A stretch of DNA of 64,000 nucleotides from Fibrobacter succinogenes (GTDB lineage Bacteria; Fibrobacterota; Fibrobacteria; Fibrobacterales; Fibrobacteraceae): assembly GCF_902779965.1 (NCBI RefSeq), contig NZ_CACZDK010000014.1, positions 1 to 64,000 on the forward strand. Direction: 5' to 3'. Positions 1-64,000 of this stretch are shown in pieces (position 1 is the first letter of the stretch; every line of letters starts with the position of its first letter). The notes beneath the pieces were generated by a model. That model was not told the DNA's origin and made no database searches. It saw only the letters and a list, made by a program, of their open reading frames with translations. The position numbers and the translations under genes were made by a program.

Positions 1-1
1 C

Positions 2-253
2 GATATTTCGAAGCTGAACGTGATTGTGGGGCTGGATCTTTCGTACAACGGTTCGGTGCTTGCCAAAGAGGGCACGGGCTACTTGCTCACTTTCGACGGC
101 CTGGTGGATACGAGCCGCACTTCGCGCCTGTGCTTCAGGCCGCTCATGCCCGAGCTCACCACCAACATGTACATCATTTGGCGGCGGGGCCAGCAGTTCA
201 CGCGGGCGGGCGAACTTTTTCTCGACACGCTCCGGCATGTGCTGGGGGAATAG
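2..253 (+). CDS. LysR-family transcriptional regulator, C-terminal fragment
   Basis: The reading frame is open from the window edge to a TAG, so only about the last 83 residues are visible. The sequence (VIVGLDLSYNGSVLAKEG, then a hydrophobic strand, then NMYIIWRRGQQFTRAGELFL) has the look of the last part of a LysR substrate-binding domain, where the final helix carries the 'Fxxxl' ending. The DNA-binding helix-turn-helix lies outside the window, so neither target nor effector can be named. The next gene starts 24 bases downstream on the same strand and may be co-transcribed. Assignment is by family resemblance only. Confidence 0.6.
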   Translation, partial: DISKLNVIVGLDLSYNGSVLAKEGTGYLLTFDGLVDTSRTSRLCFRPLMPELTTNMYIIWRRGQQFTRAGELFLDTLRHVLGE

Positions 254-277
254 GCCCGAGATTAGAGGACTATTCTC

Positions 278-766
278 ATGCTTAAAATTGAAGAATATAG
301 TACAAAGTGTATCAGCGACGCGGTTGAAATCTGGAACGACATCGTCGAGGATGGCATCGCGTTTCCGCAAATGGAATTGCTTGACCCGCAGACGGGTGAC
401 GCTTTTTTCAAGTCGCAGTCGTTCACGGGCATCGCTGTTGATACGGACTCCGGCGAGGTGGTCGGGTTGTACATTCTCCACCCGAATAATGTCGGGCGCT
501 GCGGGCATATTTCGAATGCAAGCTATGCGGTCAAGAAGAACAAACGCGGCCAGCACATCGGTGAATTTCTCGTAAAGGATTGCCTCGCGAAGGCCAAGGA
601 AATCGGCTTCAGGATTTTGCAGTTCAATGCGGTTGTCGCGACAAATACGTCTGCGCTCAAGCTCTACAAGAAGCTCGGCTTTACGCAGCTCGGCGTGATT
701 CCCAAGGGATTCCTGCTCAAGAACGGAAATTACGAGGATATCATTCCGCACTATATTGAACTGTAG
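278..766 (+). CDS. GNAT-family N-acetyltransferase
   Basis: A 162-residue protein of the usual single-domain GNAT length. It shows the acetyl-CoA binding signature KRGQHIGEFLVKDC (the Q/RxxGxG/A loop, residues about 88-101), followed by the NTSALKLYKKLGF segment that is typical of the C-terminal half of the fold. An AGAGGA ribosome-binding site sits about 8 bases before the ATG. Family members acetylate amines on small molecules, peptides or ribosomal proteins; the substrate here cannot be told from sequence. A strong intrinsic terminator follows at 874. Confidence 0.85.
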   Translation: MLKIEEYSTKCISDAVEIWNDIVEDGIAFPQMELLDPQTGDAFFKSQSFTGIAVDTDSGEVVGLYILHPNNVGRCGHISNASYAVKKNKRGQHIGEFLVKDCLAKAKEIGFRILQFNAVVATNTSALKLYKKLGFTQLGVIPKGFLLKNGNYEDIIPHYIEL

Positions 767-873
767 CGCTATCAATCGAATTTAATCCCAAGACTTATAT
801 TAACTCTAGAGTAAATAACTTTAGAGTTTATAAAAAGCTTGCTGAATTTAAAATCGCAAATTTAATCTGAGAT

Positions 874-902
874 GCCGTTTTGCTGAAAAACGGCTTTTTT
901 TT
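874..902 (+). terminator. Intrinsic terminator after the GNAT gene
   Basis: Perfect 8-bp stem gccgtttt (874-881) / aaaacggc (887-894) with a 5-base loop, followed by eight T on the plus strand. It lies between the plus-strand acetyltransferase and the convergent ZIP transporter gene, whose stop codon overlaps the T run. Confidence 0.85.
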
Positions 903-1689
903 ACAGTGCGCTGTCGAGTGCCATCATAAGCGTGAAGCCGACGGCGAAGAGGATGGTGCCTGCGTCAAAGTGATCGCCTTCGCTCACTTCGGGGAGCATT
1001 TCTTCGACGACAACGTAAATCATTGCGCCTGCCGCGAACGAGAGCAGATAGGGCATGAACGGCGAAAGAATTTCGGCGGCGATTAAGGTAATCAAAGCTC
1101 CGATCGGTTCGACTGCTCCGGAGAGCGCCCCAAGTGCGAATGCCTTTTTGCGCGTTGCGCCTTCGGCTTTTAGCGGAAGCGAAACAACGGCTCCTTCAGG
1201 AAAATTCTGAATAGCGATACCGATGGAAAGCGCGAATGCTGCTGAGAGTGTGATGGCGACATTTCCAGAAAGCCAACCTGCGAAAACGATGCCGACAGCC
1301 ATGCCTTCGGGTAAGTTGTGGAGCGTTACCGCGAGCGTGAGCATCGTGGTGCGTTTGAGTTTTGCTCTCGGACCTTCGGGAGTCTTGCTACCCAAATGCA
1401 AATGTGGCGTGATTTTGTCCAAAATGAACAGGAATAAAATGCCTGCCCAGAACCCCACTGCGGCGGGTGCGAATGATAGTTTGCCCAAATGCTCGCTAGC
1501 TTCGATAGCCGGGAGGAGCAGGCTCCAGACGGATGCCGCTACCATGACGCCAGCCGCAAATGATAAAAGTCCGCGTTTGAGGTTCTGCTTCATTTGCCCG
1601 CGGATGAAGAATACGCAAGCCGCGCCGAGAACCGTGCCTAAAAATGGGATGGTGAGACCTTGAATAATGGGTAAAAAGGATTGACTCAT
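901..1689 (-). CDS. ZIP-family divalent metal transporter (GufA/ZupT-like)
   Basis: A 262-residue inner-membrane protein with about eight hydrophobic segments. The two metal-coordinating motifs of bacterial ZIP proteins are both present: HNLPEG in the fourth membrane segment and QNFPEG in the fifth, plus a late EE pair (VVVEEMLPE). ZIP proteins move zinc, iron, manganese or cobalt into the cytoplasm. The loop between segments 3 and 4 is short and contains HLHLG, a possible metal-binding site. The gene stands alone, convergent with the acetyltransferase. Specificity is unknown; proximity to the iron genes is suggestive only. Confidence 0.85.
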   Translation of the reverse strand: MSQSFLPIIQGLTIPFLGTVLGAACVFFIRGQMKQNLKRGLLSFAAGVMVAASVWSLLLPAIEASEHLGKLSFAPAAVGFWAGILFLFILDKITPHLHLGSKTPEGPRAKLKRTTMLTLAVTLHNLPEGMAVGIVFAGWLSGNVAITLSAAFALSIGIAIQNFPEGAVVSLPLKAEGATRKKAFALGALSGAVEPIGALITLIAAEILSPFMPYLLSFAAGAMIYVVVEEMLPEVSEGDHFDAGTILFAVGFTLMMALDSAL

Positions 1690-1734
1690 GCGAAAAAAGA
1701 TAGTATTAAAATGTGACGATTTTCAAAAAACTTG

Positions 1735-1761
1735 CTGGAGTTTTGAGAGTCTAATTGGAGT
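1735..1761 (+). promoter_or_regulatory. Direct repeat at 20 bp, putative AraC operator
   Basis: Two heptamers, ctggagt (1735-1741) and ttggagt (1755-1761), lie exactly 20 bp apart on the plus strand, 35-61 bp before the start of the secreted hydrolase. The second is part of agtctaattgga (1748-1759), which is identical to 12 bases of the element in front of tonB at 47218-47229. The same 20-bp spacing recurs at three other places in the window. Two turns of helix between direct repeats is the normal arrangement for AraC-family sites. Regulator assignment is inference. Confidence 0.5.
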
Positions 1762-1795
1762 AGCGTAAACGGCTGCATTTTTGTATCGTAGATGC

Positions 1796-2977
1796 ATGAA
1801 TAAAATAAAGTCTTTCGTTGTCGCGGCTTCTGCCGTATTGCTTTTTACAACTTCTGCAAATGCATGCCTTGCCGCTTGCAAGGAAAAGAAACGAGACGAG
1901 GCTTACAGTAAGCCACTCACGACTGCTGCATTGCAAACTATCATTAATAACGCTTTGCCGCAAAAGGCTGTGGATCCGGAACTTGGCGAACCCTATCAGG
2001 TTTACCCGATTGATGTGAAATCGTATGATAAAGATTTCCATGCGACGCTGATTGAATATCCTTACGGAAGTTCTCCGCGAGCGGTGAAGCATGAAGCGAA
2101 TCCGCGTGGAGTTATCTTGTACGTACATGGGTACAATGATTATTTCTTCCAGAAAGAGCTTGCAGAAAAATCGGATTCTGCGGGTTTTGCTTTCTTTGCA
2201 ATTGACTTGCATTACAATGGTCGTTCGTATAGCGAAGGCGAGCCGCGTTCTGATATGCGTAGCGTCAAGGAATACTATGCGGAGTTGGATGCAGCTGTAG
2301 CGCTCAGCAAGAAAATTGCAGCAAAAGGCTCGAATGCGAAATTGCCGTTTGTCATTCTCGGTCATTCGCAGGGTGGGCTGATTACGCCAAATTACCTGAA
2401 TGAACGCAATAGCGAAGATTTTGCGGCTCTCGTTTTGAACAGTCCGTTCTTGGATTATAAAAATAGCTGGTTTGTCCGCAATGTGGCTTTCCCCGTGTTT
2501 TCGGATATAGCGCTATTGTTACCCGATGTTCCCGCCCCGAAGCAGGAAGCCCCTAAGTACAACATATCTCTTTTGAAAAGTGAAAAGGGGGAGTGGGAAT
2601 TTAATCGTGATTTGAAGAGTGATGAATGGCCGCAACAGTACTTTGGTTACCTCCGTGCGACGGAACGCGGTATCAAGTGGATTCATGCGGGAATGCAAAT
2701 CAAGGCTCCGGTTCTCATGATGCGTAGCGGCTGCACGGTGAATACGGTCAAGTGGGATGATGACTACATGCGTTGCGACTGCATGCTCGATGTGAATCTC
2801 CTTGAAAAGTGGGCTCCGAAATTGGGTAGTGATGTCACGACCGTGACGATTACGGATGGCATGCACGACTTGTTCCTGTCGCGCAAGGATGTTCGTGATA
2901 ACGCTTACCGCACGATGTTTGAATTTTTGGATGGTGCCGTTTTGCGGAAGCAGATTGTCGTTGCGCAGAATTTTTAA
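1796..2977 (+). CDS. Secreted alpha/beta hydrolase (serine esterase/lipase-like)
   Basis: A 393-residue protein whose N-terminus MNKIKSFVVAASAVLLF is a signal peptide; a cysteine in the LAAC stretch just after it could make it a lipoprotein. The hydrolase core shows VILYVHGYNDY (oxyanion region), the nucleophile elbow GHSQGG (Ser near residue 196), and a late DGMHDLF histidine, resembling the serine aminopeptidase/monoglyceride-lipase branch. I chose ATG 1796 over the upstream TTG because the signal peptide begins there. The gene carries the same 20-bp-spaced repeat as the iron operons, so it may be iron-regulated and could act on a metallophore or its ester or acyl linkage; that role is inference. 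A terminator follows at 3005. Confidence 0.8.
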   Translation: MNKIKSFVVAASAVLLFTTSANACLAACKEKKRDEAYSKPLTTAALQTIINNALPQKAVDPELGEPYQVYPIDVKSYDKDFHATLIEYPYGSSPRAVKHEANPRGVILYVHGYNDYFFQKELAEKSDSAGFAFFAIDLHYNGRSYSEGEPRSDMRSVKEYYAELDAAVALSKKIAAKGSNAKLPFVILGHSQGGLITPNYLNERNSEDFAALVLNSPFLDYKNSWFVRNVAFPVFSDIALLLPDVPAPKQEAPKYNISLLKSEKGEWEFNRDLKSDEWPQQYFGYLRATERGIKWIHAGMQIKAPVLMMRSGCTVNTVKWDDDYMRCDCMLDVNLLEKWAPKLGSDVTTVTITDGMHDLFLSRKDVRDNAYRTMFEFLDGAVLRKQIVVAQNF

Positions 2978-3004
2978 TAATTAAATTTTGTTTTAATCGG
3001 TTAG

Positions 3005-3039
3005 CGCACTTTCCTTGTTATGAGGGAAGTGCGTTTTTT
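3005..3039 (+). terminator. Intrinsic terminator after the hydrolase
   Basis: A 10-bp stem with one wobble pair (3005-3014 with 3024-3033) followed by six T. The T run ends only 11 bases before the next ATG, so the next gene's ribosome-binding site (ggag, 3041-3044) abuts the terminator. Confidence 0.8.
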
Positions 3040-3050
3040 AGGAGAAAATT

Positions 3051-3644
3051 ATGAGTAAGAATATTTGGGATATTTTTGCGCCAGTTTATGAATTCTCAAT
3101 GCGTTCGCAGAAGAACATTTATGATTATATGTATGAGCGGATTGGCGAGGTTGCGCGGGGCAAGGATGTGCTTGAATTGGCGACTGGTCCGGGGATGATT
3201 GCGCGGCATATTGCTTCGCTTGCGAATCACGTGGTGGCGACTGATTTTGCTCCGAAGATGATCGAGACGGCTCGCAAGGCTAAGAATCCTGAAAACGTGC
3301 GTTTTGAAGTGGCCGATGCGACTTCATTGCGCTTTATGGACAAAGCTTTTGATGTGGTCGTGATTGCAAATGCGCTTCACATTATCCCAGAGCCTGAAAA
3401 AGCGCTTGCGGAAATCCGTCGCGTCTTGAAAGATGATGGTGTGCTTATTGCTCCGAACTTTATATTTCGCGAAGGAGGTAAAAGAAATTTGTGGCAAAAG
3501 TTTTTGAGTCTTGTCGGAGTACGCTTTGCGCACGAATGGACGGAAGACGAATACAAGTCTTTTTTGAAAGGAAATGGCTGGACGATAACGGAAAATTGCG
3601 TGATAAAAGGCCGAATTGATTTGGCCTACGTGGAATGCAAATAG
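3051..3644 (+). CDS. Class I SAM-dependent methyltransferase
   Basis: A 197-residue cytoplasmic protein of UbiE/ubiquinone-methyltransferase-like build. Motif I is VLELATGPGMIARHIA (residues about 40-55). Motif II follows as DFAPKMIETARKA and motif III as VVIANALHIIPEPEKALAEIRRVLKDDG. The C-terminal part is short, as in small-molecule methyltransferases that act on lipids or xenobiotics. The substrate cannot be deduced. A good GGAG site sits before the ATG. No link with the NRPS operon is evident, since it lacks the shared promoter repeat. Confidence 0.85.
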   Translation: MSKNIWDIFAPVYEFSMRSQKNIYDYMYERIGEVARGKDVLELATGPGMIARHIASLANHVVATDFAPKMIETARKAKNPENVRFEVADATSLRFMDKAFDVVVIANALHIIPEPEKALAEIRRVLKDDGVLIAPNFIFREGGKRNLWQKFLSLVGVRFAHEWTEDEYKSFLKGNGWTITENCVIKGRIDLAYVECK

Positions 3645-3705
3645 TTTTCTCCGAAAAAAAGATATATTAACATAAACCGATCGATTTTATGCTAAGGAGT
3701 GGGGA

Positions 3706-5379
3706 TTGAATCGTTTGTTTTTATGTTATTTGCTTATTTTCTCTGTTGTCGGATTCGTTGCCTGTAGTGACGAAAATGGCGCAGCACCTGTGAGTGGCGA
3801 AAGCAGTGCCGTTGATGAATCGAGTTCGTCGGCGGGTGTTTTGCCGAGTAGTTCATCATGGATTGCCGCGAACTCTTCGAGTTCATCCTCAGAAGTCTCA
3901 TCTAGTAGTGAAAATGGTGATTCCGGCTCGGGGGCCGGAATGACATCATCAAGTAATGCCGATACTTCCACTGCAGTTAAAGCTGACACCACCAAAATCA
4001 CCTACGCCCTCAAACCCTTCGACGGCCCGCTTTCTAACCCGCACAAGGGCTTTACGGTCCCGACCGAAGGCCTGTGGACTTTCGTTCCGGAATTCGAATA
4101 TGGACCTTACGGTTCCTTGAATAACAAGGCGTGGGATCTTATCTCATACGGCTCCGGTTATCAGAAGTGGAATAAATTAAATCCGGCAAAAGGCGTTTAC
4201 GACTGGACGGAACTGGAAAAACTGCTGAATGATTTGGCCAAGCACAACATGGGCTACGCTCTGCGCGTGCTGCCATATTCACCATCTTTTGTCAGGGGTA
4301 ATGACACGCCCGAAGAAGAATATGACTGGACGCCGTCCTTTGTCTACGAAATGGGCGCAAAGAGAGTTACTGCCACCTTGCAGTGGAATGGTTACCGCGC
4401 CGCTGTGCCCGTTTGGGATGATCCGGTCTATTTACAAGCGGCAAAGGAATTCGCTAAGGCCTTGGCTGAAAAATACGATGGCGACCCGCGTATAGAATAC
4501 ATCGACATCCGGACCTTTGGCGAATGGGGTGAATGGCATGCCTCTCACCTGGACGGCAGCGAAATGCCCTCCGATTCGATAGAGATGGACATGCTGGATT
4601 ACTACGCTTCCGTTTTCAAGAAGACTCAGCTGGTGTTGCCATCCAGCGGCATGGGCGAAGTCTATACGCATGCGCTTAGCCTCGGCATTACCAAGCGTGA
4701 CGACGGGTTCATCGGCATTCCCGGCAGGCCGGATTCACTAGTGCGTGCCTACGAGGCCAACTTGCCGACCATCGCCGAAAACATCGCCGGCTACAAGACG
4801 ATGCTGGAATACACCGACGTGATTCCCGGAGGCTATCTCAAGTGGACTCCGCAGCGCTGGGTGGATGCGATTACCACGGCTCATTTGACTTACTATGTTT
4901 TAGATCAAGACAGCGACTGTGGCTATAATTTCTACAAAGACTACAAGGCTCTTGCAGATTCCATGACTAAAGTTATTGGCTATAACTTTACGGTAACGCA
5001 AGCGGAGTTGACGACTATTGTGGATACCAAAGGTTCGATGAGCACGCTGAACATTACTGTCAAGAACACTGGCGTTGCCCCTTGTTTCTTTGATGTGTAT
5101 TTGGTGGCTGAATTGGTCGATAGTTTAGGGACGGTGCTCGCGCAAATCGGCGAGACTGTTCGCATTCCCAAAGGAACTTTCAAGGATGCAAGTTCGCAAA
5201 AATTCTCGTTCACGTACAAAGCTACTGCTGGGGAGACGAGCATCGCGAAGTTACCCGGCGTAACGGTTGCGCTCTCGCTCTATGAAAGCGAAGGCAATTT
5301 CAAAAACGGAAAAAATCCGACCGTTCGTTTTGACAATGATGGAATTTTGGAAAACAAGAAGCTAATGCTGAAACGATAG
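3706..5379 (+). CDS. Ser-linker lipoprotein with DUF4832-like glycosidase-fold domain
   Basis: A 557-residue secreted protein starting at TTG with a strong AAGGAG site. The signal peptide ends in a lipobox (GFVAC, Cys20), so it is predicted to be a lipoprotein. Residues about 25-95 are a serine-rich linker with several SSSS runs, a hallmark of Fibrobacter surface proteins. The following domain (NPHKGF near residue 112, YQKWNKLNPAKGVYDW, RTFGEWGEWH) resembles a beta/alpha-barrel glycoside-hydrolase-like fold as in DUF4832 proteins. The FGEWGEWH segment would hold acidic catalytic residues. The last roughly 120 residues form a beta-sandwich-like domain. A polysaccharide substrate is likely but unknown. 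Confidence 0.7.
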   Translation: MNRLFLCYLLIFSVVGFVACSDENGAAPVSGESSAVDESSSSAGVLPSSSSWIAANSSSSSSEVSSSSENGDSGSGAGMTSSSNADTSTAVKADTTKITYALKPFDGPLSNPHKGFTVPTEGLWTFVPEFEYGPYGSLNNKAWDLISYGSGYQKWNKLNPAKGVYDWTELEKLLNDLAKHNMGYALRVLPYSPSFVRGNDTPEEEYDWTPSFVYEMGAKRVTATLQWNGYRAAVPVWDDPVYLQAAKEFAKALAEKYDGDPRIEYIDIRTFGEWGEWHASHLDGSEMPSDSIEMDMLDYYASVFKKTQLVLPSSGMGEVYTHALSLGITKRDDGFIGIPGRPDSLVRAYEANLPTIAENIAGYKTMLEYTDVIPGGYLKWTPQRWVDAITTAHLTYYVLDQDSDCGYNFYKDYKALADSMTKVIGYNFTVTQAELTTIVDTKGSMSTLNITVKNTGVAPCFFDVYLVAELVDSLGTVLAQIGETVRIPKGTFKDASSQKFSFTYKATAGETSIAKLPGVTVALSLYESEGNFKNGKNPTVRFDNDGILENKKLMLKR

Positions 5380-5410
5380 GGCTGTTTCGCGAAATAGCTT
5401 CGCTTTTAGA

Positions 5411-5581
5411 TTACAATTTGCGGATTTCTTCTTCGGAAAGGTGCGTTATTCTAGAGATTTTTTCCACAGAATCGCCTTCAGCAAGCATGTTGCGAGCCAT
5501 TTCTCGTTCGCGGTCTTGAACGCTCGAAGCCACCTTCGCGTTGATTTCGTCCGCGAATTCTTCGAAAATGCCATCTACCAT
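5411..5581 (-). pseudogene. C-terminal remnant of an Rpn-family nuclease/transposase
   Basis: Reading the minus strand, the last 56 codons end in DREREMARNMLAEGDSVEK and ISRITHLSEEEIRKL. This is the helical tail found at the end of Rpn-type (PD-(D/E)XK, recombination-promoting) proteins. No matching nuclease domain lies upstream: an in-frame stop occurs near 5654, and the sequence from 5582 to 5764 does not resemble the family in any frame. I read it as a truncated copy, perhaps cut when the neighbouring ATPase locus arrived. A short true gene cannot be excluded. Confidence 0.45.
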
Positions 5582-5764
5582 GGCGTTATGTTCATCTTTC
5601 TGTTGATGTTGATACCGCCACCCGTGTTGGCAAAAGACGCGATGGCAGCCCTGTCATCTTGAAAATAGATACGGAAGCCGCACAAAAAGCGGGCATCCAG
5701 TTTTTCATCGGCAATGACAAGGTTTGGCTTTGCAGAGAAATGCCGAAAGATTTTCTTTCGATTT

Positions 5765-7102
5765 TTACTCCAAGAACATCGCCATGTAATACGGCAGTTT
5801 AACCATTTTGTCTGCGACACCGATGTTGTTTTCGGAAAGTTTGTAGCAAACTTTGGCAGCATAGTTGTCGTTACTCAGAACGGTCTTTGCCGACTTGGAG
5901 CGCCCCGTTGTCGCCTTGACTTCGATAATGGCGATTTCGCCGCCGATGTTTTCTACAAAGTCAATTTCTAGCCCAGAATCTTTGCGGAAGTAGAAAAGAT
6001 TACGGCCCTGCTTGGAGAAACAATCTGCGATGATGTTCTCGTAGATGGCGCCTTTATAGAATCCCAGATCGCCGCTTAGAATCTTGGCTGCGGTGCCGCG
6101 TTCCAGCATGGCAACGAACAGGCCGGAATCCTGTACATAAATCTTAAACGTATTCTCGATTTTGTAGCCTTCAAGGGGTTCTGCGATGTTGGTCAGGTTG
6201 TGGCAAATGTTGATGATGCCGCAGTCGTAGAGCCATTGGATTGCCGTTTGGTAGTTTTCGGAACGGCCCTTCTTTTCTAGTTGCGAATAGACAAACTTGT
6301 TGTTTTCCTTTGCAAGTTGGGCTGGTATGGAATCGAATACGCGATTGATGCGTCCGAGAAGCGTACGGTCGATTTCCTCATTTTCGTTCTCGTCAAGGTG
6401 CTTGCCAAAATCATCCTTGTATTCTTCGAGAATGTCCTGCTGTTCCTGCCAAACAACGTTCATGTCGTTCGTCTCGACAAATCGAGAAACGACATAAGGG
6501 AGGCCACCCACGCAAAGGTATTCCTTGAAATAGCGGAGCATGGCGTTGTGCGTTGCCTCGCTTACGGGTTCTTTTTTCTCGTAGCAGTCCTTCAGGTATG
6601 CGATGACGTTTTCGCCAATGCCCTTTGCCCACAGAAATTCCTCGAAATCCATGGGTTTCATATAAATTATTCTTTCAAAACCGGTCGGAACGCCTTTCCC
6701 TTTTTTACGGTTGTACCCCTTAATACCAAGCAGGGATCCCGTACAGATGACGTCGTAGCGGCCGTCTTCCATAAAAGGCTTGATGCTGGCGCGGGCGTTT
6801 GCACATTCCTGAATTTCATCGAAGATGATGACTGTCTTATTCTCGACAAAATGCACGTTGGGAAAGAGCGCCGAAAGATCTATGGTAATCCTGCCCACGT
6901 TCAGGTCGCTGTCAAAGACTCGCTTTGCGTTTTCGTTTTCCTTAAAGTTGATATAGACGACGTTCTCGTAGTTGGCGCGGGCAAATTCCAGGACGCTGGA
7001 CGTTTTGCCGATTTGGCGCATACCCTTAACAACTAGGGCCTTCTTTTTGCCCCCCGAGGTCTTCCAGTTTTCAAATTCTTTAAGGATTTTTCGCTTGAAC
7101 AT
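5765..7102 (-). CDS. AAA ATPase with DUF4143 domain
   Basis: A 445-residue protein of the large archaeal/bacterial ATPase group (AAA_14 plus DUF4143). The N-terminus has Walker A GMRQIGKTSSV (residues about 27-37) and Walker B TVIIFDEIQE (near residue 92). The C-terminal part contains an FRKDSGLEIDFV...IAIIEVKA nuclease-like segment typical of DUF4143, where D, E and K line up as a PD-(D/E)XK-type core. These genes are common, mobile-looking and of unsettled function; some sit in defence or toxin contexts. The promoter carries three phased direct repeats (7115-7195), suggesting autoregulation. The gene is monocistronic. Confidence 0.85.
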   Translation of the reverse strand: MFKRKILKEFENWKTSGGKKKALVVKGMRQIGKTSSVLEFARANYENVVYINFKENENAKRVFDSDLNVGRITIDLSALFPNVHFVENKTVIIFDEIQECANARASIKPFMEDGRYDVICTGSLLGIKGYNRKKGKGVPTGFERIIYMKPMDFEEFLWAKGIGENVIAYLKDCYEKKEPVSEATHNAMLRYFKEYLCVGGLPYVVSRFVETNDMNVVWQEQQDILEEYKDDFGKHLDENENEEIDRTLLGRINRVFDSIPAQLAKENNKFVYSQLEKKGRSENYQTAIQWLYDCGIINICHNLTNIAEPLEGYKIENTFKIYVQDSGLFVAMLERGTAAKILSGDLGFYKGAIYENIIADCFSKQGRNLFYFRKDSGLEIDFVENIGGEIAIIEVKATTGRSKSAKTVLSNDNYAAKVCYKLSENNIGVADKMVKLPYYMAMFLE

Positions 7103-7114
7103 GTCCTAAAACTA

Positions 7115-7195
7115 CACTTTTCCAACCGAATTGTCAATTTTTACTGCACTTTTTCGACCGAATTAGTGCTATTGTAGTGCACTTTTTCCACCGAA
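7115..7195 (-). promoter_or_regulatory. Three phased direct repeats upstream of the AAA/DUF4143 gene
   Basis: Near-identical 16-mers cacttttccaaccgaa (7115-7130), cactttttcgaccgaa (7147-7162) and cactttttccaccgaa (7180-7195) lie 32 and 33 bp apart, three helical turns, directly before the ATPase start codon at 7102. The last copy also forms an inverted repeat with the gaaaaagtg that follows. This looks like an operator array for a repressor or for the ATPase itself. Confidence 0.6.
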
Positions 7196-7280
7196 AAAGT
7201 GTAAAAATGGCGAATTTAGTGAAATTTCGCCATTTTGCTTTGCGGGGAATTGCCAAAAGAATTTTTAGGCGTTGAATAGG

Positions 7281-7312
7281 AAAATTGCCCCGGATTTCTC
7301 CGAGGCAATTTT
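7281..7312 (-). terminator. Bidirectional-looking terminator after the ABC pair
   Basis: A hairpin with arms aaaattgcc (7281-7289) and ggcaatttt (7304-7312) and an additional inner cgg/ccg. It lies 24 bases past the stop codon of the minus-strand ABC gene and before the promoter of the ATPase gene. The A/T arms supply U-rich flanks in either direction. Confidence 0.65.
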
Positions 7313-7335
7313 GTAGGTGTTTTTTGAATGAAGTT

Positions 7336-9063
7336 CTAGTTTACTTCTTGGAGCTTGAGCATTTTGCTGAAGAGGCCGCCTTTTTCCTTGAGTTCAGCTG
7401 GGGAGCCGACTTCGGCGACTTGGTTTTTGTTGAGAACGACGACCTTGTCGGCGTTTGCGATGGTGCGCATGCGGTGGGCGATGATGATGACGGTCTTGTT
7501 CTGCACGAGTTCCGAAATGCTTTGCTGAATCTTGGATTCGTTTTCAACGTCGAGGCTTGCGGTGGCTTCGTCGAGGAGCACGATGGGAGCGTCTTTGAGG
7601 ATGGCGCGTGCAATTGAGATTCGTTGGCGTTCGCCACCGGAGAGCGTGTCGCCGTTTTCTCCGATGACGGTGTCGTAGCCTTGCGGAAGCTTGCGAACAA
7701 AATCATCGCAGTTTGCAAGCTTTGCGGCTTGCAAGATTTCTTCGTCGGTGGCATCGCGTTTGCCGATGCGGATGTTGTCGCGGATAGAAGTGTTGAACAA
7801 TACGACGTCTTGGAATACGATAGAGAAATTCTTGAGGAGTGTTTCGGGATCGATTCTTGAGATGTCTACGCCGCCAAGCGTGATGGTTCCGCCTTGAATG
7901 TCCCAAAAGCGGGCGGCAAGCTTTGCGGCAGTTGTCTTACCGCTGCCGGATGGCCCGACGAGAGCTGTGATTTCACCTTGTTTTGCTGTGAACGATACGT
8001 TCTTCAAAACTTGCTTTTCTTCGTTGTAGTAAAAGCTTACGTCTTTGAATTCAATATCAAAATTTTGGGGAGTGAATTTTGTGGTACCGTGTTGCACTTC
8101 CATATTGTCCATTTCTTTGAATCGCTTGAGACGAACATCCAAGAAGAATAGTTCCGTTATGTTGTTTAGAACGAGATAAATGGGGCTGTAAATCGTCGAT
8201 GCGCAGACGATGTACACGAGGTAATCAAATACGCTTAATTTGTCTTGTGCAAGGAGGATAGAACCGAAAATGAGAACGGAAGCAAGGCCGAGTTTCAAGA
8301 AAATCTGGGCGCCGTTCAGGATGACTCCTGACATGAATTCGCCTTTAATCTGGGAATGTTCATAGAATTTGGAGTGATCATCCAATGCTTTGCAGACGCT
8401 TTCTTCTTCGCAGTAGGACTTGATTTCTTGAATATTTTCAAGGCTTTCCTGAATATCTTCGGTAATGACGCGGGCGGCATTGTAGGTATGCTTGAAGTTT
8501 TTGAACTGTAATTTGCGGGACAGGTAAATGAGCAAGCCTGCAAATGGTGCTACCCACAAAAGTGCTGCTGCCATCAACGGATTGTAAATGATGAGTGCGA
8601 CTGCACAGATAACGAGCATCGCGGCGACTGCAAAAATTTCAGGAACGGCGTGCGAGAAAATCATTTCAAGAGCGTTTACGTCGTTCATGATAGTCGATGT
8701 CAAGTCGGAAAGGTCTTTTTTGCCAAAGAAGGCGAGCGGGAGCTTGCGCAACTTTTCGGCGAGCGTGATGCGACGTTTTTTACATTCCGAATAGACGGAT
8801 TCGTATGTGCTGTCGTAAGAGAGCGCATAGATGAAGTACATGACAAGGTAAATGACGACAGCGATGACCAAATATTGCCAGAAATCTAAGGTGATTGTCT
8901 CTGGTTCTTTCAGCTTCGCCATGAATTCCTTGAGGAACAGGAATACGAACGAAAGTGGGAGCATTAACGAAAGGTAATGCCACGTTGTCCAAAATACGCC
9001 TTTGATAAATGTTTTTGTACCTTCATCAGAGAGGACAAAGCGATTTTTAATCCAATTATACAT
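7336..9063 (-). CDS. ABC exporter-fold half-transporter, second of pair 1 (YbtP/YbtQ-like)
   Basis: A 575-residue inner-membrane protein: a six-segment type IV exporter membrane domain (residues about 20-300) fused to an ATPase domain with Walker A GPSGSGKT, signature LSGGERQRIS and Walker B IVLLDEA. I start it at ATG 9063, where it overlaps the upstream ABC gene by 8 bases; the longer open frame from 9204 runs inside that gene. Fused TMD-NBD pairs of this type lie with thiazoline siderophore genes in other bacteria (YbtP and YbtQ of Yersinia, which import the ferric complex despite the exporter fold). Substrate direction here is unknown, but it shares a regulatory region with the TonB receptor operon. 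Confidence 0.85.
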   Translation of the reverse strand: MYNWIKNRFVLSDEGTKTFIKGVFWTTWHYLSLMLPLSFVFLFLKEFMAKLKEPETITLDFWQYLVIAVVIYLVMYFIYALSYDSTYESVYSECKKRRITLAEKLRKLPLAFFGKKDLSDLTSTIMNDVNALEMIFSHAVPEIFAVAAMLVICAVALIIYNPLMAAALLWVAPFAGLLIYLSRKLQFKNFKHTYNAARVITEDIQESLENIQEIKSYCEEESVCKALDDHSKFYEHSQIKGEFMSGVILNGAQIFLKLGLASVLIFGSILLAQDKLSVFDYLVYIVCASTIYSPIYLVLNNITELFFLDVRLKRFKEMDNMEVQHGTTKFTPQNFDIEFKDVSFYYNEEKQVLKNVSFTAKQGEITALVGPSGSGKTTAAKLAARFWDIQGGTITLGGVDISRIDPETLLKNFSIVFQDVVLFNTSIRDNIRIGKRDATDEEILQAAKLANCDDFVRKLPQGYDTVIGENGDTLSGGERQRISIARAILKDAPIVLLDEATASLDVENESKIQQSISELVQNKTVIIIAHRMRTIANADKVVVLNKNQVAEVGSPAELKEKGGLFSKMLKLQEVN

Positions 9064-10819
9064 TCTTGCCTCCGATAGTCCAGCTGACGGACTGCTGATA
9101 ATCTTGCCACATCTTGGCGAATATGCCGCCTTTTTCAACGAGTTCCTTGTGCGTGCCGCGTTCCACGATGCGGCCGCCTTGTACGACGAGAATCTGGTCG
9201 GCATTCACGATGCTTGTGAGTCTGTGTGCAATCATCAAGACTGTTTTACCCTTCGAAAGCGTTTGCAGTGCTTGCTGGATAAGGCTTTCGTTTTCGGGGT
9301 CTGCAAATGCGGTCGCTTCATCAAGAACGACGATCGGTGCGTTCTTGAGAATGGCGCGGGCAAGGACGATTCGCTGCTGTTCGCCGCCGGAGAGGTATGT
9401 ACCCTTGCTGCCGATGACGGTGTTGATGCCTTCGGGCAGGCGGTCAATGATTTCGCGGCATTGGGCGAGATCGAGAGCCTTGTTGACGCTTTCAATGGAA
9501 GCCTCAGGAGTTCCGTAACGGACGTTTTCCAAAATACTCTTCTTAAAGAGTCGAGTATTCTGGAAAACGAATGATGTGTTTTTCATGAGGACTTCTTGGG
9601 GTATTTCCTTGATGGGTGCGCCGCCGACTAAGATTTCACCATCGTTTGCGTCGAAGAATCTCGGAACAAGCTTTGCAATGGTGCTCTTGCCGCCGCCAGA
9701 TGCACCGACGAGAGCGACCGTTTCGCCTTCCTTTATTTTGAATGAAATGTCGTGAAGGACTTCATTTTCTGTGCCGGGGTAGGTGAACTTGACATTCTTG
9801 AATTCAACATCGAAATGCTTGACTTCTTGCGGGTTTGTCGGTGTAGCAAGTTCCGGGTAATCTGTCAACGATTCAATGCTACCAATGGCGAGTTTTGCTT
9901 GGTTGACTGCTTGGCTCAAGTACATGCTGCGCATGACACACTGCGAAAATACTGGGGTTACGAGAACGTAGAGCATCAAGTCCACGATTGTTGCGGCGAT
10001 GTTGCCGGAACTCGTTGCGATGAGGAATGTTGTGGGAACAAGGATGAGGGCGACTCCGTTGATGAGAGTCGTGTAAGAACACATGATGAACTTCCAACTG
10101 CTGGAATATGCAGTGACCATTTGATGGTAATCATCAATCGTTTTATAGAAGTTTTTGAAGGAGAAAATTGTTTGTTGGAAGACTTTCACGACGGGGATGC
10201 CGCGCACGTATTCGACCGCTTCTGTATTCATGTCTTCGAGAGACTTCATGTATTTTTGCATAAAGTCCTTGCTCTTGTTCATCTTGGAGCCGAGCGTGAT
10301 GATGGCGTAGGCAATTGGGACGAGTGATGCGATGCCAAGACGCCAATCGAAAATGAACAACAATACGAGCGAGGCGATGGGGACAACGATGGTTCCTGCC
10401 AAATCCGGAAGCTCATGCGCCATGAATGTATGTGTGACGGCTGCGTTGTCGTCAATGATTTTGCGGATGCGTCCGGTGGGATTCTTGTCGAAAAAGCCAA
10501 GCGGGAGCTTGAGCAATTTTTTCATGGTGATTCTGCGGATGTTGCCTTCGATGCGGAATGCAACCAAGTGCGAGCAGGCGAGTGCCGCAAAATAAAGCAC
10601 GACGCTCGTTGCTGAGAAAATGACGGCCATTAATGCATAATGTTTGACCATGTCGTATGAAATTTCACCGGTTGCGGAGAAAAGTTCGCGGACTGTGAGC
10701 CATACATATATGAAGGGAGCAATCCCTGCGATGGAACTCAATGTTGAAAATAAAATTGCAAACGGAAATAAAATTTTTCTCGATTGCATATAAGGTGTTA
10801 ATCTTTTGAAAACACTCAT
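9056..10819 (-). CDS. ABC exporter-fold half-transporter, first of pair 1 (YbtP/YbtQ-like)
   Basis: A 587-residue fused membrane-ATPase protein: six membrane segments in the first roughly 320 residues, then Walker A GASGGGKST, signature LSGGEQQRIV and Walker B IVVLDEATA. It precedes and overlaps the second half-transporter, so the two probably form a heterodimer. The start codon faces the lipoprotein gene at 10998 across a 178-bp intergenic region that holds three regularly spaced repeats, so import or export by this pair is probably co-regulated with the receptor operon. A second, separate pair of the same kind begins the NRPS operon at 45.3-47.0 kb. Confidence 0.85.
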   Translation of the reverse strand: MSVFKRLTPYMQSRKILFPFAILFSTLSSIAGIAPFIYVWLTVRELFSATGEISYDMVKHYALMAVIFSATSVVLYFAALACSHLVAFRIEGNIRRITMKKLLKLPLGFFDKNPTGRIRKIIDDNAAVTHTFMAHELPDLAGTIVVPIASLVLLFIFDWRLGIASLVPIAYAIITLGSKMNKSKDFMQKYMKSLEDMNTEAVEYVRGIPVVKVFQQTIFSFKNFYKTIDDYHQMVTAYSSSWKFIMCSYTTLINGVALILVPTTFLIATSSGNIAATIVDLMLYVLVTPVFSQCVMRSMYLSQAVNQAKLAIGSIESLTDYPELATPTNPQEVKHFDVEFKNVKFTYPGTENEVLHDISFKIKEGETVALVGASGGGKSTIAKLVPRFFDANDGEILVGGAPIKEIPQEVLMKNTSFVFQNTRLFKKSILENVRYGTPEASIESVNKALDLAQCREIIDRLPEGINTVIGSKGTYLSGGEQQRIVLARAILKNAPIVVLDEATAFADPENESLIQQALQTLSKGKTVLMIAHRLTSIVNADQILVVQGGRIVERGTHKELVEKGGIFAKMWQDYQQSVSWTIGGKNV

Positions 10820-10900
10820 AGTTACCTTCTGTTTGTTTTTCGCACCAATTTTAATTTATTGAGTTCTTGTTTTAAAGGTTATATTAGTCATATCTAACTT

Positions 10901-10948
10901 TTCGGATTATTTCGAGTCTATTTGGAGTTGAGGTAGACTTTTTGGATT
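10901..10948 (+). promoter_or_regulatory. Three direct repeats at exactly 20 bp, putative AraC operator
   Basis: Octamers ttcggatt (10901), tttggagt (10921) and tttggatt (10941) recur at an exact 20-bp period on the plus strand. They lie 50-97 bp before the lipoprotein start and 82-129 bp before the divergent ABC gene. The middle one is within agtctatttgga (10915-10926), one base different from the element at the hydrolase and tonB promoters. The region can control both divergent operons. Confidence 0.6.
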
Positions 10949-10997
10949 TCTAAAATGCGATCAAAACTTAAATGGTGTATAATACTAGGAGTCATGT

Positions 10998-12197
10998 ATG
11001 AATAAAAAATTGATTGCACTTACTTTTGCCGCTAGCCTTTTCGCTGCATGCGGGAGCGATTCTTCGAGCAACGCAGGCTCTGATTCGGATGATTACAAGC
11101 GCGAATTTGCGACTTCCATTTCGACTGGCGAAACGATGTTTATCGGCACAATGTCTTTGGACCACACGGATGATTTGGGCAAGGATTTTGTTGAAGTTGG
11201 TACGCGTGCAGGTGTTGTCTATTATGATAATTCTCTGTTTATCGCTGATTTGGATGTTGGCGCTATCTCCCGTTACAGCTTGGCAGAAAATAACAAACTT
11301 GGCAAGGTGACTGCTAAGCTTTCTCTCCCGGGAACTTGGGTAAACCACATTTACTTTGTGAACGAAGAAAAGGCTTATTTGGGCGGCATGCTTGATTCCT
11401 TGATTATCATCAACCCGAAAACCATGAAGAAGACGGGAGCTATTGACCTTTCCAAGTACAAGGATAAAGATGCTCTCGTGGTGAGCCCGGGAACTGGCGT
11501 GATTGTTGACGGTCGCCTTTATGTGGGCCTTTTGCAAAACGTGAGCGACTATGCTACGGGTAATGAAGCTCAGGTCGCCATTATTGACGTCAAGAAGGAC
11601 GAAGTAATTGAAGTTGCCAAGGATGATCGCATTGCTGCTGTGGGTTCCTTGGATGATTCCCAGAATCAGGCTTTCACTCTTCTTGATGGCTATATCTATT
11701 GCTATAGTAACGCTTCTTGGGGCTACGCTCCGGGCCAAGTTGATGGCTTCCTCCGTATCAAGGTGGGTGAAACCAAGTTCGATAAGGATTACGCCTGGTA
11801 TATCACGAAGGACGTCGCTATCGATGGCATTACGAAGAAAGGTGTTTTCAAATATCTCGCTCCGGCAACGAACCCGAAGGATGGCTATGTCTATTCTTTC
11901 TTGAACGTGATGAAGGATTTGGAAAAGACTTGGACAGACATGGATAGCTATCACAATAACACTTGCAAGCCGGTGCAACTTGACCTTGCCAAGAAGAAGA
12001 TTAAGGCTTTGCCGATTGGTTATTCTTCGAGCTGGGCAAGCTACGGCAAGTATGTTGAAGATGATGGCAAGGTGATTTTTGCGGTCTCTACCGAAGAAGA
12101 TGGCAATGCATACTTCCGCTATGATCCGAAGATGGATAAGGCCGAAAAGATTGCCAAGGCTGAACAAATCCCGATGTGGATTGTACCGCTGAAGTAA
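10998..12197 (+). CDS. Surface lipoprotein paired with TonB receptor 1 (propeller-like)
   Basis: A 399-residue lipoprotein with signal peptide and lipobox (SLFAAC, Cys19) followed by a short Ser/Asp linker. The rest alternates short beta strands with repeated phrases of the kind GVVYYDNSLFIADL, KAYLGGMLDSLIII and VIVDGRLYVGLL, which suggests a beta-propeller. It is about 30-40% alike by eye to the 411-residue protein at 19526. Lipoproteins of this form (DUF4374-like) sit beside TonB receptors in Bacteroidetes. I infer ligand capture or lid function for the receptor that follows. It stands first in the plus-strand operon under the three-repeat operator. Confidence 0.65.
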   Translation: MNKKLIALTFAASLFAACGSDSSSNAGSDSDDYKREFATSISTGETMFIGTMSLDHTDDLGKDFVEVGTRAGVVYYDNSLFIADLDVGAISRYSLAENNKLGKVTAKLSLPGTWVNHIYFVNEEKAYLGGMLDSLIIINPKTMKKTGAIDLSKYKDKDALVVSPGTGVIVDGRLYVGLLQNVSDYATGNEAQVAIIDVKKDEVIEVAKDDRIAAVGSLDDSQNQAFTLLDGYIYCYSNASWGYAPGQVDGFLRIKVGETKFDKDYAWYITKDVAIDGITKKGVFKYLAPATNPKDGYVYSFLNVMKDLEKTWTDMDSYHNNTCKPVQLDLAKKKIKALPIGYSSSWASYGKYVEDDGKVIFAVSTEEDGNAYFRYDPKMDKAEKIAKAEQIPMWIVPLK

Positions 12198-12369
12198 GAT
12201 TATGAGGCCTAACGGCTAAGCGAAAAAATCATGCGGGCGGGGCCCCAGCTCTGAGTGGATGCTTTCAGCATCAGCAATTACGGCTCAGCTATGTTTGCAC
12301 AAGTGCAACCGCAGCATTCGCCTTTGATGCTTTTGACGCCTAGGCGTCAGCGGCTCTTTAGAAAATTTT
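12198..12369. other. Intergenic region with short stem-loops
   Basis: Between the lipoprotein and TonB receptor 1. It holds a small hairpin gatgctttcagcatc (12258-12272) and a perfect 14-bp palindrome gacgcctaggcgtc (12335-12348). No T-tract or recognised riboswitch follows, and no 20-bp repeat is present. It may lower read-through from lipoprotein to receptor. Confidence 0.4.
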
Positions 12370-12375
12370 TTGATA

Positions 12376-14628
12376 ATGAATATCTATAAAAGAATGAGAT
12401 TTGTGCTTGCTTGTGCCGCAGTTTTGACTGTGGCTGTTTTTGCGCAAGATGATGAAGTGACGCAATTCGATGATTTTGCGGATGATAATGAAAGTCCGGC
12501 GATTAGCACGGATGCTGCGAATGTCTCGGCGAATGGTGCCGCAGCTACGAACTCCTCTGCAAATTCGGAAGATGTCACAAAACTGGATTTGCTTTCGGTC
12601 GAGACGGAATCCGAGGCGGAACAGGCTGCTATTGCAAAACAGGTGGAAACGGTTTCTACGATTGATGCTGCTGAATTGCAAAATACGAGCAAGACAGTTT
12701 CTAAGGCTATTAATTCTGCGTCTGGCGTGAAAGTGCGCAAGTCTGGCGGAATGGGTAGCGAAGGCAAAATCAATATTCGCGGAATGGAAGGCAAGAACAT
12801 TAAGGTGCTTGTCAACGGCGTTCCTGTCGAAACGCAGGGAAATTTGGGACTTGACGATATTCCCATTGATCAAATTGCAGATATTGAAGTTTATAAGGGC
12901 TACATTCCGGCGCGTTTTGCAACGGATGGCGCGGGTGGTGCCATTAACATTGTGACCAAGAAACGTCCGACAAATTCTGTGGATGCTTCTTACAGTCTTT
13001 CGAGCTTCAATACGCATAAAGCTTCCGTTGCCGCAAGCCATTTGATTGATAGCATTGCTGGTGATGCAAGCCTTGAAACTGGCGTGTCCGGTTACTTTAA
13101 CCATTCCGATAACGATTATGAATTCACTTCGCCGTACATGAAGAGCTCTACAGGCGCGGATACGAGCGTTGTTCGCGATCACGACCATTATACCTCTTAC
13201 AATGTGCAGGCTTTTGCGAATTTGATAAATGCTTGGTTTGACCAGGTTTCGCTCGGCGTAAGCTTTGGTGCATTTGACAAGCAAATTCAAGGTGTTGATA
13301 ATCGCATTGTAGAATCCAGAGCCGAAGGCTATAATTTTGGAGTTTCGCTTGGACTTGACAAGAAGAACTTCTTTGCGAAAAATTTGAATTTCAGTGACTA
13401 TTTTTCGTTTGGTTTTGCAGAAAATAAAATCATCGATACTAGCCGAGTCCATTGCCGCAACTGGTTTAGCTGCGATACGGCACAAAAGAATGTGGGCGAA
13501 CTCGTATCCATGGGACTCCCAAGATTGCGTACGGTGCAAGTGCACGATTTCAACAACTTGCTGAATTTTGATTACCAGTTTATTAAGGATCAAAAGATTT
13601 ATTGGAATACGCTCATCAAGTACCACAAGGAAAATCCTGAAGACGATTACGGCGCTAAAATGGCCCAGTTTAACACGGCGGGGCTTCCGGGAGAAGTTTT
13701 TTCGATAACGACGGGACTTTCTCTTGAAAATAATTTCTTTGATTCGCGACTCCAGAATCTTCTCGGTTTCAAGTTCCATTACATGAAGGCTGAAATTTCG
13801 AATATGCCGACGAGCCTTCTGATTGAACCTGCGGTTGAATCGAATGATTACAATGATTTTAGTTACGATGAAAGCTTGATGTTCAAGGTGGCAAATATGC
13901 TTTCTGTGAAGGTTTCGTATCAGCATGCCGTGCGCTTGCCGACTCCGGAAGAACTTTTTGGCGATGGCATTCGCGTGAGTGCGGCGACAAGTCTTAAGCC
14001 CGAACAGGCTGATAATTTCAACTTTGGAATTTCTGTAGACTTGCAAGAATTGCCGCTTGTGACAAGGCTCCGCTTTGATGGTGATGTATTTTATTCGTAC
14101 TACAAGGATAAAATCCATTACATGAGTTCGGCACAGATGTCTACGCCTTACTTTAACATGAATCCGATTCGTGCCTGGGGCTATGAAGGTGATGTAAAGT
14201 TAGATGTCAACGAATGGATTTTGCTCGGAACGAATTGGACTTTCCAAGATTTGCGCAATATGAAATATACGGCAAAACAGGGGGTCCCTAAGGATGCGAT
14301 TGTGCCGAATATCCCGAGGTTCTTTATGAATTATCTTGCGGAATTCCATATTGGTGATTTGTTTAGCAAGGAAGATTTTTTGAAAGTTTGGTGGTCTGCA
14401 AATTATACGGATGAATATTTCTACGGCTGGAAAATTAGCTCTCGCCAGAACCGTAAAATTAACGCTTCGTTCACGCAAGATATTGGTGTTGAATATTCCC
14501 TTTGGGATAATAAACTGGGCTGGAGCTTTGAAGTTGATAATATCACGGATAGCGAATCGTTCGATAAGTTTGGTGAAAGTAAACCGGGTAGAAGCTTTGC
14601 AACAAAGATTCGCTATAGCTTTAGATAG
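12376..14628 (+). CDS. TonB-dependent outer-membrane receptor 1
   Basis: About 750 residues with a signal peptide (YKRMRFVLACAAVLTVAVFA). An acidic low-complexity stretch follows, then a plug domain with KINIRGMEGKNIKVLVNGVP near residue 135 and IEVYKGYIPARFATDGAGGA, and a long barrel ending in an aromatic strand (ATKIRYSF). The phrase VTKLDLLSVETE before the plug aligns with VTVLEGLSVEDE in the second receptor and is my candidate TonB box. Start codon choice between 12376 and 12394 is uncertain. It is predicted to import a chelated metal using TonB energy. The gene is followed by FeoA after 15 bases, so receptor and Feo genes are one operon. Confidence 0.9.
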   Translation: MNIYKRMRFVLACAAVLTVAVFAQDDEVTQFDDFADDNESPAISTDAANVSANGAAATNSSANSEDVTKLDLLSVETESEAEQAAIAKQVETVSTIDAAELQNTSKTVSKAINSASGVKVRKSGGMGSEGKINIRGMEGKNIKVLVNGVPVETQGNLGLDDIPIDQIADIEVYKGYIPARFATDGAGGAINIVTKKRPTNSVDASYSLSSFNTHKASVAASHLIDSIAGDASLETGVSGYFNHSDNDYEFTSPYMKSSTGADTSVVRDHDHYTSYNVQAFANLINAWFDQVSLGVSFGAFDKQIQGVDNRIVESRAEGYNFGVSLGLDKKNFFAKNLNFSDYFSFGFAENKIIDTSRVHCRNWFSCDTAQKNVGELVSMGLPRLRTVQVHDFNNLLNFDYQFIKDQKIYWNTLIKYHKENPEDDYGAKMAQFNTAGLPGEVFSITTGLSLENNFFDSRLQNLLGFKFHYMKAEISNMPTSLLIEPAVESNDYNDFSYDESLMFKVANMLSVKVSYQHAVRLPTPEELFGDGIRVSAATSLKPEQADNFNFGISVDLQELPLVTRLRFDGDVFYSYYKDKIHYMSSAQMSTPYFNMNPIRAWGYEGDVKLDVNEWILLGTNWTFQDLRNMKYTAKQGVPKDAIVPNIPRFFMNYLAEFHIGDLFSKEDFLKVWWSANYTDEYFYGWKISSRQNRKINASFTQDIGVEYSLWDNKLGWSFEVDNITDSESFDKFGESKPGRSFATKIRYSFR

Positions 14629-14643
14629 AAGGAATGTGTAAGA

Positions 14644-14865
14644 ATGTGTTTGTCTGAATTACAGGAAAATCAAAAGGGTTTGATTCAAAAGATTAATGGG
14701 GATTCTCGTTTTGTTTCTCGTGTGGTTTCAATGGGACTCTCGCCGAGCAGCTCTTTTTTGGTACTGCAAAATGATGGTCGTTCGCCTGTGCTTGTGTATT
14801 CGCACGATACGATGATTGCGATTAACCGCAAGGAAAGCGCTCAGATTGATGTGGAGATGGCATGA
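14644..14865 (+). CDS. feoA: Ferrous iron transport protein A
   Basis: A 73-residue SH3-like protein. VSRVVSMGLSPSSSFLVL and SPVLVYSHDTMIAINRKESAQI are the two conserved stretches of FeoA. It acts at the cytoplasmic face with FeoB in ferrous iron uptake. It overlaps feoB by four bases (ATGA), so the two are translationally coupled. Its place directly behind a TonB receptor is unusual and ties ferrous uptake to the chelate-uptake system. Confidence 0.92.
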   Translation: MCLSELQENQKGLIQKINGDSRFVSRVVSMGLSPSSSFLVLQNDGRSPVLVYSHDTMIAINRKESAQIDVEMA

Positions 14866-16886
14866 AAACGATAGCTTTGCTTGGCCAGCCGAATTCTGGT
14901 AAATCAACGCTTTTTAATGCATTGACAGGCTCGCATCAGCATGTCGGTAACTGGCCTGGAAAAACCGTTGAAAGGGCCGAGGGCTATTTCACGTTTGATG
15001 AAGAAGTTTATCGTGTTGTTGATTTGCCGGGTAGCTATGGGCTTACGGCAAACTCTGCCGAAGAAGTTGTAACGCGAAATTTTGTGGAACAGGGCAATGC
15101 CGATATCGTCTGCATTATCGTTGATGCGTCGCAGTTGGAACGTAGTCTTTACATGCTCGCAGATTTTGCAGGGATTGAACGCCCCGTGATGCTTGTGCTC
15201 AACATGATGGATGTTGCTGAGCAGAAAGGTAAAAAGATTGATGTTCTAAAAATTCAAAGTCTTTTGAATATTCCAGTGCTTGGATTTACGGCTTCGAATT
15301 TGGAAGGCTATTCGAATTTCTTTAATACTTTGAAAAGGGCAATTGAAAAGCCTTCGAAAATTTCGTCGGAAAAAATTCGCGAAAAGGCTTTGGCGAATGT
15401 ATCGGATAGTCGTGAATCCTCGCCAGTTTTGAAACTCGAAAAGTTGCTTGAATGCTTGGATTTTGGCAATCGCGAAAAGTTCTGGATTGTGTCGAAGCTT
15501 TTGGAAAATGATGCGCTTGTCTGTGCAGAAGTAGAAACTACGGTCAGCTCGGAGCTTTGGCGCGGTATCAAGAAAGTTCTTGATGATGAAGGTTCGAATG
15601 GCGGGCTTATCACGGGTGAAGCGAAGTACCGCTTTATTTCGGAAACGCTTCGCGAAGTCACTGCGGCTAGCGAAAAAACGGCAAAGCTTTCTCGCTTTGA
15701 CAAGATGGCTACGCATCGCATTTGGGGAAAGTTTGTCGCATTCTTTATTTTAGTACTTACGCTTGCAGTAAGCATGATGATTGCGGTTCCGATTATTATG
15801 GGCTGCTTTGGTTTGCAGGGCGTTGTTGAACCGCTCGTGAACAATGCTCTTGGCGCATGGCCTGCTGTATCGTCGTTTGTGAACAGCGTTATTGTGGGCG
15901 GGCTTGCTGTGACTGTTGCCATGATGGGTTTTGTGTTTGCCATTCTCGTGACTTTTGGATTGATGGAAGATACGGGTTACTTGGCAAGATCTTCGTATGT
16001 GTTCGATTCTTGGCTTTCGCGCTTGGGCCTCCATGGAAAAGCTTTTATGCCTTTGGTTTCGGGGCTCGCTTGTACTGGCGGCGCTGTTTGCGGTACGCGT
16101 GTTCTTGATACGCGAGGACAGCGTTTGTTTGCAATGGTGCTTTTGTGGTCGATCCCGTGCGGCTCGAAAGTTGCTGTGGTGCTGTTCCTTGCTTCGGTCT
16201 TTTTCGGTTCGGCGGCTCCGCTGTTTGGCGTTATTTATGTGGCGTTGATTTTTGCTTCGTTCTGGATTTCGTCTAAGCTTTTCGGAAACAAGTTGATGCC
16301 TGTGAATGAACGCGTGGGCATGATTATGGAACTTCCGCCGTATCACAAGCCGCATTGGAAAATTTTGTTGAAGACGGTGTGCCGTAATGTATGGGAAGTC
16401 TTCAAAAAGGCGATTATCGTTATTTGGAGTATCTCGCTTGTCTTTTGGATTTTATCTTATTCAACAGATGGTCTTGTTGCGCATAGTCTTCTTTACCGTA
16501 TTGGGAATTTTATTGAACCGTTTACGCAGATTTTTGGAATGCGTTGGCAACTCTTTATCTCGTATTTGGGCGGTGTCTTTAGCAAGGAAGCGTCTCTCGG
16601 CGTGATGAGTGTTGTTTTTTCGAGCTCTACCGATGCGTTCTCGTTAATTGCACGTAATGAAGCCGGTGCAAACCTCGGCGAAATGATGCGCGCGGCGGTA
16701 TCGCTACCTGAAGCTCTTGCGTTTATATTTGCATCGATGTTCAATGTGCCTTGTGTGCTGACGATGGGTACAACGTATCGCGAAACGCATTCGCTCAAGT
16801 GGACAGCAACGATTGCAGGATATTATTTTGCGATTTCGTTGGGGCTTGCGTTTATCGTGTATCACATTGCACTTTGGGTGCTTTAG
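14862..16886 (+). CDS. feoB: Ferrous iron transporter B
   Basis: A 674-residue inner-membrane protein, normal for FeoB. The N-terminal G domain has G1 GQPNSGKS (residues 8-15), G3 DLPG (54-57) and G4 NMMD (114-117). A helical GDI-type domain follows (about 165-275), then a membrane core with two Gate-type halves, including the G(L)ACTGGAVCG and SIPCGSKV stretches whose cysteines are conserved in the family. It moves Fe2+ into the cytoplasm, as expected in an anaerobe. It is the last gene before the terminator at 16907. Confidence 0.95.
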   Translation: MKTIALLGQPNSGKSTLFNALTGSHQHVGNWPGKTVERAEGYFTFDEEVYRVVDLPGSYGLTANSAEEVVTRNFVEQGNADIVCIIVDASQLERSLYMLADFAGIERPVMLVLNMMDVAEQKGKKIDVLKIQSLLNIPVLGFTASNLEGYSNFFNTLKRAIEKPSKISSEKIREKALANVSDSRESSPVLKLEKLLECLDFGNREKFWIVSKLLENDALVCAEVETTVSSELWRGIKKVLDDEGSNGGLITGEAKYRFISETLREVTAASEKTAKLSRFDKMATHRIWGKFVAFFILVLTLAVSMMIAVPIIMGCFGLQGVVEPLVNNALGAWPAVSSFVNSVIVGGLAVTVAMMGFVFAILVTFGLMEDTGYLARSSYVFDSWLSRLGLHGKAFMPLVSGLACTGGAVCGTRVLDTRGQRLFAMVLLWSIPCGSKVAVVLFLASVFFGSAAPLFGVIYVALIFASFWISSKLFGNKLMPVNERVGMIMELPPYHKPHWKILLKTVCRNVWEVFKKAIIVIWSISLVFWILSYSTDGLVAHSLLYRIGNFIEPFTQIFGMRWQLFISYLGGVFSKEASLGVMSVVFSSSTDAFSLIARNEAGANLGEMMRAAVSLPEALAFIFASMFNVPCVLTMGTTYRETHSLKWTATIAGYYFAISLGLAFIVYHIALWVL

Positions 16887-16906
16887 AGCTTCTTCACAAA
16901 ACCCAG

Positions 16907-16970
16907 ACTACAATAGAAGCGGGTATGGCGTGCCGATGGATAACTCCAAAGGTGCGCCATACTTGTTTGC
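16907..16970 (+). terminator. Terminator after feoB, member of a repeated terminator element
   Basis: Stem gtatggcg (16923-16930) / cgccatac (16955-16962), extended inward by wobble and GC pairs to about 12 bp. The hairpin is preceded by cccagact...atagaag. The same arrangement, with similar sequence, occurs after the second lipoprotein at 20804-20871. The T run here is weak (ttgttt). Confidence 0.65.
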
Positions 16971-16975
16971 GTTAC

Positions 16976-17112
16976 GTCATCCTGAACGCGTAGCGTGAAG
17001 GATCCAGTGCTAAATATGACTGGATTGGGCTAAAGCTCCAACTTTTTGACTCGGTTATGACAACGCAAGCGTTGTCGCAACTCTCGCCTGCTGAGTTGTC
17101 TTCGCTATGCTC
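16976..17112. repeat. Dispersed intergenic repeat region
   Basis: Contains gtcatcctgaacgcgtag, then cgtgaaggatccag, a form of the small intergenic repeat common in Fibrobacter-type genomes; the fragment gaacgcgtaacg recurs at 20877. The stretch up to 17112 (tcgctatgctcagaataacg) reads like the other arm of the same repeat. No ORF is supported. It lies between the feoB terminator and the promoter of the second receptor. Confidence 0.5.
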
Positions 17113-17125
17113 AGAATAACGAAAA

Positions 17126-17171
17126 GTTACCCTTGTCTAATCGGATTGATTTAAATCTGCTTAGAGTAGAA
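17126..17171 (+). promoter_or_regulatory. 46-bp element shared with the tonB promoter
   Basis: This element matches 47209-47254 at 37 of 46 positions by my alignment. It contains gtctaatcggatt and ttagagtagaa and places tcggatt (17141) and ttagagt (17161) exactly 20 bp apart. It lies 82-127 bp before TonB receptor 2. I read it as an activator site overlapping or just upstream of the core promoter. The binding protein is presumed to be the AraC-family regulator encoded at 53839. Confidence 0.6.
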
Positions 17172-17252
17172 AAAGGATAGTATTTGAACTTATCTTTACT
17201 CGTCAATTTATGATTGAAACTGAATAGTAAATGGGTGGATGAGATTACAAGG

Positions 17253-19496
17253 ATGAAAAAAGTTTTTGCTTCTATCGCTTTTTCTTCGCTTTGCGCTTTT
17301 GCTCAGAACGACGATGTAACGAGTTATGATGACGCGTTTTTCGATGAACCTGCGGCTGTTACGGATGCGGCTGGTACTGCGACAACTAATGAATCCGTTA
17401 AAAATGCAACTTCGAATAGCTCACGTGCCACAGAAAAATCCACGGATGTGACTGTTCTTGAAGGCTTATCTGTTGAAGATGAAAGCGAAATGGAAACGGC
17501 TCCGATTGATACAAAGATAAAGGCTGAGTCGGTTAAGGTTTTAGACACGAAGGAATTGCAGGGATCTAGCGCAACAATTGCCGATGTGACGAATCGTTCG
17601 AGTGGTGTAAAAGTTCGCCAATCGGGTGGACTTGGCGGTGAAAGTAAAATTAATATCCGTGGGATGGAAGGTAAAAATGTAAAAGTCCTTGTCGATGGAG
17701 TGCCTGTCGATAATGGTAATGGAAATCTTTCGATTAATGATATTCCTATCGATAAAATTGACCGTATTGAAGTTTATAAAAGCTATGTGCCGGAGCGTTT
17801 TGCAACGGATGGCATGGGTGGAGTTGTCAATGTTATAACAAAGGGGCTTGCCAAAAGTTCTGTGAACGGCTCTTATTCCATTGGCAGTTTCAATACGCAT
17901 AAGGCGTCTCTTGATGCTAAATACGTTTGGGTTACGGATTCGACAAAGAATCGTTCTGTAGAAATTGGGGCTTCTGCCTACTATAACTATTCAGATAACG
18001 ATTACGAATTCACGACGCCTTATATGGATACGGTGGTGACGCGTGATTATGGCCGTTATTACAGCTACAATGTTTCTCCATTTGTTGGCTTGAGTAATTT
18101 TTATTTTGATAAAATTAATTTTGGTGCAAGTTTTGGAGCGAGTGATAAGGAAGTGCAATCGACTGCGCATCGCGTAGAACATGCTTCGGCTGATGCTTTT
18201 GGATATGGATTTTCTGTAGCTTTTGAAAAGACGAATTTGTTTGTGAAAGGCTTGTCTTTTAATATTTCTGTTAGCTATAATTATGGTATAGAAAATGTGG
18301 TGGATACAAGTCATGTGTATTTCTATGGCTGGGATAAATCCGATTTCAAAGAAAACGAAAATGCATTGGGTGAAATTTCGTTAGGTTCTCCATCACTTTT
18401 CGAATATAAAAACTACTCGTTGTTTGTTCCTTGGAATGTTGGTTATGAATTTTCGCAAAATCACAATTTGACATGGAGTGGGTTGTATCGTTATGATTCG
18501 CAGAAATCTAAGGACAAATTGTCTGTAAAAGAAAAAAAGTTGAATAATGCTGTATTCCCTGGACGTGTCTATTCGCTTATAACGGGATTGTCTGTTGAAA
18601 ATAATTTTTGGGAAAAACGTATCCAAAATGTCGTTGGAATTAAAGGATATTTTTATAACATTGTCGCTGATGATGACGGTGAAAATCGAATCCAACAGTT
18701 GACAAATGATGAGTACTCTCAAAATAATTTTGGATTTAGCGAAAATTTACGTGTTAAGATCATAGATCCATTGGCTGTGAAAGCTGGGTATCAGCACAGT
18801 TTAAGATTCCCGACACGTGAAGAGATTTTTGGTGATGGCCTTTATGTGGCTTGTTCTCCAAATTTAAAGCCTGAATATTCTGATAATTTTACGGCAGGGG
18901 CTGAACTCGATTTAGATAAAATTCCGCTATTGTTGAAGCTGCATCTTGAATTTAACTGGTTCTATCTTTTGATGGATGATCGTATTTATTGGAATAGTTA
19001 CGTTGCTGTGCCGCGCCCTTATTACAATAGCGTTGGAACAAAAACAAGCGGCTTTGAAATAGATTTAAGGCTCGATATAAATGAATATATTGCGCTTTCG
19101 TTAAACATGACAAAGCAAGAAGCCAAGAGCCGCGAAGCGGATTATGCTTATGGTATCGCAAAAGATTTGATTGTGCCGAATATTCCGACATTCTATATGA
19201 ATTTTGGTGCGGAATTCCATATCGGTGATCTCTTTTTCCGTGATGATTTCTTTAAGCTTTATTGGTTTGCGAATTATACCGATGAATATTACTATACCTG
19301 GAAAGTTTCTAAAAAACAAGATCGCTCTATTCCGAGTTCGTTCTCGCAGGATTTGGGCGTAGAATATTCGATTCTTGCAAATAAACTTTCATGGAGCTTT
19401 GAAGTTCATAATCTTACGGATGAGCGTGTTTACGATAAGTACGGAGAATCCAAACCAGGTCGCTCGTTTGCTACGAAGATGAAGTTCTCGATTTAA
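17253..19496 (+). CDS. TonB-dependent outer-membrane receptor 2
   Basis: About 747 residues and clearly a paralogue of receptor 1. They share an acidic N-terminus after the signal peptide (MKKVFASIAFSSLCAFA), the plug phrases INIRGMEGKNVKVLVDGVP and IEVYKSYVPERFATDGMGG, the barrel phrase YNYSDNDYEFTTPYM, and the ending GRSFATKMKFSI. I start it at ATG 17253 because the signal peptide begins there; an in-frame TTG at 17214 is an alternative. It has its own promoter element and is followed after 29 bases by its lipoprotein partner. Codon use is more A/T-rich than in receptor 1, suggesting divergence after duplication. Confidence 0.9.
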   Translation: MKKVFASIAFSSLCAFAQNDDVTSYDDAFFDEPAAVTDAAGTATTNESVKNATSNSSRATEKSTDVTVLEGLSVEDESEMETAPIDTKIKAESVKVLDTKELQGSSATIADVTNRSSGVKVRQSGGLGGESKINIRGMEGKNVKVLVDGVPVDNGNGNLSINDIPIDKIDRIEVYKSYVPERFATDGMGGVVNVITKGLAKSSVNGSYSIGSFNTHKASLDAKYVWVTDSTKNRSVEIGASAYYNYSDNDYEFTTPYMDTVVTRDYGRYYSYNVSPFVGLSNFYFDKINFGASFGASDKEVQSTAHRVEHASADAFGYGFSVAFEKTNLFVKGLSFNISVSYNYGIENVVDTSHVYFYGWDKSDFKENENALGEISLGSPSLFEYKNYSLFVPWNVGYEFSQNHNLTWSGLYRYDSQKSKDKLSVKEKKLNNAVFPGRVYSLITGLSVENNFWEKRIQNVVGIKGYFYNIVADDDGENRIQQLTNDEYSQNNFGFSENLRVKIIDPLAVKAGYQHSLRFPTREEIFGDGLYVACSPNLKPEYSDNFTAGAELDLDKIPLLLKLHLEFNWFYLLMDDRIYWNSYVAVPRPYYNSVGTKTSGFEIDLRLDINEYIALSLNMTKQEAKSREADYAYGIAKDLIVPNIPTFYMNFGAEFHIGDLFFRDDFFKLYWFANYTDEYYYTWKVSKKQDRSIPSSFSQDLGVEYSILANKLSWSFEVHNLTDERVYDKYGESKPGRSFATKMKFSI

Positions 19497-19525
19497 AAAT
19501 TTAAAACAATAAAAAAGGAAACAAT

Positions 19526-20761
19526 ATGAAAAAGTCATATAAATTGATTCCGAGCCTTGTCAAAGGACTCGCCATTTCCAGCCTCGTTTTTGGACTTGCC
19601 GCTTGTAGCGATTCAAGTTCCAATGCTTCCGATGATTCCAATGACAATGGAAAGAAATACGGATTTTCCTTTATGGTGGAAAATTCCCAGTTTGTAGGAA
19701 CCGCATCGCTTTCTGCTGACCAAAAGAAAGTTGTTGATGATTTTATTGAAATTCCGAATAAGGGTAGCGTTCAATATTTTAATGGCTCTATCTATGTGCT
19801 CTATGTCGAAGAAATGAACAGTACTCTTGCCCGCTATGAGCTTGATGAAAATAATAATATGGCAGAAAAGCCTGCTGCTACGGCTAAATTTAAAGGCACA
19901 CATGCGCTCATGATGAAGTTTGTGGATAAGGACAAAATGTATGTCGAACAGACTTTAGGTGATGCTTTGACTGCCCTTGATCCGGTGACTCTTAAGGAAA
20001 AGGCTACAATTGACCTTTCCAAGTACATTGATCAAAAAAATGGCGCTGTAAGTACGGTTCCGAATTCTGCTGTTGTTCGCGATGGCAAGATGTTTGTTGC
20101 TGTTTCGCAGATGATTGATCTCAATAGCATGATTACGGGTGCACAGGGCTCTGTTATTGTTATTGACGTCAAGACGGACAAGGTAGAAAAAGTTATTACT
20201 GAAGATATGACAGCTGCCGTTGGCGTTATTGATGATATGAACAATACGATGTCCTTTATCGATGAAGATGGCGACATTTATTTCTATTCTAATGCTGCAA
20301 TGGGCTGGATGGATGGCTATAAGGAAGGCTTTGTTCGTATTAAGAAGGGTCAAACTGAATTCGATAAGGATTGGGTTTTCCATTTGCATGATGCAGCTTA
20401 TGCCGGCAAAAAGACTAACAATAATTTCTTGATGAGTGGTGGCGCTTATTTGGGTAAGGGCAAGTTCCTTGGCTTCTTCGGTAATTTTGAAGATCCGAGC
20501 AACTACAATAATTACGAATGGGAATTTGTTGTAATTGATTTGAAGAAGAAGACTATCGAAAAGATTGAAGGCCTTACTCCGACAATCCCGTGGTTTGCTC
20601 CTTCGATCCATAAGGATTCCGATGGCAAGAGTGTTCTTTTGGGACATGCCGATAAGAAGGGCGGCGCTGTTTACCGCTATGACATCGCATCGGGAAAAGT
20701 CTCTAAGGAAATGGATGTCGTGACTGGAACTGCTTACTATATCGTTCCGCTTGAAGACTAG
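19526..20761 (+). CDS. Surface lipoprotein paired with TonB receptor 2 (propeller-like)
   Basis: A 411-residue lipoprotein (lipobox FGLAAC) with a Ser/Asp linker. It is a paralogue of the protein at 10998: both carry FVGTASL or FIGTMSL, a GSVQYFNGSIYVLY-type strand, ATIDLSKY or AIDLSKY, VIVIDVKTDKVEKV or VAIIDVKKDEVIEV, and a YYIVPL or MWIVPL ending. Order is reversed relative to the first set (receptor then lipoprotein), giving a mirror-like layout around FeoAB. A good AAGGA site precedes the ATG. It probably cooperates with receptor 2 in ligand binding. Confidence 0.65.
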   Translation: MKKSYKLIPSLVKGLAISSLVFGLAACSDSSSNASDDSNDNGKKYGFSFMVENSQFVGTASLSADQKKVVDDFIEIPNKGSVQYFNGSIYVLYVEEMNSTLARYELDENNNMAEKPAATAKFKGTHALMMKFVDKDKMYVEQTLGDALTALDPVTLKEKATIDLSKYIDQKNGAVSTVPNSAVVRDGKMFVAVSQMIDLNSMITGAQGSVIVIDVKTDKVEKVITEDMTAAVGVIDDMNNTMSFIDEDGDIYFYSNAAMGWMDGYKEGFVRIKKGQTEFDKDWVFHLHDAAYAGKKTNNNFLMSGGAYLGKGKFLGFFGNFEDPSNYNNYEWEFVVIDLKKKTIEKIEGLTPTIPWFAPSIHKDSDGKSVLLGHADKKGGAVYRYDIASGKVSKEMDVVTGTAYYIVPLED

Positions 20762-20803
20762 TGCTGATTAAAGTTTAGACTCCTACATATCTTCTATAAT
20801 CCC

Positions 20804-20871
20804 AGACTCCCATAGAAGAAAAAAGTATGGCGTGCCAATTGTTGATTCAAACGGTGCGCCATATTTTTTTT
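20804..20871 (+). terminator. Terminator after lipoprotein 2
   Basis: Stem tatggcgtgcc (20826-20836) / ggtgcgccata (20853-20863) with two G-U type pairs and a 16-base loop, then eight T. It is preceded by a small inverted repeat cttcta...tagaag around cccagact. It is the same element as at 16907-16970, with a better T run. Confidence 0.85.
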
Positions 20872-20905
20872 GTCTGAACGCGTAACGAGAATGACGAAAA
20901 AAAGA

Positions 20906-20930
20906 AGCGCCGGAAAAATTTTCCGACGCT
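20906..20930 (-). terminator. Terminator of the NRPS operon
   Basis: On the minus strand, agcg-tcgga/tccg-cgct pairs (20906-20915 with 20921-20930, one mismatch, loop of five), followed by a run of T (complement of the A run at 20897-20903). It sits 22 bases after the stop codon of the last NRPS gene and defines the end of the 26-kb operon. Confidence 0.8.
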
Positions 20931-20951
20931 ATTTTATACTAAGGAGAGATG

Positions 20952-23900
20952 TTAGTGGATAAGGCTTATGAACTCCTTGATGCTTTTTGCTTGAAGAATT
21001 TGGTCGATGTTTACGGTCTTCTTGAGGTCTAGAGCGATTTTGTCGACGAGTTTCATCAAGGTGATGGAATCTCCTCCGATGGAGTAGAAATCATCGTTCA
21101 TAGAAATGCCTGGATTTTCGAAAACGTTTTGCCAGATTTCGAGCATTGCTTTTTCTTCGTCAGAAATGTTCTCGTTCGTGGTGCTTGCTGGTGTCGCTGT
21201 TGCAATAGAAATTTCCGGAATTGGAAGTTGCTTTTTGTCAACCTTGCCGTTGGCGGAAAGCGGGAATGAATCCATTGTAACGATGCGCGACGGAATCATG
21301 TATCCTGTGAGCGTTTTTGAAATCTCGGCCTTGATGGTGCTTTCGGCGTTTTCGATGCTTGCCCCGAGAACGTAAGCGATGATTTGCTTGCCGCTGCCCG
21401 GAACGTCCTTGAGCGCAGCGACAGCACGTGAAACAAACCCTGTATGCATAATTGCGGATTCGATTTCACCAAGTTCAATGCGGAAACCATTGAGCTTGAT
21501 TTGCGTATCGGAACGGCCCAGGAATTCAATAAAGCCTTCTGTTTTGAGTTTGCCCAAATCGCCGGTGCGGTATATGCGGCCAAGTTGTGGATGCTTGATA
21601 AATGCCTTATTTGTTTTTTCTGGATCGTTGTTGTAGCCCTTCGCGAGTCCAACGCCACCAATGTAGAGGTCGCCTTGAACTTCTGGCGGACAAAGTTTAA
21701 GCTCTTCGTCGAGAACGTAGAATGTTTGGTTTTTCATCGGGTAACCATAAGGGATACAATCCCATTCCGGGCGCACTTCACTAAATGGGTAGATGATGGA
21801 CCAAATAGCCGCTTCGGTGGCGCCACCGAGACTGATGAGGTCTGCGGTGCTGCCTGCGTTCTTTGCGGTGGTGCAAATGTCGAGAGGAATGCGGTCGCCC
21901 GAAAGGAGTACCTTGCGGAGCGAAAGCTTGCTAGAATCATTTGCCGAGATGCGGTGCTTCATCGCCATGTCGAAAAGAACAGGGACGGAATTCCAAACGG
22001 TCACATTTTGCGTTGTGAGAATTTGACAAACTTCGCTCATGTCGCGCGCATCGCTTACCAATGCTAGCTTTGCGCCGCTGCTGAGAGCTCCGAAAATATC
22101 GTAGACGGAGAGGTCAAAGCAAATCGAAGAAATGCCGATGAGAGCATCATTTTCGTTTAAGGACAAACGTTCATTGACATCGATGATGGTATTTGCTGTT
22201 GCTCCGTGCTGCATGATGACGCCCTTGGGCTTGCCTGTACTACCTGATGTGTAGATGATATAGGCTTCATCTTCCGGGGCGTTTATCATTTGGAGTGGTT
22301 TGTCGCTGTAGTTTTGGATTCCTTTAGCTTCGAGGTAAGATTTTTTCAAGAGGCATTTGCAATTGCCGTCTTGCATAATGAAATCTATGCGTTCCTTCGG
22401 ATACGAAACATCGACCGGAACATAAACGCCGCCCGCCTTGAGAATGCCGAGAATGCTTGCAATTGTTTCAGGAATGCGCTCTCCTAAAACGGCGACTCGG
22501 TCTCCGCGGACAACGCCTTTTTCTTGCAACAAATTGGCAATGCGATTCGAAAGGCTGTCGAGTTCGGCGTATGTGAGCGAGGAATCTTTCCCGACAACTG
22601 CGGTGCGGTTCTTGAACAATGGCATTGCGCTATTGACGAGCCCGTGTAATGTTTTTTTCGGTGCCGGCTTGACTTCGGGATTGTAGCGTTCCCATACTAG
22701 GTTGATTTCGGGGAAACATGTTTCGTGTTCGCCGTTGGCAATGTAGCGGATGTTTTCGACAAAGTCATGGAACATCTGATCAATAATTGTCGGGTCGAAA
22801 ATTTCCTTGACAACGTCCCATGTTACATAGAGCTTTTTGCCCATTTCGGCAATTTGGTTGTCGATGAAAATCTGCGGAGTTTGCGAAATGGAGTAGCGCA
22901 ATTTGCCGAGAACTTCGTAATAATTTTCGGGAGCATCGAACAGAACGCATGTGAACACCACGGGCAAAATAGCCTTGCCAAATTGATTCTTCGACTTTGC
23001 CAATTCGCGCATGATTTCGGTGCCGTCGTAAGACAAGTGGTCAAGACCATCGACAATACGGTTTTGCACATCGGTAGCCTGCTTCCACAAATTGTCTTCG
23101 TTCATCGAAAGCGCAAGCGGTAAAAGCTTGGTGAAGTCACCGATAATCTTTTCGACATCCTTATGGAATGGCTTGCGTTCAAATGCCGTCAAGTTCAGCA
23201 CCATATCGCGCTGGTTGCTCCAACGTTCAAGAACTTTGGCGTAGATGGTGCAAAGGAGCGCCGATGGCGATACGCGATGGGCCTTGGCAACTTCCTTGAA
23301 CTTGGACCAAGTCTTTTTACAGATGACATCTTGCTTGCGCGTGATTGTATAATCGGTGCAATCCGAAATTTTCTGTGCAAGTGGAACATGCGGGTATTCA
23401 GGGAAGCTTGGCAATCGTTCAAGCCAGTAGGCTTTATCTTCTTCGTAGCGTTTCTCATCGCGGGAATGCGAAAGGTCACGGACGTAGCGCTCGTAAGAGT
23501 AGCCAATGCGTTCTTCAAAAGGTTGCTTGCGCAAAATTCGTCCCAAGTCCGAGAAGAAAATCTGCATGCTGTCGCCATCGCAAACCATCAAGTCGAAACT
23601 CACGAAGATAATGCGGTTCGTGTCGCCGTAATCGATGGCCTTGAATGTAAAGAGTGGCCATTGGTCGTGCTTGTAAATATGATGCGAAAGTTCGTTGCGA
23701 ATTTTAAGCGACTCGGATTCGCGTTCAGCAGCAGTGCAATGGACAACTTCAACTTTGTAATCGGGAACTTCGGTCAGGACTTTTTGCGTTCCGCTCGGGA
23801 GGAATATGGCCCTGAATGCATCGTGCTTTTTGACGACTTTGCGGATGGCGTTTTCGATTTCTGCAACGGTGTATTGCGAATCGATTTCGAAATAATAGTG

Positions 23901-26900
23901 GGCATTGTATTTGCCGAGCTCAAAATGGTCATTGCGTCCGTTTAAGTAGGCGAGCTGAACGCCTGTCATCGGAAATTCCGCACCCTTGCCGGAAACTCCC
24001 GTGTCTGCATTTTGTGTGTATGCCGTTTCGTTCTTGGTAACGATTTTATCTTCGACAGTTTCTGCAAATTCCTTTGCGTTTGGAGTGTTCAAAACGGAGA
24101 CGAATGGAACGCGGATGCCAAATTTTTGATCAATGCGTTGGGCGATTCGTTGCGCCTTGATGGAATCGCCACCGAGCTCAAAGAAGTCCAGACTGCAATC
24201 GATTTCTTTCAAGTCAAGAACAGATTTCCAAATATCGATAATGGCCGATTGCGTCTCGGTGAGAACGATGGGTGATTTTGCTTCAGCGCTTTCGTTCGTA
24301 TTTGCTGTAAGCGTTTGCAAAAGCGATTTGCGATCGAGCTTGCCGTTCGCGGAAAGAGGCATTTCGTCCAAGTGAACGAATCGGTGCGGCACCATGTAGG
24401 CGGGCAAGAATTGAGAGAGCTCTTTCTTGAAAACTTCCTTGTCTGTTTGCTTGCCTGTGTAAAATGCAACGATGTGCTTGCTCGGATCCAAAACAACGAT
24501 GGAGGCATCGACTTGTTCTAGCGAATTCATGCGTTGTTCGATTTCACCGAGCTCAATACGGTAGCCGCCGACTTTGACCTGATTGTCTTTGCGGCCGAGG
24601 AAGACTACGTAACCGTTTGCGGAAAAACGCCCAAAGTCACCGGTCTTGTAAATGCGACCGAATTTGGGATGGTAGATAAATGCGGCCTTTGTCTTTTCTT
24701 CGCTATTGGCGTAGCCTTGTGCAACGCCCACACCGCCGATATAGATTTCGCCTTGAATTTCGGGCGGGCAAATTTCAAGAGATTCATTCAGAATGTAAAT
24801 CGTTTGGTTCGCAAGCGGATATCCGTAAGGGATGCTTTGCCAACTAGGATCTACGTGTACGATGGGGAAATAAATGGACCAAATGGATGCTTCGGTTGCG
24901 CCGCCCAAACTGTAAATTTTTGCTTCAGGGAAATGTTTGCGGATGCGTGCGGGGAGCGAAACAGGAATCCAGTCGCCGCTCATGAGGACGTTTTTCAATT
25001 CATGATTGACGTAGGTTTCGTCGAGGCTGTCGATGAAAAGTTCCATGCCGGCCGGCACTGAATTCCACAGGATGTTTTTGGAAGAATCTACAAAACGCTT
25101 GATCTCGTCAGTTTCGCGGATGTCCTTTGCTATGTCAAGTTCTGCACCTGCAATCAAGGAACCGAAAAGATCGTAAACGGAAAGGTCGAAGCAGTATGAA
25201 GAGAGTCCAAGAATCGAAGCGTTTTCGTTAATTCCCATGCGTTCGTTGATGTCGAGAATCGTATTCATCATGGCCGCGTAAGAAATCGACACGCCTTTGG
25301 GAACGCCCGTGCTGCCGGAAGTGTATATAACGTAAGCGGTTGCATCGAGATTCGGATTTGGAGCGAAGTCTGCACGTTCGCGAGTCGGTGCTTCTACGAG
25401 CTTTTGCGGATTGACAAGCAATTTGCAATTGGAATTTTTGACAATATATTCCTTGCGGTCTTCGGGCCACTTGTCATCAACGGGAATGTATGTGGCACCC
25501 ACGCCCATCGTGGCAAGGATGGCGATGACTGTTGAAAAATTCTTCTGCGAAAGAATGGCGATGGAATCGTTGCAATTGACGCCCTGCTTTTTAAGCATGT
25601 ACATGGCTTTGCGTACAGAATCTTCGAGCTCGCCGTAAGTCATGGTTGTCATGACACCGTTCTTGAGTGCTATGCGATCATGGTATTTCTCGAAGGATTT
25701 TTGCAGGTATTCAATCGGATGCTTGATATCGAATTCTTTTTTTGTCGAATTGTATGCGATAACTCTTTCTTCGAATTGTGGCGCTTGAACAGTACATTCG
25801 CCAGTTTTTGAAAAAGCTTCGATGCTTTCGCTGTAGTAACGGAACATTTCAGTGATGGTATTCGGAGTGAATATCTTTTCGAGATAGTCCCAAGAAATCA
25901 TCAATGAGCCATCGTGAGTTTTGCAAATTTGGTTGTCGATGCTGACTTGCGATGTTTGTGATTGAACATACGAAACCTGCAAGCCCTTGGCTTCGGGGAG
26001 CCTCCCGAAAAGCATACTCGTGAAAACAATCGGCATCGGATTTTCGTTGTCGATTTGTTTTTGGCGGATGAGATCGCGAATGACTTCGACGCCTTCGTAA
26101 GCGCTGTGGTCGATTCGTTCGTACATGCGGTCGCGAATGGCTTGTAACGCTTCTCGAAGCGGCAATTGCGCAATTTGGGTGTTGTCAAAATCGAAAATAA
26201 CATTGCTTGTATAATCGCCGATGATGTAGTTCATGCCTTCTACACCGTAAGGGCGATTGAGCATCGTGATGTTGACAGAAAACTTCTCGCTTTCGCTAAA
26301 TCGTGCGAGCGTTTTCAAGTAAAGGTAGAAGAGGACAACGCTAGATGTGACGCCGTTCTTGCGGGCAGTAATTTCCATGTTGCGGAGAGTGTCCTTACTG
26401 AACACATTCTGCATGCGCTTGCAAATGTTTGCCTCGTTATTGCGCGATGCTGTAACAGGGAGCTTTGGTGCGGCAGGAATATCGGCTTCAAGCTTGTGCC
26501 AAAATTCTGCATCGCTATCGTGCTTCGCGTTATCCTTGCGCGACTTAATCCATTCTACATATTCCGGGATTGATTCAAAATCGTATTCAGGGAGTTTTCC
26601 TTCATGATAGAGCATCAGAAATTCCGATGCGAGCCCTTGTGCGCTCATCCCGTCTACAAACATGAGCTCTAAATCGACGGTTGCGATATTGCGTTTTTCT
26701 GTAGAAATGTTGGTGATATCGAAAAGTGGCCACTTGCTAAGATCACGCATTTCTGTTTGTGCCTGTAAGCGCTTCTCGTCAAGAACTTTTTTTAAATCCG
26801 CTTCAGAAACGCTGGTGCGTTCGATTTTAAAATTCTTGCTGATATCTTTTGCAAGAATACATTGATTTTCTTCTTCTACGAATGCTCGGAGTGCTTCGTG

Positions 26901-27299
26901 TTTTTCAATCAATTGACGGAAACATTCTTCGGCCTTGTCGATGTCCAAAGAATGTTCCACTTCAAAATAGATATGCGTGGAGTTTACAGACCCGTGAAAG
27001 TTTTGCTCTCTCCCGAGTCTGTAAGACTGCTGCATTGGCGTTAGGGGGATTTTTTTTTCGACTTCGGCACCTTTGCCGAGCTTTTCTTGAATCTTATCAA
27101 CCAAGTCGCCGATTGTTTCTGCTTTGACCAAATCGAGCATTCCGAATTCTATGCTGAGTTTGTTCTTGACTTCTCCAAGGAATCGGAACATTTGAATGGA
27201 ATCTTCAAAAACTTCGTAGAGGGATGTTTCTGTTTGGACGTTTTGCTTTAGAATTTGATTAACGATTTCGAGAATTTCTTTTTGCGAAAATTGCGACAT
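20952..27299 (-). CDS. NRPS: carrier-Cy-A(Cys)-PCP-Cy-A(Cys)-PCP
   Basis: A 2115-residue synthetase. Residues 1-78 are a carrier domain (FEDSIQMF, Ser34) for a starter unit. Cy1 (about 84-505) has ELMFVDGMS at 211-219, an ExxxxDxxS variant of the cyclization motif. A1 (about 520-990) carries YTSGSTG (659), FDLSVYD (704) and LWNSVPA. PCP1 has ELGGDS (Ser1046). Cy2 (from about 1110) has the classical DLMVCDGDS at 1236-1244. A2 repeats FDLSVYD and VWNSVP; PCP2 has SIGGDS. Both A pockets read D-L-Y-N...I-W, the cysteine type known from pyochelin and yersiniabactin synthetases. The layout parallels HMWP2 but lacks an epimerase and has no terminating domain. It should build two consecutive thiazolines on the starter acid. 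Confidence 0.9.
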   Translation of the reverse strand: MSQFSQKEILEIVNQILKQNVQTETSLYEVFEDSIQMFRFLGEVKNKLSIEFGMLDLVKAETIGDLVDKIQEKLGKGAEVEKKIPLTPMQQSYRLGREQNFHGSVNSTHIYFEVEHSLDIDKAEECFRQLIEKHEALRAFVEEENQCILAKDISKNFKIERTSVSEADLKKVLDEKRLQAQTEMRDLSKWPLFDITNISTEKRNIATVDLELMFVDGMSAQGLASEFLMLYHEGKLPEYDFESIPEYVEWIKSRKDNAKHDSDAEFWHKLEADIPAAPKLPVTASRNNEANICKRMQNVFSKDTLRNMEITARKNGVTSSVVLFYLYLKTLARFSESEKFSVNITMLNRPYGVEGMNYIIGDYTSNVIFDFDNTQIAQLPLREALQAIRDRMYERIDHSAYEGVEVIRDLIRQKQIDNENPMPIVFTSMLFGRLPEAKGLQVSYVQSQTSQVSIDNQICKTHDGSLMISWDYLEKIFTPNTITEMFRYYSESIEAFSKTGECTVQAPQFEERVIAYNSTKKEFDIKHPIEYLQKSFEKYHDRIALKNGVMTTMTYGELEDSVRKAMYMLKKQGVNCNDSIAILSQKNFSTVIAILATMGVGATYIPVDDKWPEDRKEYIVKNSNCKLLVNPQKLVEAPTRERADFAPNPNLDATAYVIYTSGSTGVPKGVSISYAAMMNTILDINERMGINENASILGLSSYCFDLSVYDLFGSLIAGAELDIAKDIRETDEIKRFVDSSKNILWNSVPAGMELFIDSLDETYVNHELKNVLMSGDWIPVSLPARIRKHFPEAKIYSLGGATEASIWSIYFPIVHVDPSWQSIPYGYPLANQTIYILNESLEICPPEIQGEIYIGGVGVAQGYANSEEKTKAAFIYHPKFGRIYKTGDFGRFSANGYVVFLGRKDNQVKVGGYRIELGEIEQRMNSLEQVDASIVVLDPSKHIVAFYTGKQTDKEVFKKELSQFLPAYMVPHRFVHLDEMPLSANGKLDRKSLLQTLTANTNESAEAKSPIVLTETQSAIIDIWKSVLDLKEIDCSLDFFELGGDSIKAQRIAQRIDQKFGIRVPFVSVLNTPNAKEFAETVEDKIVTKNETAYTQNADTGVSGKGAEFPMTGVQLAYLNGRNDHFELGKYNAHYYFEIDSQYTVAEIENAIRKVVKKHDAFRAIFLPSGTQKVLTEVPDYKVEVVHCTAAERESESLKIRNELSHHIYKHDQWPLFTFKAIDYGDTNRIIFVSFDLMVCDGDSMQIFFSDLGRILRKQPFEERIGYSYERYVRDLSHSRDEKRYEEDKAYWLERLPSFPEYPHVPLAQKISDCTDYTITRKQDVICKKTWSKFKEVAKAHRVSPSALLCTIYAKVLERWSNQRDMVLNLTAFERKPFHKDVEKIIGDFTKLLPLALSMNEDNLWKQATDVQNRIVDGLDHLSYDGTEIMRELAKSKNQFGKAILPVVFTCVLFDAPENYYEVLGKLRYSISQTPQIFIDNQIAEMGKKLYVTWDVVKEIFDPTIIDQMFHDFVENIRYIANGEHETCFPEINLVWERYNPEVKPAPKKTLHGLVNSAMPLFKNRTAVVGKDSSLTYAELDSLSNRIANLLQEKGVVRGDRVAVLGERIPETIASILGILKAGGVYVPVDVSYPKERIDFIMQDGNCKCLLKKSYLEAKGIQNYSDKPLQMINAPEDEAYIIYTSGSTGKPKGVIMQHGATANTIIDVNERLSLNENDALIGISSICFDLSVYDIFGALSSGAKLALVSDARDMSEVCQILTTQNVTVWNSVPVLFDMAMKHRISANDSSKLSLRKVLLSGDRIPLDICTTAKNAGSTADLISLGGATEAAIWSIIYPFSEVRPEWDCIPYGYPMKNQTFYVLDEELKLCPPEVQGDLYIGGVGLAKGYNNDPEKTNKAFIKHPQLGRIYRTGDLGKLKTEGFIEFLGRSDTQIKLNGFRIELGEIESAIMHTGFVSRAVAALKDVPGSGKQIIAYVLGASIENAESTIKAEISKTLTGYMIPSRIVTMDSFPLSANGKVDKKQLPIPEISIATATPASTTNENISDEEKAMLEIWQNVFENPGISMNDDFYSIGGDSITLMKLVDKIALDLKKTVNIDQILQAKSIKEFISLIH

Positions 27300-27308
27300 G
27301 GAATCTCC

Positions 27309-28925
27309 TTAGATTTTACCTTCTTTGTAGGCGGCGTACAGTTTTTCTTTGGCGATTTTTCCGGTTCCTGTAAGCACTAGTGATTTGAGCGGGATGACTT
27401 CTTTGAGACCGAAACCCATTTCCGAGAAGACGAAATCTTTGAGTGAATGTGTATTCACTTTTTCGGGTTCGCAATATTCGACAAAGAGGTAGATGTAATT
27501 TGTAGACGCTGCGGAATCGTTTACGCCGCAGGCAGCGCAGCGGTAGCCGAATTTTGAAGTGACAACTTGTTCGATATCGCGCAAGTAAATGTTTTTGCCG
27601 TGGATAAAGAACATGTCTTTTTTGCGGCCCACAACGTATAAAAGTCCATTGCTCAAAAAGCCGAGATCGCCCGTGTCGAGCCATCCGTCAACAAACATAT
27701 CCGAAGAATCCTTGTTTAAGTAGCCGGTGCAGATGTAATCGCTGAACACCTGGATGCTTCCCACGGTGTTATCGGGAAGGACTTTGTTTTCTTCATCGCA
27801 GATGCGGATTTGCATTTCGGGAATCGGTCGGCCCTGGCACACGATATCTTTTGCGTTTTCACGGAGCCCCTTCATGTCGAAATCAATACCCGATGTTACC
27901 TTGTTCATGTCGAGTTCTGGATATTCGTGGTCCATGTTGAACGTTACGGCGCCCAAAGCTTCGGTAAGGCCGTAAAGCGGAACGATGGCGTGTTCGTGCA
28001 TTCCGAATTTGGCCATGGTTTGGGTAAATTCGGCAAAAACTTTTTTGGAGAGGGGTTCACCGCCGTTCAAAATAAAATCGATGCAAGATAGATCCCATTT
28101 TTCGCTGCCGTCCAAGGCTTTCAAGAGAAGCGGATAGGCAAAATTCGGGGCGGAAGTCTTTGTGGCTCGCGTCTTGCTGACCGCATCGAACCATGATTTC
28201 GGATTCTGGATGAATTCTGCGGCGTCCATGTGGACGGCACCCGTCTTGTAGTACATCGGGATTGTGATGAGCGTGACAACGCCGAAGGCGTGCTCTAGCG
28301 GGAGCCATTGCAACCATGTATCTTTTGAACTTGTCTTTAATGCAATGTTCAAATTCTTGAGCATCAGAAGGAACCTTTCGTTTGTCATCATTACGCCCTT
28401 GGGGTCCGAAGTACTTCCTGATGAATAAAGTACAAGTGCGAGTGCTTTTGGATCAACATCGACGTAATCGATTTCGCTTGGCAAATCTTGCGGGATTTGT
28501 GTGATTTCTTCGGGAACGGTGATTAAACGTTTCAAATCACATTCCTTCCAGAAAAACTTGATGAATTCTGCCGTTTCGGTGTCGGCGATGATGGCTGCTT
28601 GTGGATTGGCGTTTGCCACGCGAATTAATCGGGTTACGTGGTCTTTGCTACGAGCGGCCGTCAATAAAACGGGGGCGATTCCCATGCTCAACAATGCATA
28701 GAAATTCCCCATGAAGGCTTTTTTCGATGCTCCGTTAATTTGGAAAATGACAAGATCGCCTTGCTTGAGGCCTGCCTTTTCAAAAGTATGTCGTGCGTAA
28801 AGAATGCGTGTCTTGAGTTCGGCTTTCGAAAAATTTGTTGCAATTCCGTTTTTCATTAGAATGATGCGAAAATCGCATTCAAGGTATTCCTTCAATTTTT
28901 GATTAAGCGAAGGCAAGTTTTCCAT
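27309..28925 (-). CDS. Fatty-acyl-AMP-ligase-like enzyme (starter activation)
   Basis: A 538-residue stand-alone adenylating enzyme. It shows YSSGSTSDPKGVM (P-loop), LPLEHAFG, the TSAPNFAYPL segment typical of fatty-acyl-AMP ligases, PLYGLTEA, LDTGDLGFLSNGLLYVVGR and the late TGTGKIAK lysine. The aryl-acid ligases of siderophore clusters (EntE/YbtE type) have a different A4 region. It is encoded just before the NRPS that begins with a carrier domain, so I infer it loads a carboxylic acid, likely aliphatic, onto Ser34 of that protein. Chain length cannot be told. It overlaps the phosphopantetheinyl transferase gene by 23 bases. Confidence 0.75.
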   Translation of the reverse strand: MENLPSLNQKLKEYLECDFRIILMKNGIATNFSKAELKTRILYARHTFEKAGLKQGDLVIFQINGASKKAFMGNFYALLSMGIAPVLLTAARSKDHVTRLIRVANANPQAAIIADTETAEFIKFFWKECDLKRLITVPEEITQIPQDLPSEIDYVDVDPKALALVLYSSGSTSDPKGVMMTNERFLLMLKNLNIALKTSSKDTWLQWLPLEHAFGVVTLITIPMYYKTGAVHMDAAEFIQNPKSWFDAVSKTRATKTSAPNFAYPLLLKALDGSEKWDLSCIDFILNGGEPLSKKVFAEFTQTMAKFGMHEHAIVPLYGLTEALGAVTFNMDHEYPELDMNKVTSGIDFDMKGLRENAKDIVCQGRPIPEMQIRICDEENKVLPDNTVGSIQVFSDYICTGYLNKDSSDMFVDGWLDTGDLGFLSNGLLYVVGRKKDMFFIHGKNIYLRDIEQVVTSKFGYRCAACGVNDSAASTNYIYLFVEYCEPEKVNTHSLKDFVFSEMGFGLKEVIPLKSLVLTGTGKIAKEKLYAAYKEGKI

Positions 28926-29580
28926 TTTGTGGTTCTCCTATTAAAAAATCAAAGAGGTCAATTTTGGTGAGGTATTTGACGGGTAAAAGTTCCGAGCCGA
29001 AAACGCTGGTAACAGTTTTCTCATCGTTGATGACTTGCATTTTTCCAGATCTGTAATCGAATGAATCCCCGTGATAGCCAGAAAAGTTGATACAGGAAAT
29101 GTTTTCATCAATTCCTGTACCAACGTATTTGAGGAAACATTCTTTCATTGACCACAGACGTGCAAATGTACGAGCCTTGTCGTTGGAACGATTGATGGCT
29201 TGCTGTTCGAAAAAGTTCATTGCTCTTGGAACGCAATCTAAATTGCGGTCATCGACATCAGTGATGTCTACGCCAACCGGAAAAATGGCAAGTGCGCAAG
29301 CGATGCCTCCTGCGGTATGTGATAAGCTAAATTGCAATTCGGGCATGCCTTTGATAAACGGCTTTCCGTAAGGACCGAATTCAAATTCAACTTTTTCGTC
29401 AATGCCTTTTTCTTCTATTAGGGCGTATCGCAAAAGAATGTAAGCGAGTGCGGAAAGTTTGCGATCTTTGAAAAAACGGTACTTGTCAACGCGTTTTGCG
29501 CGTTGCTCGCTCAGTAGGGGCCATAGCCCCGCCAAGTCGCACTCTGTAAATGTTTCGGTTTCTGTGAAAATGTAAAGCAC
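28903..29580 (-). CDS. 4'-phosphopantetheinyl transferase (Sfp type)
   Basis: A 225-residue enzyme that converts apo carrier domains to the holo form. Sfp-type signatures are visible: GPYGKPFI then LQFSLSHTAGGIACAL, the magnesium-binding GVDITDVDDRN, and WSMKECFLKYVGTG with the catalytic glutamate and lysine. It supplies all five carrier domains of the cluster. It directly follows the Cy protein (stop at 29581) and overlaps the next gene, so its expression is bound to the operon. Confidence 0.9.
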   Translation of the reverse strand: MLYIFTETETFTECDLAGLWPLLSEQRAKRVDKYRFFKDRKLSALAYILLRYALIEEKGIDEKVEFEFGPYGKPFIKGMPELQFSLSHTAGGIACALAIFPVGVDITDVDDRNLDCVPRAMNFFEQQAINRSNDKARTFARLWSMKECFLKYVGTGIDENISCINFSGYHGDSFDYRSGKMQVINDEKTVTSVFGSELLPVKYLTKIDLFDFLIGEPQNGKLAFA

Positions 29581-31035
29581 TTACAAAACCTCGTCCCATT
29601 TTTCGGTGAGCAATCGTTTGAGTAAATTCACGTTTGTAGCGAACATCTGCTTTAATGTTTCTGGTGCAAAAGCGGGTTCTGCATAATCCCAATTGATGGA
29701 AAGCCTCCCGTCAAAATTGGTGACTTGATAATCCAATACAACTTGCGGAGTTTTGCTCAATGCGTAAATTTGTTGCAATCCTTGGGGTAAATCGCTGTTG
29801 GACTTTTGCCCGTTTTCAAGCACGCAAGTGATGACAATCGGCATTTGTGCGCGCATGGGCGAAAGACCTTCCTTGAATTTGAGAATCTTTGTACCGTCGT
29901 ATGTATGGAAGCGTACAAGTTGCCACATGTCTTTTTGCACGGACTGCACGCATTCCAAAAAGTTCTTGCATTTTTTCGAAAGCGTGATGAATGCAATGTT
30001 CGTGAAATCGCCAACGACCGAGTTGATGTCTTTGTGAAGCGGTAAGCGATTGAACAAAGTGGAATTGATGGTGAGTGAATCGCACTTGCTGAAACCAAGG
30101 AGCGCCTTGAGATAGGCGGTGCTGATGACGGCGGCAGGTGTTGTGCGATATTCGCGGCATTTCTGCTGGAATAACGCAAACTCATCGACTGTCAATTCTC
30201 CAGAAATTCTTGAAAAACGATGGTTGTGAATTTCTGAAAGCGGTTTTGCATATGGCAAGTCCGGTTCGCAAACGAGCTCGTTTATTTTTGATTTCCAGAA
30301 TGCTTCGGCTTGCGAGTAATCTTGCTGCTTTTCGAATGTAATCAAGTCGTTGCAATAATCCTTGAAGGAGTAATCGACCCATTGCACGGTTTCGTTGCGA
30401 TAAAGTTTGAACATCTGCGAAAGCGCGATTTTTGCACTCCAGGCATCCATAATCATGCAGTCGAAATCAAAATGCAGAACGTCTTTTGTGTTTGGCACGC
30501 GCGAAATGCGCATCGTAAAGAACGGCCATTGATTCAATGGATAAATGTGGTGGCTCCATTCCTTGCGCTTTTCGAGACGTTCTTCGATGGATTTTAATTC
30601 GACAACTTCAATGGAATACGTCGGGGCGGTTTCGAGAACGCGCTGTGTTCCTTTTGCAGAAATCACAAGGCGAAGAGCATCATCGTGAGCGATAACTTCG
30701 TTCCATGCGTTTTGCAACCGCGTTACATCAAGCGTTTCGTCAAGTTCAACTTCCAAATAATAATGCGTGTTGATCCCGCCAAGATCGTAAACAGGATCGC
30801 GACCGACAAGGTATGATTTTTGAATGGGCGAGAGCGGGAAAGAATTTTGTTCTTCTTCCGCTTGCTTTTCGAGAAGCGCGATGATTCCGGCCTTGTTTGC
30901 CTTTAAACATTCCTTGTCTTCGCTAGAAAGCGCTCCGCTTGCAGCGCGGAATTTTAGCTTGCCCTCTTCGAGCCAAAGCGTTACGCCGCGCTGTACGAAA
31001 CTTTCAATGAGTTCCTTTGCGGTTAGAGAATCCAT
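29581..31035 (-). CDS. Free-standing NRPS cyclization protein with TubC-type docking domain
   Basis: A 484-residue protein with only two parts: a short N-terminal docking domain of TubC type (residues 1-58; LIESFVQRGVTLWLEEGKLKF) and one heterocyclization domain with DCMIMDAWS (DxxxxDxxS). There is no adenylation or carrier domain. It also keeps late Cy features, GDFTNIAFI and SINWDY. It must act in trans, most simply with the A-PCP protein encoded at 40081, which lacks a condensation domain, to make one complete cysteine module. A separate Cy polypeptide is rare, since Cy domains are normally embedded in modules. Confidence 0.85.
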   Translation of the reverse strand: MDSLTAKELIESFVQRGVTLWLEEGKLKFRAASGALSSEDKECLKANKAGIIALLEKQAEEEQNSFPLSPIQKSYLVGRDPVYDLGGINTHYYLEVELDETLDVTRLQNAWNEVIAHDDALRLVISAKGTQRVLETAPTYSIEVVELKSIEERLEKRKEWSHHIYPLNQWPFFTMRISRVPNTKDVLHFDFDCMIMDAWSAKIALSQMFKLYRNETVQWVDYSFKDYCNDLITFEKQQDYSQAEAFWKSKINELVCEPDLPYAKPLSEIHNHRFSRISGELTVDEFALFQQKCREYRTTPAAVISTAYLKALLGFSKCDSLTINSTLFNRLPLHKDINSVVGDFTNIAFITLSKKCKNFLECVQSVQKDMWQLVRFHTYDGTKILKFKEGLSPMRAQMPIVITCVLENGQKSNSDLPQGLQQIYALSKTPQVVLDYQVTNFDGRLSINWDYAEPAFAPETLKQMFATNVNLLKRLLTEKWDEVL

Positions 31036-34000
31036 TAGTTGTTCTCCTGCAAATTTTTCAAGGAAAGTTTTTCGGCAAGTTCCGACGCAAATTCCTTCGA
31101 TGTGAATGCGGTGAAATGGTCGCCTTTGAGTTGCTCGTATTTGATTTCACCAATGCAAAGGTCATCCCATTTTTGGAACAGCATCTTGTCTGCATTCTTG
31201 AAAATGCTGTTGCTGTTGTCAGCCTTGAAATAGCGCAAATCGCCGAAATACGGAGTCGGATTGTAATTGATCATGACGTTGAAATTTTGATCGAACGTAT
31301 TCTTAATTCGAGCAAAGGCTTCGTCGGTCATGCTATTGCCAAAATCACCGGAGTATTCCTTGATTTTCTGGAATCGCTCGCTTGATGCCAATGCGTTGAA
31401 AGTCCGGATGGCATCTGCATCAGGCGATTGACCGATAATCTTTTCGAAATCGTTTTCATCAATGATTTTTTTCTTTGTTTCTTCGATATAGCTGTTCATC
31501 AAGAAGGTGATGTCTTCGAACTTGAAACCAACCTTTTCTGGATTAACGTCAATCAATGTGGCAAAGAAGAAATCTTTAATGTTTGTCTGCTTGATTTCGA
31601 ACGGCAAACGTGCTCCTTCGATGATGGCAAGGTCCACAATTTCGATTTCAGCATTTTCGAGACGTTCAGCAAGTTCCAATGAAAGTTTTCCATTGAAGCT
31701 ATAACCGATGATCTGTACTTTCTTGACGCCAGCTTCTATAATCTTGTCTGCAAATTCCTTGGCCAAGACGCTTGCAACTTCAGCCTCGCCAATTTCAAAG
31801 AAGTGTTGCGTATTCGAAAGTTTGAACGTGAAAATTTCGCCTTCGTCCTGACTTTCCATGAGCGGAATAATTTCATGGAACATTTCGTCGTTCCAAAGAA
31901 CGGTCGGGAGGAGTACTCTTGCACAATCGTCCTTTGCCTTGCCGTAACGTTTGAGTTGAATGAACTCTCCCGAATTGTCAGTTGCTTCTTCGACTTCGTT
32001 TTTCAAGAAGCGTGCAACTTCAGTGACTGTCGGGAAATCAAGCATCTGCTTCAATATGGCATCGAATGTCTTGTCCGAAGCGAGTTCGTTGCGGATGGTC
32101 GTTGCCATTTGCGCCATGAGCAAGGAATCTGCGCCAAAGTCATAGAAGTTGTCGTCTTTACCGAGAGAGTCGATATTCAAAGCCTTGATGGCAATTTCGA
32201 TAAGGCGATTTTCGATGGATTGGTCTTTACCCTGTGATGCTTCGAATGCATCTGCGTAATGTTTGAGCGCCTGCTGGTCTACGCTTCCGTTTGCGGCTAA
32301 AGGCAACTTGTCGAGAATATGGATAGACGTGTTCTTTTCAGGGCAGATGTCGTTTAGTATCAACTTTACAGAAGATTCGGAAACTTCATCCCTGTCATAC
32401 TTGAATTGCTTGACGTAAAGGTATCCGCCTAGCATTTTGGCCTTTGCTTCATCTTGCGGGAATGTTGTTGCGTTTGCAAGACCGTCTTTTTGACGTAGCA
32501 ATTCAATCCAATCTTCTTTAGGCAAGAACATGTGTTTTTCTCTAATCTTGTCTATGGGCTTATCCATCATCAAAGCCTGCGATACGGATATGGATGCAGT
32601 ATCGGAACCGACTTCTTCGATAAAGAGATAACCGCCTGGGACTAGAGTTTTCTTCATTTGTTCTAGCGTGTGGTCTAGATCTATGGAGTTGGCCATCGCG
32701 CCGCCACATAGAATAATGTCGACACTGTTTTCGGGGAGTCCTTGGCTTTCGAATTCTTCGTTAAAGTCCAATTGCGTGAAAATCATTGCTGGATCTTTAT
32801 GCGTGTATTCTCCAGCCATGGGGAAGAATTGTGTAAACTTGTCTGTGAAATTGTATATGAAAGGGAAACCTGATTCTTTAAGACCTGCGAACGCCTGTCT
32901 TGTGATTTGCCCTGTGCCAGCACCCAATTCAAGAATTCTCCATGTTTTCTTGGAATCCGTTGCCATAATCTGCTTCAAAAATTCTACGAGATGTTCGTTG
33001 ATAATCTTGTAGCTGTTTTGGGCCTGTACAATATCAGACCAATTTTGCAACGCATTGTTTTCGTGATTGTCGCTGTAGTTCTTGTAGACAAAATCATTTG
33101 GATCGGCGTTGCCTGCTAAAACTTCGCCAAAGTGGATTCCGTTTTCTTTGAGATAACGAACGTATGGCTTCGAAGCGATATGGCTATCGGTGTTTTGAAT
33201 GACTTCGTCCCATTTATTTTCGTTTTGTTCGAGCGAAACATCTTGTAAAATCTTGAATTTGTTGCCGCAAGGTGTGATGTTGCCATTTTCTAAAAGAACA
33301 TTTATCCATTCTTGGGCGTGGAAACGGAATTTTTCCGGTATGGCATTTTCGAGTTCTTCCTTGGTAAAATCTTTGCCGTAAACAAGAATATTGTTTTGCA
33401 AAAGTCCAAGAAGAATGGAGTCGGCAGCCGTTTTTTCAATGTTCTTGTAGCTATTGCTGATTTTTTCCCAATCGAAGTTTTTATGTGTCGCGGAAATTTC
33501 TTTATCCACCTGAGTTACGTTTTTGGTGAAAATTTCTTCACATTCATCAATTCGATTTTTCTGCTTTTTGCGTGGTTCCACGGCAACGATGAGGTTGTCT
33601 TTATTGTTGCCCAAGAATGCTGTCGCTTTTTCAATTGGCAAACTGCTGACAAGTGCTTCTTCAACTTGCGTAAGGTTTAGCGCGCCTGTCTTGGCCTTAG
33701 ATTCCTCGAAGAACTTGAGGATGTTCTTGCGGTCGATTTTTCCATTTGCAGAAAGTGGCAATGCATTGAATTCTTGGATGTAGCCCGGGTGCATGTAATG
33801 CAACAGGTATTTATCGAGATGTTCCTTGAGCTTTTCGTTATCGATAACTTGTTTATCGCTCTTGACTTGCTTGACAAAGAACAGCACATGCAAAAGATCA
33901 AGTGCACTGTCGTTAGCCGGGAATGAACTCAGGTTGACGTTCTTTTCGCCATGCAAAAGTTTTTCGGTCCATTTGCTTCGAGACATTTTGAGCTGTTCAA

Positions 34001-37000
34001 AAATCTGCTTCTGGCGTTCTAAATCGTCAGAAGGAACATCCATCAAAAGTGCCTGCGTGATGGTAATCCAAGCGGAGAGTTCATAGGATTCCAGGAACAT
34101 AAAGTGCCCACCGGGAACGAGAACGTCTTCGATTTGCGATAGAGTCTTGCCGAAATCAATCGCGTTGTCCATGACGTAGCCGCCAAAGACGATGTCAAAC
34201 GTATTCGATTTTAATCCCTGCTTGCGGAAATCTTCATTTACGTCTAACTGCTTGAATACAAGTTCCGGATAATCCTTGAACATTTCTGCCGCTGTCGGGA
34301 AGAAGTGCTTCAAGTAATCGGTGAAGTAGTATTCAAACTTGTGTCCCTTCAATACCGGCAAAAGGTAGCGTGTTGCAGAACCGGTTCCTGCGCCGACTTC
34401 CAAAATGCGAATGGTTCGGTTTGGATTTTCGTCCAAGATTTTTTTGAAGTACTCCGCCAATGTGTTGTACGCAATACGCATGATTTTGTTTTTGACGTAA
34501 AGCGAATCGACATAGCGGTATTTGTCGCCTTTTTCGGGGTAAAGGAATTTTCCCGGATCCACTTTGCCTTGCGCAATTTCTGCGAGATGGTCGCCGTTAA
34601 GCTTGACGTATTCAAGAAAGTCTTTTGAAATGTATTCGCCATTCCAAATTTCGTAGGCGTTCTTCCAAAGATTTTCCTTTTCGCCTTCGGTAGCGTCAAT
34701 GTGGCAAATGTAAGATTCGCCTTGCTGTTCGATGAACTTTTCGGCAAGCAGGTAGCCGAGCCATTGCGTGACAAGCCAATGGTATTTTGCAATGACCGGA
34801 GCTTTGATTTCATCAATGGTGTATGCCTTATCCTTTTGGAAAACGCCCATCTTTTGTAGCTCGAACAAGATGGTGTAAGCGCTGGCTCTTTCTTCGGCCT
34901 TGTAACCATCTTCGACTTGTTTCATGTCAATTTCGCCGATGCGGTCTTGCATGAACTTTTCGATAGCTTTTTCGCGTTCTACAAATTTTTGCTTGTTAAC
35001 GTTGATTTCGTTTGCGGTTGCATTTTCAGCAACAATTGCGGAATAGATTTCGCGCTTGTCTGCACTTACGATGGCTACAGCTTCCTTAATGGCGGGGAAG
35101 TCTTTCAAGACGTTTTCGATTTCGCCGAGTTCAATACGATGGCCACGGATTTTTACCTGCGTGTCTTCACGACCGAGGAATTCGATTTCACCACCGGGGA
35201 GATAACGCCCCATGTCGCCGGTCAAGTAAACTTGTTCATCTGTTTTGGGGAGCGCTACAAACTGTGCGGCAGTGCGTTCTGCATCCAAGTAGTATCCTAG
35301 TGCAACGCCATCGCCTCCGAGTGCAATTTGCCCAGCGACCATTGTCGGGCACGGCTGCAAATTGTTGTCGAGAATATGCATCGTCTGGTTTGCGAGCGGG
35401 CGGCCATAAGGCAAAATTTTGAGACCGTCGTTTGGATCGTAACGATGATAGTTGGACCAAATGGAGGCTTCTGTCGCACCGCCAAGGCAAATCACATCAA
35501 CGCCGGGAGCAGCCTTGCGGATTCTTTCGGGCATGTCAACAGGAATCCAGTCGCCGGAGAGGAATACTTCACGGAGCGGGAGCGGTTCTGCAGAGTTCTT
35601 GCTTTCGACAAAGTTCAGGAGCATCTTCATCAATGCGGGCACGGTATTCCATACGGTAATGTTGTGCTTGTGAATGAGGGCTTCCCAAACTTCGGGGTTC
35701 ATGTAATCTTCGGTGGTCGGGTAAATAAGCGTGCCGCCATAGCCGAGAACGCCAAAGAGATCGTATACGGAAAGGTCAAAGTTCAACTGCGAAAGTCCGA
35801 GAACAGCATCGTCTGCGGTAACGCCAAAACGGTCGTTCATGTCATCGATAGTGTTCATCGCGCCTTTGTGTGTAATTACGACACCCTTAGGCTCGCCTGT
35901 ACTGCCGCTCGTGTAGATGATGTAGGCGATATCATCGGGAGTGCGCTTCGGAAATCTGGAGCAATCGACTGCAAAATCATTTGCACCGAGTGTATCGACA
36001 TTGATGGTCGTGATTTCACCTTCAAGGAGTGCTTCGTCGTTAGAAATGCCGATGGCCACTTTTGCGCCTGTTTTCTTGACAATTTTTTCGGCGCGGCCTT
36101 TTGCTTTGGCGGCTGCAATCGGCACGTAAATGGCTCCGGCGTACAGAATGCCGAATACAGATACGACTTGCCATGCTGATTTTTCCATCAAGACGGGAAC
36201 GCAATCCTGAGCCTTTACGCCACAGGTGATCAGTTGGTCTGCCAGAACTTTAGCGCGTGCGTCGAGTTCTTCGAATGTGAATTTAACATGACCATCGTCA
36301 ATGGCGATTTTCTTTGGAGTGCGCTTGACGCTTTCGATAAAGTCATCTTGCAGCATTCGCACATTCCAATCCTTGCGTGTGTCGTTTGCAGCTTTGCGCT
36401 CTGCGGCATCGCGGGCGGGGAGCGCGATTTCAGCAACATCTTCCCAATCGGCGTTTTCTTCAGCGAGAGCGAGCAAACGCTTTTCGAATGCTTCGAACAT
36501 GGAATCCAAAACGCCTTCTGGGAATACGCCTTCGCGATAGTCCCAGTTGACTTGCAATCCGAAAGCGCCATCCATCACTTGGCAGTCGATAAAGGTTTGT
36601 GGCGTCTGTGAAATGCCTCCGACAAAGTCTCCGCGCAATGGTGCCCCCGAATCGGCGAGGCCAATCGCGCTTGTATAAACGATTGGCATCGAAAGCCCTG
36701 TTTTTTTACTTTGTCTAGAGATTTCGCGCATGACTTCGACGCCACTGAAAAGGCGGTTGTCCAAGTCCGCAAAAAGCTGGCCGTTTATTTTGCGGGTGCG
36801 AGAAAGGAAGTTTTCTTTTGCGGCGCAATCGACTTCGAGCAGACTGAGCGATGTGAAATCGCCAACGATGTCCATGACTTTTTCATGGAGCGGGAGTCTG
36901 TTCAAAACGGTCATGTTGATGCAGAAACGTTTATTGCGGCTCCACTTGGCAAGTACATCGGCGTAGCACGAAAGAATCGGAACAGTCGGCGTGAGGCCGT

Positions 37001-37925
37001 ATTGCTTGGCGCGATTTTTCATGCGGTTCCAAGTATCTGCAGGGATTCTCAAGAACTTGCGCCCAAAGGCATCCTTTGCTTCGGAGGCTGGGAGTTTCGG
37101 CAATTCCGGCGCATCAGGGAGATTCTCGATGCGGTCCATCCAATACTTCTTTTCTTTTTCGTACTGTGCGGTTGCCTTGAGTTTCTTTTCGGCAATCAAA
37201 TAATCGCGGAAAGAAAGTTCTTCTTCACCTGTGACGGCAATTTCGTCAAAATAGGCGGCTTCAAATTCGGCAACGAGTTTCCAAATGCTTGTCCAGTCGG
37301 CGAGCAAAAATTCAATCGAAAAATGGAGAATGGCGCTTTCATTGTTGCGACTTACGGCAAGACCGAACATAGGCCATTTGCCAACGGTATAGGCACGGTT
37401 GCCCATTTCTTTGCGGAACTTTTCAAATTCGTTTGCTTTTTCAGGATGCTTCACCAAGTCCCATTCCGGAATTTCCAATTCGGGAACATCCTTCATTACC
37501 TGCTGATAACCGCTTTCGTTGATGACCGCATGGAGCATGTCGTATTTGCGCGTAATCGCATTCCAAATGTCGCGAACTTTTTGCGTTTCGAGTTCTGCGT
37601 AACGGATTTCAAGATAAACGTGGCAAGCGACGCCGCCATATTCAAAAGTTTTGCTGCGTCCAAGCAAATAAGCGGATTGTACATCGGTAAGCGGGAACGG
37701 TTCAAAACGATTGGTGCGGTCAATGACAATGGCAACATTACTATCGTCACTTTTTTCGCTCAAGTACTTTATCAAAGTTTCTTTGTTTGCCTTGAGTTCT
37801 GCGAGTACAGCGGGGGTCATAGCCTCCTTGGAAGCCTTGTACTTGATTTTCCCGTTTTCCGTCCACAAGTGAATTCCGTTTGCTTCAAAACGGTTGACCA
37901 AATTTTGCATGTTCTTGTCTGTCAT
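31035..37925 (-). CDS. NRPS termination module: TubC-Cy-A(Cys)-MT-MT-PCP-TE
   Basis: A 2296-residue synthetase. It has an N-terminal TubC docking domain (1-60) and a Cy domain (about 73-500; EFLLADWTS at 205-213, an ExxxxDxxS variant). The A domain has a cysteine-type pocket (FDLSVYD, VWNTVPA, LGGATEASIW). Two methyltransferase domains follow, with EVGAGTGSA near residue 1175 and ELGAGTGQI near residue 1668, each followed by an A10-like NG(K/S)(I/V)D segment. The PCP has DFGADSLL (Ser near 1933) and the thioesterase GYSFNG (near 2073) with a late GDHF histidine. It resembles PchF and the end of HMWP1 but with two methyltransferases. It should add the last cysteine, methylate once or twice, and release the product by hydrolysis or cyclisation. 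Confidence 0.9.
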   Translation of the reverse strand: MTDKNMQNLVNRFEANGIHLWTENGKIKYKASKEAMTPAVLAELKANKETLIKYLSEKSDDSNVAIVIDRTNRFEPFPLTDVQSAYLLGRSKTFEYGGVACHVYLEIRYAELETQKVRDIWNAITRKYDMLHAVINESGYQQVMKDVPELEIPEWDLVKHPEKANEFEKFRKEMGNRAYTVGKWPMFGLAVSRNNESAILHFSIEFLLADWTSIWKLVAEFEAAYFDEIAVTGEEELSFRDYLIAEKKLKATAQYEKEKKYWMDRIENLPDAPELPKLPASEAKDAFGRKFLRIPADTWNRMKNRAKQYGLTPTVPILSCYADVLAKWSRNKRFCINMTVLNRLPLHEKVMDIVGDFTSLSLLEVDCAAKENFLSRTRKINGQLFADLDNRLFSGVEVMREISRQSKKTGLSMPIVYTSAIGLADSGAPLRGDFVGGISQTPQTFIDCQVMDGAFGLQVNWDYREGVFPEGVLDSMFEAFEKRLLALAEENADWEDVAEIALPARDAAERKAANDTRKDWNVRMLQDDFIESVKRTPKKIAIDDGHVKFTFEELDARAKVLADQLITCGVKAQDCVPVLMEKSAWQVVSVFGILYAGAIYVPIAAAKAKGRAEKIVKKTGAKVAIGISNDEALLEGEITTINVDTLGANDFAVDCSRFPKRTPDDIAYIIYTSGSTGEPKGVVITHKGAMNTIDDMNDRFGVTADDAVLGLSQLNFDLSVYDLFGVLGYGGTLIYPTTEDYMNPEVWEALIHKHNITVWNTVPALMKMLLNFVESKNSAEPLPLREVFLSGDWIPVDMPERIRKAAPGVDVICLGGATEASIWSNYHRYDPNDGLKILPYGRPLANQTMHILDNNLQPCPTMVAGQIALGGDGVALGYYLDAERTAAQFVALPKTDEQVYLTGDMGRYLPGGEIEFLGREDTQVKIRGHRIELGEIENVLKDFPAIKEAVAIVSADKREIYSAIVAENATANEINVNKQKFVEREKAIEKFMQDRIGEIDMKQVEDGYKAEERASAYTILFELQKMGVFQKDKAYTIDEIKAPVIAKYHWLVTQWLGYLLAEKFIEQQGESYICHIDATEGEKENLWKNAYEIWNGEYISKDFLEYVKLNGDHLAEIAQGKVDPGKFLYPEKGDKYRYVDSLYVKNKIMRIAYNTLAEYFKKILDENPNRTIRILEVGAGTGSATRYLLPVLKGHKFEYYFTDYLKHFFPTAAEMFKDYPELVFKQLDVNEDFRKQGLKSNTFDIVFGGYVMDNAIDFGKTLSQIEDVLVPGGHFMFLESYELSAWITITQALLMDVPSDDLERQKQIFEQLKMSRSKWTEKLLHGEKNVNLSSFPANDSALDLLHVLFFVKQVKSDKQVIDNEKLKEHLDKYLLHYMHPGYIQEFNALPLSANGKIDRKNILKFFEESKAKTGALNLTQVEEALVSSLPIEKATAFLGNNKDNLIVAVEPRKKQKNRIDECEEIFTKNVTQVDKEISATHKNFDWEKISNSYKNIEKTAADSILLGLLQNNILVYGKDFTKEELENAIPEKFRFHAQEWINVLLENGNITPCGNKFKILQDVSLEQNENKWDEVIQNTDSHIASKPYVRYLKENGIHFGEVLAGNADPNDFVYKNYSDNHENNALQNWSDIVQAQNSYKIINEHLVEFLKQIMATDSKKTWRILELGAGTGQITRQAFAGLKESGFPFIYNFTDKFTQFFPMAGEYTHKDPAMIFTQLDFNEEFESQGLPENSVDIILCGGAMANSIDLDHTLEQMKKTLVPGGYLFIEEVGSDTASISVSQALMMDKPIDKIREKHMFLPKEDWIELLRQKDGLANATTFPQDEAKAKMLGGYLYVKQFKYDRDEVSESSVKLILNDICPEKNTSIHILDKLPLAANGSVDQQALKHYADAFEASQGKDQSIENRLIEIAIKALNIDSLGKDDNFYDFGADSLLMAQMATTIRNELASDKTFDAILKQMLDFPTVTEVARFLKNEVEEATDNSGEFIQLKRYGKAKDDCARVLLPTVLWNDEMFHEIIPLMESQDEGEIFTFKLSNTQHFFEIGEAEVASVLAKEFADKIIEAGVKKVQIIGYSFNGKLSLELAERLENAEIEIVDLAIIEGARLPFEIKQTNIKDFFFATLIDVNPEKVGFKFEDITFLMNSYIEETKKKIIDENDFEKIIGQSPDADAIRTFNALASSERFQKIKEYSGDFGNSMTDEAFARIKNTFDQNFNVMINYNPTPYFGDLRYFKADNSNSIFKNADKMLFQKWDDLCIGEIKYEQLKGDHFTAFTSKEFASELAEKLSLKNLQENN

Positions 37926-37926
37926 C

Positions 37927-39000
37927 TTAAACCTCTTCGCTGTATTTGTGGATTTCTGCCGACGGGATGTATTCGCTGTTGCCTTCGGGGTGGATCAATT
38001 TTGCAAATCCGAAAATGTTGGTGATTTCGGACCATTTCTGTGAACACAAAAGTTCTCGTTGCGCCAATGGAGCGAGTTTTACTTTTTGGTCAATCATCTT
38101 CGAAAATTCAATAATGTTATCTGCAATGCCTTGTTTCCAATCATCGAAAAGAACGTGCATAAAATCCTTGGCCTTGTAATTTCCCAAGGTTTCCATCGTC
38201 AATTCTTTAAGGTAAGGCGGAATTTCGTTACGCTTTTCGGGGTTATACAAGTATTTGGGCACGTACATACGCGGTTTCCAAAGTACAGGGCCGAAAGTAT
38301 CTTCGAGAATCAAACGGCCGGTTTCGTAAACGATGGCGAAGTTGTGCAAAAGATGCGCGTGATTGTCTCGGTCATCCGTATTCACCTGATTGTTGTATTC
38401 AATCATGATAGGCGTGTCGCCAAGTTTTCCGGTAAGAATATCGAAGGGGCCGATGCATTCTGTGATGTGTTCGACCTTTAAATTGTAAATCGAAGGGAGA
38501 ATGCGGGAGAGAATGTCAATCGCTGGGAAAGAAACTTGTGGACCGAAGGCGGCCTTGATGTAAAGCGGCTTTTCGTGCTTATTCAATTCTTGAGCTACGC
38601 GGATGAATCGTGCTACTTCAGGGAGTTTCGGGTAAAGATCGCAAGTCTTGAAATAAACACCGTTCTTTTTGGCAACGCGATAAGTTTCAGTAAGATCGCG
38701 CGGATGGATGGGCTGTTCCTGAAGAACGTGGATTTTTTTTCCCATGAACTTGCAGGCGAGTTCTGTACCGATGCCGCCCACCGTTCCAGAACTGATGACA
38801 ACACAAGCGAAATCGATTTTTGGAATTTGTTCGAACTCTGTGAAAAGCGGGATGCTATAAGTCTCGGCACATTTTTTGGAGCGTTCGCTTCCTTTGCCGT
38901 AAAGTCCGACTAATTCAAAATCATCTTTTAATAACTGTTGCAGAGCGTTGATGTAGAACTGTCCGAAAGTGCTTCCGCAGACAACAACTCGTTTCTTCAT
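37927..39000 (-). CDS. Thiazolinyl imine reductase
   Basis: A 357-residue NAD(P)H-dependent Gfo/Idh/MocA-type reductase. The N-terminal Rossmann segment is VVVCGSTFGQFYINAL. The phrases LYGKGSERSKKCAETY, VVISSGTVGGIGTELACKFM, HVLQEQPIHP and FGPQVSFPAID are those of the family that reduces a thiazoline ring to thiazolidine in pyochelin (PchG) and yersiniabactin (YbtU/Irp3) synthesis. Its presence is the best single marker for the product class. It lies two bases after the termination module in coordinates and is transcribed just before it. Confidence 0.9.
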   Translation of the reverse strand: MKKRVVVCGSTFGQFYINALQQLLKDDFELVGLYGKGSERSKKCAETYSIPLFTEFEQIPKIDFACVVISSGTVGGIGTELACKFMGKKIHVLQEQPIHPRDLTETYRVAKKNGVYFKTCDLYPKLPEVARFIRVAQELNKHEKPLYIKAAFGPQVSFPAIDILSRILPSIYNLKVEHITECIGPFDILTGKLGDTPIMIEYNNQVNTDDRDNHAHLLHNFAIVYETGRLILEDTFGPVLWKPRMYVPKYLYNPEKRNEIPPYLKELTMETLGNYKAKDFMHVLFDDWKQGIADNIIEFSKMIDQKVKLAPLAQRELLCSQKWSEITNIFGFAKLIHPEGNSEYIPSAEIHKYSEEV

Positions 39001-39004
39001 TTTC

Positions 39005-40084
39005 TTAAATTTCTCCCTCTATTTCGGTTGTAAGCATGTCCTTGATTTCGCATGAAAATTCAGGTTGATTTGCGATGAGCGATTCAATGATGGGGGTGGC
39101 ATAATCGCTTTCGCCAAGTAAAATGGTTCCGCAAGATTTCTTTTCTTTGACAAAGCAAAGTGTGGCAGCTCCTGCGCTAACGCCTGTCATCGGTGATGGG
39201 CCGAGCCCATGAATGGTGAGCTTGAATTTTGCCGGCGCATTGTCTTTAACGCCTTCCATAACGCATAGGTAAAAAGTGTTTTCTTTGATGCCGAAGGTAT
39301 CGAGCTTACTTGCGGTGCAAAGTTTTTTGATGGTTTCGTCAGGATTTTGTTTGTACTGATGTCTTGCGGAATTCATAATTTCAATCATGCGTTGTCCACT
39401 AAGACACATGTGGAATCGCGCTTCGTCAAGATTCATTTTGCGTGTGACGGCTTCTGCTTCGCCATCGAAAAACGGAAACATTTTATTGATTGAAATGACG
39501 CTCTTTAATTCTTCGGAATAATCATTTGACGAAGGTACGAACGGAAGGATTTCTCCTTTTTTCCAGTAGACCATGGTGCGGTTATTGCTATTGTGGAGGC
39601 TATCGATAAAATCGTTAGCCGCTGTGTACGAAAATGCACCAAGTCCGCCGTAGTAAAATTCCAAAGAGTTGACATGGTCAAATTTTTTTGCGAGATATTG
39701 CGGAATGAGCCCGGAAAGTCCTGGGATGCATCCTGCGCCATAAACAATTGAAACTCCAGATTCTTTTCTTTTGAATCCTTCAATTCCAAGATGCAAAACG
39801 GGTGTGTTTTTCGCTTCGGCGATTTCGTCCATCAATGTCGTTTGCGCTTCTGAAAGCTTGGCGCAATCGAGAACGATTTCGCAACCATCCATAAACTGTT
39901 CGATGCTTTCCTTATTTGAAACATCAACTTTTGTCCATTCGGCGTTGCTCCATTCCGAACGTAATTCGCTTGGGGCTTTTTCGATATTGCGCCCGCCAAT
40001 GCGAAGGCGGTATTCAGAATTATTTCTGATGAAGCGTGTGGCCCAAATGCCAACAGCGCCGTATGCTCCAAGAATTCCAATCAT
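39005..40084 (-). CDS. Saccharopine dehydrogenase-like NAD(P)-binding reductase
   Basis: A 359-residue protein with an N-terminal nucleotide-binding motif GAYGAVGIWATRFI, the LRIGGRN segment, and the IVYGAGCIPGLSGLIP phrase typical of saccharopine-dehydrogenase-like proteins. This family includes tailoring enzymes that reduce imines. Its role here is unknown; it could set a second redox state on a heterocycle or act on the thioester-bound acyl chain. It overlaps the preceding NRPS gene by four bases (ATGA), so it is coupled to it. Standard yersiniabactin and pyochelin clusters do not need it, which argues for an extra step in this pathway. Confidence 0.7.
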   Translation of the reverse strand: MIGILGAYGAVGIWATRFIRNNSEYRLRIGGRNIEKAPSELRSEWSNAEWTKVDVSNKESIEQFMDGCEIVLDCAKLSEAQTTLMDEIAEAKNTPVLHLGIEGFKRKESGVSIVYGAGCIPGLSGLIPQYLAKKFDHVNSLEFYYGGLGAFSYTAANDFIDSLHNSNNRTMVYWKKGEILPFVPSSNDYSEELKSVISINKMFPFFDGEAEAVTRKMNLDEARFHMCLSGQRMIEIMNSARHQYKQNPDETIKKLCTASKLDTFGIKENTFYLCVMEGVKDNAPAKFKLTIHGLGPSPMTGVSAGAATLCFVKEKKSCGTILLGESDYATPIIESLIANQPEFSCEIKDMLTTEIEGEI

Positions 40085-42807
40085 ATTTCTCCCTCTTCGA
40101 TATCGCCCAAGGCGTTGATGCGTTCTTCAAAAATTTTGGCGAGATTGTTCAGTTCTGCATTTTCGAAAATTTCACGGAGCGATATTTCGACACCGTATTG
40201 CGTGTGTATTTTTTCGAGGAATCGCGTAGCCAAGAGACTGTCGCCTCCGATTTCAAAGAAGTTGGCGTAACGGTCGATTTTTTCGAGTGAAAGCAAAGAC
40301 TTCCAGATTTCAGCGAGGTCTGCTTCGCGTCCTTCGTAATTTTCGTTTACATCGGCGGAACATGTCTTTTTCAAAAGTGCGGTAATTGTTTTGCGGTCCA
40401 CTTTGGCGTTGGCCGTAAGCGGAAATTTCACAAAAACCTCTGTCCTTGACGGAATCATGTACGGGACTAGATTTGTTTTCAAGTAATCGTCAAATTCGCT
40501 ACCGAGAATTTCTTTTGCGTCAATCGCTTTTTGCGCAATGATGGTTTGCACAAAGTGAGAGTTGTTCTCCAGTGAAATCGTGTCGAAGGGAAGTTCCTTA
40601 AAAATGGATTCCCATTCTTCATCGGACAAAAGTGAAGTGAAGCGGCGTAAACGTGTGTATTTTGCAAAACCGTTTTCCAGAACGGCAGAACTCACAATGG
40701 CGACTGGGTCGAAATTCTCGAAATCGAGTGCCATGAACTTGCCGCCTTTCTTGAGAATCATGTAGGCGAAGGCAAGGGCGTTGGCGGGGTTGTTGTAAGT
40801 GTGTAGGAATCCTGCATCGATAACGAGATCGAACTTTTCTAAATCCTGAACGCTTGCGCTCAAGTCAAGAGGCCTGAATTTCAAATAGTCCTTCCAAGCC
40901 CGTAAAAAATCGCGAGCCATGTCAAGCATGCCCATCGATTCGTCGAATAACGTGATTTCCATTCCGTTTTTCTCATAGGCTTTCAAAAATTCGCGAACGC
41001 CAATTCCAGAACGAGCGTTCAAAAAGGCGATTTTCCTTGAGTCTGCAAATGCGGCGATGGAAATAACTTTGTTTATAAATGTTTTAAATGGTGCGCTTTC
41101 AACGAGCAGCTTTTCAGGAGTGAAAAAATCGTTCCCTAAAAGGTCCGTTTCGGGGCGCTTCCCGGTAAGAACATCCTGCAACAATTCGATGTTTTCATTG
41201 CTGTTCAGTTTCTTTGAAAAATCTGAAGTCACTGCTGGGCGAATTTGTTCAAAACCGTTTGAGAAAAGCCAATTATTCCACAGGGCGAATGCGTTTTTCG
41301 ACTTTTCAGGAATTGTCTTGATGTTCGAACGAATGGTATGGATGAGGGCGGCGACTGCGTTGGTGCGGTCTTGCTGAGTTTCGTCCGTATAATTATCGTT
41401 GTATTTGTAATCGTATTTTGCGATTTTTTCTTTGCTGAGAGCAGGGATAATCGCAGCGACAATTTCTTTTTTCGCTCCGTTCTCGACAACTACAGCTGCG
41501 GCATTCACAATGTTTGATTTTTTCTTGATGACGTTTTCGATTTCACCGAGTTCAATACGGTAACCGCCAAGTTTAATTTGCGTATCCAAACGTCCTAAAA
41601 ATTCTGAGTTGCCGTCAGGCGTCATGCGCACTTTATCGCCGGTTCTGTACCAACGTTCTCCGTTTTCAATTGGGAAGCGTTCTTTGGTTAAATCCGGTTG
41701 GTTTAAGTAACCTTCGGCAACGCCAATACCGCCAATCCAGAGTTCTCCTGCATCTCCAGTGGCGCATTCCTTGCTGTTTTCGTCCATGACTTTGATCTTT
41801 TGGTTCTTTAGCGCTTGTCCGTAAGGAATAGATTTCCATTCTGGCTGCAATGCGTTTACTTCGTACCAAACAGACCAAATAGAAACTTCTGTAGCGCCGC
41901 CCAAAGAAATGAAACGGCAATTCGGCCAATACTTCTTTGTTGTGCCAAACAGCGGGAGCGGAATCCAGTCGCCCGAAAGCATGATCGTTTTTAATGGAAT
42001 TGTATTTGCTTTATCGCCTGCGACAATCGTGAACATTTCAAAAAGTGCAGGGACCGAATTCCACAAAGTCACTTTCTGATCGCTTGCGATTTGTTTCCAG
42101 ACGTTAGCCTCTTTCTTTATTTCTTCAGAGAGGACGATGACCTTTCCGCCGGTGGATAGCATTCCGAATATATCATAAACGGAAAGATCAAAGTCCAATT
42201 CTGAAATGGCCATGCAGGCGTCATTAGCAGATACGTTAAAACGTTCGTTGATGTCTCGAATGGTATTGCTTGCGCCTCGATGTGAAATCATCACGCCTTT
42301 TGGAACACCTGTTGTGCCGGAGGTAAAGATGATATAAGCGAGGCTAGTTGCGTCTTCGACAATTTCATCAATGCTTATTGGCTGTGCTTGCAACGCGTTT
42401 TCGATTTCTATAACGTTCCAAGCTGAATTTTCTTTGCGGATGACTTCTGCGTGGATTTTATCCGTGATGATTCCCGAAATTTTTGCAGAGTCAAAAATTT
42501 TGTGCATTCTTTCCATGGGCTGGTGGATGCCGACGGGAACGTAGGCCGCGCCAACTGCTTGAATGCCGAGTGTCGAGAAAATTTGATTCATTCCTTTCGG
42601 AAGAACGATTGCAACGAGGTCTTTAGCTTTGATTTCAGCCGTTCTAAGTGCTGAAGCGATTCTCAATGCGTTTTCCGAAAGTTCGCCGTATGTTTTGGAA
42701 TTGTAAGTTCCGTCGGAGTTGCGTGAAACGAGTGCAGTTGCGTTAGGAACTTCAGCGGCTTTTACGAAAACCGCTGAATGGATACATTCTGGATTCTTTG
42801 TGAACAT
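40081..42807 (-). CDS. NRPS: A(Cys) with embedded degenerate methyltransferase/epimerase-like domain, PCP
   Basis: A 908-residue synthetase without condensation domain. The A domain carries FTSGTTGVPKGVM, FDLSVYDIFG, LWNSVPALF and SLGGATEVSIW, a cysteine-type pocket. Between A8 (LGGYRIELGEIE) and A10 (ANAKVDRK) about 280 residues are inserted. They look like a methyltransferase fold, but the SAM motif reads NARSGIGVREF where an ExGxGxG is expected. In PchE-type proteins a similarly placed pseudo-methyltransferase epimerises the cysteinyl unit, so I infer epimerase or inactive. The PCP has EIGGDSLL (Ser near 858). It needs a Cy partner in trans, presumably the protein encoded at 29581. Confidence 0.85.
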   Translation of the reverse strand: MFTKNPECIHSAVFVKAAEVPNATALVSRNSDGTYNSKTYGELSENALRIASALRTAEIKAKDLVAIVLPKGMNQIFSTLGIQAVGAAYVPVGIHQPMERMHKIFDSAKISGIITDKIHAEVIRKENSAWNVIEIENALQAQPISIDEIVEDATSLAYIIFTSGTTGVPKGVMISHRGASNTIRDINERFNVSANDACMAISELDFDLSVYDIFGMLSTGGKVIVLSEEIKKEANVWKQIASDQKVTLWNSVPALFEMFTIVAGDKANTIPLKTIMLSGDWIPLPLFGTTKKYWPNCRFISLGGATEVSIWSVWYEVNALQPEWKSIPYGQALKNQKIKVMDENSKECATGDAGELWIGGIGVAEGYLNQPDLTKERFPIENGERWYRTGDKVRMTPDGNSEFLGRLDTQIKLGGYRIELGEIENVIKKKSNIVNAAAVVVENGAKKEIVAAIIPALSKEKIAKYDYKYNDNYTDETQQDRTNAVAALIHTIRSNIKTIPEKSKNAFALWNNWLFSNGFEQIRPAVTSDFSKKLNSNENIELLQDVLTGKRPETDLLGNDFFTPEKLLVESAPFKTFINKVISIAAFADSRKIAFLNARSGIGVREFLKAYEKNGMEITLFDESMGMLDMARDFLRAWKDYLKFRPLDLSASVQDLEKFDLVIDAGFLHTYNNPANALAFAYMILKKGGKFMALDFENFDPVAIVSSAVLENGFAKYTRLRRFTSLLSDEEWESIFKELPFDTISLENNSHFVQTIIAQKAIDAKEILGSEFDDYLKTNLVPYMIPSRTEVFVKFPLTANAKVDRKTITALLKKTCSADVNENYEGREADLAEIWKSLLSLEKIDRYANFFEIGGDSLLATRFLEKIHTQYGVEISLREIFENAELNNLAKIFEERINALGDIEEGEI

Positions 42808-42813
42808 AGATTT

Positions 42814-43557
42814 TTAACCTGCAGTGGCGAGATATTCGGGATAGAGTTCGGAATTCAGAACAAAGAAATGATCTCCTTCGAATTCCTTTTCTTTAAATTC
42901 TTTTGTCGTGACAGATTGCCAACGTTGCATAATCGACGCTGTGGCGCCAATGTCTTTGGTGCCGCAATTGATGTAGATGGGGGCATCGATGCGCTCACCG
43001 TGATAAATCAAGCTTTCGTTCAGCGTGTAATCTTTACGCACTTCTGGGAGGATGAACTGGAGCAATTCCTTATTTTCGAGAATTTCTTTAGGCGTTGCGT
43101 TGTATTTTTTGAGTTCGCGAATTAGTGCGTCGTCTCCCATATACGTTTTAAATTCGCTAGGGTCTTCATCTTGCGGGGCCTGGCGACCAGCGGCAATCAG
43201 TTTTTCTGGACGTACGTTGTACTTGCTTTGCAAATAGTCGGCGACGTAGAATGCCATGGCTGCACCCATGCTGTGTCCAAATAAAATAAATGGTTTGCCT
43301 TGAGTGACTTTGACGATGCTTTGGCAAAGTGGTTCCAGGAGCTTTTTGAAATCGCCAACAAAAGGTTCGCGGCGGCGAGTTCCCTTGCCGGGCAATTCAA
43401 CGCAAATGAAATTCATGTTCTTCTTTTCAAGAGTCCATTTGCGGTAAACGCTTGCGCTACCGCCAGCGTGGTGAAAACAGAAAATTTTCTTGTGTTCTGT
43501 ATCGTTAAGACAATAAGTGGTAAAGGGGAACCAACGTTCCTCGAGAGTTTTTTCCAT
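42814..43557 (-). CDS. Type II thioesterase
   Basis: A 247-residue alpha/beta hydrolase with FCFHHAGGSASVYRKW, the nucleophile elbow GHSMGAAMAFY (Ser near residue 96), GRQAPQ, and a late EGDHFF histidine. This is the pattern of external thioesterases that clear misacylated carrier domains (YbtT, GrsT type). It follows the exporter gene by 19 bases and precedes the A-PCP gene by six, inside the operon. Confidence 0.9.
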   Translation of the reverse strand: MEKTLEERWFPFTTYCLNDTEHKKIFCFHHAGGSASVYRKWTLEKKNMNFICVELPGKGTRRREPFVGDFKKLLEPLCQSIVKVTQGKPFILFGHSMGAAMAFYVADYLQSKYNVRPEKLIAAGRQAPQDEDPSEFKTYMGDDALIRELKKYNATPKEILENKELLQFILPEVRKDYTLNESLIYHGERIDAPIYINCGTKDIGATASIMQRWQSVTTKEFKEKEFEGDHFFVLNSELYPEYLATAG

Positions 43558-43576
43558 TTTTGCCGTTTCCCTTTTT

Positions 43577-45295
43577 TTAGGTAATGCTCCAGCCCGCTGA
43601 AGATTGCCTTATATCCAAGAATTTTTTGTAGACTCCATCGACGTTGCAAAGTTCTTGATGGGTTCCGCGTTGCACGATGTTTCCGTGATCGATGACGAGA
43701 ATTTGGTCTGCGTTCTTGACGGTGTTCAATCGGTGCGCAATGGAAATGACTGTTTTGCCTTTCGTAAGTTCGGCAATCGCTTCCATCAATTCGCATTCAT
43801 TTTCTGGGTCTACAGAAGAGGTGGCTTCGTCAAGAATGACGACCGGTGCATCTTTCAAGAGCGCGCGTGCAATGGAAATGCGTTGCTTTTCGCCGCCCGA
43901 AAGACTGCTTCCGTTTTCTCCGATAATTGTGTCGTACCCGTTTGGCAAAGCTTCGATGAATTCATGGCAACGGGCGCGTTTGGCGACTTCAACAATTTGC
44001 TCGTGCGTAGCGTTTGGGCATCCGAACTTGATATTGTTTTCTACCGTATCGTTGAACAAGAAAACGTTTTGGAACACCATGGAAAAATGCGAAAGCAATT
44101 CGTCCGGTGTGTAACTTCTGATGTCTTTCCCGCCAAAAGTAATAGAGCCTGATTGAACGTCCCAAAAGCGAACAATCAAATTGCATAAAGTAGTTTTTCC
44201 GCTTCCCGAATATCCGACAATGGCGCATTTTGATTTAGCTGGAATCTTAGCGCTTACCTTATCTAAAATAATGCGTGAATCGTAACCGAAGGTAACGTTC
44301 TTGATTTCGATATCAGTGTTGCTTTTGTCAACGGCTTGCGTTCCTGTTAACTTTGGAACGCTATAGGTTTCGTCCATTTGATCCATGGAAGTCTCGATTT
44401 GTTCCATCATGAACGCGCCATTGGCTAGCAGTTCCATTTGACCGTATATGATAAATCCCGAGACGAGGAACATCATTCCGTACGAAAATTCTATTGTACC
44501 TTGGTAAGTCAACCATGCCGAAGTCAAGATGATGATGCCGCTAAAAATTTCAAGAGTTGCTCTGAAAAATCCATGCGGAACGAGAATGCCTTTTTCCATC
44601 TTGATCGCGGTCTTTTCAAATTCATCAAATGTTTCGTCAAGCTTGGAGGCGTTGCCGCGGCCAAATGAACGAATAACGGCTATGCCGCGGATGTATTCGA
44701 TGACATCGTTTGTGACGTTTTCTACGGCATTGTATCGCGCTAAAGATAACGAGCCTGATTTCTTTTGAATTGCCGATAACGAAAACGTTGATAGAATAAT
44801 TCCCAAAATTGCAATTATTCCAATTTCCCATTCGAAAATCATCAAGAAAATGGATACGCAAATTCCTTGCAAAATTCCACCCACCACGTTATCGACGGCC
44901 ATCATGGTGTAGTTTTCAAGTGTTGCCATATTGGTGGTAATGGTGTTGTTGATGCGTCCAAGAGTTTTCTTTGAAAAGTAACCCATGGGGGCATTTTTCA
45001 ATTTGTCACCGAGCTCAAGTCTTTTGTCTGTAAAGATGATGTAACCGGCGGCGGTCATGAAAATGTTGGTTAAGAATTTGAGTGTGGTTTTGCCTATGAG
45101 TCCTGCTGCTAAAATGGCGACCGTTTCCCAAATGATATTCATCGTGAGGTTGTTGATATTCATCAATACCCAAAGAATAGCGAGTACTGAACAGCAATTG
45201 AAAACGGAGTTTAGAATGCTACATACAAGTCCCCAATAAACTCGTCCCTTGTATTTGCCAGAAAGCTTAATGATTCTTTTCAATGTCTTGAGCAT
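43577..45295 (-). CDS. ABC exporter-fold half-transporter, second of pair 2
   Basis: About 572 residues: six membrane segments followed by an ATPase domain with Walker A GYSGSGKTT, signature LSGGEKQRIS and VVILDEATS. I start it at ATG 45295, which shares one base with the stop codon of the preceding ABC gene; the longer frame from 45361 runs into that gene. It pairs with the protein encoded at 45295-47049. Placement at the head of the biosynthetic operon suggests export of the product or re-import of its metal complex. Confidence 0.88.
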   Translation of the reverse strand: MLKTLKRIIKLSGKYKGRVYWGLVCSILNSVFNCCSVLAILWVLMNINNLTMNIIWETVAILAAGLIGKTTLKFLTNIFMTAAGYIIFTDKRLELGDKLKNAPMGYFSKKTLGRINNTITTNMATLENYTMMAVDNVVGGILQGICVSIFLMIFEWEIGIIAILGIILSTFSLSAIQKKSGSLSLARYNAVENVTNDVIEYIRGIAVIRSFGRGNASKLDETFDEFEKTAIKMEKGILVPHGFFRATLEIFSGIIILTSAWLTYQGTIEFSYGMMFLVSGFIIYGQMELLANGAFMMEQIETSMDQMDETYSVPKLTGTQAVDKSNTDIEIKNVTFGYDSRIILDKVSAKIPAKSKCAIVGYSGSGKTTLCNLIVRFWDVQSGSITFGGKDIRSYTPDELLSHFSMVFQNVFLFNDTVENNIKFGCPNATHEQIVEVAKRARCHEFIEALPNGYDTIIGENGSSLSGGEKQRISIARALLKDAPVVILDEATSSVDPENECELMEAIAELTKGKTVISIAHRLNTVKNADQILVIDHGNIVQRGTHQELCNVDGVYKKFLDIRQSSAGWSIT

Positions 45296-47049
45296 TATGC
45301 AATCTCCTTTGCTTCGGAACCTGCCATGTGGCGTTCCCACATGGATTTGTACAAGGCACATTTTTTCATGAGTTCTTCGTGAGTGCCGCTATCGGCGAGT
45401 TCGCCGTTTTCAATGACCAAAATCTTTTCGGCATTCTTGATTGTCGAAAGTCTATGAGCAATGACAATTAAAACTTTATCGTGAATGAGCCTTGAAAGTG
45501 CCTTTTGAATTTCGGCTTCGTTTTCGGGATCCGCATAAGCCGTGGCTTCGTCCAAGATGATGACATCGGCGTCCTTCAGAATAGCGCGAGCAATCGTAAT
45601 GCGTTGGCGTTCGCCTCCAGAAAGTCTGTTGCCGGCGTCACCTGCTTTTGTGTTATAGCCTTTTTCGAGTGCGCTAATGAATTCGTGGCAACCGGCAGCT
45701 TTTGCGGCTTCGTAAACTTCTTCATCGCTTGCTTTTGGGCGGCCCATGCGGATGTTTTCTAGAATGGATGTGTTAAACAAGTAATTGTCTTGGGCTACGT
45801 AGCTGATTTTTTGCATTTGCTGCTTGAATGGAATCTTCGATAGACTGACGCCGCCGAGTAAAATATCTCCATTGCCTACGTCCCAAAAACCGGCCATGAG
45901 CTTTGCGATTGTCGATTTTCCGCTACCAGAATGCCCGACGATTGCTGTGACGCCTTTTTCAGCAGTCTTGAATGAAATGTTATTCAAAACGTTCTTGTCT
46001 TTATAGCCGAAAGAAACATTCTTGAATTCAAAGGAGGAACCGTTGAATTTGACTTTTTCAGTGGGGCGTACTTGATCTTTTTCGTTAAGGAATCCTTCAA
46101 TTTGTTGAAAGGCTTGGAAAACCGAAGCGAACATTTCTGCGTAAGTCATTGATGCAAGAATTGGCCCTGAAATGCCCATGCTGAGCACTGCGCATGTGAG
46201 GAATGTGGCAAATTCAATCTTTCCGTTCATGAACAAGTATGCGCCAAGCGGAAGTGTTACAAGCAATGTCGAAGAAAGAGTGCTCAATCCTGCTGCCGAG
46301 AAAAACCAGCAACTGCGCCACCATTGAAGTGTGGTGTCGCGATAGTATTTGCAGGCGTTGGTGAACTTTCCGAAAGATGATGCGCTTTGGTTGAATGCCT
46401 TGATCACTTCTATTCCGTTCACGTATTCTACGATGGAGTCGTTCATGTCGGCATTGGCTTTGAAATAACGAGCTGATTTTTCTTTGTAGCCAATCATTTG
46501 CCCCATAGTTACCAGGAATCCCACGGGAATTGTCGCGATAGCGCCAAGAGCCATGCGCCAATCCATCACAAATAAAACAACAATTATCGTTAAAGGAGTC
46601 ACGATGTTTGCGGTCATCTCTGGCACCATGTGGGCAAAAGGTTTTTCAATGCGCTCAACTGTATCGACCACGAGCATTTTGTATGTACCGGATGCTTTAT
46701 CCAGCATTACACCCATGGGAATGTGTTCCATTTTGCTTGTTATCTGAGTGCGTATTGTTTTTAAAATCGAAAAAGCCGCTTTATGCGATTTTATTGTCGA
46801 AACTGTCGATAGATACACTTTTAGAGCGTATGCGGCAATGATGATAAGCCCGTAAATCAGAATATCATTTTGCGTAACGGTCTTGTAATAGAATGCCGAA
46901 AGCAGTTTGGCAACGCAAAAATACGGAAGGATGCCGAAAAAGACCCCTAAAATTGCATAAAGCGAGGATATAAAAAGTTGTATTCTTTTGTTTCCGGCGT
47001 ACAGCCAAAGTAATTTCAATGGATTCTTTTGTGTTTTATCTGAAGTCAT
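45295..47049 (-). CDS. ABC exporter-fold half-transporter, first of pair 2
   Basis: About 584 residues from ATG 47049, which has an AGGAA site ten bases upstream; the longer frame from 47106 lacks one. Six membrane segments precede an ATPase domain with GHSGSGKST, LSGGERQRIT and VIILDEATA. It is the first gene of the NRPS operon and faces tonB across a 265-bp region with several regulatory repeats. With its partner it would form a heterodimer like YbtP/YbtQ. The similarity to pair 1 suggests that one pair exports and one imports, but the sequence does not show which. Confidence 0.88.
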   Translation of the reverse strand: MTSDKTQKNPLKLLWLYAGNKRIQLFISSLYAILGVFFGILPYFCVAKLLSAFYYKTVTQNDILIYGLIIIAAYALKVYLSTVSTIKSHKAAFSILKTIRTQITSKMEHIPMGVMLDKASGTYKMLVVDTVERIEKPFAHMVPEMTANIVTPLTIIVVLFVMDWRMALGAIATIPVGFLVTMGQMIGYKEKSARYFKANADMNDSIVEYVNGIEVIKAFNQSASSFGKFTNACKYYRDTTLQWWRSCWFFSAAGLSTLSSTLLVTLPLGAYLFMNGKIEFATFLTCAVLSMGISGPILASMTYAEMFASVFQAFQQIEGFLNEKDQVRPTEKVKFNGSSFEFKNVSFGYKDKNVLNNISFKTAEKGVTAIVGHSGSGKSTIAKLMAGFWDVGNGDILLGGVSLSKIPFKQQMQKISYVAQDNYLFNTSILENIRMGRPKASDEEVYEAAKAAGCHEFISALEKGYNTKAGDAGNRLSGGERQRITIARAILKDADVIILDEATAYADPENEAEIQKALSRLIHDKVLIVIAHRLSTIKNAEKILVIENGELADSGTHEELMKKCALYKSMWERHMAGSEAKEIA

Positions 47050-47140
47050 TTTTAACAAATTCCTAAAAAGATAGATTTGGCTAACAAAATTTAGAACAAA
47101 GAACATTGTTTTAGAGGATTTTTTTCTGATTTAAGACGGA

Positions 47141-47273
47141 TTGGATTTAAGCAAAACTCTTTGGATTGTTGGCGAAATTCGTTTTAAAACATCACTTGTG
47201 ATAAAAATGTTACCCTAGTCTAATTGGATTGTTTTTCAACCTTTTAGAGTAGAATCGAGCGCCCATTTGGATT
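47141..47273. promoter_or_regulatory. Regulatory region between the NRPS operon and tonB
   Basis: The heptamer ttggatt occurs at 47141, 47161, 47224 and 47267, and ttagagt at 47244. The pairs 47141/47161 and 47224/47244 are exactly 20 bp apart. Positions 47209-47254 match the element before TonB receptor 2 at 37 of 46 bases. The spacing between copies (20, 63, 20, 23) stays close to multiples of two helical turns. The region lies between the start of the NRPS operon (47049, minus) and tonB (47315, plus) and probably controls both. No Fur-type palindrome was recognised. Confidence 0.6.
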
Positions 47274-47314
47274 TATTTTTTTGCGTCCTAATGTGAACAC
47301 AGAAGTAATCAAAA

Positions 47315-48025
47315 ATGACTCGCAAACGGATTTATTCAGCACTGTCTTTCAACAAGGCCTTTTATGTCGGGCTTGTCGTTGCAATCCTTATCCATGCTGC
47401 AACCTTGCTGAATCCACTGTTCCAAAAGAAAGAAATTCCGGTGCATCGCCCGGATTCTCCCGTAATTCATGCGGAGAAGGTCTATATTGCACCGCCGCCT
47501 CCGCCGGAAGCGCCTCCGGTCGTGAAAAAAGTCGTTCGTGCTAAAATTATCCCGAAGGTCGTTGACAAACCGATCGAAGAAAAAATCCCGGAACCGGAGC
47601 CAGAACCGATTGTAGAAACGGCTCCTGTTGCAGTCGCAGAGTCTGTTGTTGAAGCTCCGCCGGCTCCGCCCGCGCCTCCCGTAGTTAAGGCGCCCCCCAA
47701 ACCTTCGGCTGATTCAGTGAAAATGGTGACCCGCACATACTTGCGCTCGCTCAAAAAACAGTTGGAACAGATCAAGGATTATCCTGCGACGGCTAAACGC
47801 TTGAAGCAGGAGGGCACAGTACGTGTGAGGTTCACCATCCTTGCGGATGGTAAAATTGAGCAAATCGAGGTCTCGGAATCGAGCCGCTATTCTTCGCTGG
47901 ACAATAGCGCTTTAGAAGCCGTTACCAACATGGGCAAATTTGATCCCATTCCAAAACTTTTAGAAAAAGAACGCTGGAGAATAGAAATTCCAATCCAGTA
48001 CAAACTTAATGCCGGGAGGTCGTAA
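47315..48025 (+). CDS. tonB: TonB energy-transducing protein
   Basis: A 236-residue periplasm-spanning protein: one N-terminal membrane anchor (AFYVGLVVAILIHAATLL), a long Pro/Glu/Lys/Val-rich spacer (about 45-135) with PPPPPEAPP and EPEPEPIVE, and a C-terminal domain with YPATAKRLKQEGTVRVRFTI and SSLDNSALEAV, the usual TonB fold. It transmits proton-motive force from ExbB/ExbD to the two receptors of this window. It shares its last base with the exbB start codon, so the three genes are coupled. Confidence 0.92.
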   Translation: MTRKRIYSALSFNKAFYVGLVVAILIHAATLLNPLFQKKEIPVHRPDSPVIHAEKVYIAPPPPPEAPPVVKKVVRAKIIPKVVDKPIEEKIPEPEPEPIVETAPVAVAESVVEAPPAPPAPPVVKAPPKPSADSVKMVTRTYLRSLKKQLEQIKDYPATAKRLKQEGTVRVRFTILADGKIEQIEVSESSRYSSLDNSALEAVTNMGKFDPIPKLLEKERWRIEIPIQYKLNAGRS

Positions 48026-48585
48026 TGAATTTTATTCTTGAATTTATAAAGCAAGGTGGTTACATTGGCTACATCTTGGTGGCCATGAACTTTGTTGGCT
48101 ATGCCATTATCATTTGGAAAGTGATTTCGCTTATAGTCTTCAATAAAACAGTGCAGCCACGATTGACTGACAAGGTCATTCATCGTGTGGTGACATGCAA
48201 TACGGACCATCACATCATTACCGAAAGTATTCGTACCGAAATTGGTCTTGCTTTTTCTCCTCTCACGAAGGGGCTTACGACGGTCGAAAACATTGCATCG
48301 ATTTCTCCGATGCTTGGCCTCTTAGGTACAGTCGTTGGCATTTTTAACGCTTTCACGGTGATAGCGGCTTCAGGTCTTGATGATCCATCCGCTTTTGCGA
48401 CGGGCATTAAGTTTGCTCTCGTGACAACGGTCCTTGGACTTGTGGTCGCTATCCCGCACGTGCTTGCTTTCAATTACCTGAACGCTCGAATGGAACAGGA
48501 ACAAGACGAAGTCGAAAACCAAGTGCTTTTGCATTTGGGAAAGACTTTGCAAGAACGCGATGCCAGAAGATTAGAAAGGGCTTAA
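48025..48585 (+). CDS. exbB: Biopolymer transport protein ExbB (MotA/TolQ/ExbB family)
   Basis: A 186-residue inner-membrane protein with a hydrophobic N-terminal helix (GYIGYILVAMNFVGYAII) and two later helices around ENIASISPMLGLLGTVVGIF and GIKFALVTTVLGLVVAIP, the most conserved stretch in the family. It forms the proton channel with ExbD that energises TonB. The gene sits between tonB and exbD with one-base spacing on either side. The first helix lacks the long periplasmic N-terminus of some enterobacterial ExbB proteins. Confidence 0.9.
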   Translation: MNFILEFIKQGGYIGYILVAMNFVGYAIIIWKVISLIVFNKTVQPRLTDKVIHRVVTCNTDHHIITESIRTEIGLAFSPLTKGLTTVENIASISPMLGLLGTVVGIFNAFTVIAASGLDDPSAFATGIKFALVTTVLGLVVAIPHVLAFNYLNARMEQEQDEVENQVLLHLGKTLQERDARRLERA

Positions 48586-48586
48586 A

Positions 48587-48979
48587 ATGGCTAAAAGACG
48601 TCGTCGAATCTCCTTGGACATGACACCGCTTATTGACTGTGTCTTTTTGTTGCTGGTTTTCTTCCTGGTGACCTCAGTCTTTAAGCAGGACAAGTCCGTC
48701 CTTAAACTTCTCTTGCCCGAAACGTCAAGCGAAGTCAAGCAAGAAGTTTCCGAAGGGTTCTTTATCGAACTTTCTGAAACAGAAATTGCCGTGAACGGCG
48801 AAATCGCGACTATCGAATTTTTGAAAAATAAGAGCGCCGCGGTGCAAAACAAAAAGGCTCCGGTTGCCTTGAAAATCGACAAGAAAACGCCCTACGAAAA
48901 AGTTGCCGAAGTATTGGACGTTCTCCAGATGGAAAAAATTTACAACATACAGTTTGTCAATGAATTAAAGAAGGAGTGA
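48587..48979 (+). CDS. exbD: Biopolymer transport protein ExbD
   Basis: A 130-residue protein with a basic N-terminus (MAKRRRRISLDMTPLIDCVF), where the aspartate of MTPLIDCVF is the conserved proton-conducting residue of ExbD/TolR. A single membrane helix follows, then a periplasmic domain ending DVLQMEKIYNIQFVNEL. Its stop codon overlaps the ribosome-binding region of the next gene, the RND transporter, which is therefore in the same operon. Confidence 0.92.
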   Translation: MAKRRRRISLDMTPLIDCVFLLLVFFLVTSVFKQDKSVLKLLLPETSSEVKQEVSEGFFIELSETEIAVNGEIATIEFLKNKSAAVQNKKAPVALKIDKKTPYEKVAEVLDVLQMEKIYNIQFVNELKKE

Positions 48980-48981
48980 GT

Positions 48982-51360
48982 ATGTCTCGGATTCGAATCA
49001 ACATCGAAAAGGTGAACCAAATGTTCGAAGACTTTGCGAAGTTCCTGATTTCGCATCGTTTTCGGTTTATTGCAGGTCTCGTGATTCTGCTTGTGCTATC
49101 TGTCATTGGCGCCAAGAAAATTTACGTAGAAACTTCCTGGGATAGCTATTTTGTCGAAGGCGACCCGATGCTTGTTCAAACGGACAAGTTTAAGGAACTT
49201 TTCGGAAACGATTACTTTGTTTCTGTCCTCACGGAATGCGATGACATCTACAAGCCGGAAAATCTCCGCTTGCTGCGCAAGCTTTCCGAAGATCTCCGCG
49301 ACAATCTTTCGTATTCTAACGGAACCGTCACTTCGCTTACGAACATTGAATACACGCTCGGAACCGAAGAGGGCATGGAAATCACGCAGATTGTCCCAGA
49401 TGAAATCCCGACGGATGAAGCTGGCATTGCTGAAATCAAGCGTCGCGTGGCTGCAAAGCCGGAATTCCTGAAAAAGCTCGTGAGTGCCGATGGCAAGAAT
49501 ACGTTCGTCATCGTGAAACTTCGCCCGTTCCCTGAAGATTCCGTGTGGAAGGCCGAAGGCAAAATCTCGCCTGACATGCAGACGGGTGCCGAAACTTATG
49601 ACATCATCAACAAGCCGGAATACGCCCCGCTCCATCCGAACGCTGGCGGTATGCCTTACATGAGCTCCGAAAAGATGAAGTTCATCAACGTTGAAATGGG
49701 CCGTGTGATGATGCTTGCGATGATTTGCGCCATTATCGTGATGACTCTTGTTACGCGTTCTTTGCGCGGTGTCGTTTCGCCGATTTTGAGCTCTCTTTCG
49801 GGCATCTTGATGACGTTTGGCTTGGTCGGTTATCTCGGACTCTACATGGACTCTACGAACATGATGATTCCGCCGTTCCTTGCTTTTGCAGTGTCGATTG
49901 CTTATAATATCCACCTTTACTCGTTCTTCCGTAGAGAAATGCTCTTGCACGGAAAACGCAAAGATGCCGTTGTCCATGCCGTTCGCGAAACGGGTTGGTC
50001 GCTGTTGTTCTCTGGGCTTACGACGATTGTGGCGTTGTTGTCATTCCTCACAGTGATGCTTCGCCCCATTCGTTCCGTAGGTCTGTTGTCCGCCATTTCT
50101 GTGGGCTTTGTGCTTGCTGTGGTGCTTGTGGTGTCTCCAATTCTTCTCAGCTTTGGTAAGGATAAGCAGCCGAATCCGAATGTCTTGAAACGTGGTGATA
50201 CGCGCATGGCTTTGATGATGGAAAGTATCGGTAAGTTTGTTCTAACTCACCGTGGTAAAATTCTTGCATGCTTTACGATTATCGCTGCGATTTCTGCCGT
50301 GGGAATGTTCAAGATGGAACCCTCCTTCGATGTGGAACGCACTATGGGCCGCAAGGTTCCTTATGTGAGCAAGATTCTCGAAATGGGTGAATCGCCGCTT
50401 GGTAGCGTCTATTCTTACGACCTCGAAATTGAATTCCCGAATCCCGATGATGCCAAGAAAGTTGAGAACTTGAAAAAGTTCGATGAATACGGCAAATACA
50501 TCGAATCATTCCCGCTGAGCAAGCGCCTCACTTCGATTCTTGATATTGTCAAGGACTTGAACCGTACTGTGAATGAAAATAACGAATCATTCTACCGCAT
50601 CCCCGATACCGAAGAACAAGTGGCTCAGCTCCTCTTGCTCTACGAAAACGCAGGCGGTTCCGAATCGAATTACTGGATTGACTATGATTACCGTTACCTC
50701 CGCATGATGGTTGAAATCAGCACTTACAATTCGAACGAACTGGATAAGGAAATTGAAGCCATCACCAAGAAGGGCAAGGAACTCTTCCCTGAAGCAACGG
50801 TTTCTGCAGTCGGTAACATTCCGCAATTTACCACGATGCAGCAGTATCTGGTGAAGGGCCAAATTCGTTCCTTCGGAATTTCCATCGTGATTGTCGCTGT
50901 GCTTTTGATGATTGTCTTTGGCAGCCTGCGTACGGGACTTATCGGCATGATCCCGAACGTAGCTCCTGCCATTTTTGTGGGCGGTTACCTCGGTTGGATG
51001 GGCCTTCCGCTCGACATGATGAGTGCAACGATTATCCCGATGGTCATTGGCCTTGCTGTTGACGATACGATTCACTTTGTGAACCACACAAACGAAGAAT
51101 TCGAACGCAATAAGAATTACTCCAGCGCAATCCTCCGCGTGTATCGCTCTACCGGTACAGCCCTTGTGATGACAACGTTTATTATGTGCGCGACCTTCGG
51201 CGGATTCATGACTTCTAAATGCACGATGCTTTTCAACTTTGGCTTTGTGCTCTCGATTGGCCTTGGCTCTGCCCTTTTGGCCGACTTGCTCGTGACGCCG
51301 GTACTCGTCAAAAAGTTCCATATCTTTGGAAAAGAAAATTTAAGTGGAAAGGAGAATTAA
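48982..51360 (+). CDS. RND-superfamily (MMPL-type) membrane transporter
   Basis: A 792-residue inner-membrane protein with two repeats of one long periplasmic loop plus a bundle of five or six membrane helices (about 240-390 and 625-780). The first bundle shows [18 protein letters not shown]; the second has [18 protein letters not shown], the acidic helix motif of the MMPL/patched-like RND group. I chose ATG 48982 because an AAGGAG site lies five bases upstream; the in-frame GTG at 48976 is inside that site. Such proteins commonly move lipids or lipid-like compounds, and here it may move the acylated product. It is followed by a LolA-like gene after three bases. Confidence 0.85.
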
Positions 51361-51362
51361 AA

Positions 51363-52133
51363 ATGAAAAAGAATTTCGTTGCAACTCTGTTGCTCTCGGC
51401 ATCGTTTGTCTTTGCTGCCGAACAAAACGCCCGTGATATCATGATCAAGGTCAAGGACCGTCCGGATGGCGACACGCGTTCTTCCTCGATGGAAATGAAA
51501 CTCGTGAATAAGAATGGCGGCACTCGCGTCCGTAAGATTACCTCTTACGCGATGGACGTGGGCGCAGACACCAAAACCATCATGTTCTTCCAATACCCCA
51601 ACGATGTAAAGGGTACGGGATTCTTGACCGTGAATTACGATGATGTCAACAAGGAAGACGACAAGTGGCTTTACTTGCCCGCTCTGAAGAAGACTCGCCG
51701 CATCAGCGGAAAGAGTTCCAAGACCGATTACTTCATGGGTTCCGATTTCACATACGATGATATCGGCAAGCGCAATGTCGATGAAGATTCTCACAAGCTC
51801 TTGCGCGAAGAATCTGCTAACGGCTTCAACTATTACGTTGTTGAATCGACTCCCAAGAAGGAAGGCGAAATCTTCTCGAAAAAGCTCGTCTGGATCCGCA
51901 AGGATTGTGACGTTGTCGAAAAGGTCGAATTCTACGACAAACTCGGCAAGCTCCATCGTCAAATGATTTCTTCAGACATCAAGAAAGTTGATGGCTTCTG
52001 GACTGTCGGCAAGATGGAAATGAAAAACGTGCAAACGGGCCACTCTACGGAACTTCTCTTCCTCGATCCGAAATTCAACGTTCAACTCGATTCCAAAATC
52101 TTTACGGTGAATAAGCTGGAAAGAGGACTGTAG
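51363..52133 (+). CDS. Outer-membrane lipoprotein-sorting-like periplasmic protein (LolA fold)
   Basis: A 256-residue exported protein with a signal peptide ([18 protein letters not shown]). The mature part has the half-barrel strands [50 protein letters not shown] and a [14 protein letters not shown] loop, as in the LolA-like proteins that accompany MMPL transporters. It may ferry a lipid or lipid-linked molecule across the periplasm. It directly follows the RND gene. Neither a Lol partner nor a cargo is identifiable in the window. Confidence 0.75.
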
Positions 52134-52485
52134 GTAGTAGGAAGTAGACAGTAGACGGTAGGACAAACGCAATAGGCGAGAGTCGCGGTCAAGCTTGCTT
52201 GAACATGACCGAGCCCGGCGTTTGGTACTTGAGCGAAGCGAGAGTACAAGTAGGAAGAAATTTCTGCTTCTTGTCATGCCCGCCAGCGAGCGGGCATCTC
52301 CTTGATTATGAATAATGGCTTTTTTAAGTGGAATGGAGATTCCCGCTTTCGCGGGAATGACAAATAGCCTGTCGCATCACAATCTTTAACGTCATTGCAC
52401 AGGGTGCATGAACCTGCGATTGTGATATGCCAGTCTGCAAGCAGCCTGTCGCATCACAACCTTTAACGTCATTGCGAGGAATAAG
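52134..52485. repeat. Repeat-rich intergenic region
   Basis: About 350 bases without a gene. It contains gtaggaagtagacagta (52137-52153), whose inverted copy is at 57388-57404. There are also two hairpin repeats, one around cccgccagcgagcggg and one ttcccgctttcgcgggaa (52340-52357). A 33-bp direct repeat occurs at 52366-52398 and 52443-52475 with one mismatch. A last repeat runs into the next gene's start. These are small dispersed elements rather than an insertion sequence; no transposase is present. Confidence 0.6.
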
Positions 52486-53712
52486 ATGACGAAGCAATCT
52501 ATGATTCGATCGATGTTATTGTCCGCGGCGTTCGCCTTATCCGCGCATGCGCAAGACGAACTGTCTATCCAGCTGAACGGCTTTGTGGATTCGTACCACG
52601 CTTTGCAACTGCGCAGCCCACAGCAGGTTATGTCTTCTAGGACACGCCTCCGTCTTGAAATGCGTGCCAATTACGGCGAAGCTTCGCTCTTTTCGAGTGT
52701 GAACCTCGCTTACAATGGCATTATTGAAAATCAAACTGGCGCATTCCTTCGCGAAGCCTATTTTGACTATGCTGGCAAATTCCTCGAAGTCAAGGCGGGT
52801 CGTCAAATCGTTACGTGGGGCGTTGCCGATGGCCTGCGCCTTACGGATTTGATTTCGCCTATGGACTACACCGAATTCATGGCGAATGATTATGACGATA
52901 TTCGTGTGCCTGTAAATGCAATTAACCTCAAGTACCCAGGCGAAAGTTTCTCTGCCGAAGTCGTCTTTGTGCCGGTTCCCGAATATTTCGTGATTCCGAC
53001 AAGCGATGATAATCCATGGCAAATGCCGGTGCCTAATGGCATGCGCATGGACTTGAGCGACACGCCTGCAAAACACATCAAGAATAGCGAAGTTGGCGGT
53101 CGTTTCCGGTTCTTCCTTGAAAATCTGGACTTCTCGCTTACGGCGCTACACACGTTCAACAAGTCTCCGATAACGATTGTAAACTTTGATCCAGAAACGA
53201 AATCTGCTGTGATTAAGGGTGTTTATGAACCGATGAATGTTGTTGGTGGCGATGTCTCGATTCCGGCGGGCGAAATTGTAATTCGTGGCGAAGTGGCTGT
53301 GTATTTCGGCGAGCCGATTGCCTTGAAAAATTCAATGGATTACTGGTTCAGAAAATCGTTTAATGGCTTGATCGGTATCGATTGGTATGCTGGTAACAAT
53401 TGGACCATCATGGCGCAGTACATGCATAAGGTCATTATGGATTATCGCGATGTGTTGGGGACCGAGCAAAATACCTCCATGATTACGGCGCGAATCTCCA
53501 AGGAAGTCTTGAACAATACGCTCAAGCTTTCCGTTTACGGGATGTTTGACGTAGATAATGTTGGTTTTTATGTCCGTCCTGCTGCAGATTACCTGTTGAA
53601 TGACCAGATTACGCTCTCTTTGGGCGCGGATTGGCTTGGAGGGCGGCGCGGAACGTTTGAAACTTACAAGAAAAATACACAAATATGGGTAAAAGGTAAG
53701 TTTTTCTTTTAG
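52486..53712 (+). CDS. Outer-membrane beta-barrel protein of an RND-associated type (DUF1302-like)
   Basis: A 408-residue protein with signal peptide (MIRSMLLSAAFALSAHA) and a run of amphipathic strands; the phrases KAGRQIVTWGVADGLRL, DLISPMDYTEFM and IRVPVNAINLKYP recall the DUF1302 group found with MMPL transporters and LolA-like proteins. It ends with a C-terminal aromatic strand KGKFFF, typical of proteins handled by the BAM complex. It may serve as the outer-membrane exit for the RND system. The GAGGA site, the start codon and the first five residues (MTKQS) are supplied by a dispersed repeat (52468-52500). Confidence 0.65.
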   Translation: MTKQSMIRSMLLSAAFALSAHAQDELSIQLNGFVDSYHALQLRSPQQVMSSRTRLRLEMRANYGEASLFSSVNLAYNGIIENQTGAFLREAYFDYAGKFLEVKAGRQIVTWGVADGLRLTDLISPMDYTEFMANDYDDIRVPVNAINLKYPGESFSAEVVFVPVPEYFVIPTSDDNPWQMPVPNGMRMDLSDTPAKHIKNSEVGGRFRFFLENLDFSLTALHTFNKSPITIVNFDPETKSAVIKGVYEPMNVVGGDVSIPAGEIVIRGEVAVYFGEPIALKNSMDYWFRKSFNGLIGIDWYAGNNWTIMAQYMHKVIMDYRDVLGTEQNTSMITARISKEVLNNTLKLSVYGMFDVDNVGFYVRPAADYLLNDQITLSLGADWLGGRRGTFETYKKNTQIWVKGKFFF

Positions 53713-53749
53713 ATAAGTTACTTGACGCTTTCTTGAAAATTGCTTAAAT

Positions 53750-53763
53750 TTAGTCTAGACTAA
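53750..53763. promoter_or_regulatory. Palindrome upstream of the AraC regulator
   Basis: Perfect 14-bp palindrome ttagtctagactaa, 76-89 bp before the regulator's ATG. Between it and the gene lie two copies of tttaatctaat and one tttggtctaaa. The half-site tagtcta resembles part of the 20-bp repeat elements (gtctaat). Autoregulation is possible, but spacing here is irregular. Confidence 0.4.
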
Positions 53764-53838
53764 GTTAGTTGATTTAATCTAATAAAATTTGTTTGGTCTA
53801 AAATACTTGGTTTAATCTAATTTTTGAGAGAGTGAAAT

Positions 53839-54780
53839 ATGATAAAGCCTATCCCAGATAGAAATCTGATTCTAATACAGAATACAGATTTCTTTTCGCA
53901 TTATATGCTTCAAAATAAAACGGGAACTGGGCATCTTCTAGTGTATAATGTTTTGCCTGGATTGCAGGTTTTTTACAGCAATTTCCATCTCAAGGAATTC
54001 TCCTTCAACTTTGAAAATCAAGGAAAGAGCCTGATCGTCTTGCATTGCCATAACGGCAGTTCGGAATGGCTCGATTCGAATTCTTCGCCGCGCTCCATGG
54101 AAGAAAACGGTTTGTTGCTCTTGGATCAAATGCCGGCAAGCAAGACGTATCAATTCCCCGTACACTGCTACCATGGTATTGCCGTCATATTTTCAATGGA
54201 TCGCTGCCAGGGCGAACTCATGAACATGTTTAAGGCGGTGGGGGTGGACTTTACGGCCCTGATTCAAAAAATCCAGCCGCTTACACTCCCGTTAAAACTC
54301 CCGTCGAGCGAACATGTAAGTCATATCTTTTCGGAACTGTACAGGCTCCCTAAAAACATCCGCTTGCCGTATTTCAAAATCAAAGTGCTCGAACTGATTC
54401 TGTTCTTGAGTCGCCTCGATTCCGAAGCCAAATACGAGACTGCTGCCAAAATCCCGAGCCAATACAAAGGCAAAATGGAACTCCTGCGCGAAATTCTTCG
54501 CGAAAACATCGAGGATCATTTGACGCTCGAACAGCTTTCCAAGCAAATCGAAATGAGCCCGACGCAAATGAAAAAGTATTTCAAGCTTGCGTATGGCGAT
54601 TCTATTTACTCGTACCTCAAAACGTACCGCATGAAAAAAGCCACCCAGCTTTTGCTGGATGGAAAATTGAATATTGCCGAAATTGCGGGCCGCGTGGGCT
54701 ATACAAATTCCAGCAAGTTTGCGCAGGCGTTCAAGGAATTTACAGGGCAATCTCCCAAGGAATTCCGGAACAAGGCGTAA
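53839..54780 (+). CDS. AraC-family transcriptional regulator
   Basis: A 313-residue regulator. The N-terminal roughly 200 residues form a cupin-like sensing domain. The C-terminus has two helix-turn-helix units: LTLEQLSKQIEMSPTQMKKYF (near 231) and the second around IAEIAGRVGYTNSSKFAQAF, ending with the GQSPKEFR signature. PchR and YbtA of pyochelin and yersiniabactin systems are AraC proteins that switch on synthesis and uptake genes when the siderophore is bound. Being the only regulator beside the operons, it is the best candidate for the 20-bp repeats. That assignment is inference. Confidence 0.85.
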   Translation: MIKPIPDRNLILIQNTDFFSHYMLQNKTGTGHLLVYNVLPGLQVFYSNFHLKEFSFNFENQGKSLIVLHCHNGSSEWLDSNSSPRSMEENGLLLLDQMPASKTYQFPVHCYHGIAVIFSMDRCQGELMNMFKAVGVDFTALIQKIQPLTLPLKLPSSEHVSHIFSELYRLPKNIRLPYFKIKVLELILFLSRLDSEAKYETAAKIPSQYKGKMELLREILRENIEDHLTLEQLSKQIEMSPTQMKKYFKLAYGDSIYSYLKTYRMKKATQLLLDGKLNIAEIAGRVGYTNSSKFAQAFKEFTGQSPKEFRNKA

Positions 54781-54795
54781 TGCGTTTGCTGTTAC

Positions 54796-56400
54796 CTAGC
54801 GCGGTTTTTCGTCTTGTGCGGGTTGCCCCTGCTCTGCAAGTTTGATGGCTCGCTTGTTTTTGTACATGTTCTTGTCGGCTTTGTTGAATGTTTCCGCGAT
54901 GGTTGTGTCTTTGGCCGATTCTGCAATTTCGATACCGTATGCAATGGAAATGTGTTTCCACGGGAACGCTGCGTTCTTGGTTGCCACCATGCCTTCCCTG
55001 AGTTTCTTTAGAAGGTTGTGGGATTGTTTTAAATCTTCTCCAGTCAGAATGGCAATGAATTCGTCGCCGCCAATTCTAAAGATCGGACTATGCGTAAATA
55101 CCTGACAAATTAACTTGCACGAATTGATGAGATATTCGTTCCCGTTTTCGTGACCGTAGGTGTCGTTAATTTCCTTAAGGTTGTTCAGGTCAAGAACGAC
55201 GATGGCATAAGATTTTATATCGTTTGTTTGTATGCGCTGGTCCAAATCGCTCAGGTAATTGTCGTAGGCCATCTTGTTGCGAACGCCCGTGAGCGAATCC
55301 TGGAAAGCTAGGCCCTGCATTTGCTTCATGTATTGAGTGATGTGGAATTTAGCGGCAGTAAAACTTTTGGCGAGATCGCCGATTTCGTCGTTTTGATTGA
55401 TATTGAAATCGGCATTCATGTCGCCGGTAATCATCTTTTTTGCTTCTGCAGTGAGCTTCTTAAGCGATTTTGTAATGGTCCTCGAAAAGAATATCGAGAT
55501 GGCTGTTGTGAAGCATAAAAGGAGTAAAATGAAAATAATACTTTGTTTGATGTGCTTGTCGCGTTGGGCGTTGATTTCGACCGTTGGCACGACCATGATA
55601 AGCTTCATGCCGTTTTGGAGCGGGTACGTCAATTTAACTTGATCGTCTTCGGGTTTGAACGTGAGCCCTGCGGGGAGGGTGGGGTGGTAAACAACAAGCC
55701 CTTCGTTGTCTTCTAGGAATGCAAATCCCGATGTCATGATGCGGACTTGCGAAAGTTGCTTGCTCAATAATTCAAAGTCGATATCTATACCTGCAACGCC
55801 TATTTCCTTGTTGTTCAGGAACATGGGGATGACGTAAGAAATGATGTAGGAATTGTAGTTCTTGTTGTAATAGGGAGGGAGCCAGATGGGGCTGCCCGAT
55901 AGAATGGGCTTGTAATACCAACCGACATGTTCCATATCTGTTGGACTGAATTGCAAAATATTTGTTAATTTATATGGTTTAAATTGATCGTCTGGATTAG
56001 CTCTAACGAGAAGAATGCCTTCGTTTGAATCTACAATTTGTGGATTGAATCTAACATAGACGCTTTTTGTTCCCGAGAGGTTGTATATGGTTGAATGGAG
56101 TCGTTCCTGGATGCCCTCGATGTTGGTGTGAAGCTTTGTCTCGTCGGTTAAAAATGTGGAATCTTCTTTTATTTGCGAAAGAACCCCGGCGGCTGCAGCC
56201 ATCATGTATTTCTCATGCGATTCGAACATGTAGTTCAGCTTCGCGGCTTCGGCGCTAGCCTGATCGTTCATGTATTGCATGGAGTTGCGCTGTGTCGTCC
56301 GGCTAATGAATATAGTGCTGAGAATGCCGAGCGAAAGTGTACTGATAAGCGTACAAGATAAAGATAGAAGTAAAATTTTTGACTGAATTGAAACTTTCAT
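54796..56400 (-). CDS. Membrane diguanylate cyclase with Cache sensor, HAMP and GGDEF domains
   Basis: About 534 residues. A first membrane helix near residue 10 is followed by an extracytoplasmic Cache-type sensor of about 250 residues (PDDQFKPYKLTNIL, GVAGIDIDFELL) and a second membrane helix (IIFILLLLCFTTAISIFF). A HAMP linker follows, then a GGDEF domain with FRIGGDEFIAIL and HENGNEYL. It should make cyclic di-GMP from GTP in response to an external ligand. I start it at ATG 56400; the TTG at 56415 is less likely. It is not part of the metallophore operons and lacks their repeats. Confidence 0.88.
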   Translation of the reverse strand: MKVSIQSKILLLSLSCTLISTLSLGILSTIFISRTTQRNSMQYMNDQASAEAAKLNYMFESHEKYMMAAAAGVLSQIKEDSTFLTDETKLHTNIEGIQERLHSTIYNLSGTKSVYVRFNPQIVDSNEGILLVRANPDDQFKPYKLTNILQFSPTDMEHVGWYYKPILSGSPIWLPPYYNKNYNSYIISYVIPMFLNNKEIGVAGIDIDFELLSKQLSQVRIMTSGFAFLEDNEGLVVYHPTLPAGLTFKPEDDQVKLTYPLQNGMKLIMVVPTVEINAQRDKHIKQSIIFILLLLCFTTAISIFFSRTITKSLKKLTAEAKKMITGDMNADFNINQNDEIGDLAKSFTAAKFHITQYMKQMQGLAFQDSLTGVRNKMAYDNYLSDLDQRIQTNDIKSYAIVVLDLNNLKEINDTYGHENGNEYLINSCKLICQVFTHSPIFRIGGDEFIAILTGEDLKQSHNLLKKLREGMVATKNAAFPWKHISIAYGIEIAESAKDTTIAETFNKADKNMYKNKRAIKLAEQGQPAQDEKPR

Positions 56401-56453
56401 AATCAACTTGCTCAAAAAATAGCGTGTTGGTTTCCCCTCGATTTCCGCTGTTT

Positions 56454-56678
56454 TTATTTACCTGAAATTTCGATAACTTTCTTGTTGTTCGTGGAGCCTA
56501 TAACAACAGAAACATCGCGTTTGTGAACGTGGAAGTAGTCTGCGATGAGTTCGCAGATGGCTTCATTCGCGGCGCCATCTACTGGTGGCGCCTTGACATC
56601 GACCTTGTAGCTCCCGTCGGGGAGCGGCGTTATGCTTTCGCGTTTGCTACGCGCGTGTACCTTGATGTTTATTCTCAT
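56454..56678 (-). CDS. DUF167 family protein (YggU-like)
   Basis: A 74-residue protein matching the short DUF167 fold: INIKVHARSKRESITPL, then VKAPPVDGAANEAICELIA and the ending VIGSTNNKKVIEI. Function is unknown in the family. It starts eight bases after the stop codon of the DivIVA-type gene and is transcribed with it. In many bacteria YggU-like genes sit near cell-division or septum genes, as here. Confidence 0.9.
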   Translation of the reverse strand: MRINIKVHARSKRESITPLPDGSYKVDVKAPPVDGAANEAICELIADYFHVHKRDVSVVIGSTNNKKVIEISGK

Positions 56679-56686
56679 GGCGAAGG

Positions 56687-57196
56687 CTAAGTGAGCGCAA
56701 TGCCACCGTTTTTCGGCCTGGCTGGGGCTTCGAATTCTTTCTGCTGGTCGTTTTCCATAGCGGAGAGCAATTCGTCTTGGCTGTGGATGAGCGCGCGGCA
56801 GCGGATGAAGTAGTTTGTGCGGAGCTGGCGGAGCTGTTCGATTTCGGTGCGCAGGTTTTCGCTTTCGCGCTTGATGCTTTCGACTTCGCGCATGGCTCGT
56901 GCCTTCGCTTCGGCTACGATAATCTCGGCTTCTTTTTCGGCAGACGCCTTGACTTCGTTAATGGTGCGCTGCATGGTGACAACAGCTTCCTGGATAGTCT
57001 TTTCGATTTGACGGTAGTAGTTTACGCGTTCTTCGGCAACTTTCAGACGTTCTGTCAAGTTTGTGCGGTCGCGGAACATATTCTCGAATGCGGTGGCGGT
57101 CGTTTCCAAAAATGCCTTCACTTCATCCGGGTCGTAGCCGCTAAAGCTTTTCTTGTGGAATGTCTGGTTTCTGATGTCAAGTGGTGTAAGTTCCAT
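56687..57196 (-). CDS. DivIVA-domain coiled-coil protein
   Basis: A 169-residue protein. The N-terminus LTPLDIRNQTFHKKSFSGYD then PDEVKAFLE is the DivIVA membrane-binding signature; a long coiled coil follows (residues about 45-145, heptads rich in E, K and R). DivIVA-type proteins localise to curved membrane at poles or septa and recruit partners. The last 20 residues are flexible. It is first of a two-gene minus-strand operon with the DUF167 gene. Confidence 0.85.
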   Translation of the reverse strand: MELTPLDIRNQTFHKKSFSGYDPDEVKAFLETTATAFENMFRDRTNLTERLKVAEERVNYYRQIEKTIQEAVVTMQRTINEVKASAEKEAEIIVAEAKARAMREVESIKRESENLRTEIEQLRQLRTNYFIRCRALIHSQDELLSAMENDQQKEFEAPARPKNGGIALT

Positions 57197-57587
57197 AAAA
57201 TCCTACTATTGCTCCATTATATATGTAAAAGATATAAAAAGGATTTGGAGTTTTATAGAACTTAGTTGGCAGAACTTAGAACTTAGGGGCATTTTCTAAG
57301 TTCTAAGAGCGAAGCGGTCAAAGATCTAAGTTTTAGAATCGTGTGCTCGCGTATCAATTGTCCAGCGACCAGTCCCTAACCACTGCCTACTGTCTACTTC
57401 CTACTTCCTACTAAAAAAAACATGTTTACATCTTGTTAATACATTGTGCTTTCGCTGAACGCTTTCTGTTTGAGTCTCGTTTGGTGCGATTTTTTAACCT
57501 TTAGGTGAGGTGTTACCCCTTGATAAATACCAACATTTTACTAAATTTGAGTCTCAAAAAATTCTGTTTTCATAGAAAGGTTTTATC
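57197..57587. repeat. Intergenic region with repeat arms before rpmH
   Basis: Holds aacttagaacttag / ctaagttctaag (57262-57308), an inverted repeat pair, and tactgtctacttcctac (57388-57404), the inverted copy of 52137-52153. From about 57420 to 57587 the sequence is the A/T-rich leader and promoter of rpmH. I looked for DnaA boxes and an origin signature here and saw none that are convincing. Confidence 0.5.
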
Positions 57588-57743
57588 ATGAAAAGAACAT
57601 TCCAGCCTCACAATCGTAAGCGTGTTAACAAGCACGGTTTTATGGCCCGTATGGAAGACCGTTGGGGTCGTGCTGTTTTGAGCCGTCGCCGTGCTAAGGG
57701 CCGTAAGGTCCTCACCGTTAGCGACGAAATCTATAAGAAGTAA
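57588..57743 (+). CDS. rpmH: 50S ribosomal protein L34
   Basis: A 51-residue basic protein beginning [18 protein letters not shown] and containing [20 protein letters not shown], the typical L34 pattern. An AAAGG site sits 10 bases upstream. It heads the usual rpmH-rnpA-yidD-yidC order. The gene is too short for many ORF callers. Confidence 0.97.
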
Positions 57744-57766
57744 GTCGGGGCTGGCTTATAGCCACT

Positions 57767-58120
57767 CTGCGTTCTTATCGGCTGCCTAATCAGCCCGCTT
57801 ACCGGCAAGTAGCCGTCCAAGGGAAGTTTCTTCGCACACCTGCTTTTAGCATGCGATGGATTGAAGCTCCGGACGGTTTTTGTCGTTTCTGCTTCTTAGC
57901 TAAGAAGAAGAACGGAAATGCCGTGTATCGCAATAAGTGTCGTAGGATCCTGCGACCACTGTTTTATGGTATTGTCCCGAATATCAAAAAGCCTGTTTGG
58001 GCAATGATTATCGTGAGCGACAATTCTAAGGAAATGTCTTCCGAGCGTTTCCGTGAATCGGCCCAAAAAATATTCCACAAGATGGAATGGGATAAGCAGC
58101 CGGATGTGGCAGAAGGTTAA
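57767..58120 (+). CDS. rnpA: Ribonuclease P protein component, start codon unclear
   Basis: Conserved part: FCFLAKKKNGNAVYRNKCRR then ILRPLF, the RNA-binding RNR-type signature of RnpA. The frame is open from 57737, right after rpmH, and the upstream part reads SYRLPNQPAYRQVAVQGKFL, which fits the family N-terminus. No ATG, GTG or TTG occurs in this frame before 57851, so an ATG start there would remove about 30 conserved residues. I place the start at CTG 57767, giving 117 residues, the normal length; ATA 57758 is an alternative. The protein binds the RNase P RNA to process tRNA 5' ends. Confidence 0.7.
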   Translation: MRSYRLPNQPAYRQVAVQGKFLRTPAFSMRWIEAPDGFCRFCFLAKKKNGNAVYRNKCRRILRPLFYGIVPNIKKPVWAMIIVSDNSKEMSSERFRESAQKIFHKMEWDKQPDVAEG

Positions 58121-58355
58121 ACAAGCCCTGGTGGCGGCGTTAATTGCCCCCATCCGTCTATACCAAATGGTGCACCCCTATTTTTTCCATGGGGTCTGTC
58201 GATTCCAACCAACGTGTTCAAACTACGCAATTCAAGCTTTACGTCTGCACGGACCGTTCAAAGGTTTCTATCTTGCGGTTTTTAGAGTTTTAAGATGCAA
58301 CCCCTTCTGCAAGGGCGGCTATGATCCGGTTCCGCTCCCTAAGGATAAAAAATGA
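58104..58355 (+). CDS. yidD: YidD family membrane protein insertion efficiency factor
   Basis: An 83-residue protein from ATG 58104, overlapping rnpA by 17 bases. The family signature is clear: VHPYFFHGVCRFQPTCSNYA, ALRLHGPFKGFYL and CNPFCKGGYDPVP. It has an N-terminal amphipathic helix and assists YidC-dependent insertion at the inner membrane. It overlaps yidC by four bases (ATGA). Confidence 0.95.
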   Translation: MWQKVKQALVAALIAPIRLYQMVHPYFFHGVCRFQPTCSNYAIQALRLHGPFKGFYLAVFRVLRCNPFCKGGYDPVPLPKDKK

Positions 58356-60199
58356 ACAAGAATACACTCATTGGTTCCATTCTTATCGCGGTCATCGTGA
58401 TTTGGTGGATGGCTGTCAATAATGCAAACGCCGAGGCGCAGGCTGCCGCTCGTGCTGCAAAGGCCAAGGCTACGGCTGCTCAGGTATCCAAGGATTCTGC
58501 AAACACGCTCGTGGTGCCTAAGAAAACGCCTGAAATCAAGGCGGCTCCGGTCTTGGGCGGTTCTGTGACTGAGGCCGCTTCTGATAGCGTCATTGCGAGC
58601 GAAGCGAAGCAATCTGTCGCTCCGAAGGCAGAAATTGCAGAACGCTCCGTGACGGTCGAAACCGACAAGTTTATCATGACCCTTACCAACAAGGGTGCTA
58701 AGGTCAAGAGCGTGATTGTGAAGGCTCTCCCGGATTCAGCCGGCAAGTTCCCGGAACTCATCCAGGATACGACGCTTGGCGCTTTCGACTTGAAGCTCGA
58801 CAACGCAGACTTGAGCGAAGCGATGTTCGAAATGGGCAACACGCCTGCAAAGATCGTCGTGACCGACAGTGCAAAGGTTCAGTTTGCGTTCCAGGATGCA
58901 AACGGCAATCAGGTTATTCGCTCTTACGGCTTCACCAAGGAAGGCCCGGCTGTCCGTCAAGAAAATAAGTTTATCGGATTCCAGCCGAATGCTTATGAAC
59001 TCGCATGGAAGGGCGGCCTCAAGGAAACTGAAGATATTCCGAAGTCCAAGGGCTTCATGGGCATCGGCGGTGGCGGTACTTACTACTTCAGCGAAGTTGT
59101 TTTCAACGACCGCTATTCTGTCGAACGCGAAATGCCGCGCGAACAGGCTTCTTTCAATGCAACTGAAGGCAAAATCGTTTGGGCGGGTCTTCGTCGCAAG
59201 TACGTGGCAATGACGGTCCAGTTTGATGAAGCCGTTCCTGCTGTTCTTAAGACTAAGCAGATGAAGGTGGATAGCGATGTGGATCCGGGTACGTACAAGC
59301 TTACGATCGCCGATGATCTCCGCGGTGCTCAGTCTCTCGGCTACGACTTGATGATTCTCCCGCTCAAGTGGGATGATCTTGCCTCGCTCAACAAGGACTA
59401 CGAAAAGATTATCGTGAGCGGCTGGAGCTGGTGCGGTGCAGACGTCTGGTTCGTCTGGATTTGCAAGATGCTTCTCAAGCTCTTGAACATGTTCTATAGC
59501 ATTATCCCGAACTACGGTGTGGCTATTATCCTCGTGACGATTATCGTTCGAGGTATCACGACACCGTTTACCGTGAAGCAAATCAAGTCTACGCGTGGCA
59601 TGGCCGCTCTCAAGCCGCAGCTCGACGAAATCAACGTGAAGTATCGTACCGACCCGCAGAAGAAGCAGGCTGCGATGATGGAACTCTACAGCAAGAATAA
59701 CATCAACCCGCTCGCTAGCTGCACGGGTGGCTGTCTCCCGATGCTCATCCAGATGCCGATTTTCATGGGCCTCTTCTTTGTGCTCGGCCGCGCTATTGAA
59801 CTTCGTGGCGCTCCGGCATTCCTCTGGATTTCTGACCTTAGCCGCAGTGACGTTGTCTGGAGTGGCATTAGCATTCCTATCATCATGCCGTCCGGCCTTG
59901 CCATTCTCCCGTGGCTCATGGTGGCAACGACCTACTTCCAGACCAAGGTGACGATGAGTTCTAACGCCGGCATGGACCCGGCTCAGCAAAAGATGATGGT
60001 GTGGATGATGCCTGCCATGATGCTCTTGTTCAGCGCCGTGATGCCGTCTGGTCTCGTGCTCTACTGGATTATCGGTAACATCTGGAGCATTGCTCAGTAC
60101 AAGTACATTTACAGCAAGTTCCCGCCAGTTAACGGCTCTACTTCGACCTCTTCCAAGCTCAAAGGTAAGAACGTCAAGGACGCTGAAATCGTGAAGTAA
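58352..60199 (+). CDS. yidC: Membrane protein insertase YidC
   Basis: A 615-residue inner-membrane protein: first membrane helix at residues 6-22, a long periplasmic domain (about 30-370), and five C-terminal helices with SIIPNYGVAIILVTIIVRG, CLPMLIQMPIFMGLFFVL and a late PSGLVLYWIIGN helix. It inserts proteins into the inner membrane with SecYEG or alone. An interspersed repeat at 58589-58615 is translated in frame in the linker after the first helix (VIASEAKQS, residues 80-88). It is followed by two hairpins before the convergent phosphatase gene. Confidence 0.95.
   Translation: MNKNTLIGSILIAVIVIWWMAVNNANAEAQAAARAAKAKATAAQVSKDSANTLVVPKKTPEIKAAPVLGGSVTEAASDSVIASEAKQSVAPKAEIAERSVTVETDKFIMTLTNKGAKVKSVIVKALPDSAGKFPELIQDTTLGAFDLKLDNADLSEAMFEMGNTPAKIVVTDSAKVQFAFQDANGNQVIRSYGFTKEGPAVRQENKFIGFQPNAYELAWKGGLKETEDIPKSKGFMGIGGGGTYYFSEVVFNDRYSVEREMPREQASFNATEGKIVWAGLRRKYVAMTVQFDEAVPAVLKTKQMKVDSDVDPGTYKLTIADDLRGAQSLGYDLMILPLKWDDLASLNKDYEKIIVSGWSWCGADVWFVWICKMLLKLLNMFYSIIPNYGVAIILVTIIVRGITTPFTVKQIKSTRGMAALKPQLDEINVKYRTDPQKKQAAMMELYSKNNINPLASCTGGCLPMLIQMPIFMGLFFVLGRAIELRGAPAFLWISDLSRSDVVWSGISIPIIMPSGLAILPWLMVATTYFQTKVTMSSNAGMDPAQQKMMVWMMPAMMLLFSAVMPSGLVLYWIIGNIWSIAQYKYIYSKFPPVNGSTSTSSKLKGKNVKDAEIVK
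58589..58615 (+). repeat. Dispersed repeat inserted in frame in yidC
   Basis: The sequence gtcattgcgagcgaag followed by cgaagcaatct lies within the coding sequence. It is a form of the small repeat seen at 52468-52500 (gtcattgcgagga...gaagcaatct). The translation VIASEAKQS falls in the low-complexity periplasmic linker, where an insertion is harmless. The neighbouring linker is Ala/Lys/Ser-rich. Confidence 0.6.
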
Positions 60200-60212
60200 C
60201 TAGGTGTTGTCA

Positions 60213-60271
60213 TGCCCGTCACCGAACGGGCACCTCCCTTCGATTTTCAAGTGCGCGGGACAGCCCGCGCA
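60213..60271. terminator. Two hairpins between convergent yidC and the phosphatase gene
   Basis: First: tgcccgt (60213-60219) / acgggca (60226-60232). Second: tgcgcggg (60252-60259) / cccgcgca (60264-60271). They are separated by about 20 bases; the T run ttttttt at 60286-60292 lies 14 bases beyond the second hairpin. The first is of the same type as the repeat at 52279 (cccgccagcgagcggg). They may terminate from either side. Confidence 0.55.
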
Positions 60272-60299
60272 TTTGTCATTTCTGCTTTTTTTATAGCGA

Positions 60300-62429
60300 T
60301 TACATCGTTCCCGATTCAAGTCCCTTCACAGGAACATAACGAATGGAACCGTCTGGCGAAATAATCATTGCAACGCCCGAAAGGTAATTGACCCAGCGCC
60401 ATTTTTCGTAATAGCGAACGTTCGCGTGCCCGCTGGTGGTGTAGGCGAGAAGTGGAACCACCAGGTAATCGTGCGTGCACATAAAGTTGACGCGTTTCAT
60501 TGTCGAGATGTTGCCGAGGATGTTGTCCTTGAGGAGTTCTTCGCTGCGAGTTTTTAAATCATAGAAAGCATCTTCGTAGGCACCAGTAAAGGCGTATTTG
60601 GAATAAACAACCCAACCGCCATCGGCATTTGTGTAATCGTTTGCTTTGGCGCCATCCTTCACGTACCAGCTGCCATCCATGTAAGGGAGAATGTCGAGTG
60701 TGTATTGCTGTTGCCCTTTGCCTAATGCAATTTCCTCACAAGTTTCTTGTGTGCGTGTGTAGCCGGAGTAACCGTAATAAAAGTCTTCGTTTGCTATAGC
60801 GGCAAGGCGTTTCCCAAGATTGCGGGCGTATGTCTTTCCGTTGCTAGTCAAGTGCCCGGTGGGGCCTGTGTTGTCGGTACGTTCACTGTGACGGATGATG
60901 AACACTGCTTTTTCGTTGGGCTTGAGGCTTGCGTAGACTTCGGCAATATCGGTGAAACCGTCGGCTTCTTGCGGGGTGGCGATGCGCCATGTGCCGCTGT
61001 CGAAGATGTAATACGTGTCGTGATTCACGCGGCCTTCGCGGACTTCCTTGTCGTATGCACCGGGGCCGAATCCTGCGGTGTCTTTTTCGATAGGCTGTGC
61101 AATGCGCCATTCCTTGGAATTTGCATCGCAAATGAATCGGACTCTAGAATGGTCGGCATGCTCGTAATCGTTGGCGAATAGTGCGCTTTGCCCTTGATTC
61201 ACGTACGTGACTTGTCCTGCGTTTGCGTCAGAACAGGGCTCGAATCCGTATGCGACGGGAATAAATGCGCGTATGTACTTTTCAAAGTTAGGGATTGCTG
61301 AGACGCCCCAAGATGACACGTTGTTGCGAATGTCATTGTATTTCCAGAGCGTGTCGAGGCCTACAACCCAGTCTGCAATTTTGATTTTCCAATTTGGATC
61401 GTTCCAAACGCCGTCTCCCTTGATGTCTTCGGCAAGGTTATTCGCGAGGCTCATCATTTCGGTTTCGCTACGGTCTCCTTGCAACATGACTGAAATGGCA
61501 AACAATGCAGCGCTGTACTCGCTATTGCCGAACATGTCCAAATCTTCGGCAACGGGCTTGTCTGTGCGGCCATCAGTGAAGTACGGTTGCAAATAAAATT
61601 GGACCGTGTCAATCCCGAAAGCTGCAAAAATTTCGCGTTCCGCTTGAGCCTTTGCTTCGTTGAATTCGATGTGGTTCATTGCGAGCTGCTCGATGCGCGG
61701 AATTTCCAATTGCGTGAGAATGTTCACGTTGACGGAATTGCGAACGCGAATTGGAGTTGTGCCGGCGCCTTCGACGGAGCTTGCGACTTTGGTCAATGCC
61801 GACAGCGTCACGGGATTTGCAGAAGAACCTCCGGTTACCATATTTCTGTAGAATCCCGTTGCAGAAATTTTTACGTAGTTCGAGTTTGTGCTGACGCTTT
61901 CTAGCGTGTAATGTCCATCGTTAGTTTGCACGCAGGTGCTTGCGGAATGACCATTTCCATCGGCCCTGAAAAAATTCATTTCGCTAGCTTCATTTAGTAC
62001 AACAGAAGTTCCGAAGATGAAAGGACCGTTTTGTACGACTCCGGGAATGGTGTCGCGTTGTAAGCCGCTATACCGAACTGTATCTACATTCAAATGAGGC
62101 TGATGTGCAATTTTGTCGACAGCATGTAAAAATCCGTCGCTACAGGTAATGCTAAAATCTGTGGAGTCCGCAGCGCTACGCCACGTGCCCTTTATGCAAA
62201 GGTGCGGCATGTTTTCGTTCTGTACAAAGAACGCGCGGCCTTCGCGGCTCGCATCGCAAACAGGCAAGTTGGCTGCGCTCGTAACGGTCAAAGTATCGAG
62301 AAGAGAAATCGGCTGATCCAGGTTGAAGTCGTCATCGCCGGTAGCGGGGTTCCCATCAGAACTGCAGCCGGCAACCAACAACGCCGACATCGCAGCAAAG
62401 CCAATCGCTGTTAAACCAAATTTCTTCAT
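60300..62429 (-). CDS. Lipoprotein with C-terminal histidine-phosphatase domain
   Basis: A 709-residue protein with signal peptide and lipobox (LLVAGC, Cys22). The N-terminal roughly 450 residues are unrecognised, with two sections rich in aromatic and Asn residues (ICDANSKEWRIAQP, IFDSGTWRIATPQE) that look like a small repeated carbohydrate- or ligand-binding motif. The last roughly 200 residues carry FIIRHSERTD, the phosphohistidine motif (RHS in place of RHG), and the second histidine in FMCTHDYLVVPL. It may be a surface phosphatase. The gene stands alone, convergent to yidC. Confidence 0.7.
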   Translation of the reverse strand: MKKFGLTAIGFAAMSALLVAGCSSDGNPATGDDDFNLDQPISLLDTLTVTSAANLPVCDASREGRAFFVQNENMPHLCIKGTWRSAADSTDFSITCSDGFLHAVDKIAHQPHLNVDTVRYSGLQRDTIPGVVQNGPFIFGTSVVLNEASEMNFFRADGNGHSASTCVQTNDGHYTLESVSTNSNYVKISATGFYRNMVTGGSSANPVTLSALTKVASSVEGAGTTPIRVRNSVNVNILTQLEIPRIEQLAMNHIEFNEAKAQAEREIFAAFGIDTVQFYLQPYFTDGRTDKPVAEDLDMFGNSEYSAALFAISVMLQGDRSETEMMSLANNLAEDIKGDGVWNDPNWKIKIADWVVGLDTLWKYNDIRNNVSSWGVSAIPNFEKYIRAFIPVAYGFEPCSDANAGQVTYVNQGQSALFANDYEHADHSRVRFICDANSKEWRIAQPIEKDTAGFGPGAYDKEVREGRVNHDTYYIFDSGTWRIATPQEADGFTDIAEVYASLKPNEKAVFIIRHSERTDNTGPTGHLTSNGKTYARNLGKRLAAIANEDFYYGYSGYTRTQETCEEIALGKGQQQYTLDILPYMDGSWYVKDGAKANDYTNADGGWVVYSKYAFTGAYEDAFYDLKTRSEELLKDNILGNISTMKRVNFMCTHDYLVVPLLAYTTSGHANVRYYEKWRWVNYLSGVAMIISPDGSIRYVPVKGLESGTM

Positions 62430-62691
62430 TCCATATACCTGTTGCGTTGGGGAATTTTGTCATTCTGGAGACCCATAGGCCGATAGGATCCAGTGAATAG
62501 ATATTCTATAGAAAGATAATTATTGTATAAATAATTTCAAATGAAACAGTTGAGTTTTGAACGTTAAATAGTTGTGTTTTTGGGAAATTACGGAATATGA
62601 AAATATTTATATACAATTGAAATGTGTATGAAAAAATTATTATCTTATCGCAAAAATATTATGTTCACAAATAAAACAAGGAGAATTTATT

Positions 62692-63141
62692 ATGGCTGAA
62701 CTGAAACCTTTAAAAACCGTAAAAAAAATTGAAAAGGTTGAAAAATTAGATGCAGTTGGAGAGCAAATTGCATTTTTGAGAAAATTGGCTACGGATAAAA
62801 ACTTGGTGAAAAAGTTTGTAGTTGAGCCGGAAAAAATTGCTCGTGAAAATGGAATTGAAAAACTTGATACTGACGTTGCCAAGGCTGTTTTGGATAATGT
62901 CGTTGCTAATATTCCGTTCACAGAAAAAGCTCGTGCCATTATTGGCGAAAAGAATATTAAATTAGCAGAAAAGCTGAAAACTGATTGTTGCTGTATATTG
63001 AACGATATTGAAAGATTTGTAGAATATGTAAAAATTGCTTTTGGTACCGGTGCGGCTCAGACTTCAATGATAAAAGCCGGTAAATTTGATGAACGCGTAA
63101 TAAGTCGCTCTTCTATCAATAAGGTGACAAAGTTTAAATAA
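62692..63141 (+). CDS. Possible RiPP precursor, leader-like 149-residue protein
   Basis: A 149-residue Lys/Glu-rich protein with AAGGAG six bases or so before the ATG. Residues about 26-56 (IAFLRKLATDKNLVKKF, then EPEKIARENGIE) look like the helical leader with 'FxxxPExxAxxxGI' spacing found in Nif11/nitrile-hydratase-like precursor families. Three consecutive cysteines lie at 99-101 in a hydrophobic/charged context (TDCCCILND). The C-terminal 35 residues (GTGAAQTSMIKAGKF) could be a core. Its stop codon abuts the start of a radical SAM gene (TAAATG). The local base composition is A/T-rich compared with the yidC block. The RiPP reading is inference. Confidence 0.45.
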   Translation: MAELKPLKTVKKIEKVEKLDAVGEQIAFLRKLATDKNLVKKFVVEPEKIARENGIEKLDTDVAKAVLDNVVANIPFTEKARAIIGEKNIKLAEKLKTDCCCILNDIERFVEYVKIAFGTGAAQTSMIKAGKFDERVISRSSINKVTKFK

Positions 63142-64000
63142 ATGAATGTAGAACAAGTAAATCAGCATTTGATTGGTGAAGATCTTGTATACCATTATTA
63201 TCGTATGCAATCGGAACCAATTCGATATCTAAGTTTAGGTATTGAAATTACAGATAAATGTAATGCTAAATGTGGAATATGTTATCAATCTGCAGGAATC
63301 CACAATAGTTGTGTTATTGATGTAAATGTTGCAAAAAAATGTATTCGTGAAGCGGCTTCAAGTTCCTGTATGGGATCTCGTTTTCATGCTGTGGGTGGTG
63401 AGGCTTTTCTATATCCTGATGTACTTTTCCCATTGTTTGAAGAAGCTAAAGCATCCGGTTTTACAGAAATATCTGCGACTACGAATTGCTTTTGGGCAAA
63501 AACGGAAAAAAATGCAGATGCCATATGCGCAAGAATGAAAAATTCTGGCGTGACACTCCTTGAAATATCATGGGATTTTTGGCATGCTCAGCATAACTCT
63601 GCTGAATGTATTAACAACTGCTTGATATATTGCCGAAAATATGGTATCCGCACTAATCTTCGTTTTCTAACAACGAAAAGTCATAGCATTGAAGAAGCCT
63701 TAAAAATGTTAGATCCATTCGCCGTGCGTCATGCATGTCAGATTTCTTCAAGTAATGTAACGCCTTCTGGAAGAGCTGTTGAGGTACTACCAAGAGAGGA
63801 ATTTTACGGTGATGCTCACGGAATTGATGGTATGTGTGCCGATGGCTTGGTGCTTACGATCAACAGTTATGGTGAAGCTTATCCTTGCTGTGCAGGTTTT
63901 GATACTTGCCGTGATTGTAACTTTGGTAATATCAATGATTCCTCTATCATCGATATTATGGACAACATGAATTCAGATCCCATGCTAAGGCAGCTCGTTT
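63142..64000 (+). CDS. Radical SAM protein with SPASM-like cysteines, cut by window end
   Basis: The frame is open from ATG 63142 to the last base (286 residues visible). The radical SAM cluster motif CNAKCGIC (Cys40, Cys44, Cys47) binds the 4Fe-4S cluster. The later cysteines CADGLVLTINSYGEAYPCC (Cys232, 249, 250) and CRDCNFGNIN (Cys256, 259) look like an auxiliary-cluster SPASM domain. Such enzymes modify ribosomal peptides. It starts directly behind the 149-residue protein, so I infer the two form a precursor/modifier pair. The protein is incomplete here; its C-terminus is outside the window. Confidence 0.8.
   Translation, partial: MNVEQVNQHLIGEDLVYHYYRMQSEPIRYLSLGIEITDKCNAKCGICYQSAGIHNSCVIDVNVAKKCIREAASSSCMGSRFHAVGGEAFLYPDVLFPLFEEAKASGFTEISATTNCFWAKTEKNADAICARMKNSGVTLLEISWDFWHAQHNSAECINNCLIYCRKYGIRTNLRFLTTKSHSIEEALKMLDPFAVRHACQISSSNVTPSGRAVEVLPREEFYGDAHGIDGMCADGLVLTINSYGEAYPCCAGFDTCRDCNFGNINDSSIIDIMDNMNSDPMLRQLV

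Follow-up and report, generated by a model that had tools for sequence, protein, structure and literature searches.

Two methyltransferase domains from a tandem duplication within one adenylation domain of a putative Fibrobacter thiazoline metallophore cluster

Can two methyltransferase (MT) domains lodged in a single adenylation (A) domain both be working enzymes, and what would such a pair methylate? The question is raised by one gene in a 64,000-nucleotide stretch of Fibrobacter succinogenes DNA (contig NZ_CACZDK010000014.1, positions 1 to 64,000; the window), from a genus that is a major degrader of cellulose in the rumen. An earlier note on this DNA had described the gene product as a terminating module with two MTs in series and had suggested that an MT and the tail of the A domain were duplicated together.

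The gene encodes a terminal NRPS module, the domains of which are listed with those of the neighboring genes in Table 1. The specificity residues of its A domain, DLYNLSLI, were read by eye as a cysteine code and are those printed as the PchF cysteine code in Table 1 of PMC3672683. The active motif of the heterocyclisation (Cy) domain is ExxxxDxxS (E205), departing from DxxxxDxxS. MT1 lies between motifs a8 (residues 925-937) and a10 of this cysteine-coding A domain, which is the PchF-type insertion site, and the first a10-like segment, LPLSANGKIDRK, is found at 1389 (1389-1400). A second such segment, LPLAANGSVDQQ, is found at residue 1874. Pfam, self-alignment and orthologs all place two MT domains within the one A domain.

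Table 1. Positions of the genes and domains discussed in the text, numbered within the window
Feature	Position	Strand	Evidence or remark
Carrier-Cy-A-PCP-Cy-A-PCP	20952..27299	(-)	Both A domains have a cysteine code
Starter acid-AMP ligase	27309..28925	(-)	Closer to fatty-acyl-AMP ligases than to salicylate-AMP ligases
Dock and stand-alone Cy domain	29581..31035	(-)	
Terminal NRPS module, TubC_N dock-Cy-A(MT1)(MT2)-PCP-TE	31035..37925	(-)	One open frame, 2296 aa
Thioesterase (TE), aa 1990-2290, Ser2076 in GYSFNG	31056..31958	(-)	
PCP, aa 1907-1974, Ser1934	32004..32207	(-)	Pfam
Unit 2, aa 1419-1895: duplicated A-sub half without a8, MT2 and degenerate a10	32241..33671	(-)	
MT2, aa 1455-1846	32388..33563	(-)	Pfam, PDB phmmer, AF2 model, ortholog alignment
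MT2 SAM motif I ELGAGTGQI, residue 1666	32904-32930	(-)	
Unit 1, aa 936-1412: A-sub first half, MT1 and a9/a10	33690..35120	(-)	Self-alignment, orthologs
MT1, aa 975-1355	33861..35003	(-)	Pfam, PDB phmmer, ortholog alignment
MT1 SAM motif I EVGAGTGSA, residue 1176	34374-34400	(-)	
A core, aa 531-938, to motif a8	35112..36335	(-)	Pfam; code reading
Heterocyclisation (Cy) domain, aa 75-490	36456..37703	(-)	Pfam; matches Irp2 and EpoB Cy domains
TubC_N N-terminal docking domain, aa 8-57	37755..37904	(-)	Pfam PF18563
Thiazolinyl imine reductase (Irp3/PchG type)	37927..39000	(-)	TIGR01761, 239 bits (cut-off 188.8); Pfam
Second putative reductase, saccharopine-dehydrogenase-like	39005..40084	(-)	blastp
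A-E-PCP module P0002	40081..42807	(-)	Aligns lengthwise to PchE

The surrounding genes include features of yersiniabactin/pyochelin-type clusters, namely Cy domains, cysteine A domains, a thiazolinyl imine reductase, an ABC pair and a TonB receptor, and all four A domains of the cluster carry cysteine codes as read by eye. The TonB receptor and FeoB lie past one end of the cluster and TonB/ExbB and the ABC pair at the other, which makes a metallophore the likely product. By its gene content, this is apparently a thiazoline metallophore system of Fibrobacter; a literature search found no paper on such a cluster in this genus. Both reductase genes are directly upstream of the terminal module. 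The thiazolinyl imine reductase stands alone, with no MT fused to it, and the second putative reductase is akin to saccharopine-dehydrogenase-like proteins of pyochelin/coelibactin-like clusters, with matches of 24-26% to Pantoea, Streptomyces and Azospirillum proteins (E 1e-17 to 1e-24). In the P0002 module, the MT-like epimerase domain has a degenerate SAM motif and a retained His (FLHTY).

The two halves of the insertion are related to each other. An alignment of residues 936-1412 with 1419-1895 runs from one end to the other over 490 residues (30% identity, E 3e-70), and the repeated unit starts just past a8, comprising a helix and two strands of the A-sub, the MT, a further helix and a9/a10. 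MT1 and MT2 are sister clades (support 100/99), and the AU test rejects (p 0.0006) a tree in which MT1 is forced to group with the closest outside relative to the exclusion of MT2. These comparisons bear out the suggestion of the earlier note: the second half of the A-sub, the MT and a9/a10 form a unit that underwent tandem duplication in an ancestor, before the seven sequences described below diverged. The two A-tails are not equivalent, however. Both of the a10-like segments that the earlier note had seen after the MTs are present, but while Lys1396 of the first is invariant in the seven Fibrobacter sequences, the second has lost its lysine in all seven, with Ser, Thr or Asn instead (Ser1881 here). 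In an MT-free ortholog (L038, from RUG13674), the A-sub shares 42/76 identities with the flanks of copy 1 and 16/70 with those of copy 2. Together with the retention of Lys1396, this identifies copy 1 as the working A-sub, with copy 2 as an added scaffold.

The gene was found in nine of 111 genomes of the family, seven with both MTs and two without any. One of the seven tandem-MT sequences has a split ORF, and five other genomes have an intact ortholog. An assembly artefact was considered as an origin of the tandem and rejected, as both MTs recur in six other genomes. A scan of genome contigs with the whole protein gave matches in Fibrobacter only: these are MAGs, for the most part of F. succinogenes, at 82-96%. 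Among 168 Fibrobacterota genomes, no second case of tandem MTs was detected outside this gene, and the plasmid relatives examined have a single MT in each A domain. Identity to the MT-free ortholog drops from 82% to 38% past residue 964, so the exchange or replacement took in the whole C-terminal part (A-sub, PCP and TE) and not the MTs alone. Gene order at the locus of that ortholog is otherwise conserved, and no separate MT gene is evident there among the partly profile-scanned ORFs between its ABC pair and its starter ligase. The MT-free orthologs retain both reductases, and the MTs are thus not required by the reductases.

By sequence both inserted domains are methyltransferases, and MT2 is one by fold as well. 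An HMM scan of the protein places two MT stretches above the curated Pfam cut-offs in several families (Methyltransf_12, E 2.6e-21; Methyltransf_31, 5e-18). SAM motif I, which the earlier note had judged intact in both domains, is retained with the acidic position of FTD in both MTs of all seven Fibrobacter sequences, and neither domain has lost its SAM-binding residues. The solved relatives found by sequence are PKS-type methyltransferases, including CurJ (E 5e-27 for MT1 and 7e-11 for MT2). Searches of the PDB by phmmer with MT1 and MT2 gave no match to the PchE epimerase or to an N-MT, and PchE was listed at rank 14 by Foldseek. An AF2 model of the MT2 unit, based on 15 Fibrobacter sequences (mean pLDDT 77.5), matches CurJ with a Z score of 32.6 and 3.8 A rmsd over 364 residues, and includes the lid and the Rossmann MT fold. 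MT2 is thereby modeled as a full methyltransferase fold along its whole length. This lid and fold do not discriminate between C- and N-methylation. A model of the tandem region (905-1985) with six orthologs has a mean pLDDT of 49 and a pTM of 0.29 and is unusable for placing MT1, MT2 and the A-sub relative to each other.

The two copies have evolved at different rates. Median dN/dS is 0.065 for MT1, 0.091 for MT2 and 0.04 for the A core; median dN is 0.23 for MT2 versus 0.09 for MT1, and the stem branch of MT2 is 1.42 versus 0.69. The motif after PGG also varies in MT2. A dN/dS of about 0.09 indicates that MT2 is constrained by purifying selection, although less so than MT1, while its faster evolution, the variable motif and an Ala at the catalytic position suggest that MT2 may be less active or inactive.

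That catalytic position bears on the kind of methylation. PKS C-methyltransferases use a His-Glu catalytic dyad (PMC9821293), and H1204 of PchE is essential for epimerisation (PMC8807600). The corresponding residues are Asp1253 in MT1 and Ala1745 in MT2. In the alignment, His is found at this position in both HMWP1 MTs and in the P0002 epimerase domain, Asn in Burkholderia PchF-like MTs and in two MTs fused to thiazolinyl imine reductases, and Glu in the stuffed MT of a Klebsiella plasmid. Since the His is also retained by the stuffed MTs of Streptomyces, Azospirillum and Pantoea, which have no known product, the test works in one direction, and presence of the His would not indicate C-methylation. 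The His-less stuffed and reductase-fused domains form one clade (95/94 in a tree without long-branch rows, with weaker support in the full tree), and the C-MTs of HMWP1 and PKSs fall elsewhere. MT1 and MT2 belong to the His-less clade together with the pyochelin-type N-MT, represented by Burkholderia PchF orthologs. Pyochelin N-MTs are known to resemble C-MTs by sequence, a recognized trap (PMC2613160), which explains the PDB matches to PKS C-methyltransferases. The absence of the His in both domains and their membership in this clade point to N-methylation by each, and MT1 and MT2 would be two N-methyltransferases acting on thiazolidine nitrogens.

The preferred explanation, which is plausible but held tentatively, is that two pyochelin-type stuffed N-MTs derived from the tandem duplication methylate the nitrogens of the terminal and the second thiazolidine. 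Four cysteines would be condensed and cyclised, and since two reductases adjoin the module upstream, two rings may be reduced, with two thiazolines becoming thiazolidines. Unit 1, with its a10 lysine, would complete the adenylation enzyme, and unit 2 would be a non-catalytic A-sub copy that acts as a scaffold for MT2. The PCP-bound chain would visit both MTs, one of which would methylate the terminal-ring nitrogen in the manner of PchF and the other the second thiazolidine nitrogen, giving sorangibactin-like N-methylthiazolidines before release by the TE. Sorangibactin itself contains two consecutive N-methylthiazolidines, and its cluster encodes a saccharopine-type oxidoreductase and several MTs, with production abolished by MT deletion (PMC10127202). 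Reductase-fused MTs occur in Klebsiella, Anaerococcus and Streptomyces clusters. The fused MT of sorangibactin-like Streptomyces clusters comes from another MT lineage, which counts against the preferred explanation, as does the presence of both reductases in the orthologs that lack MTs. Given a reductase without an MT fusion and an extra MT in the terminal module, it is simplest to suppose that this module performs the second methylation in cis. A more speculative extension of this is that one module N-methylates both its own and the preceding heterocycle by means of two in-cis N-MTs, which would replace the trans MT of related clusters.

It is also possible, if on balance doubtful, that MT1 is the sole working N-MT and that MT2 binds SAM but is idle or a backup, kept for folding, PCP presentation or spacing. 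Ala1745, the twofold longer stem branch and higher dN, and the degenerate second a10 are all consistent with this, as is the report that engineered double insertions between a8 and a9 adenylated but did not methylate (review, PMC11355689). However, the SAM motif and the core of MT2 are conserved in all seven sequences at the low dN/dS given above, and natural double insertions can be productive: PMC11355689 and PMC10127204 describe N,O-dimethylation by two MTs in one A domain of ColG (columbamide), with both working, and predict the same for LynB3 (lyngbyapeptin). These natural cases suggest another reading, in which one N-methyl and one O-methyl are added, the latter, for example, to an oxygen in the starter acid or in a released group, and a changed substrate would fit the long branch of MT2. 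This is nevertheless unlikely, as the ColG and LynB3 pairs differ in MT type whereas MT2 is closely paralogous to a PchF-type MT, and with four A domains that read as cysteine, a side-chain hydroxyl is not expected.

The chemistry suggested in the earlier note would give the terminal thiazoline a gem-dimethyl, or a C-methyl together with an N-methyl; it is not supported, and is at least as improbable. PKS C-methyltransferases such as CurJ are the best solved relatives by sequence and fold, and HMWP1 provides C-methylation in related chemistry, but the His of the dyad is missing from both MTs, both group with the PchF-like N-MT and away from HMWP1, and the similarity of pyochelin N-MTs to C-MTs is the trap already mentioned. 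Finally, stuffed MTs are the probable ancestors of the epimerases of this family, which resemble them, and one such epimerase is present in the neighboring P0002 module, so that MT1 or MT2 might be a PchE-like, MT-derived epimerase. This reading was rejected by the His test and is very improbable: the essential His of PchE is replaced by Asp or Ala, the SAM motif is intact, unlike that of P0002, and E domains are separate in the tree.

If two N-methylations are indeed carried out in this module, the arrangement may have implications for NRPS design. In engineered constructs, an MT pair placed between a8 and a9 gave no methylation, and the Fibrobacter protein would represent a natural solution in which half of the A-sub is copied together with the MT, so that the second copy is no longer bound to keep the adenylation lysine. 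For questions of function and design, a ready comparison is offered by Fibrobacter strains that have either two MTs or none and otherwise share the same gene order.

Among known systems, two MTs in one A domain have precedent, and what is new here is that the pair is paralogous, that half of the A-sub was copied with it, that the setting is a thiazoline module and that natural MT-free strains exist. The statement in the earlier note that yersiniabactin and pyochelin modules carry one MT is fair for those systems, but two-MT A domains are known from ColG and LynB3. These share with the Fibrobacter module the presence of two MTs in one interrupted A domain; they differ in that theirs are of different types (O and N) and act on Ser or Tyr, whereas the Fibrobacter MTs are paralogs that arose by duplication within the protein and sit in a thiazoline module, each flanked by its own A-sub segments. 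The terminal module of yersiniabactin HMWP1 (Cy-MT-PCP-TE) is likewise a thiazoline module with an MT and a TE, but it has no A domain, and the MTs of HMWP1 are C-methylating enzymes that retain the catalytic His. Sorangibactin and coelibactin-like clusters have consecutive cysteine modules, a saccharopine-type oxidoreductase and an assembly-line MT in common with the present cluster; however, their second methyl may be supplied by a trans MT (reductase-fused in Streptomyces relatives) and their TE has a Cys, whereas the Fibrobacter TE has a Ser and the second MT is in cis. PchF shares the module order Cy-A-PCP-TE, the a8/a9 insertion site, the cysteine code, a partner thiazolinyl imine reductase and, via its Burkholderia orthologs, an MT of the same His-less clade. 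It has one MT, one A-sub and an Asn at the His position, in contrast to the two MTs (Asp and Ala) and the second, degenerate A-sub half of the Fibrobacter protein.

Among strains, the second stuffed methyltransferase, MT2 (aa 1455-1846; 32388-33563), has two or more divergent allelic types, one with AGTGVITKQ and another with AGTGQITRQ. These types differ from each other more than the remaining protein does, and recombination is a possible source. In the metagenome-assembled genome RUG10790 (L014/L017/L035), the main ORF ortholog is broken into pieces near residue 405, reflecting either a frameshift or an assembly error. The Cy motif of the main ORF (aa 205, at 37313) reads ExxxxDxxS, with Glu replacing the first Asp.

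Thioesterase nucleophile of the main ORF, and reductase fusions at loci (L) in other genomes (His position, catalytic His of C-methyltransferases)
Feature	Location	Detail
TE nucleophile	aa 2076, at 31700 (-)	Ser in GYSFNG
Thiazolinyl imine reductase + MT	L065 7880-10102	MT PchF-like, Asn at His position
Thiazolinyl imine reductase + MT	L069 11035-13206	MT PchF-like, Asn at His position
Thiazolinyl imine reductase + MT	L072 9653-11758	MT from different lineage than PchF-like

The starter ligase (27309-28925) resembles a fatty-acyl-AMP ligase more than a salicylate-AMP ligase, which is unusual among thiazoline siderophore clusters. The MT-free Fibrobacter orthologs (L038, L015/L016) have a Cys (TYCYIS) as TE nucleophile, and in sorangibactin the TE Cys is required. 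Most pyochelin- and coelibactin-like relatives, including the Burkholderia PchF-like protein, feature GYC or GHC at this position, whereas the MT-carrying form of the Fibrobacter module uses Ser.
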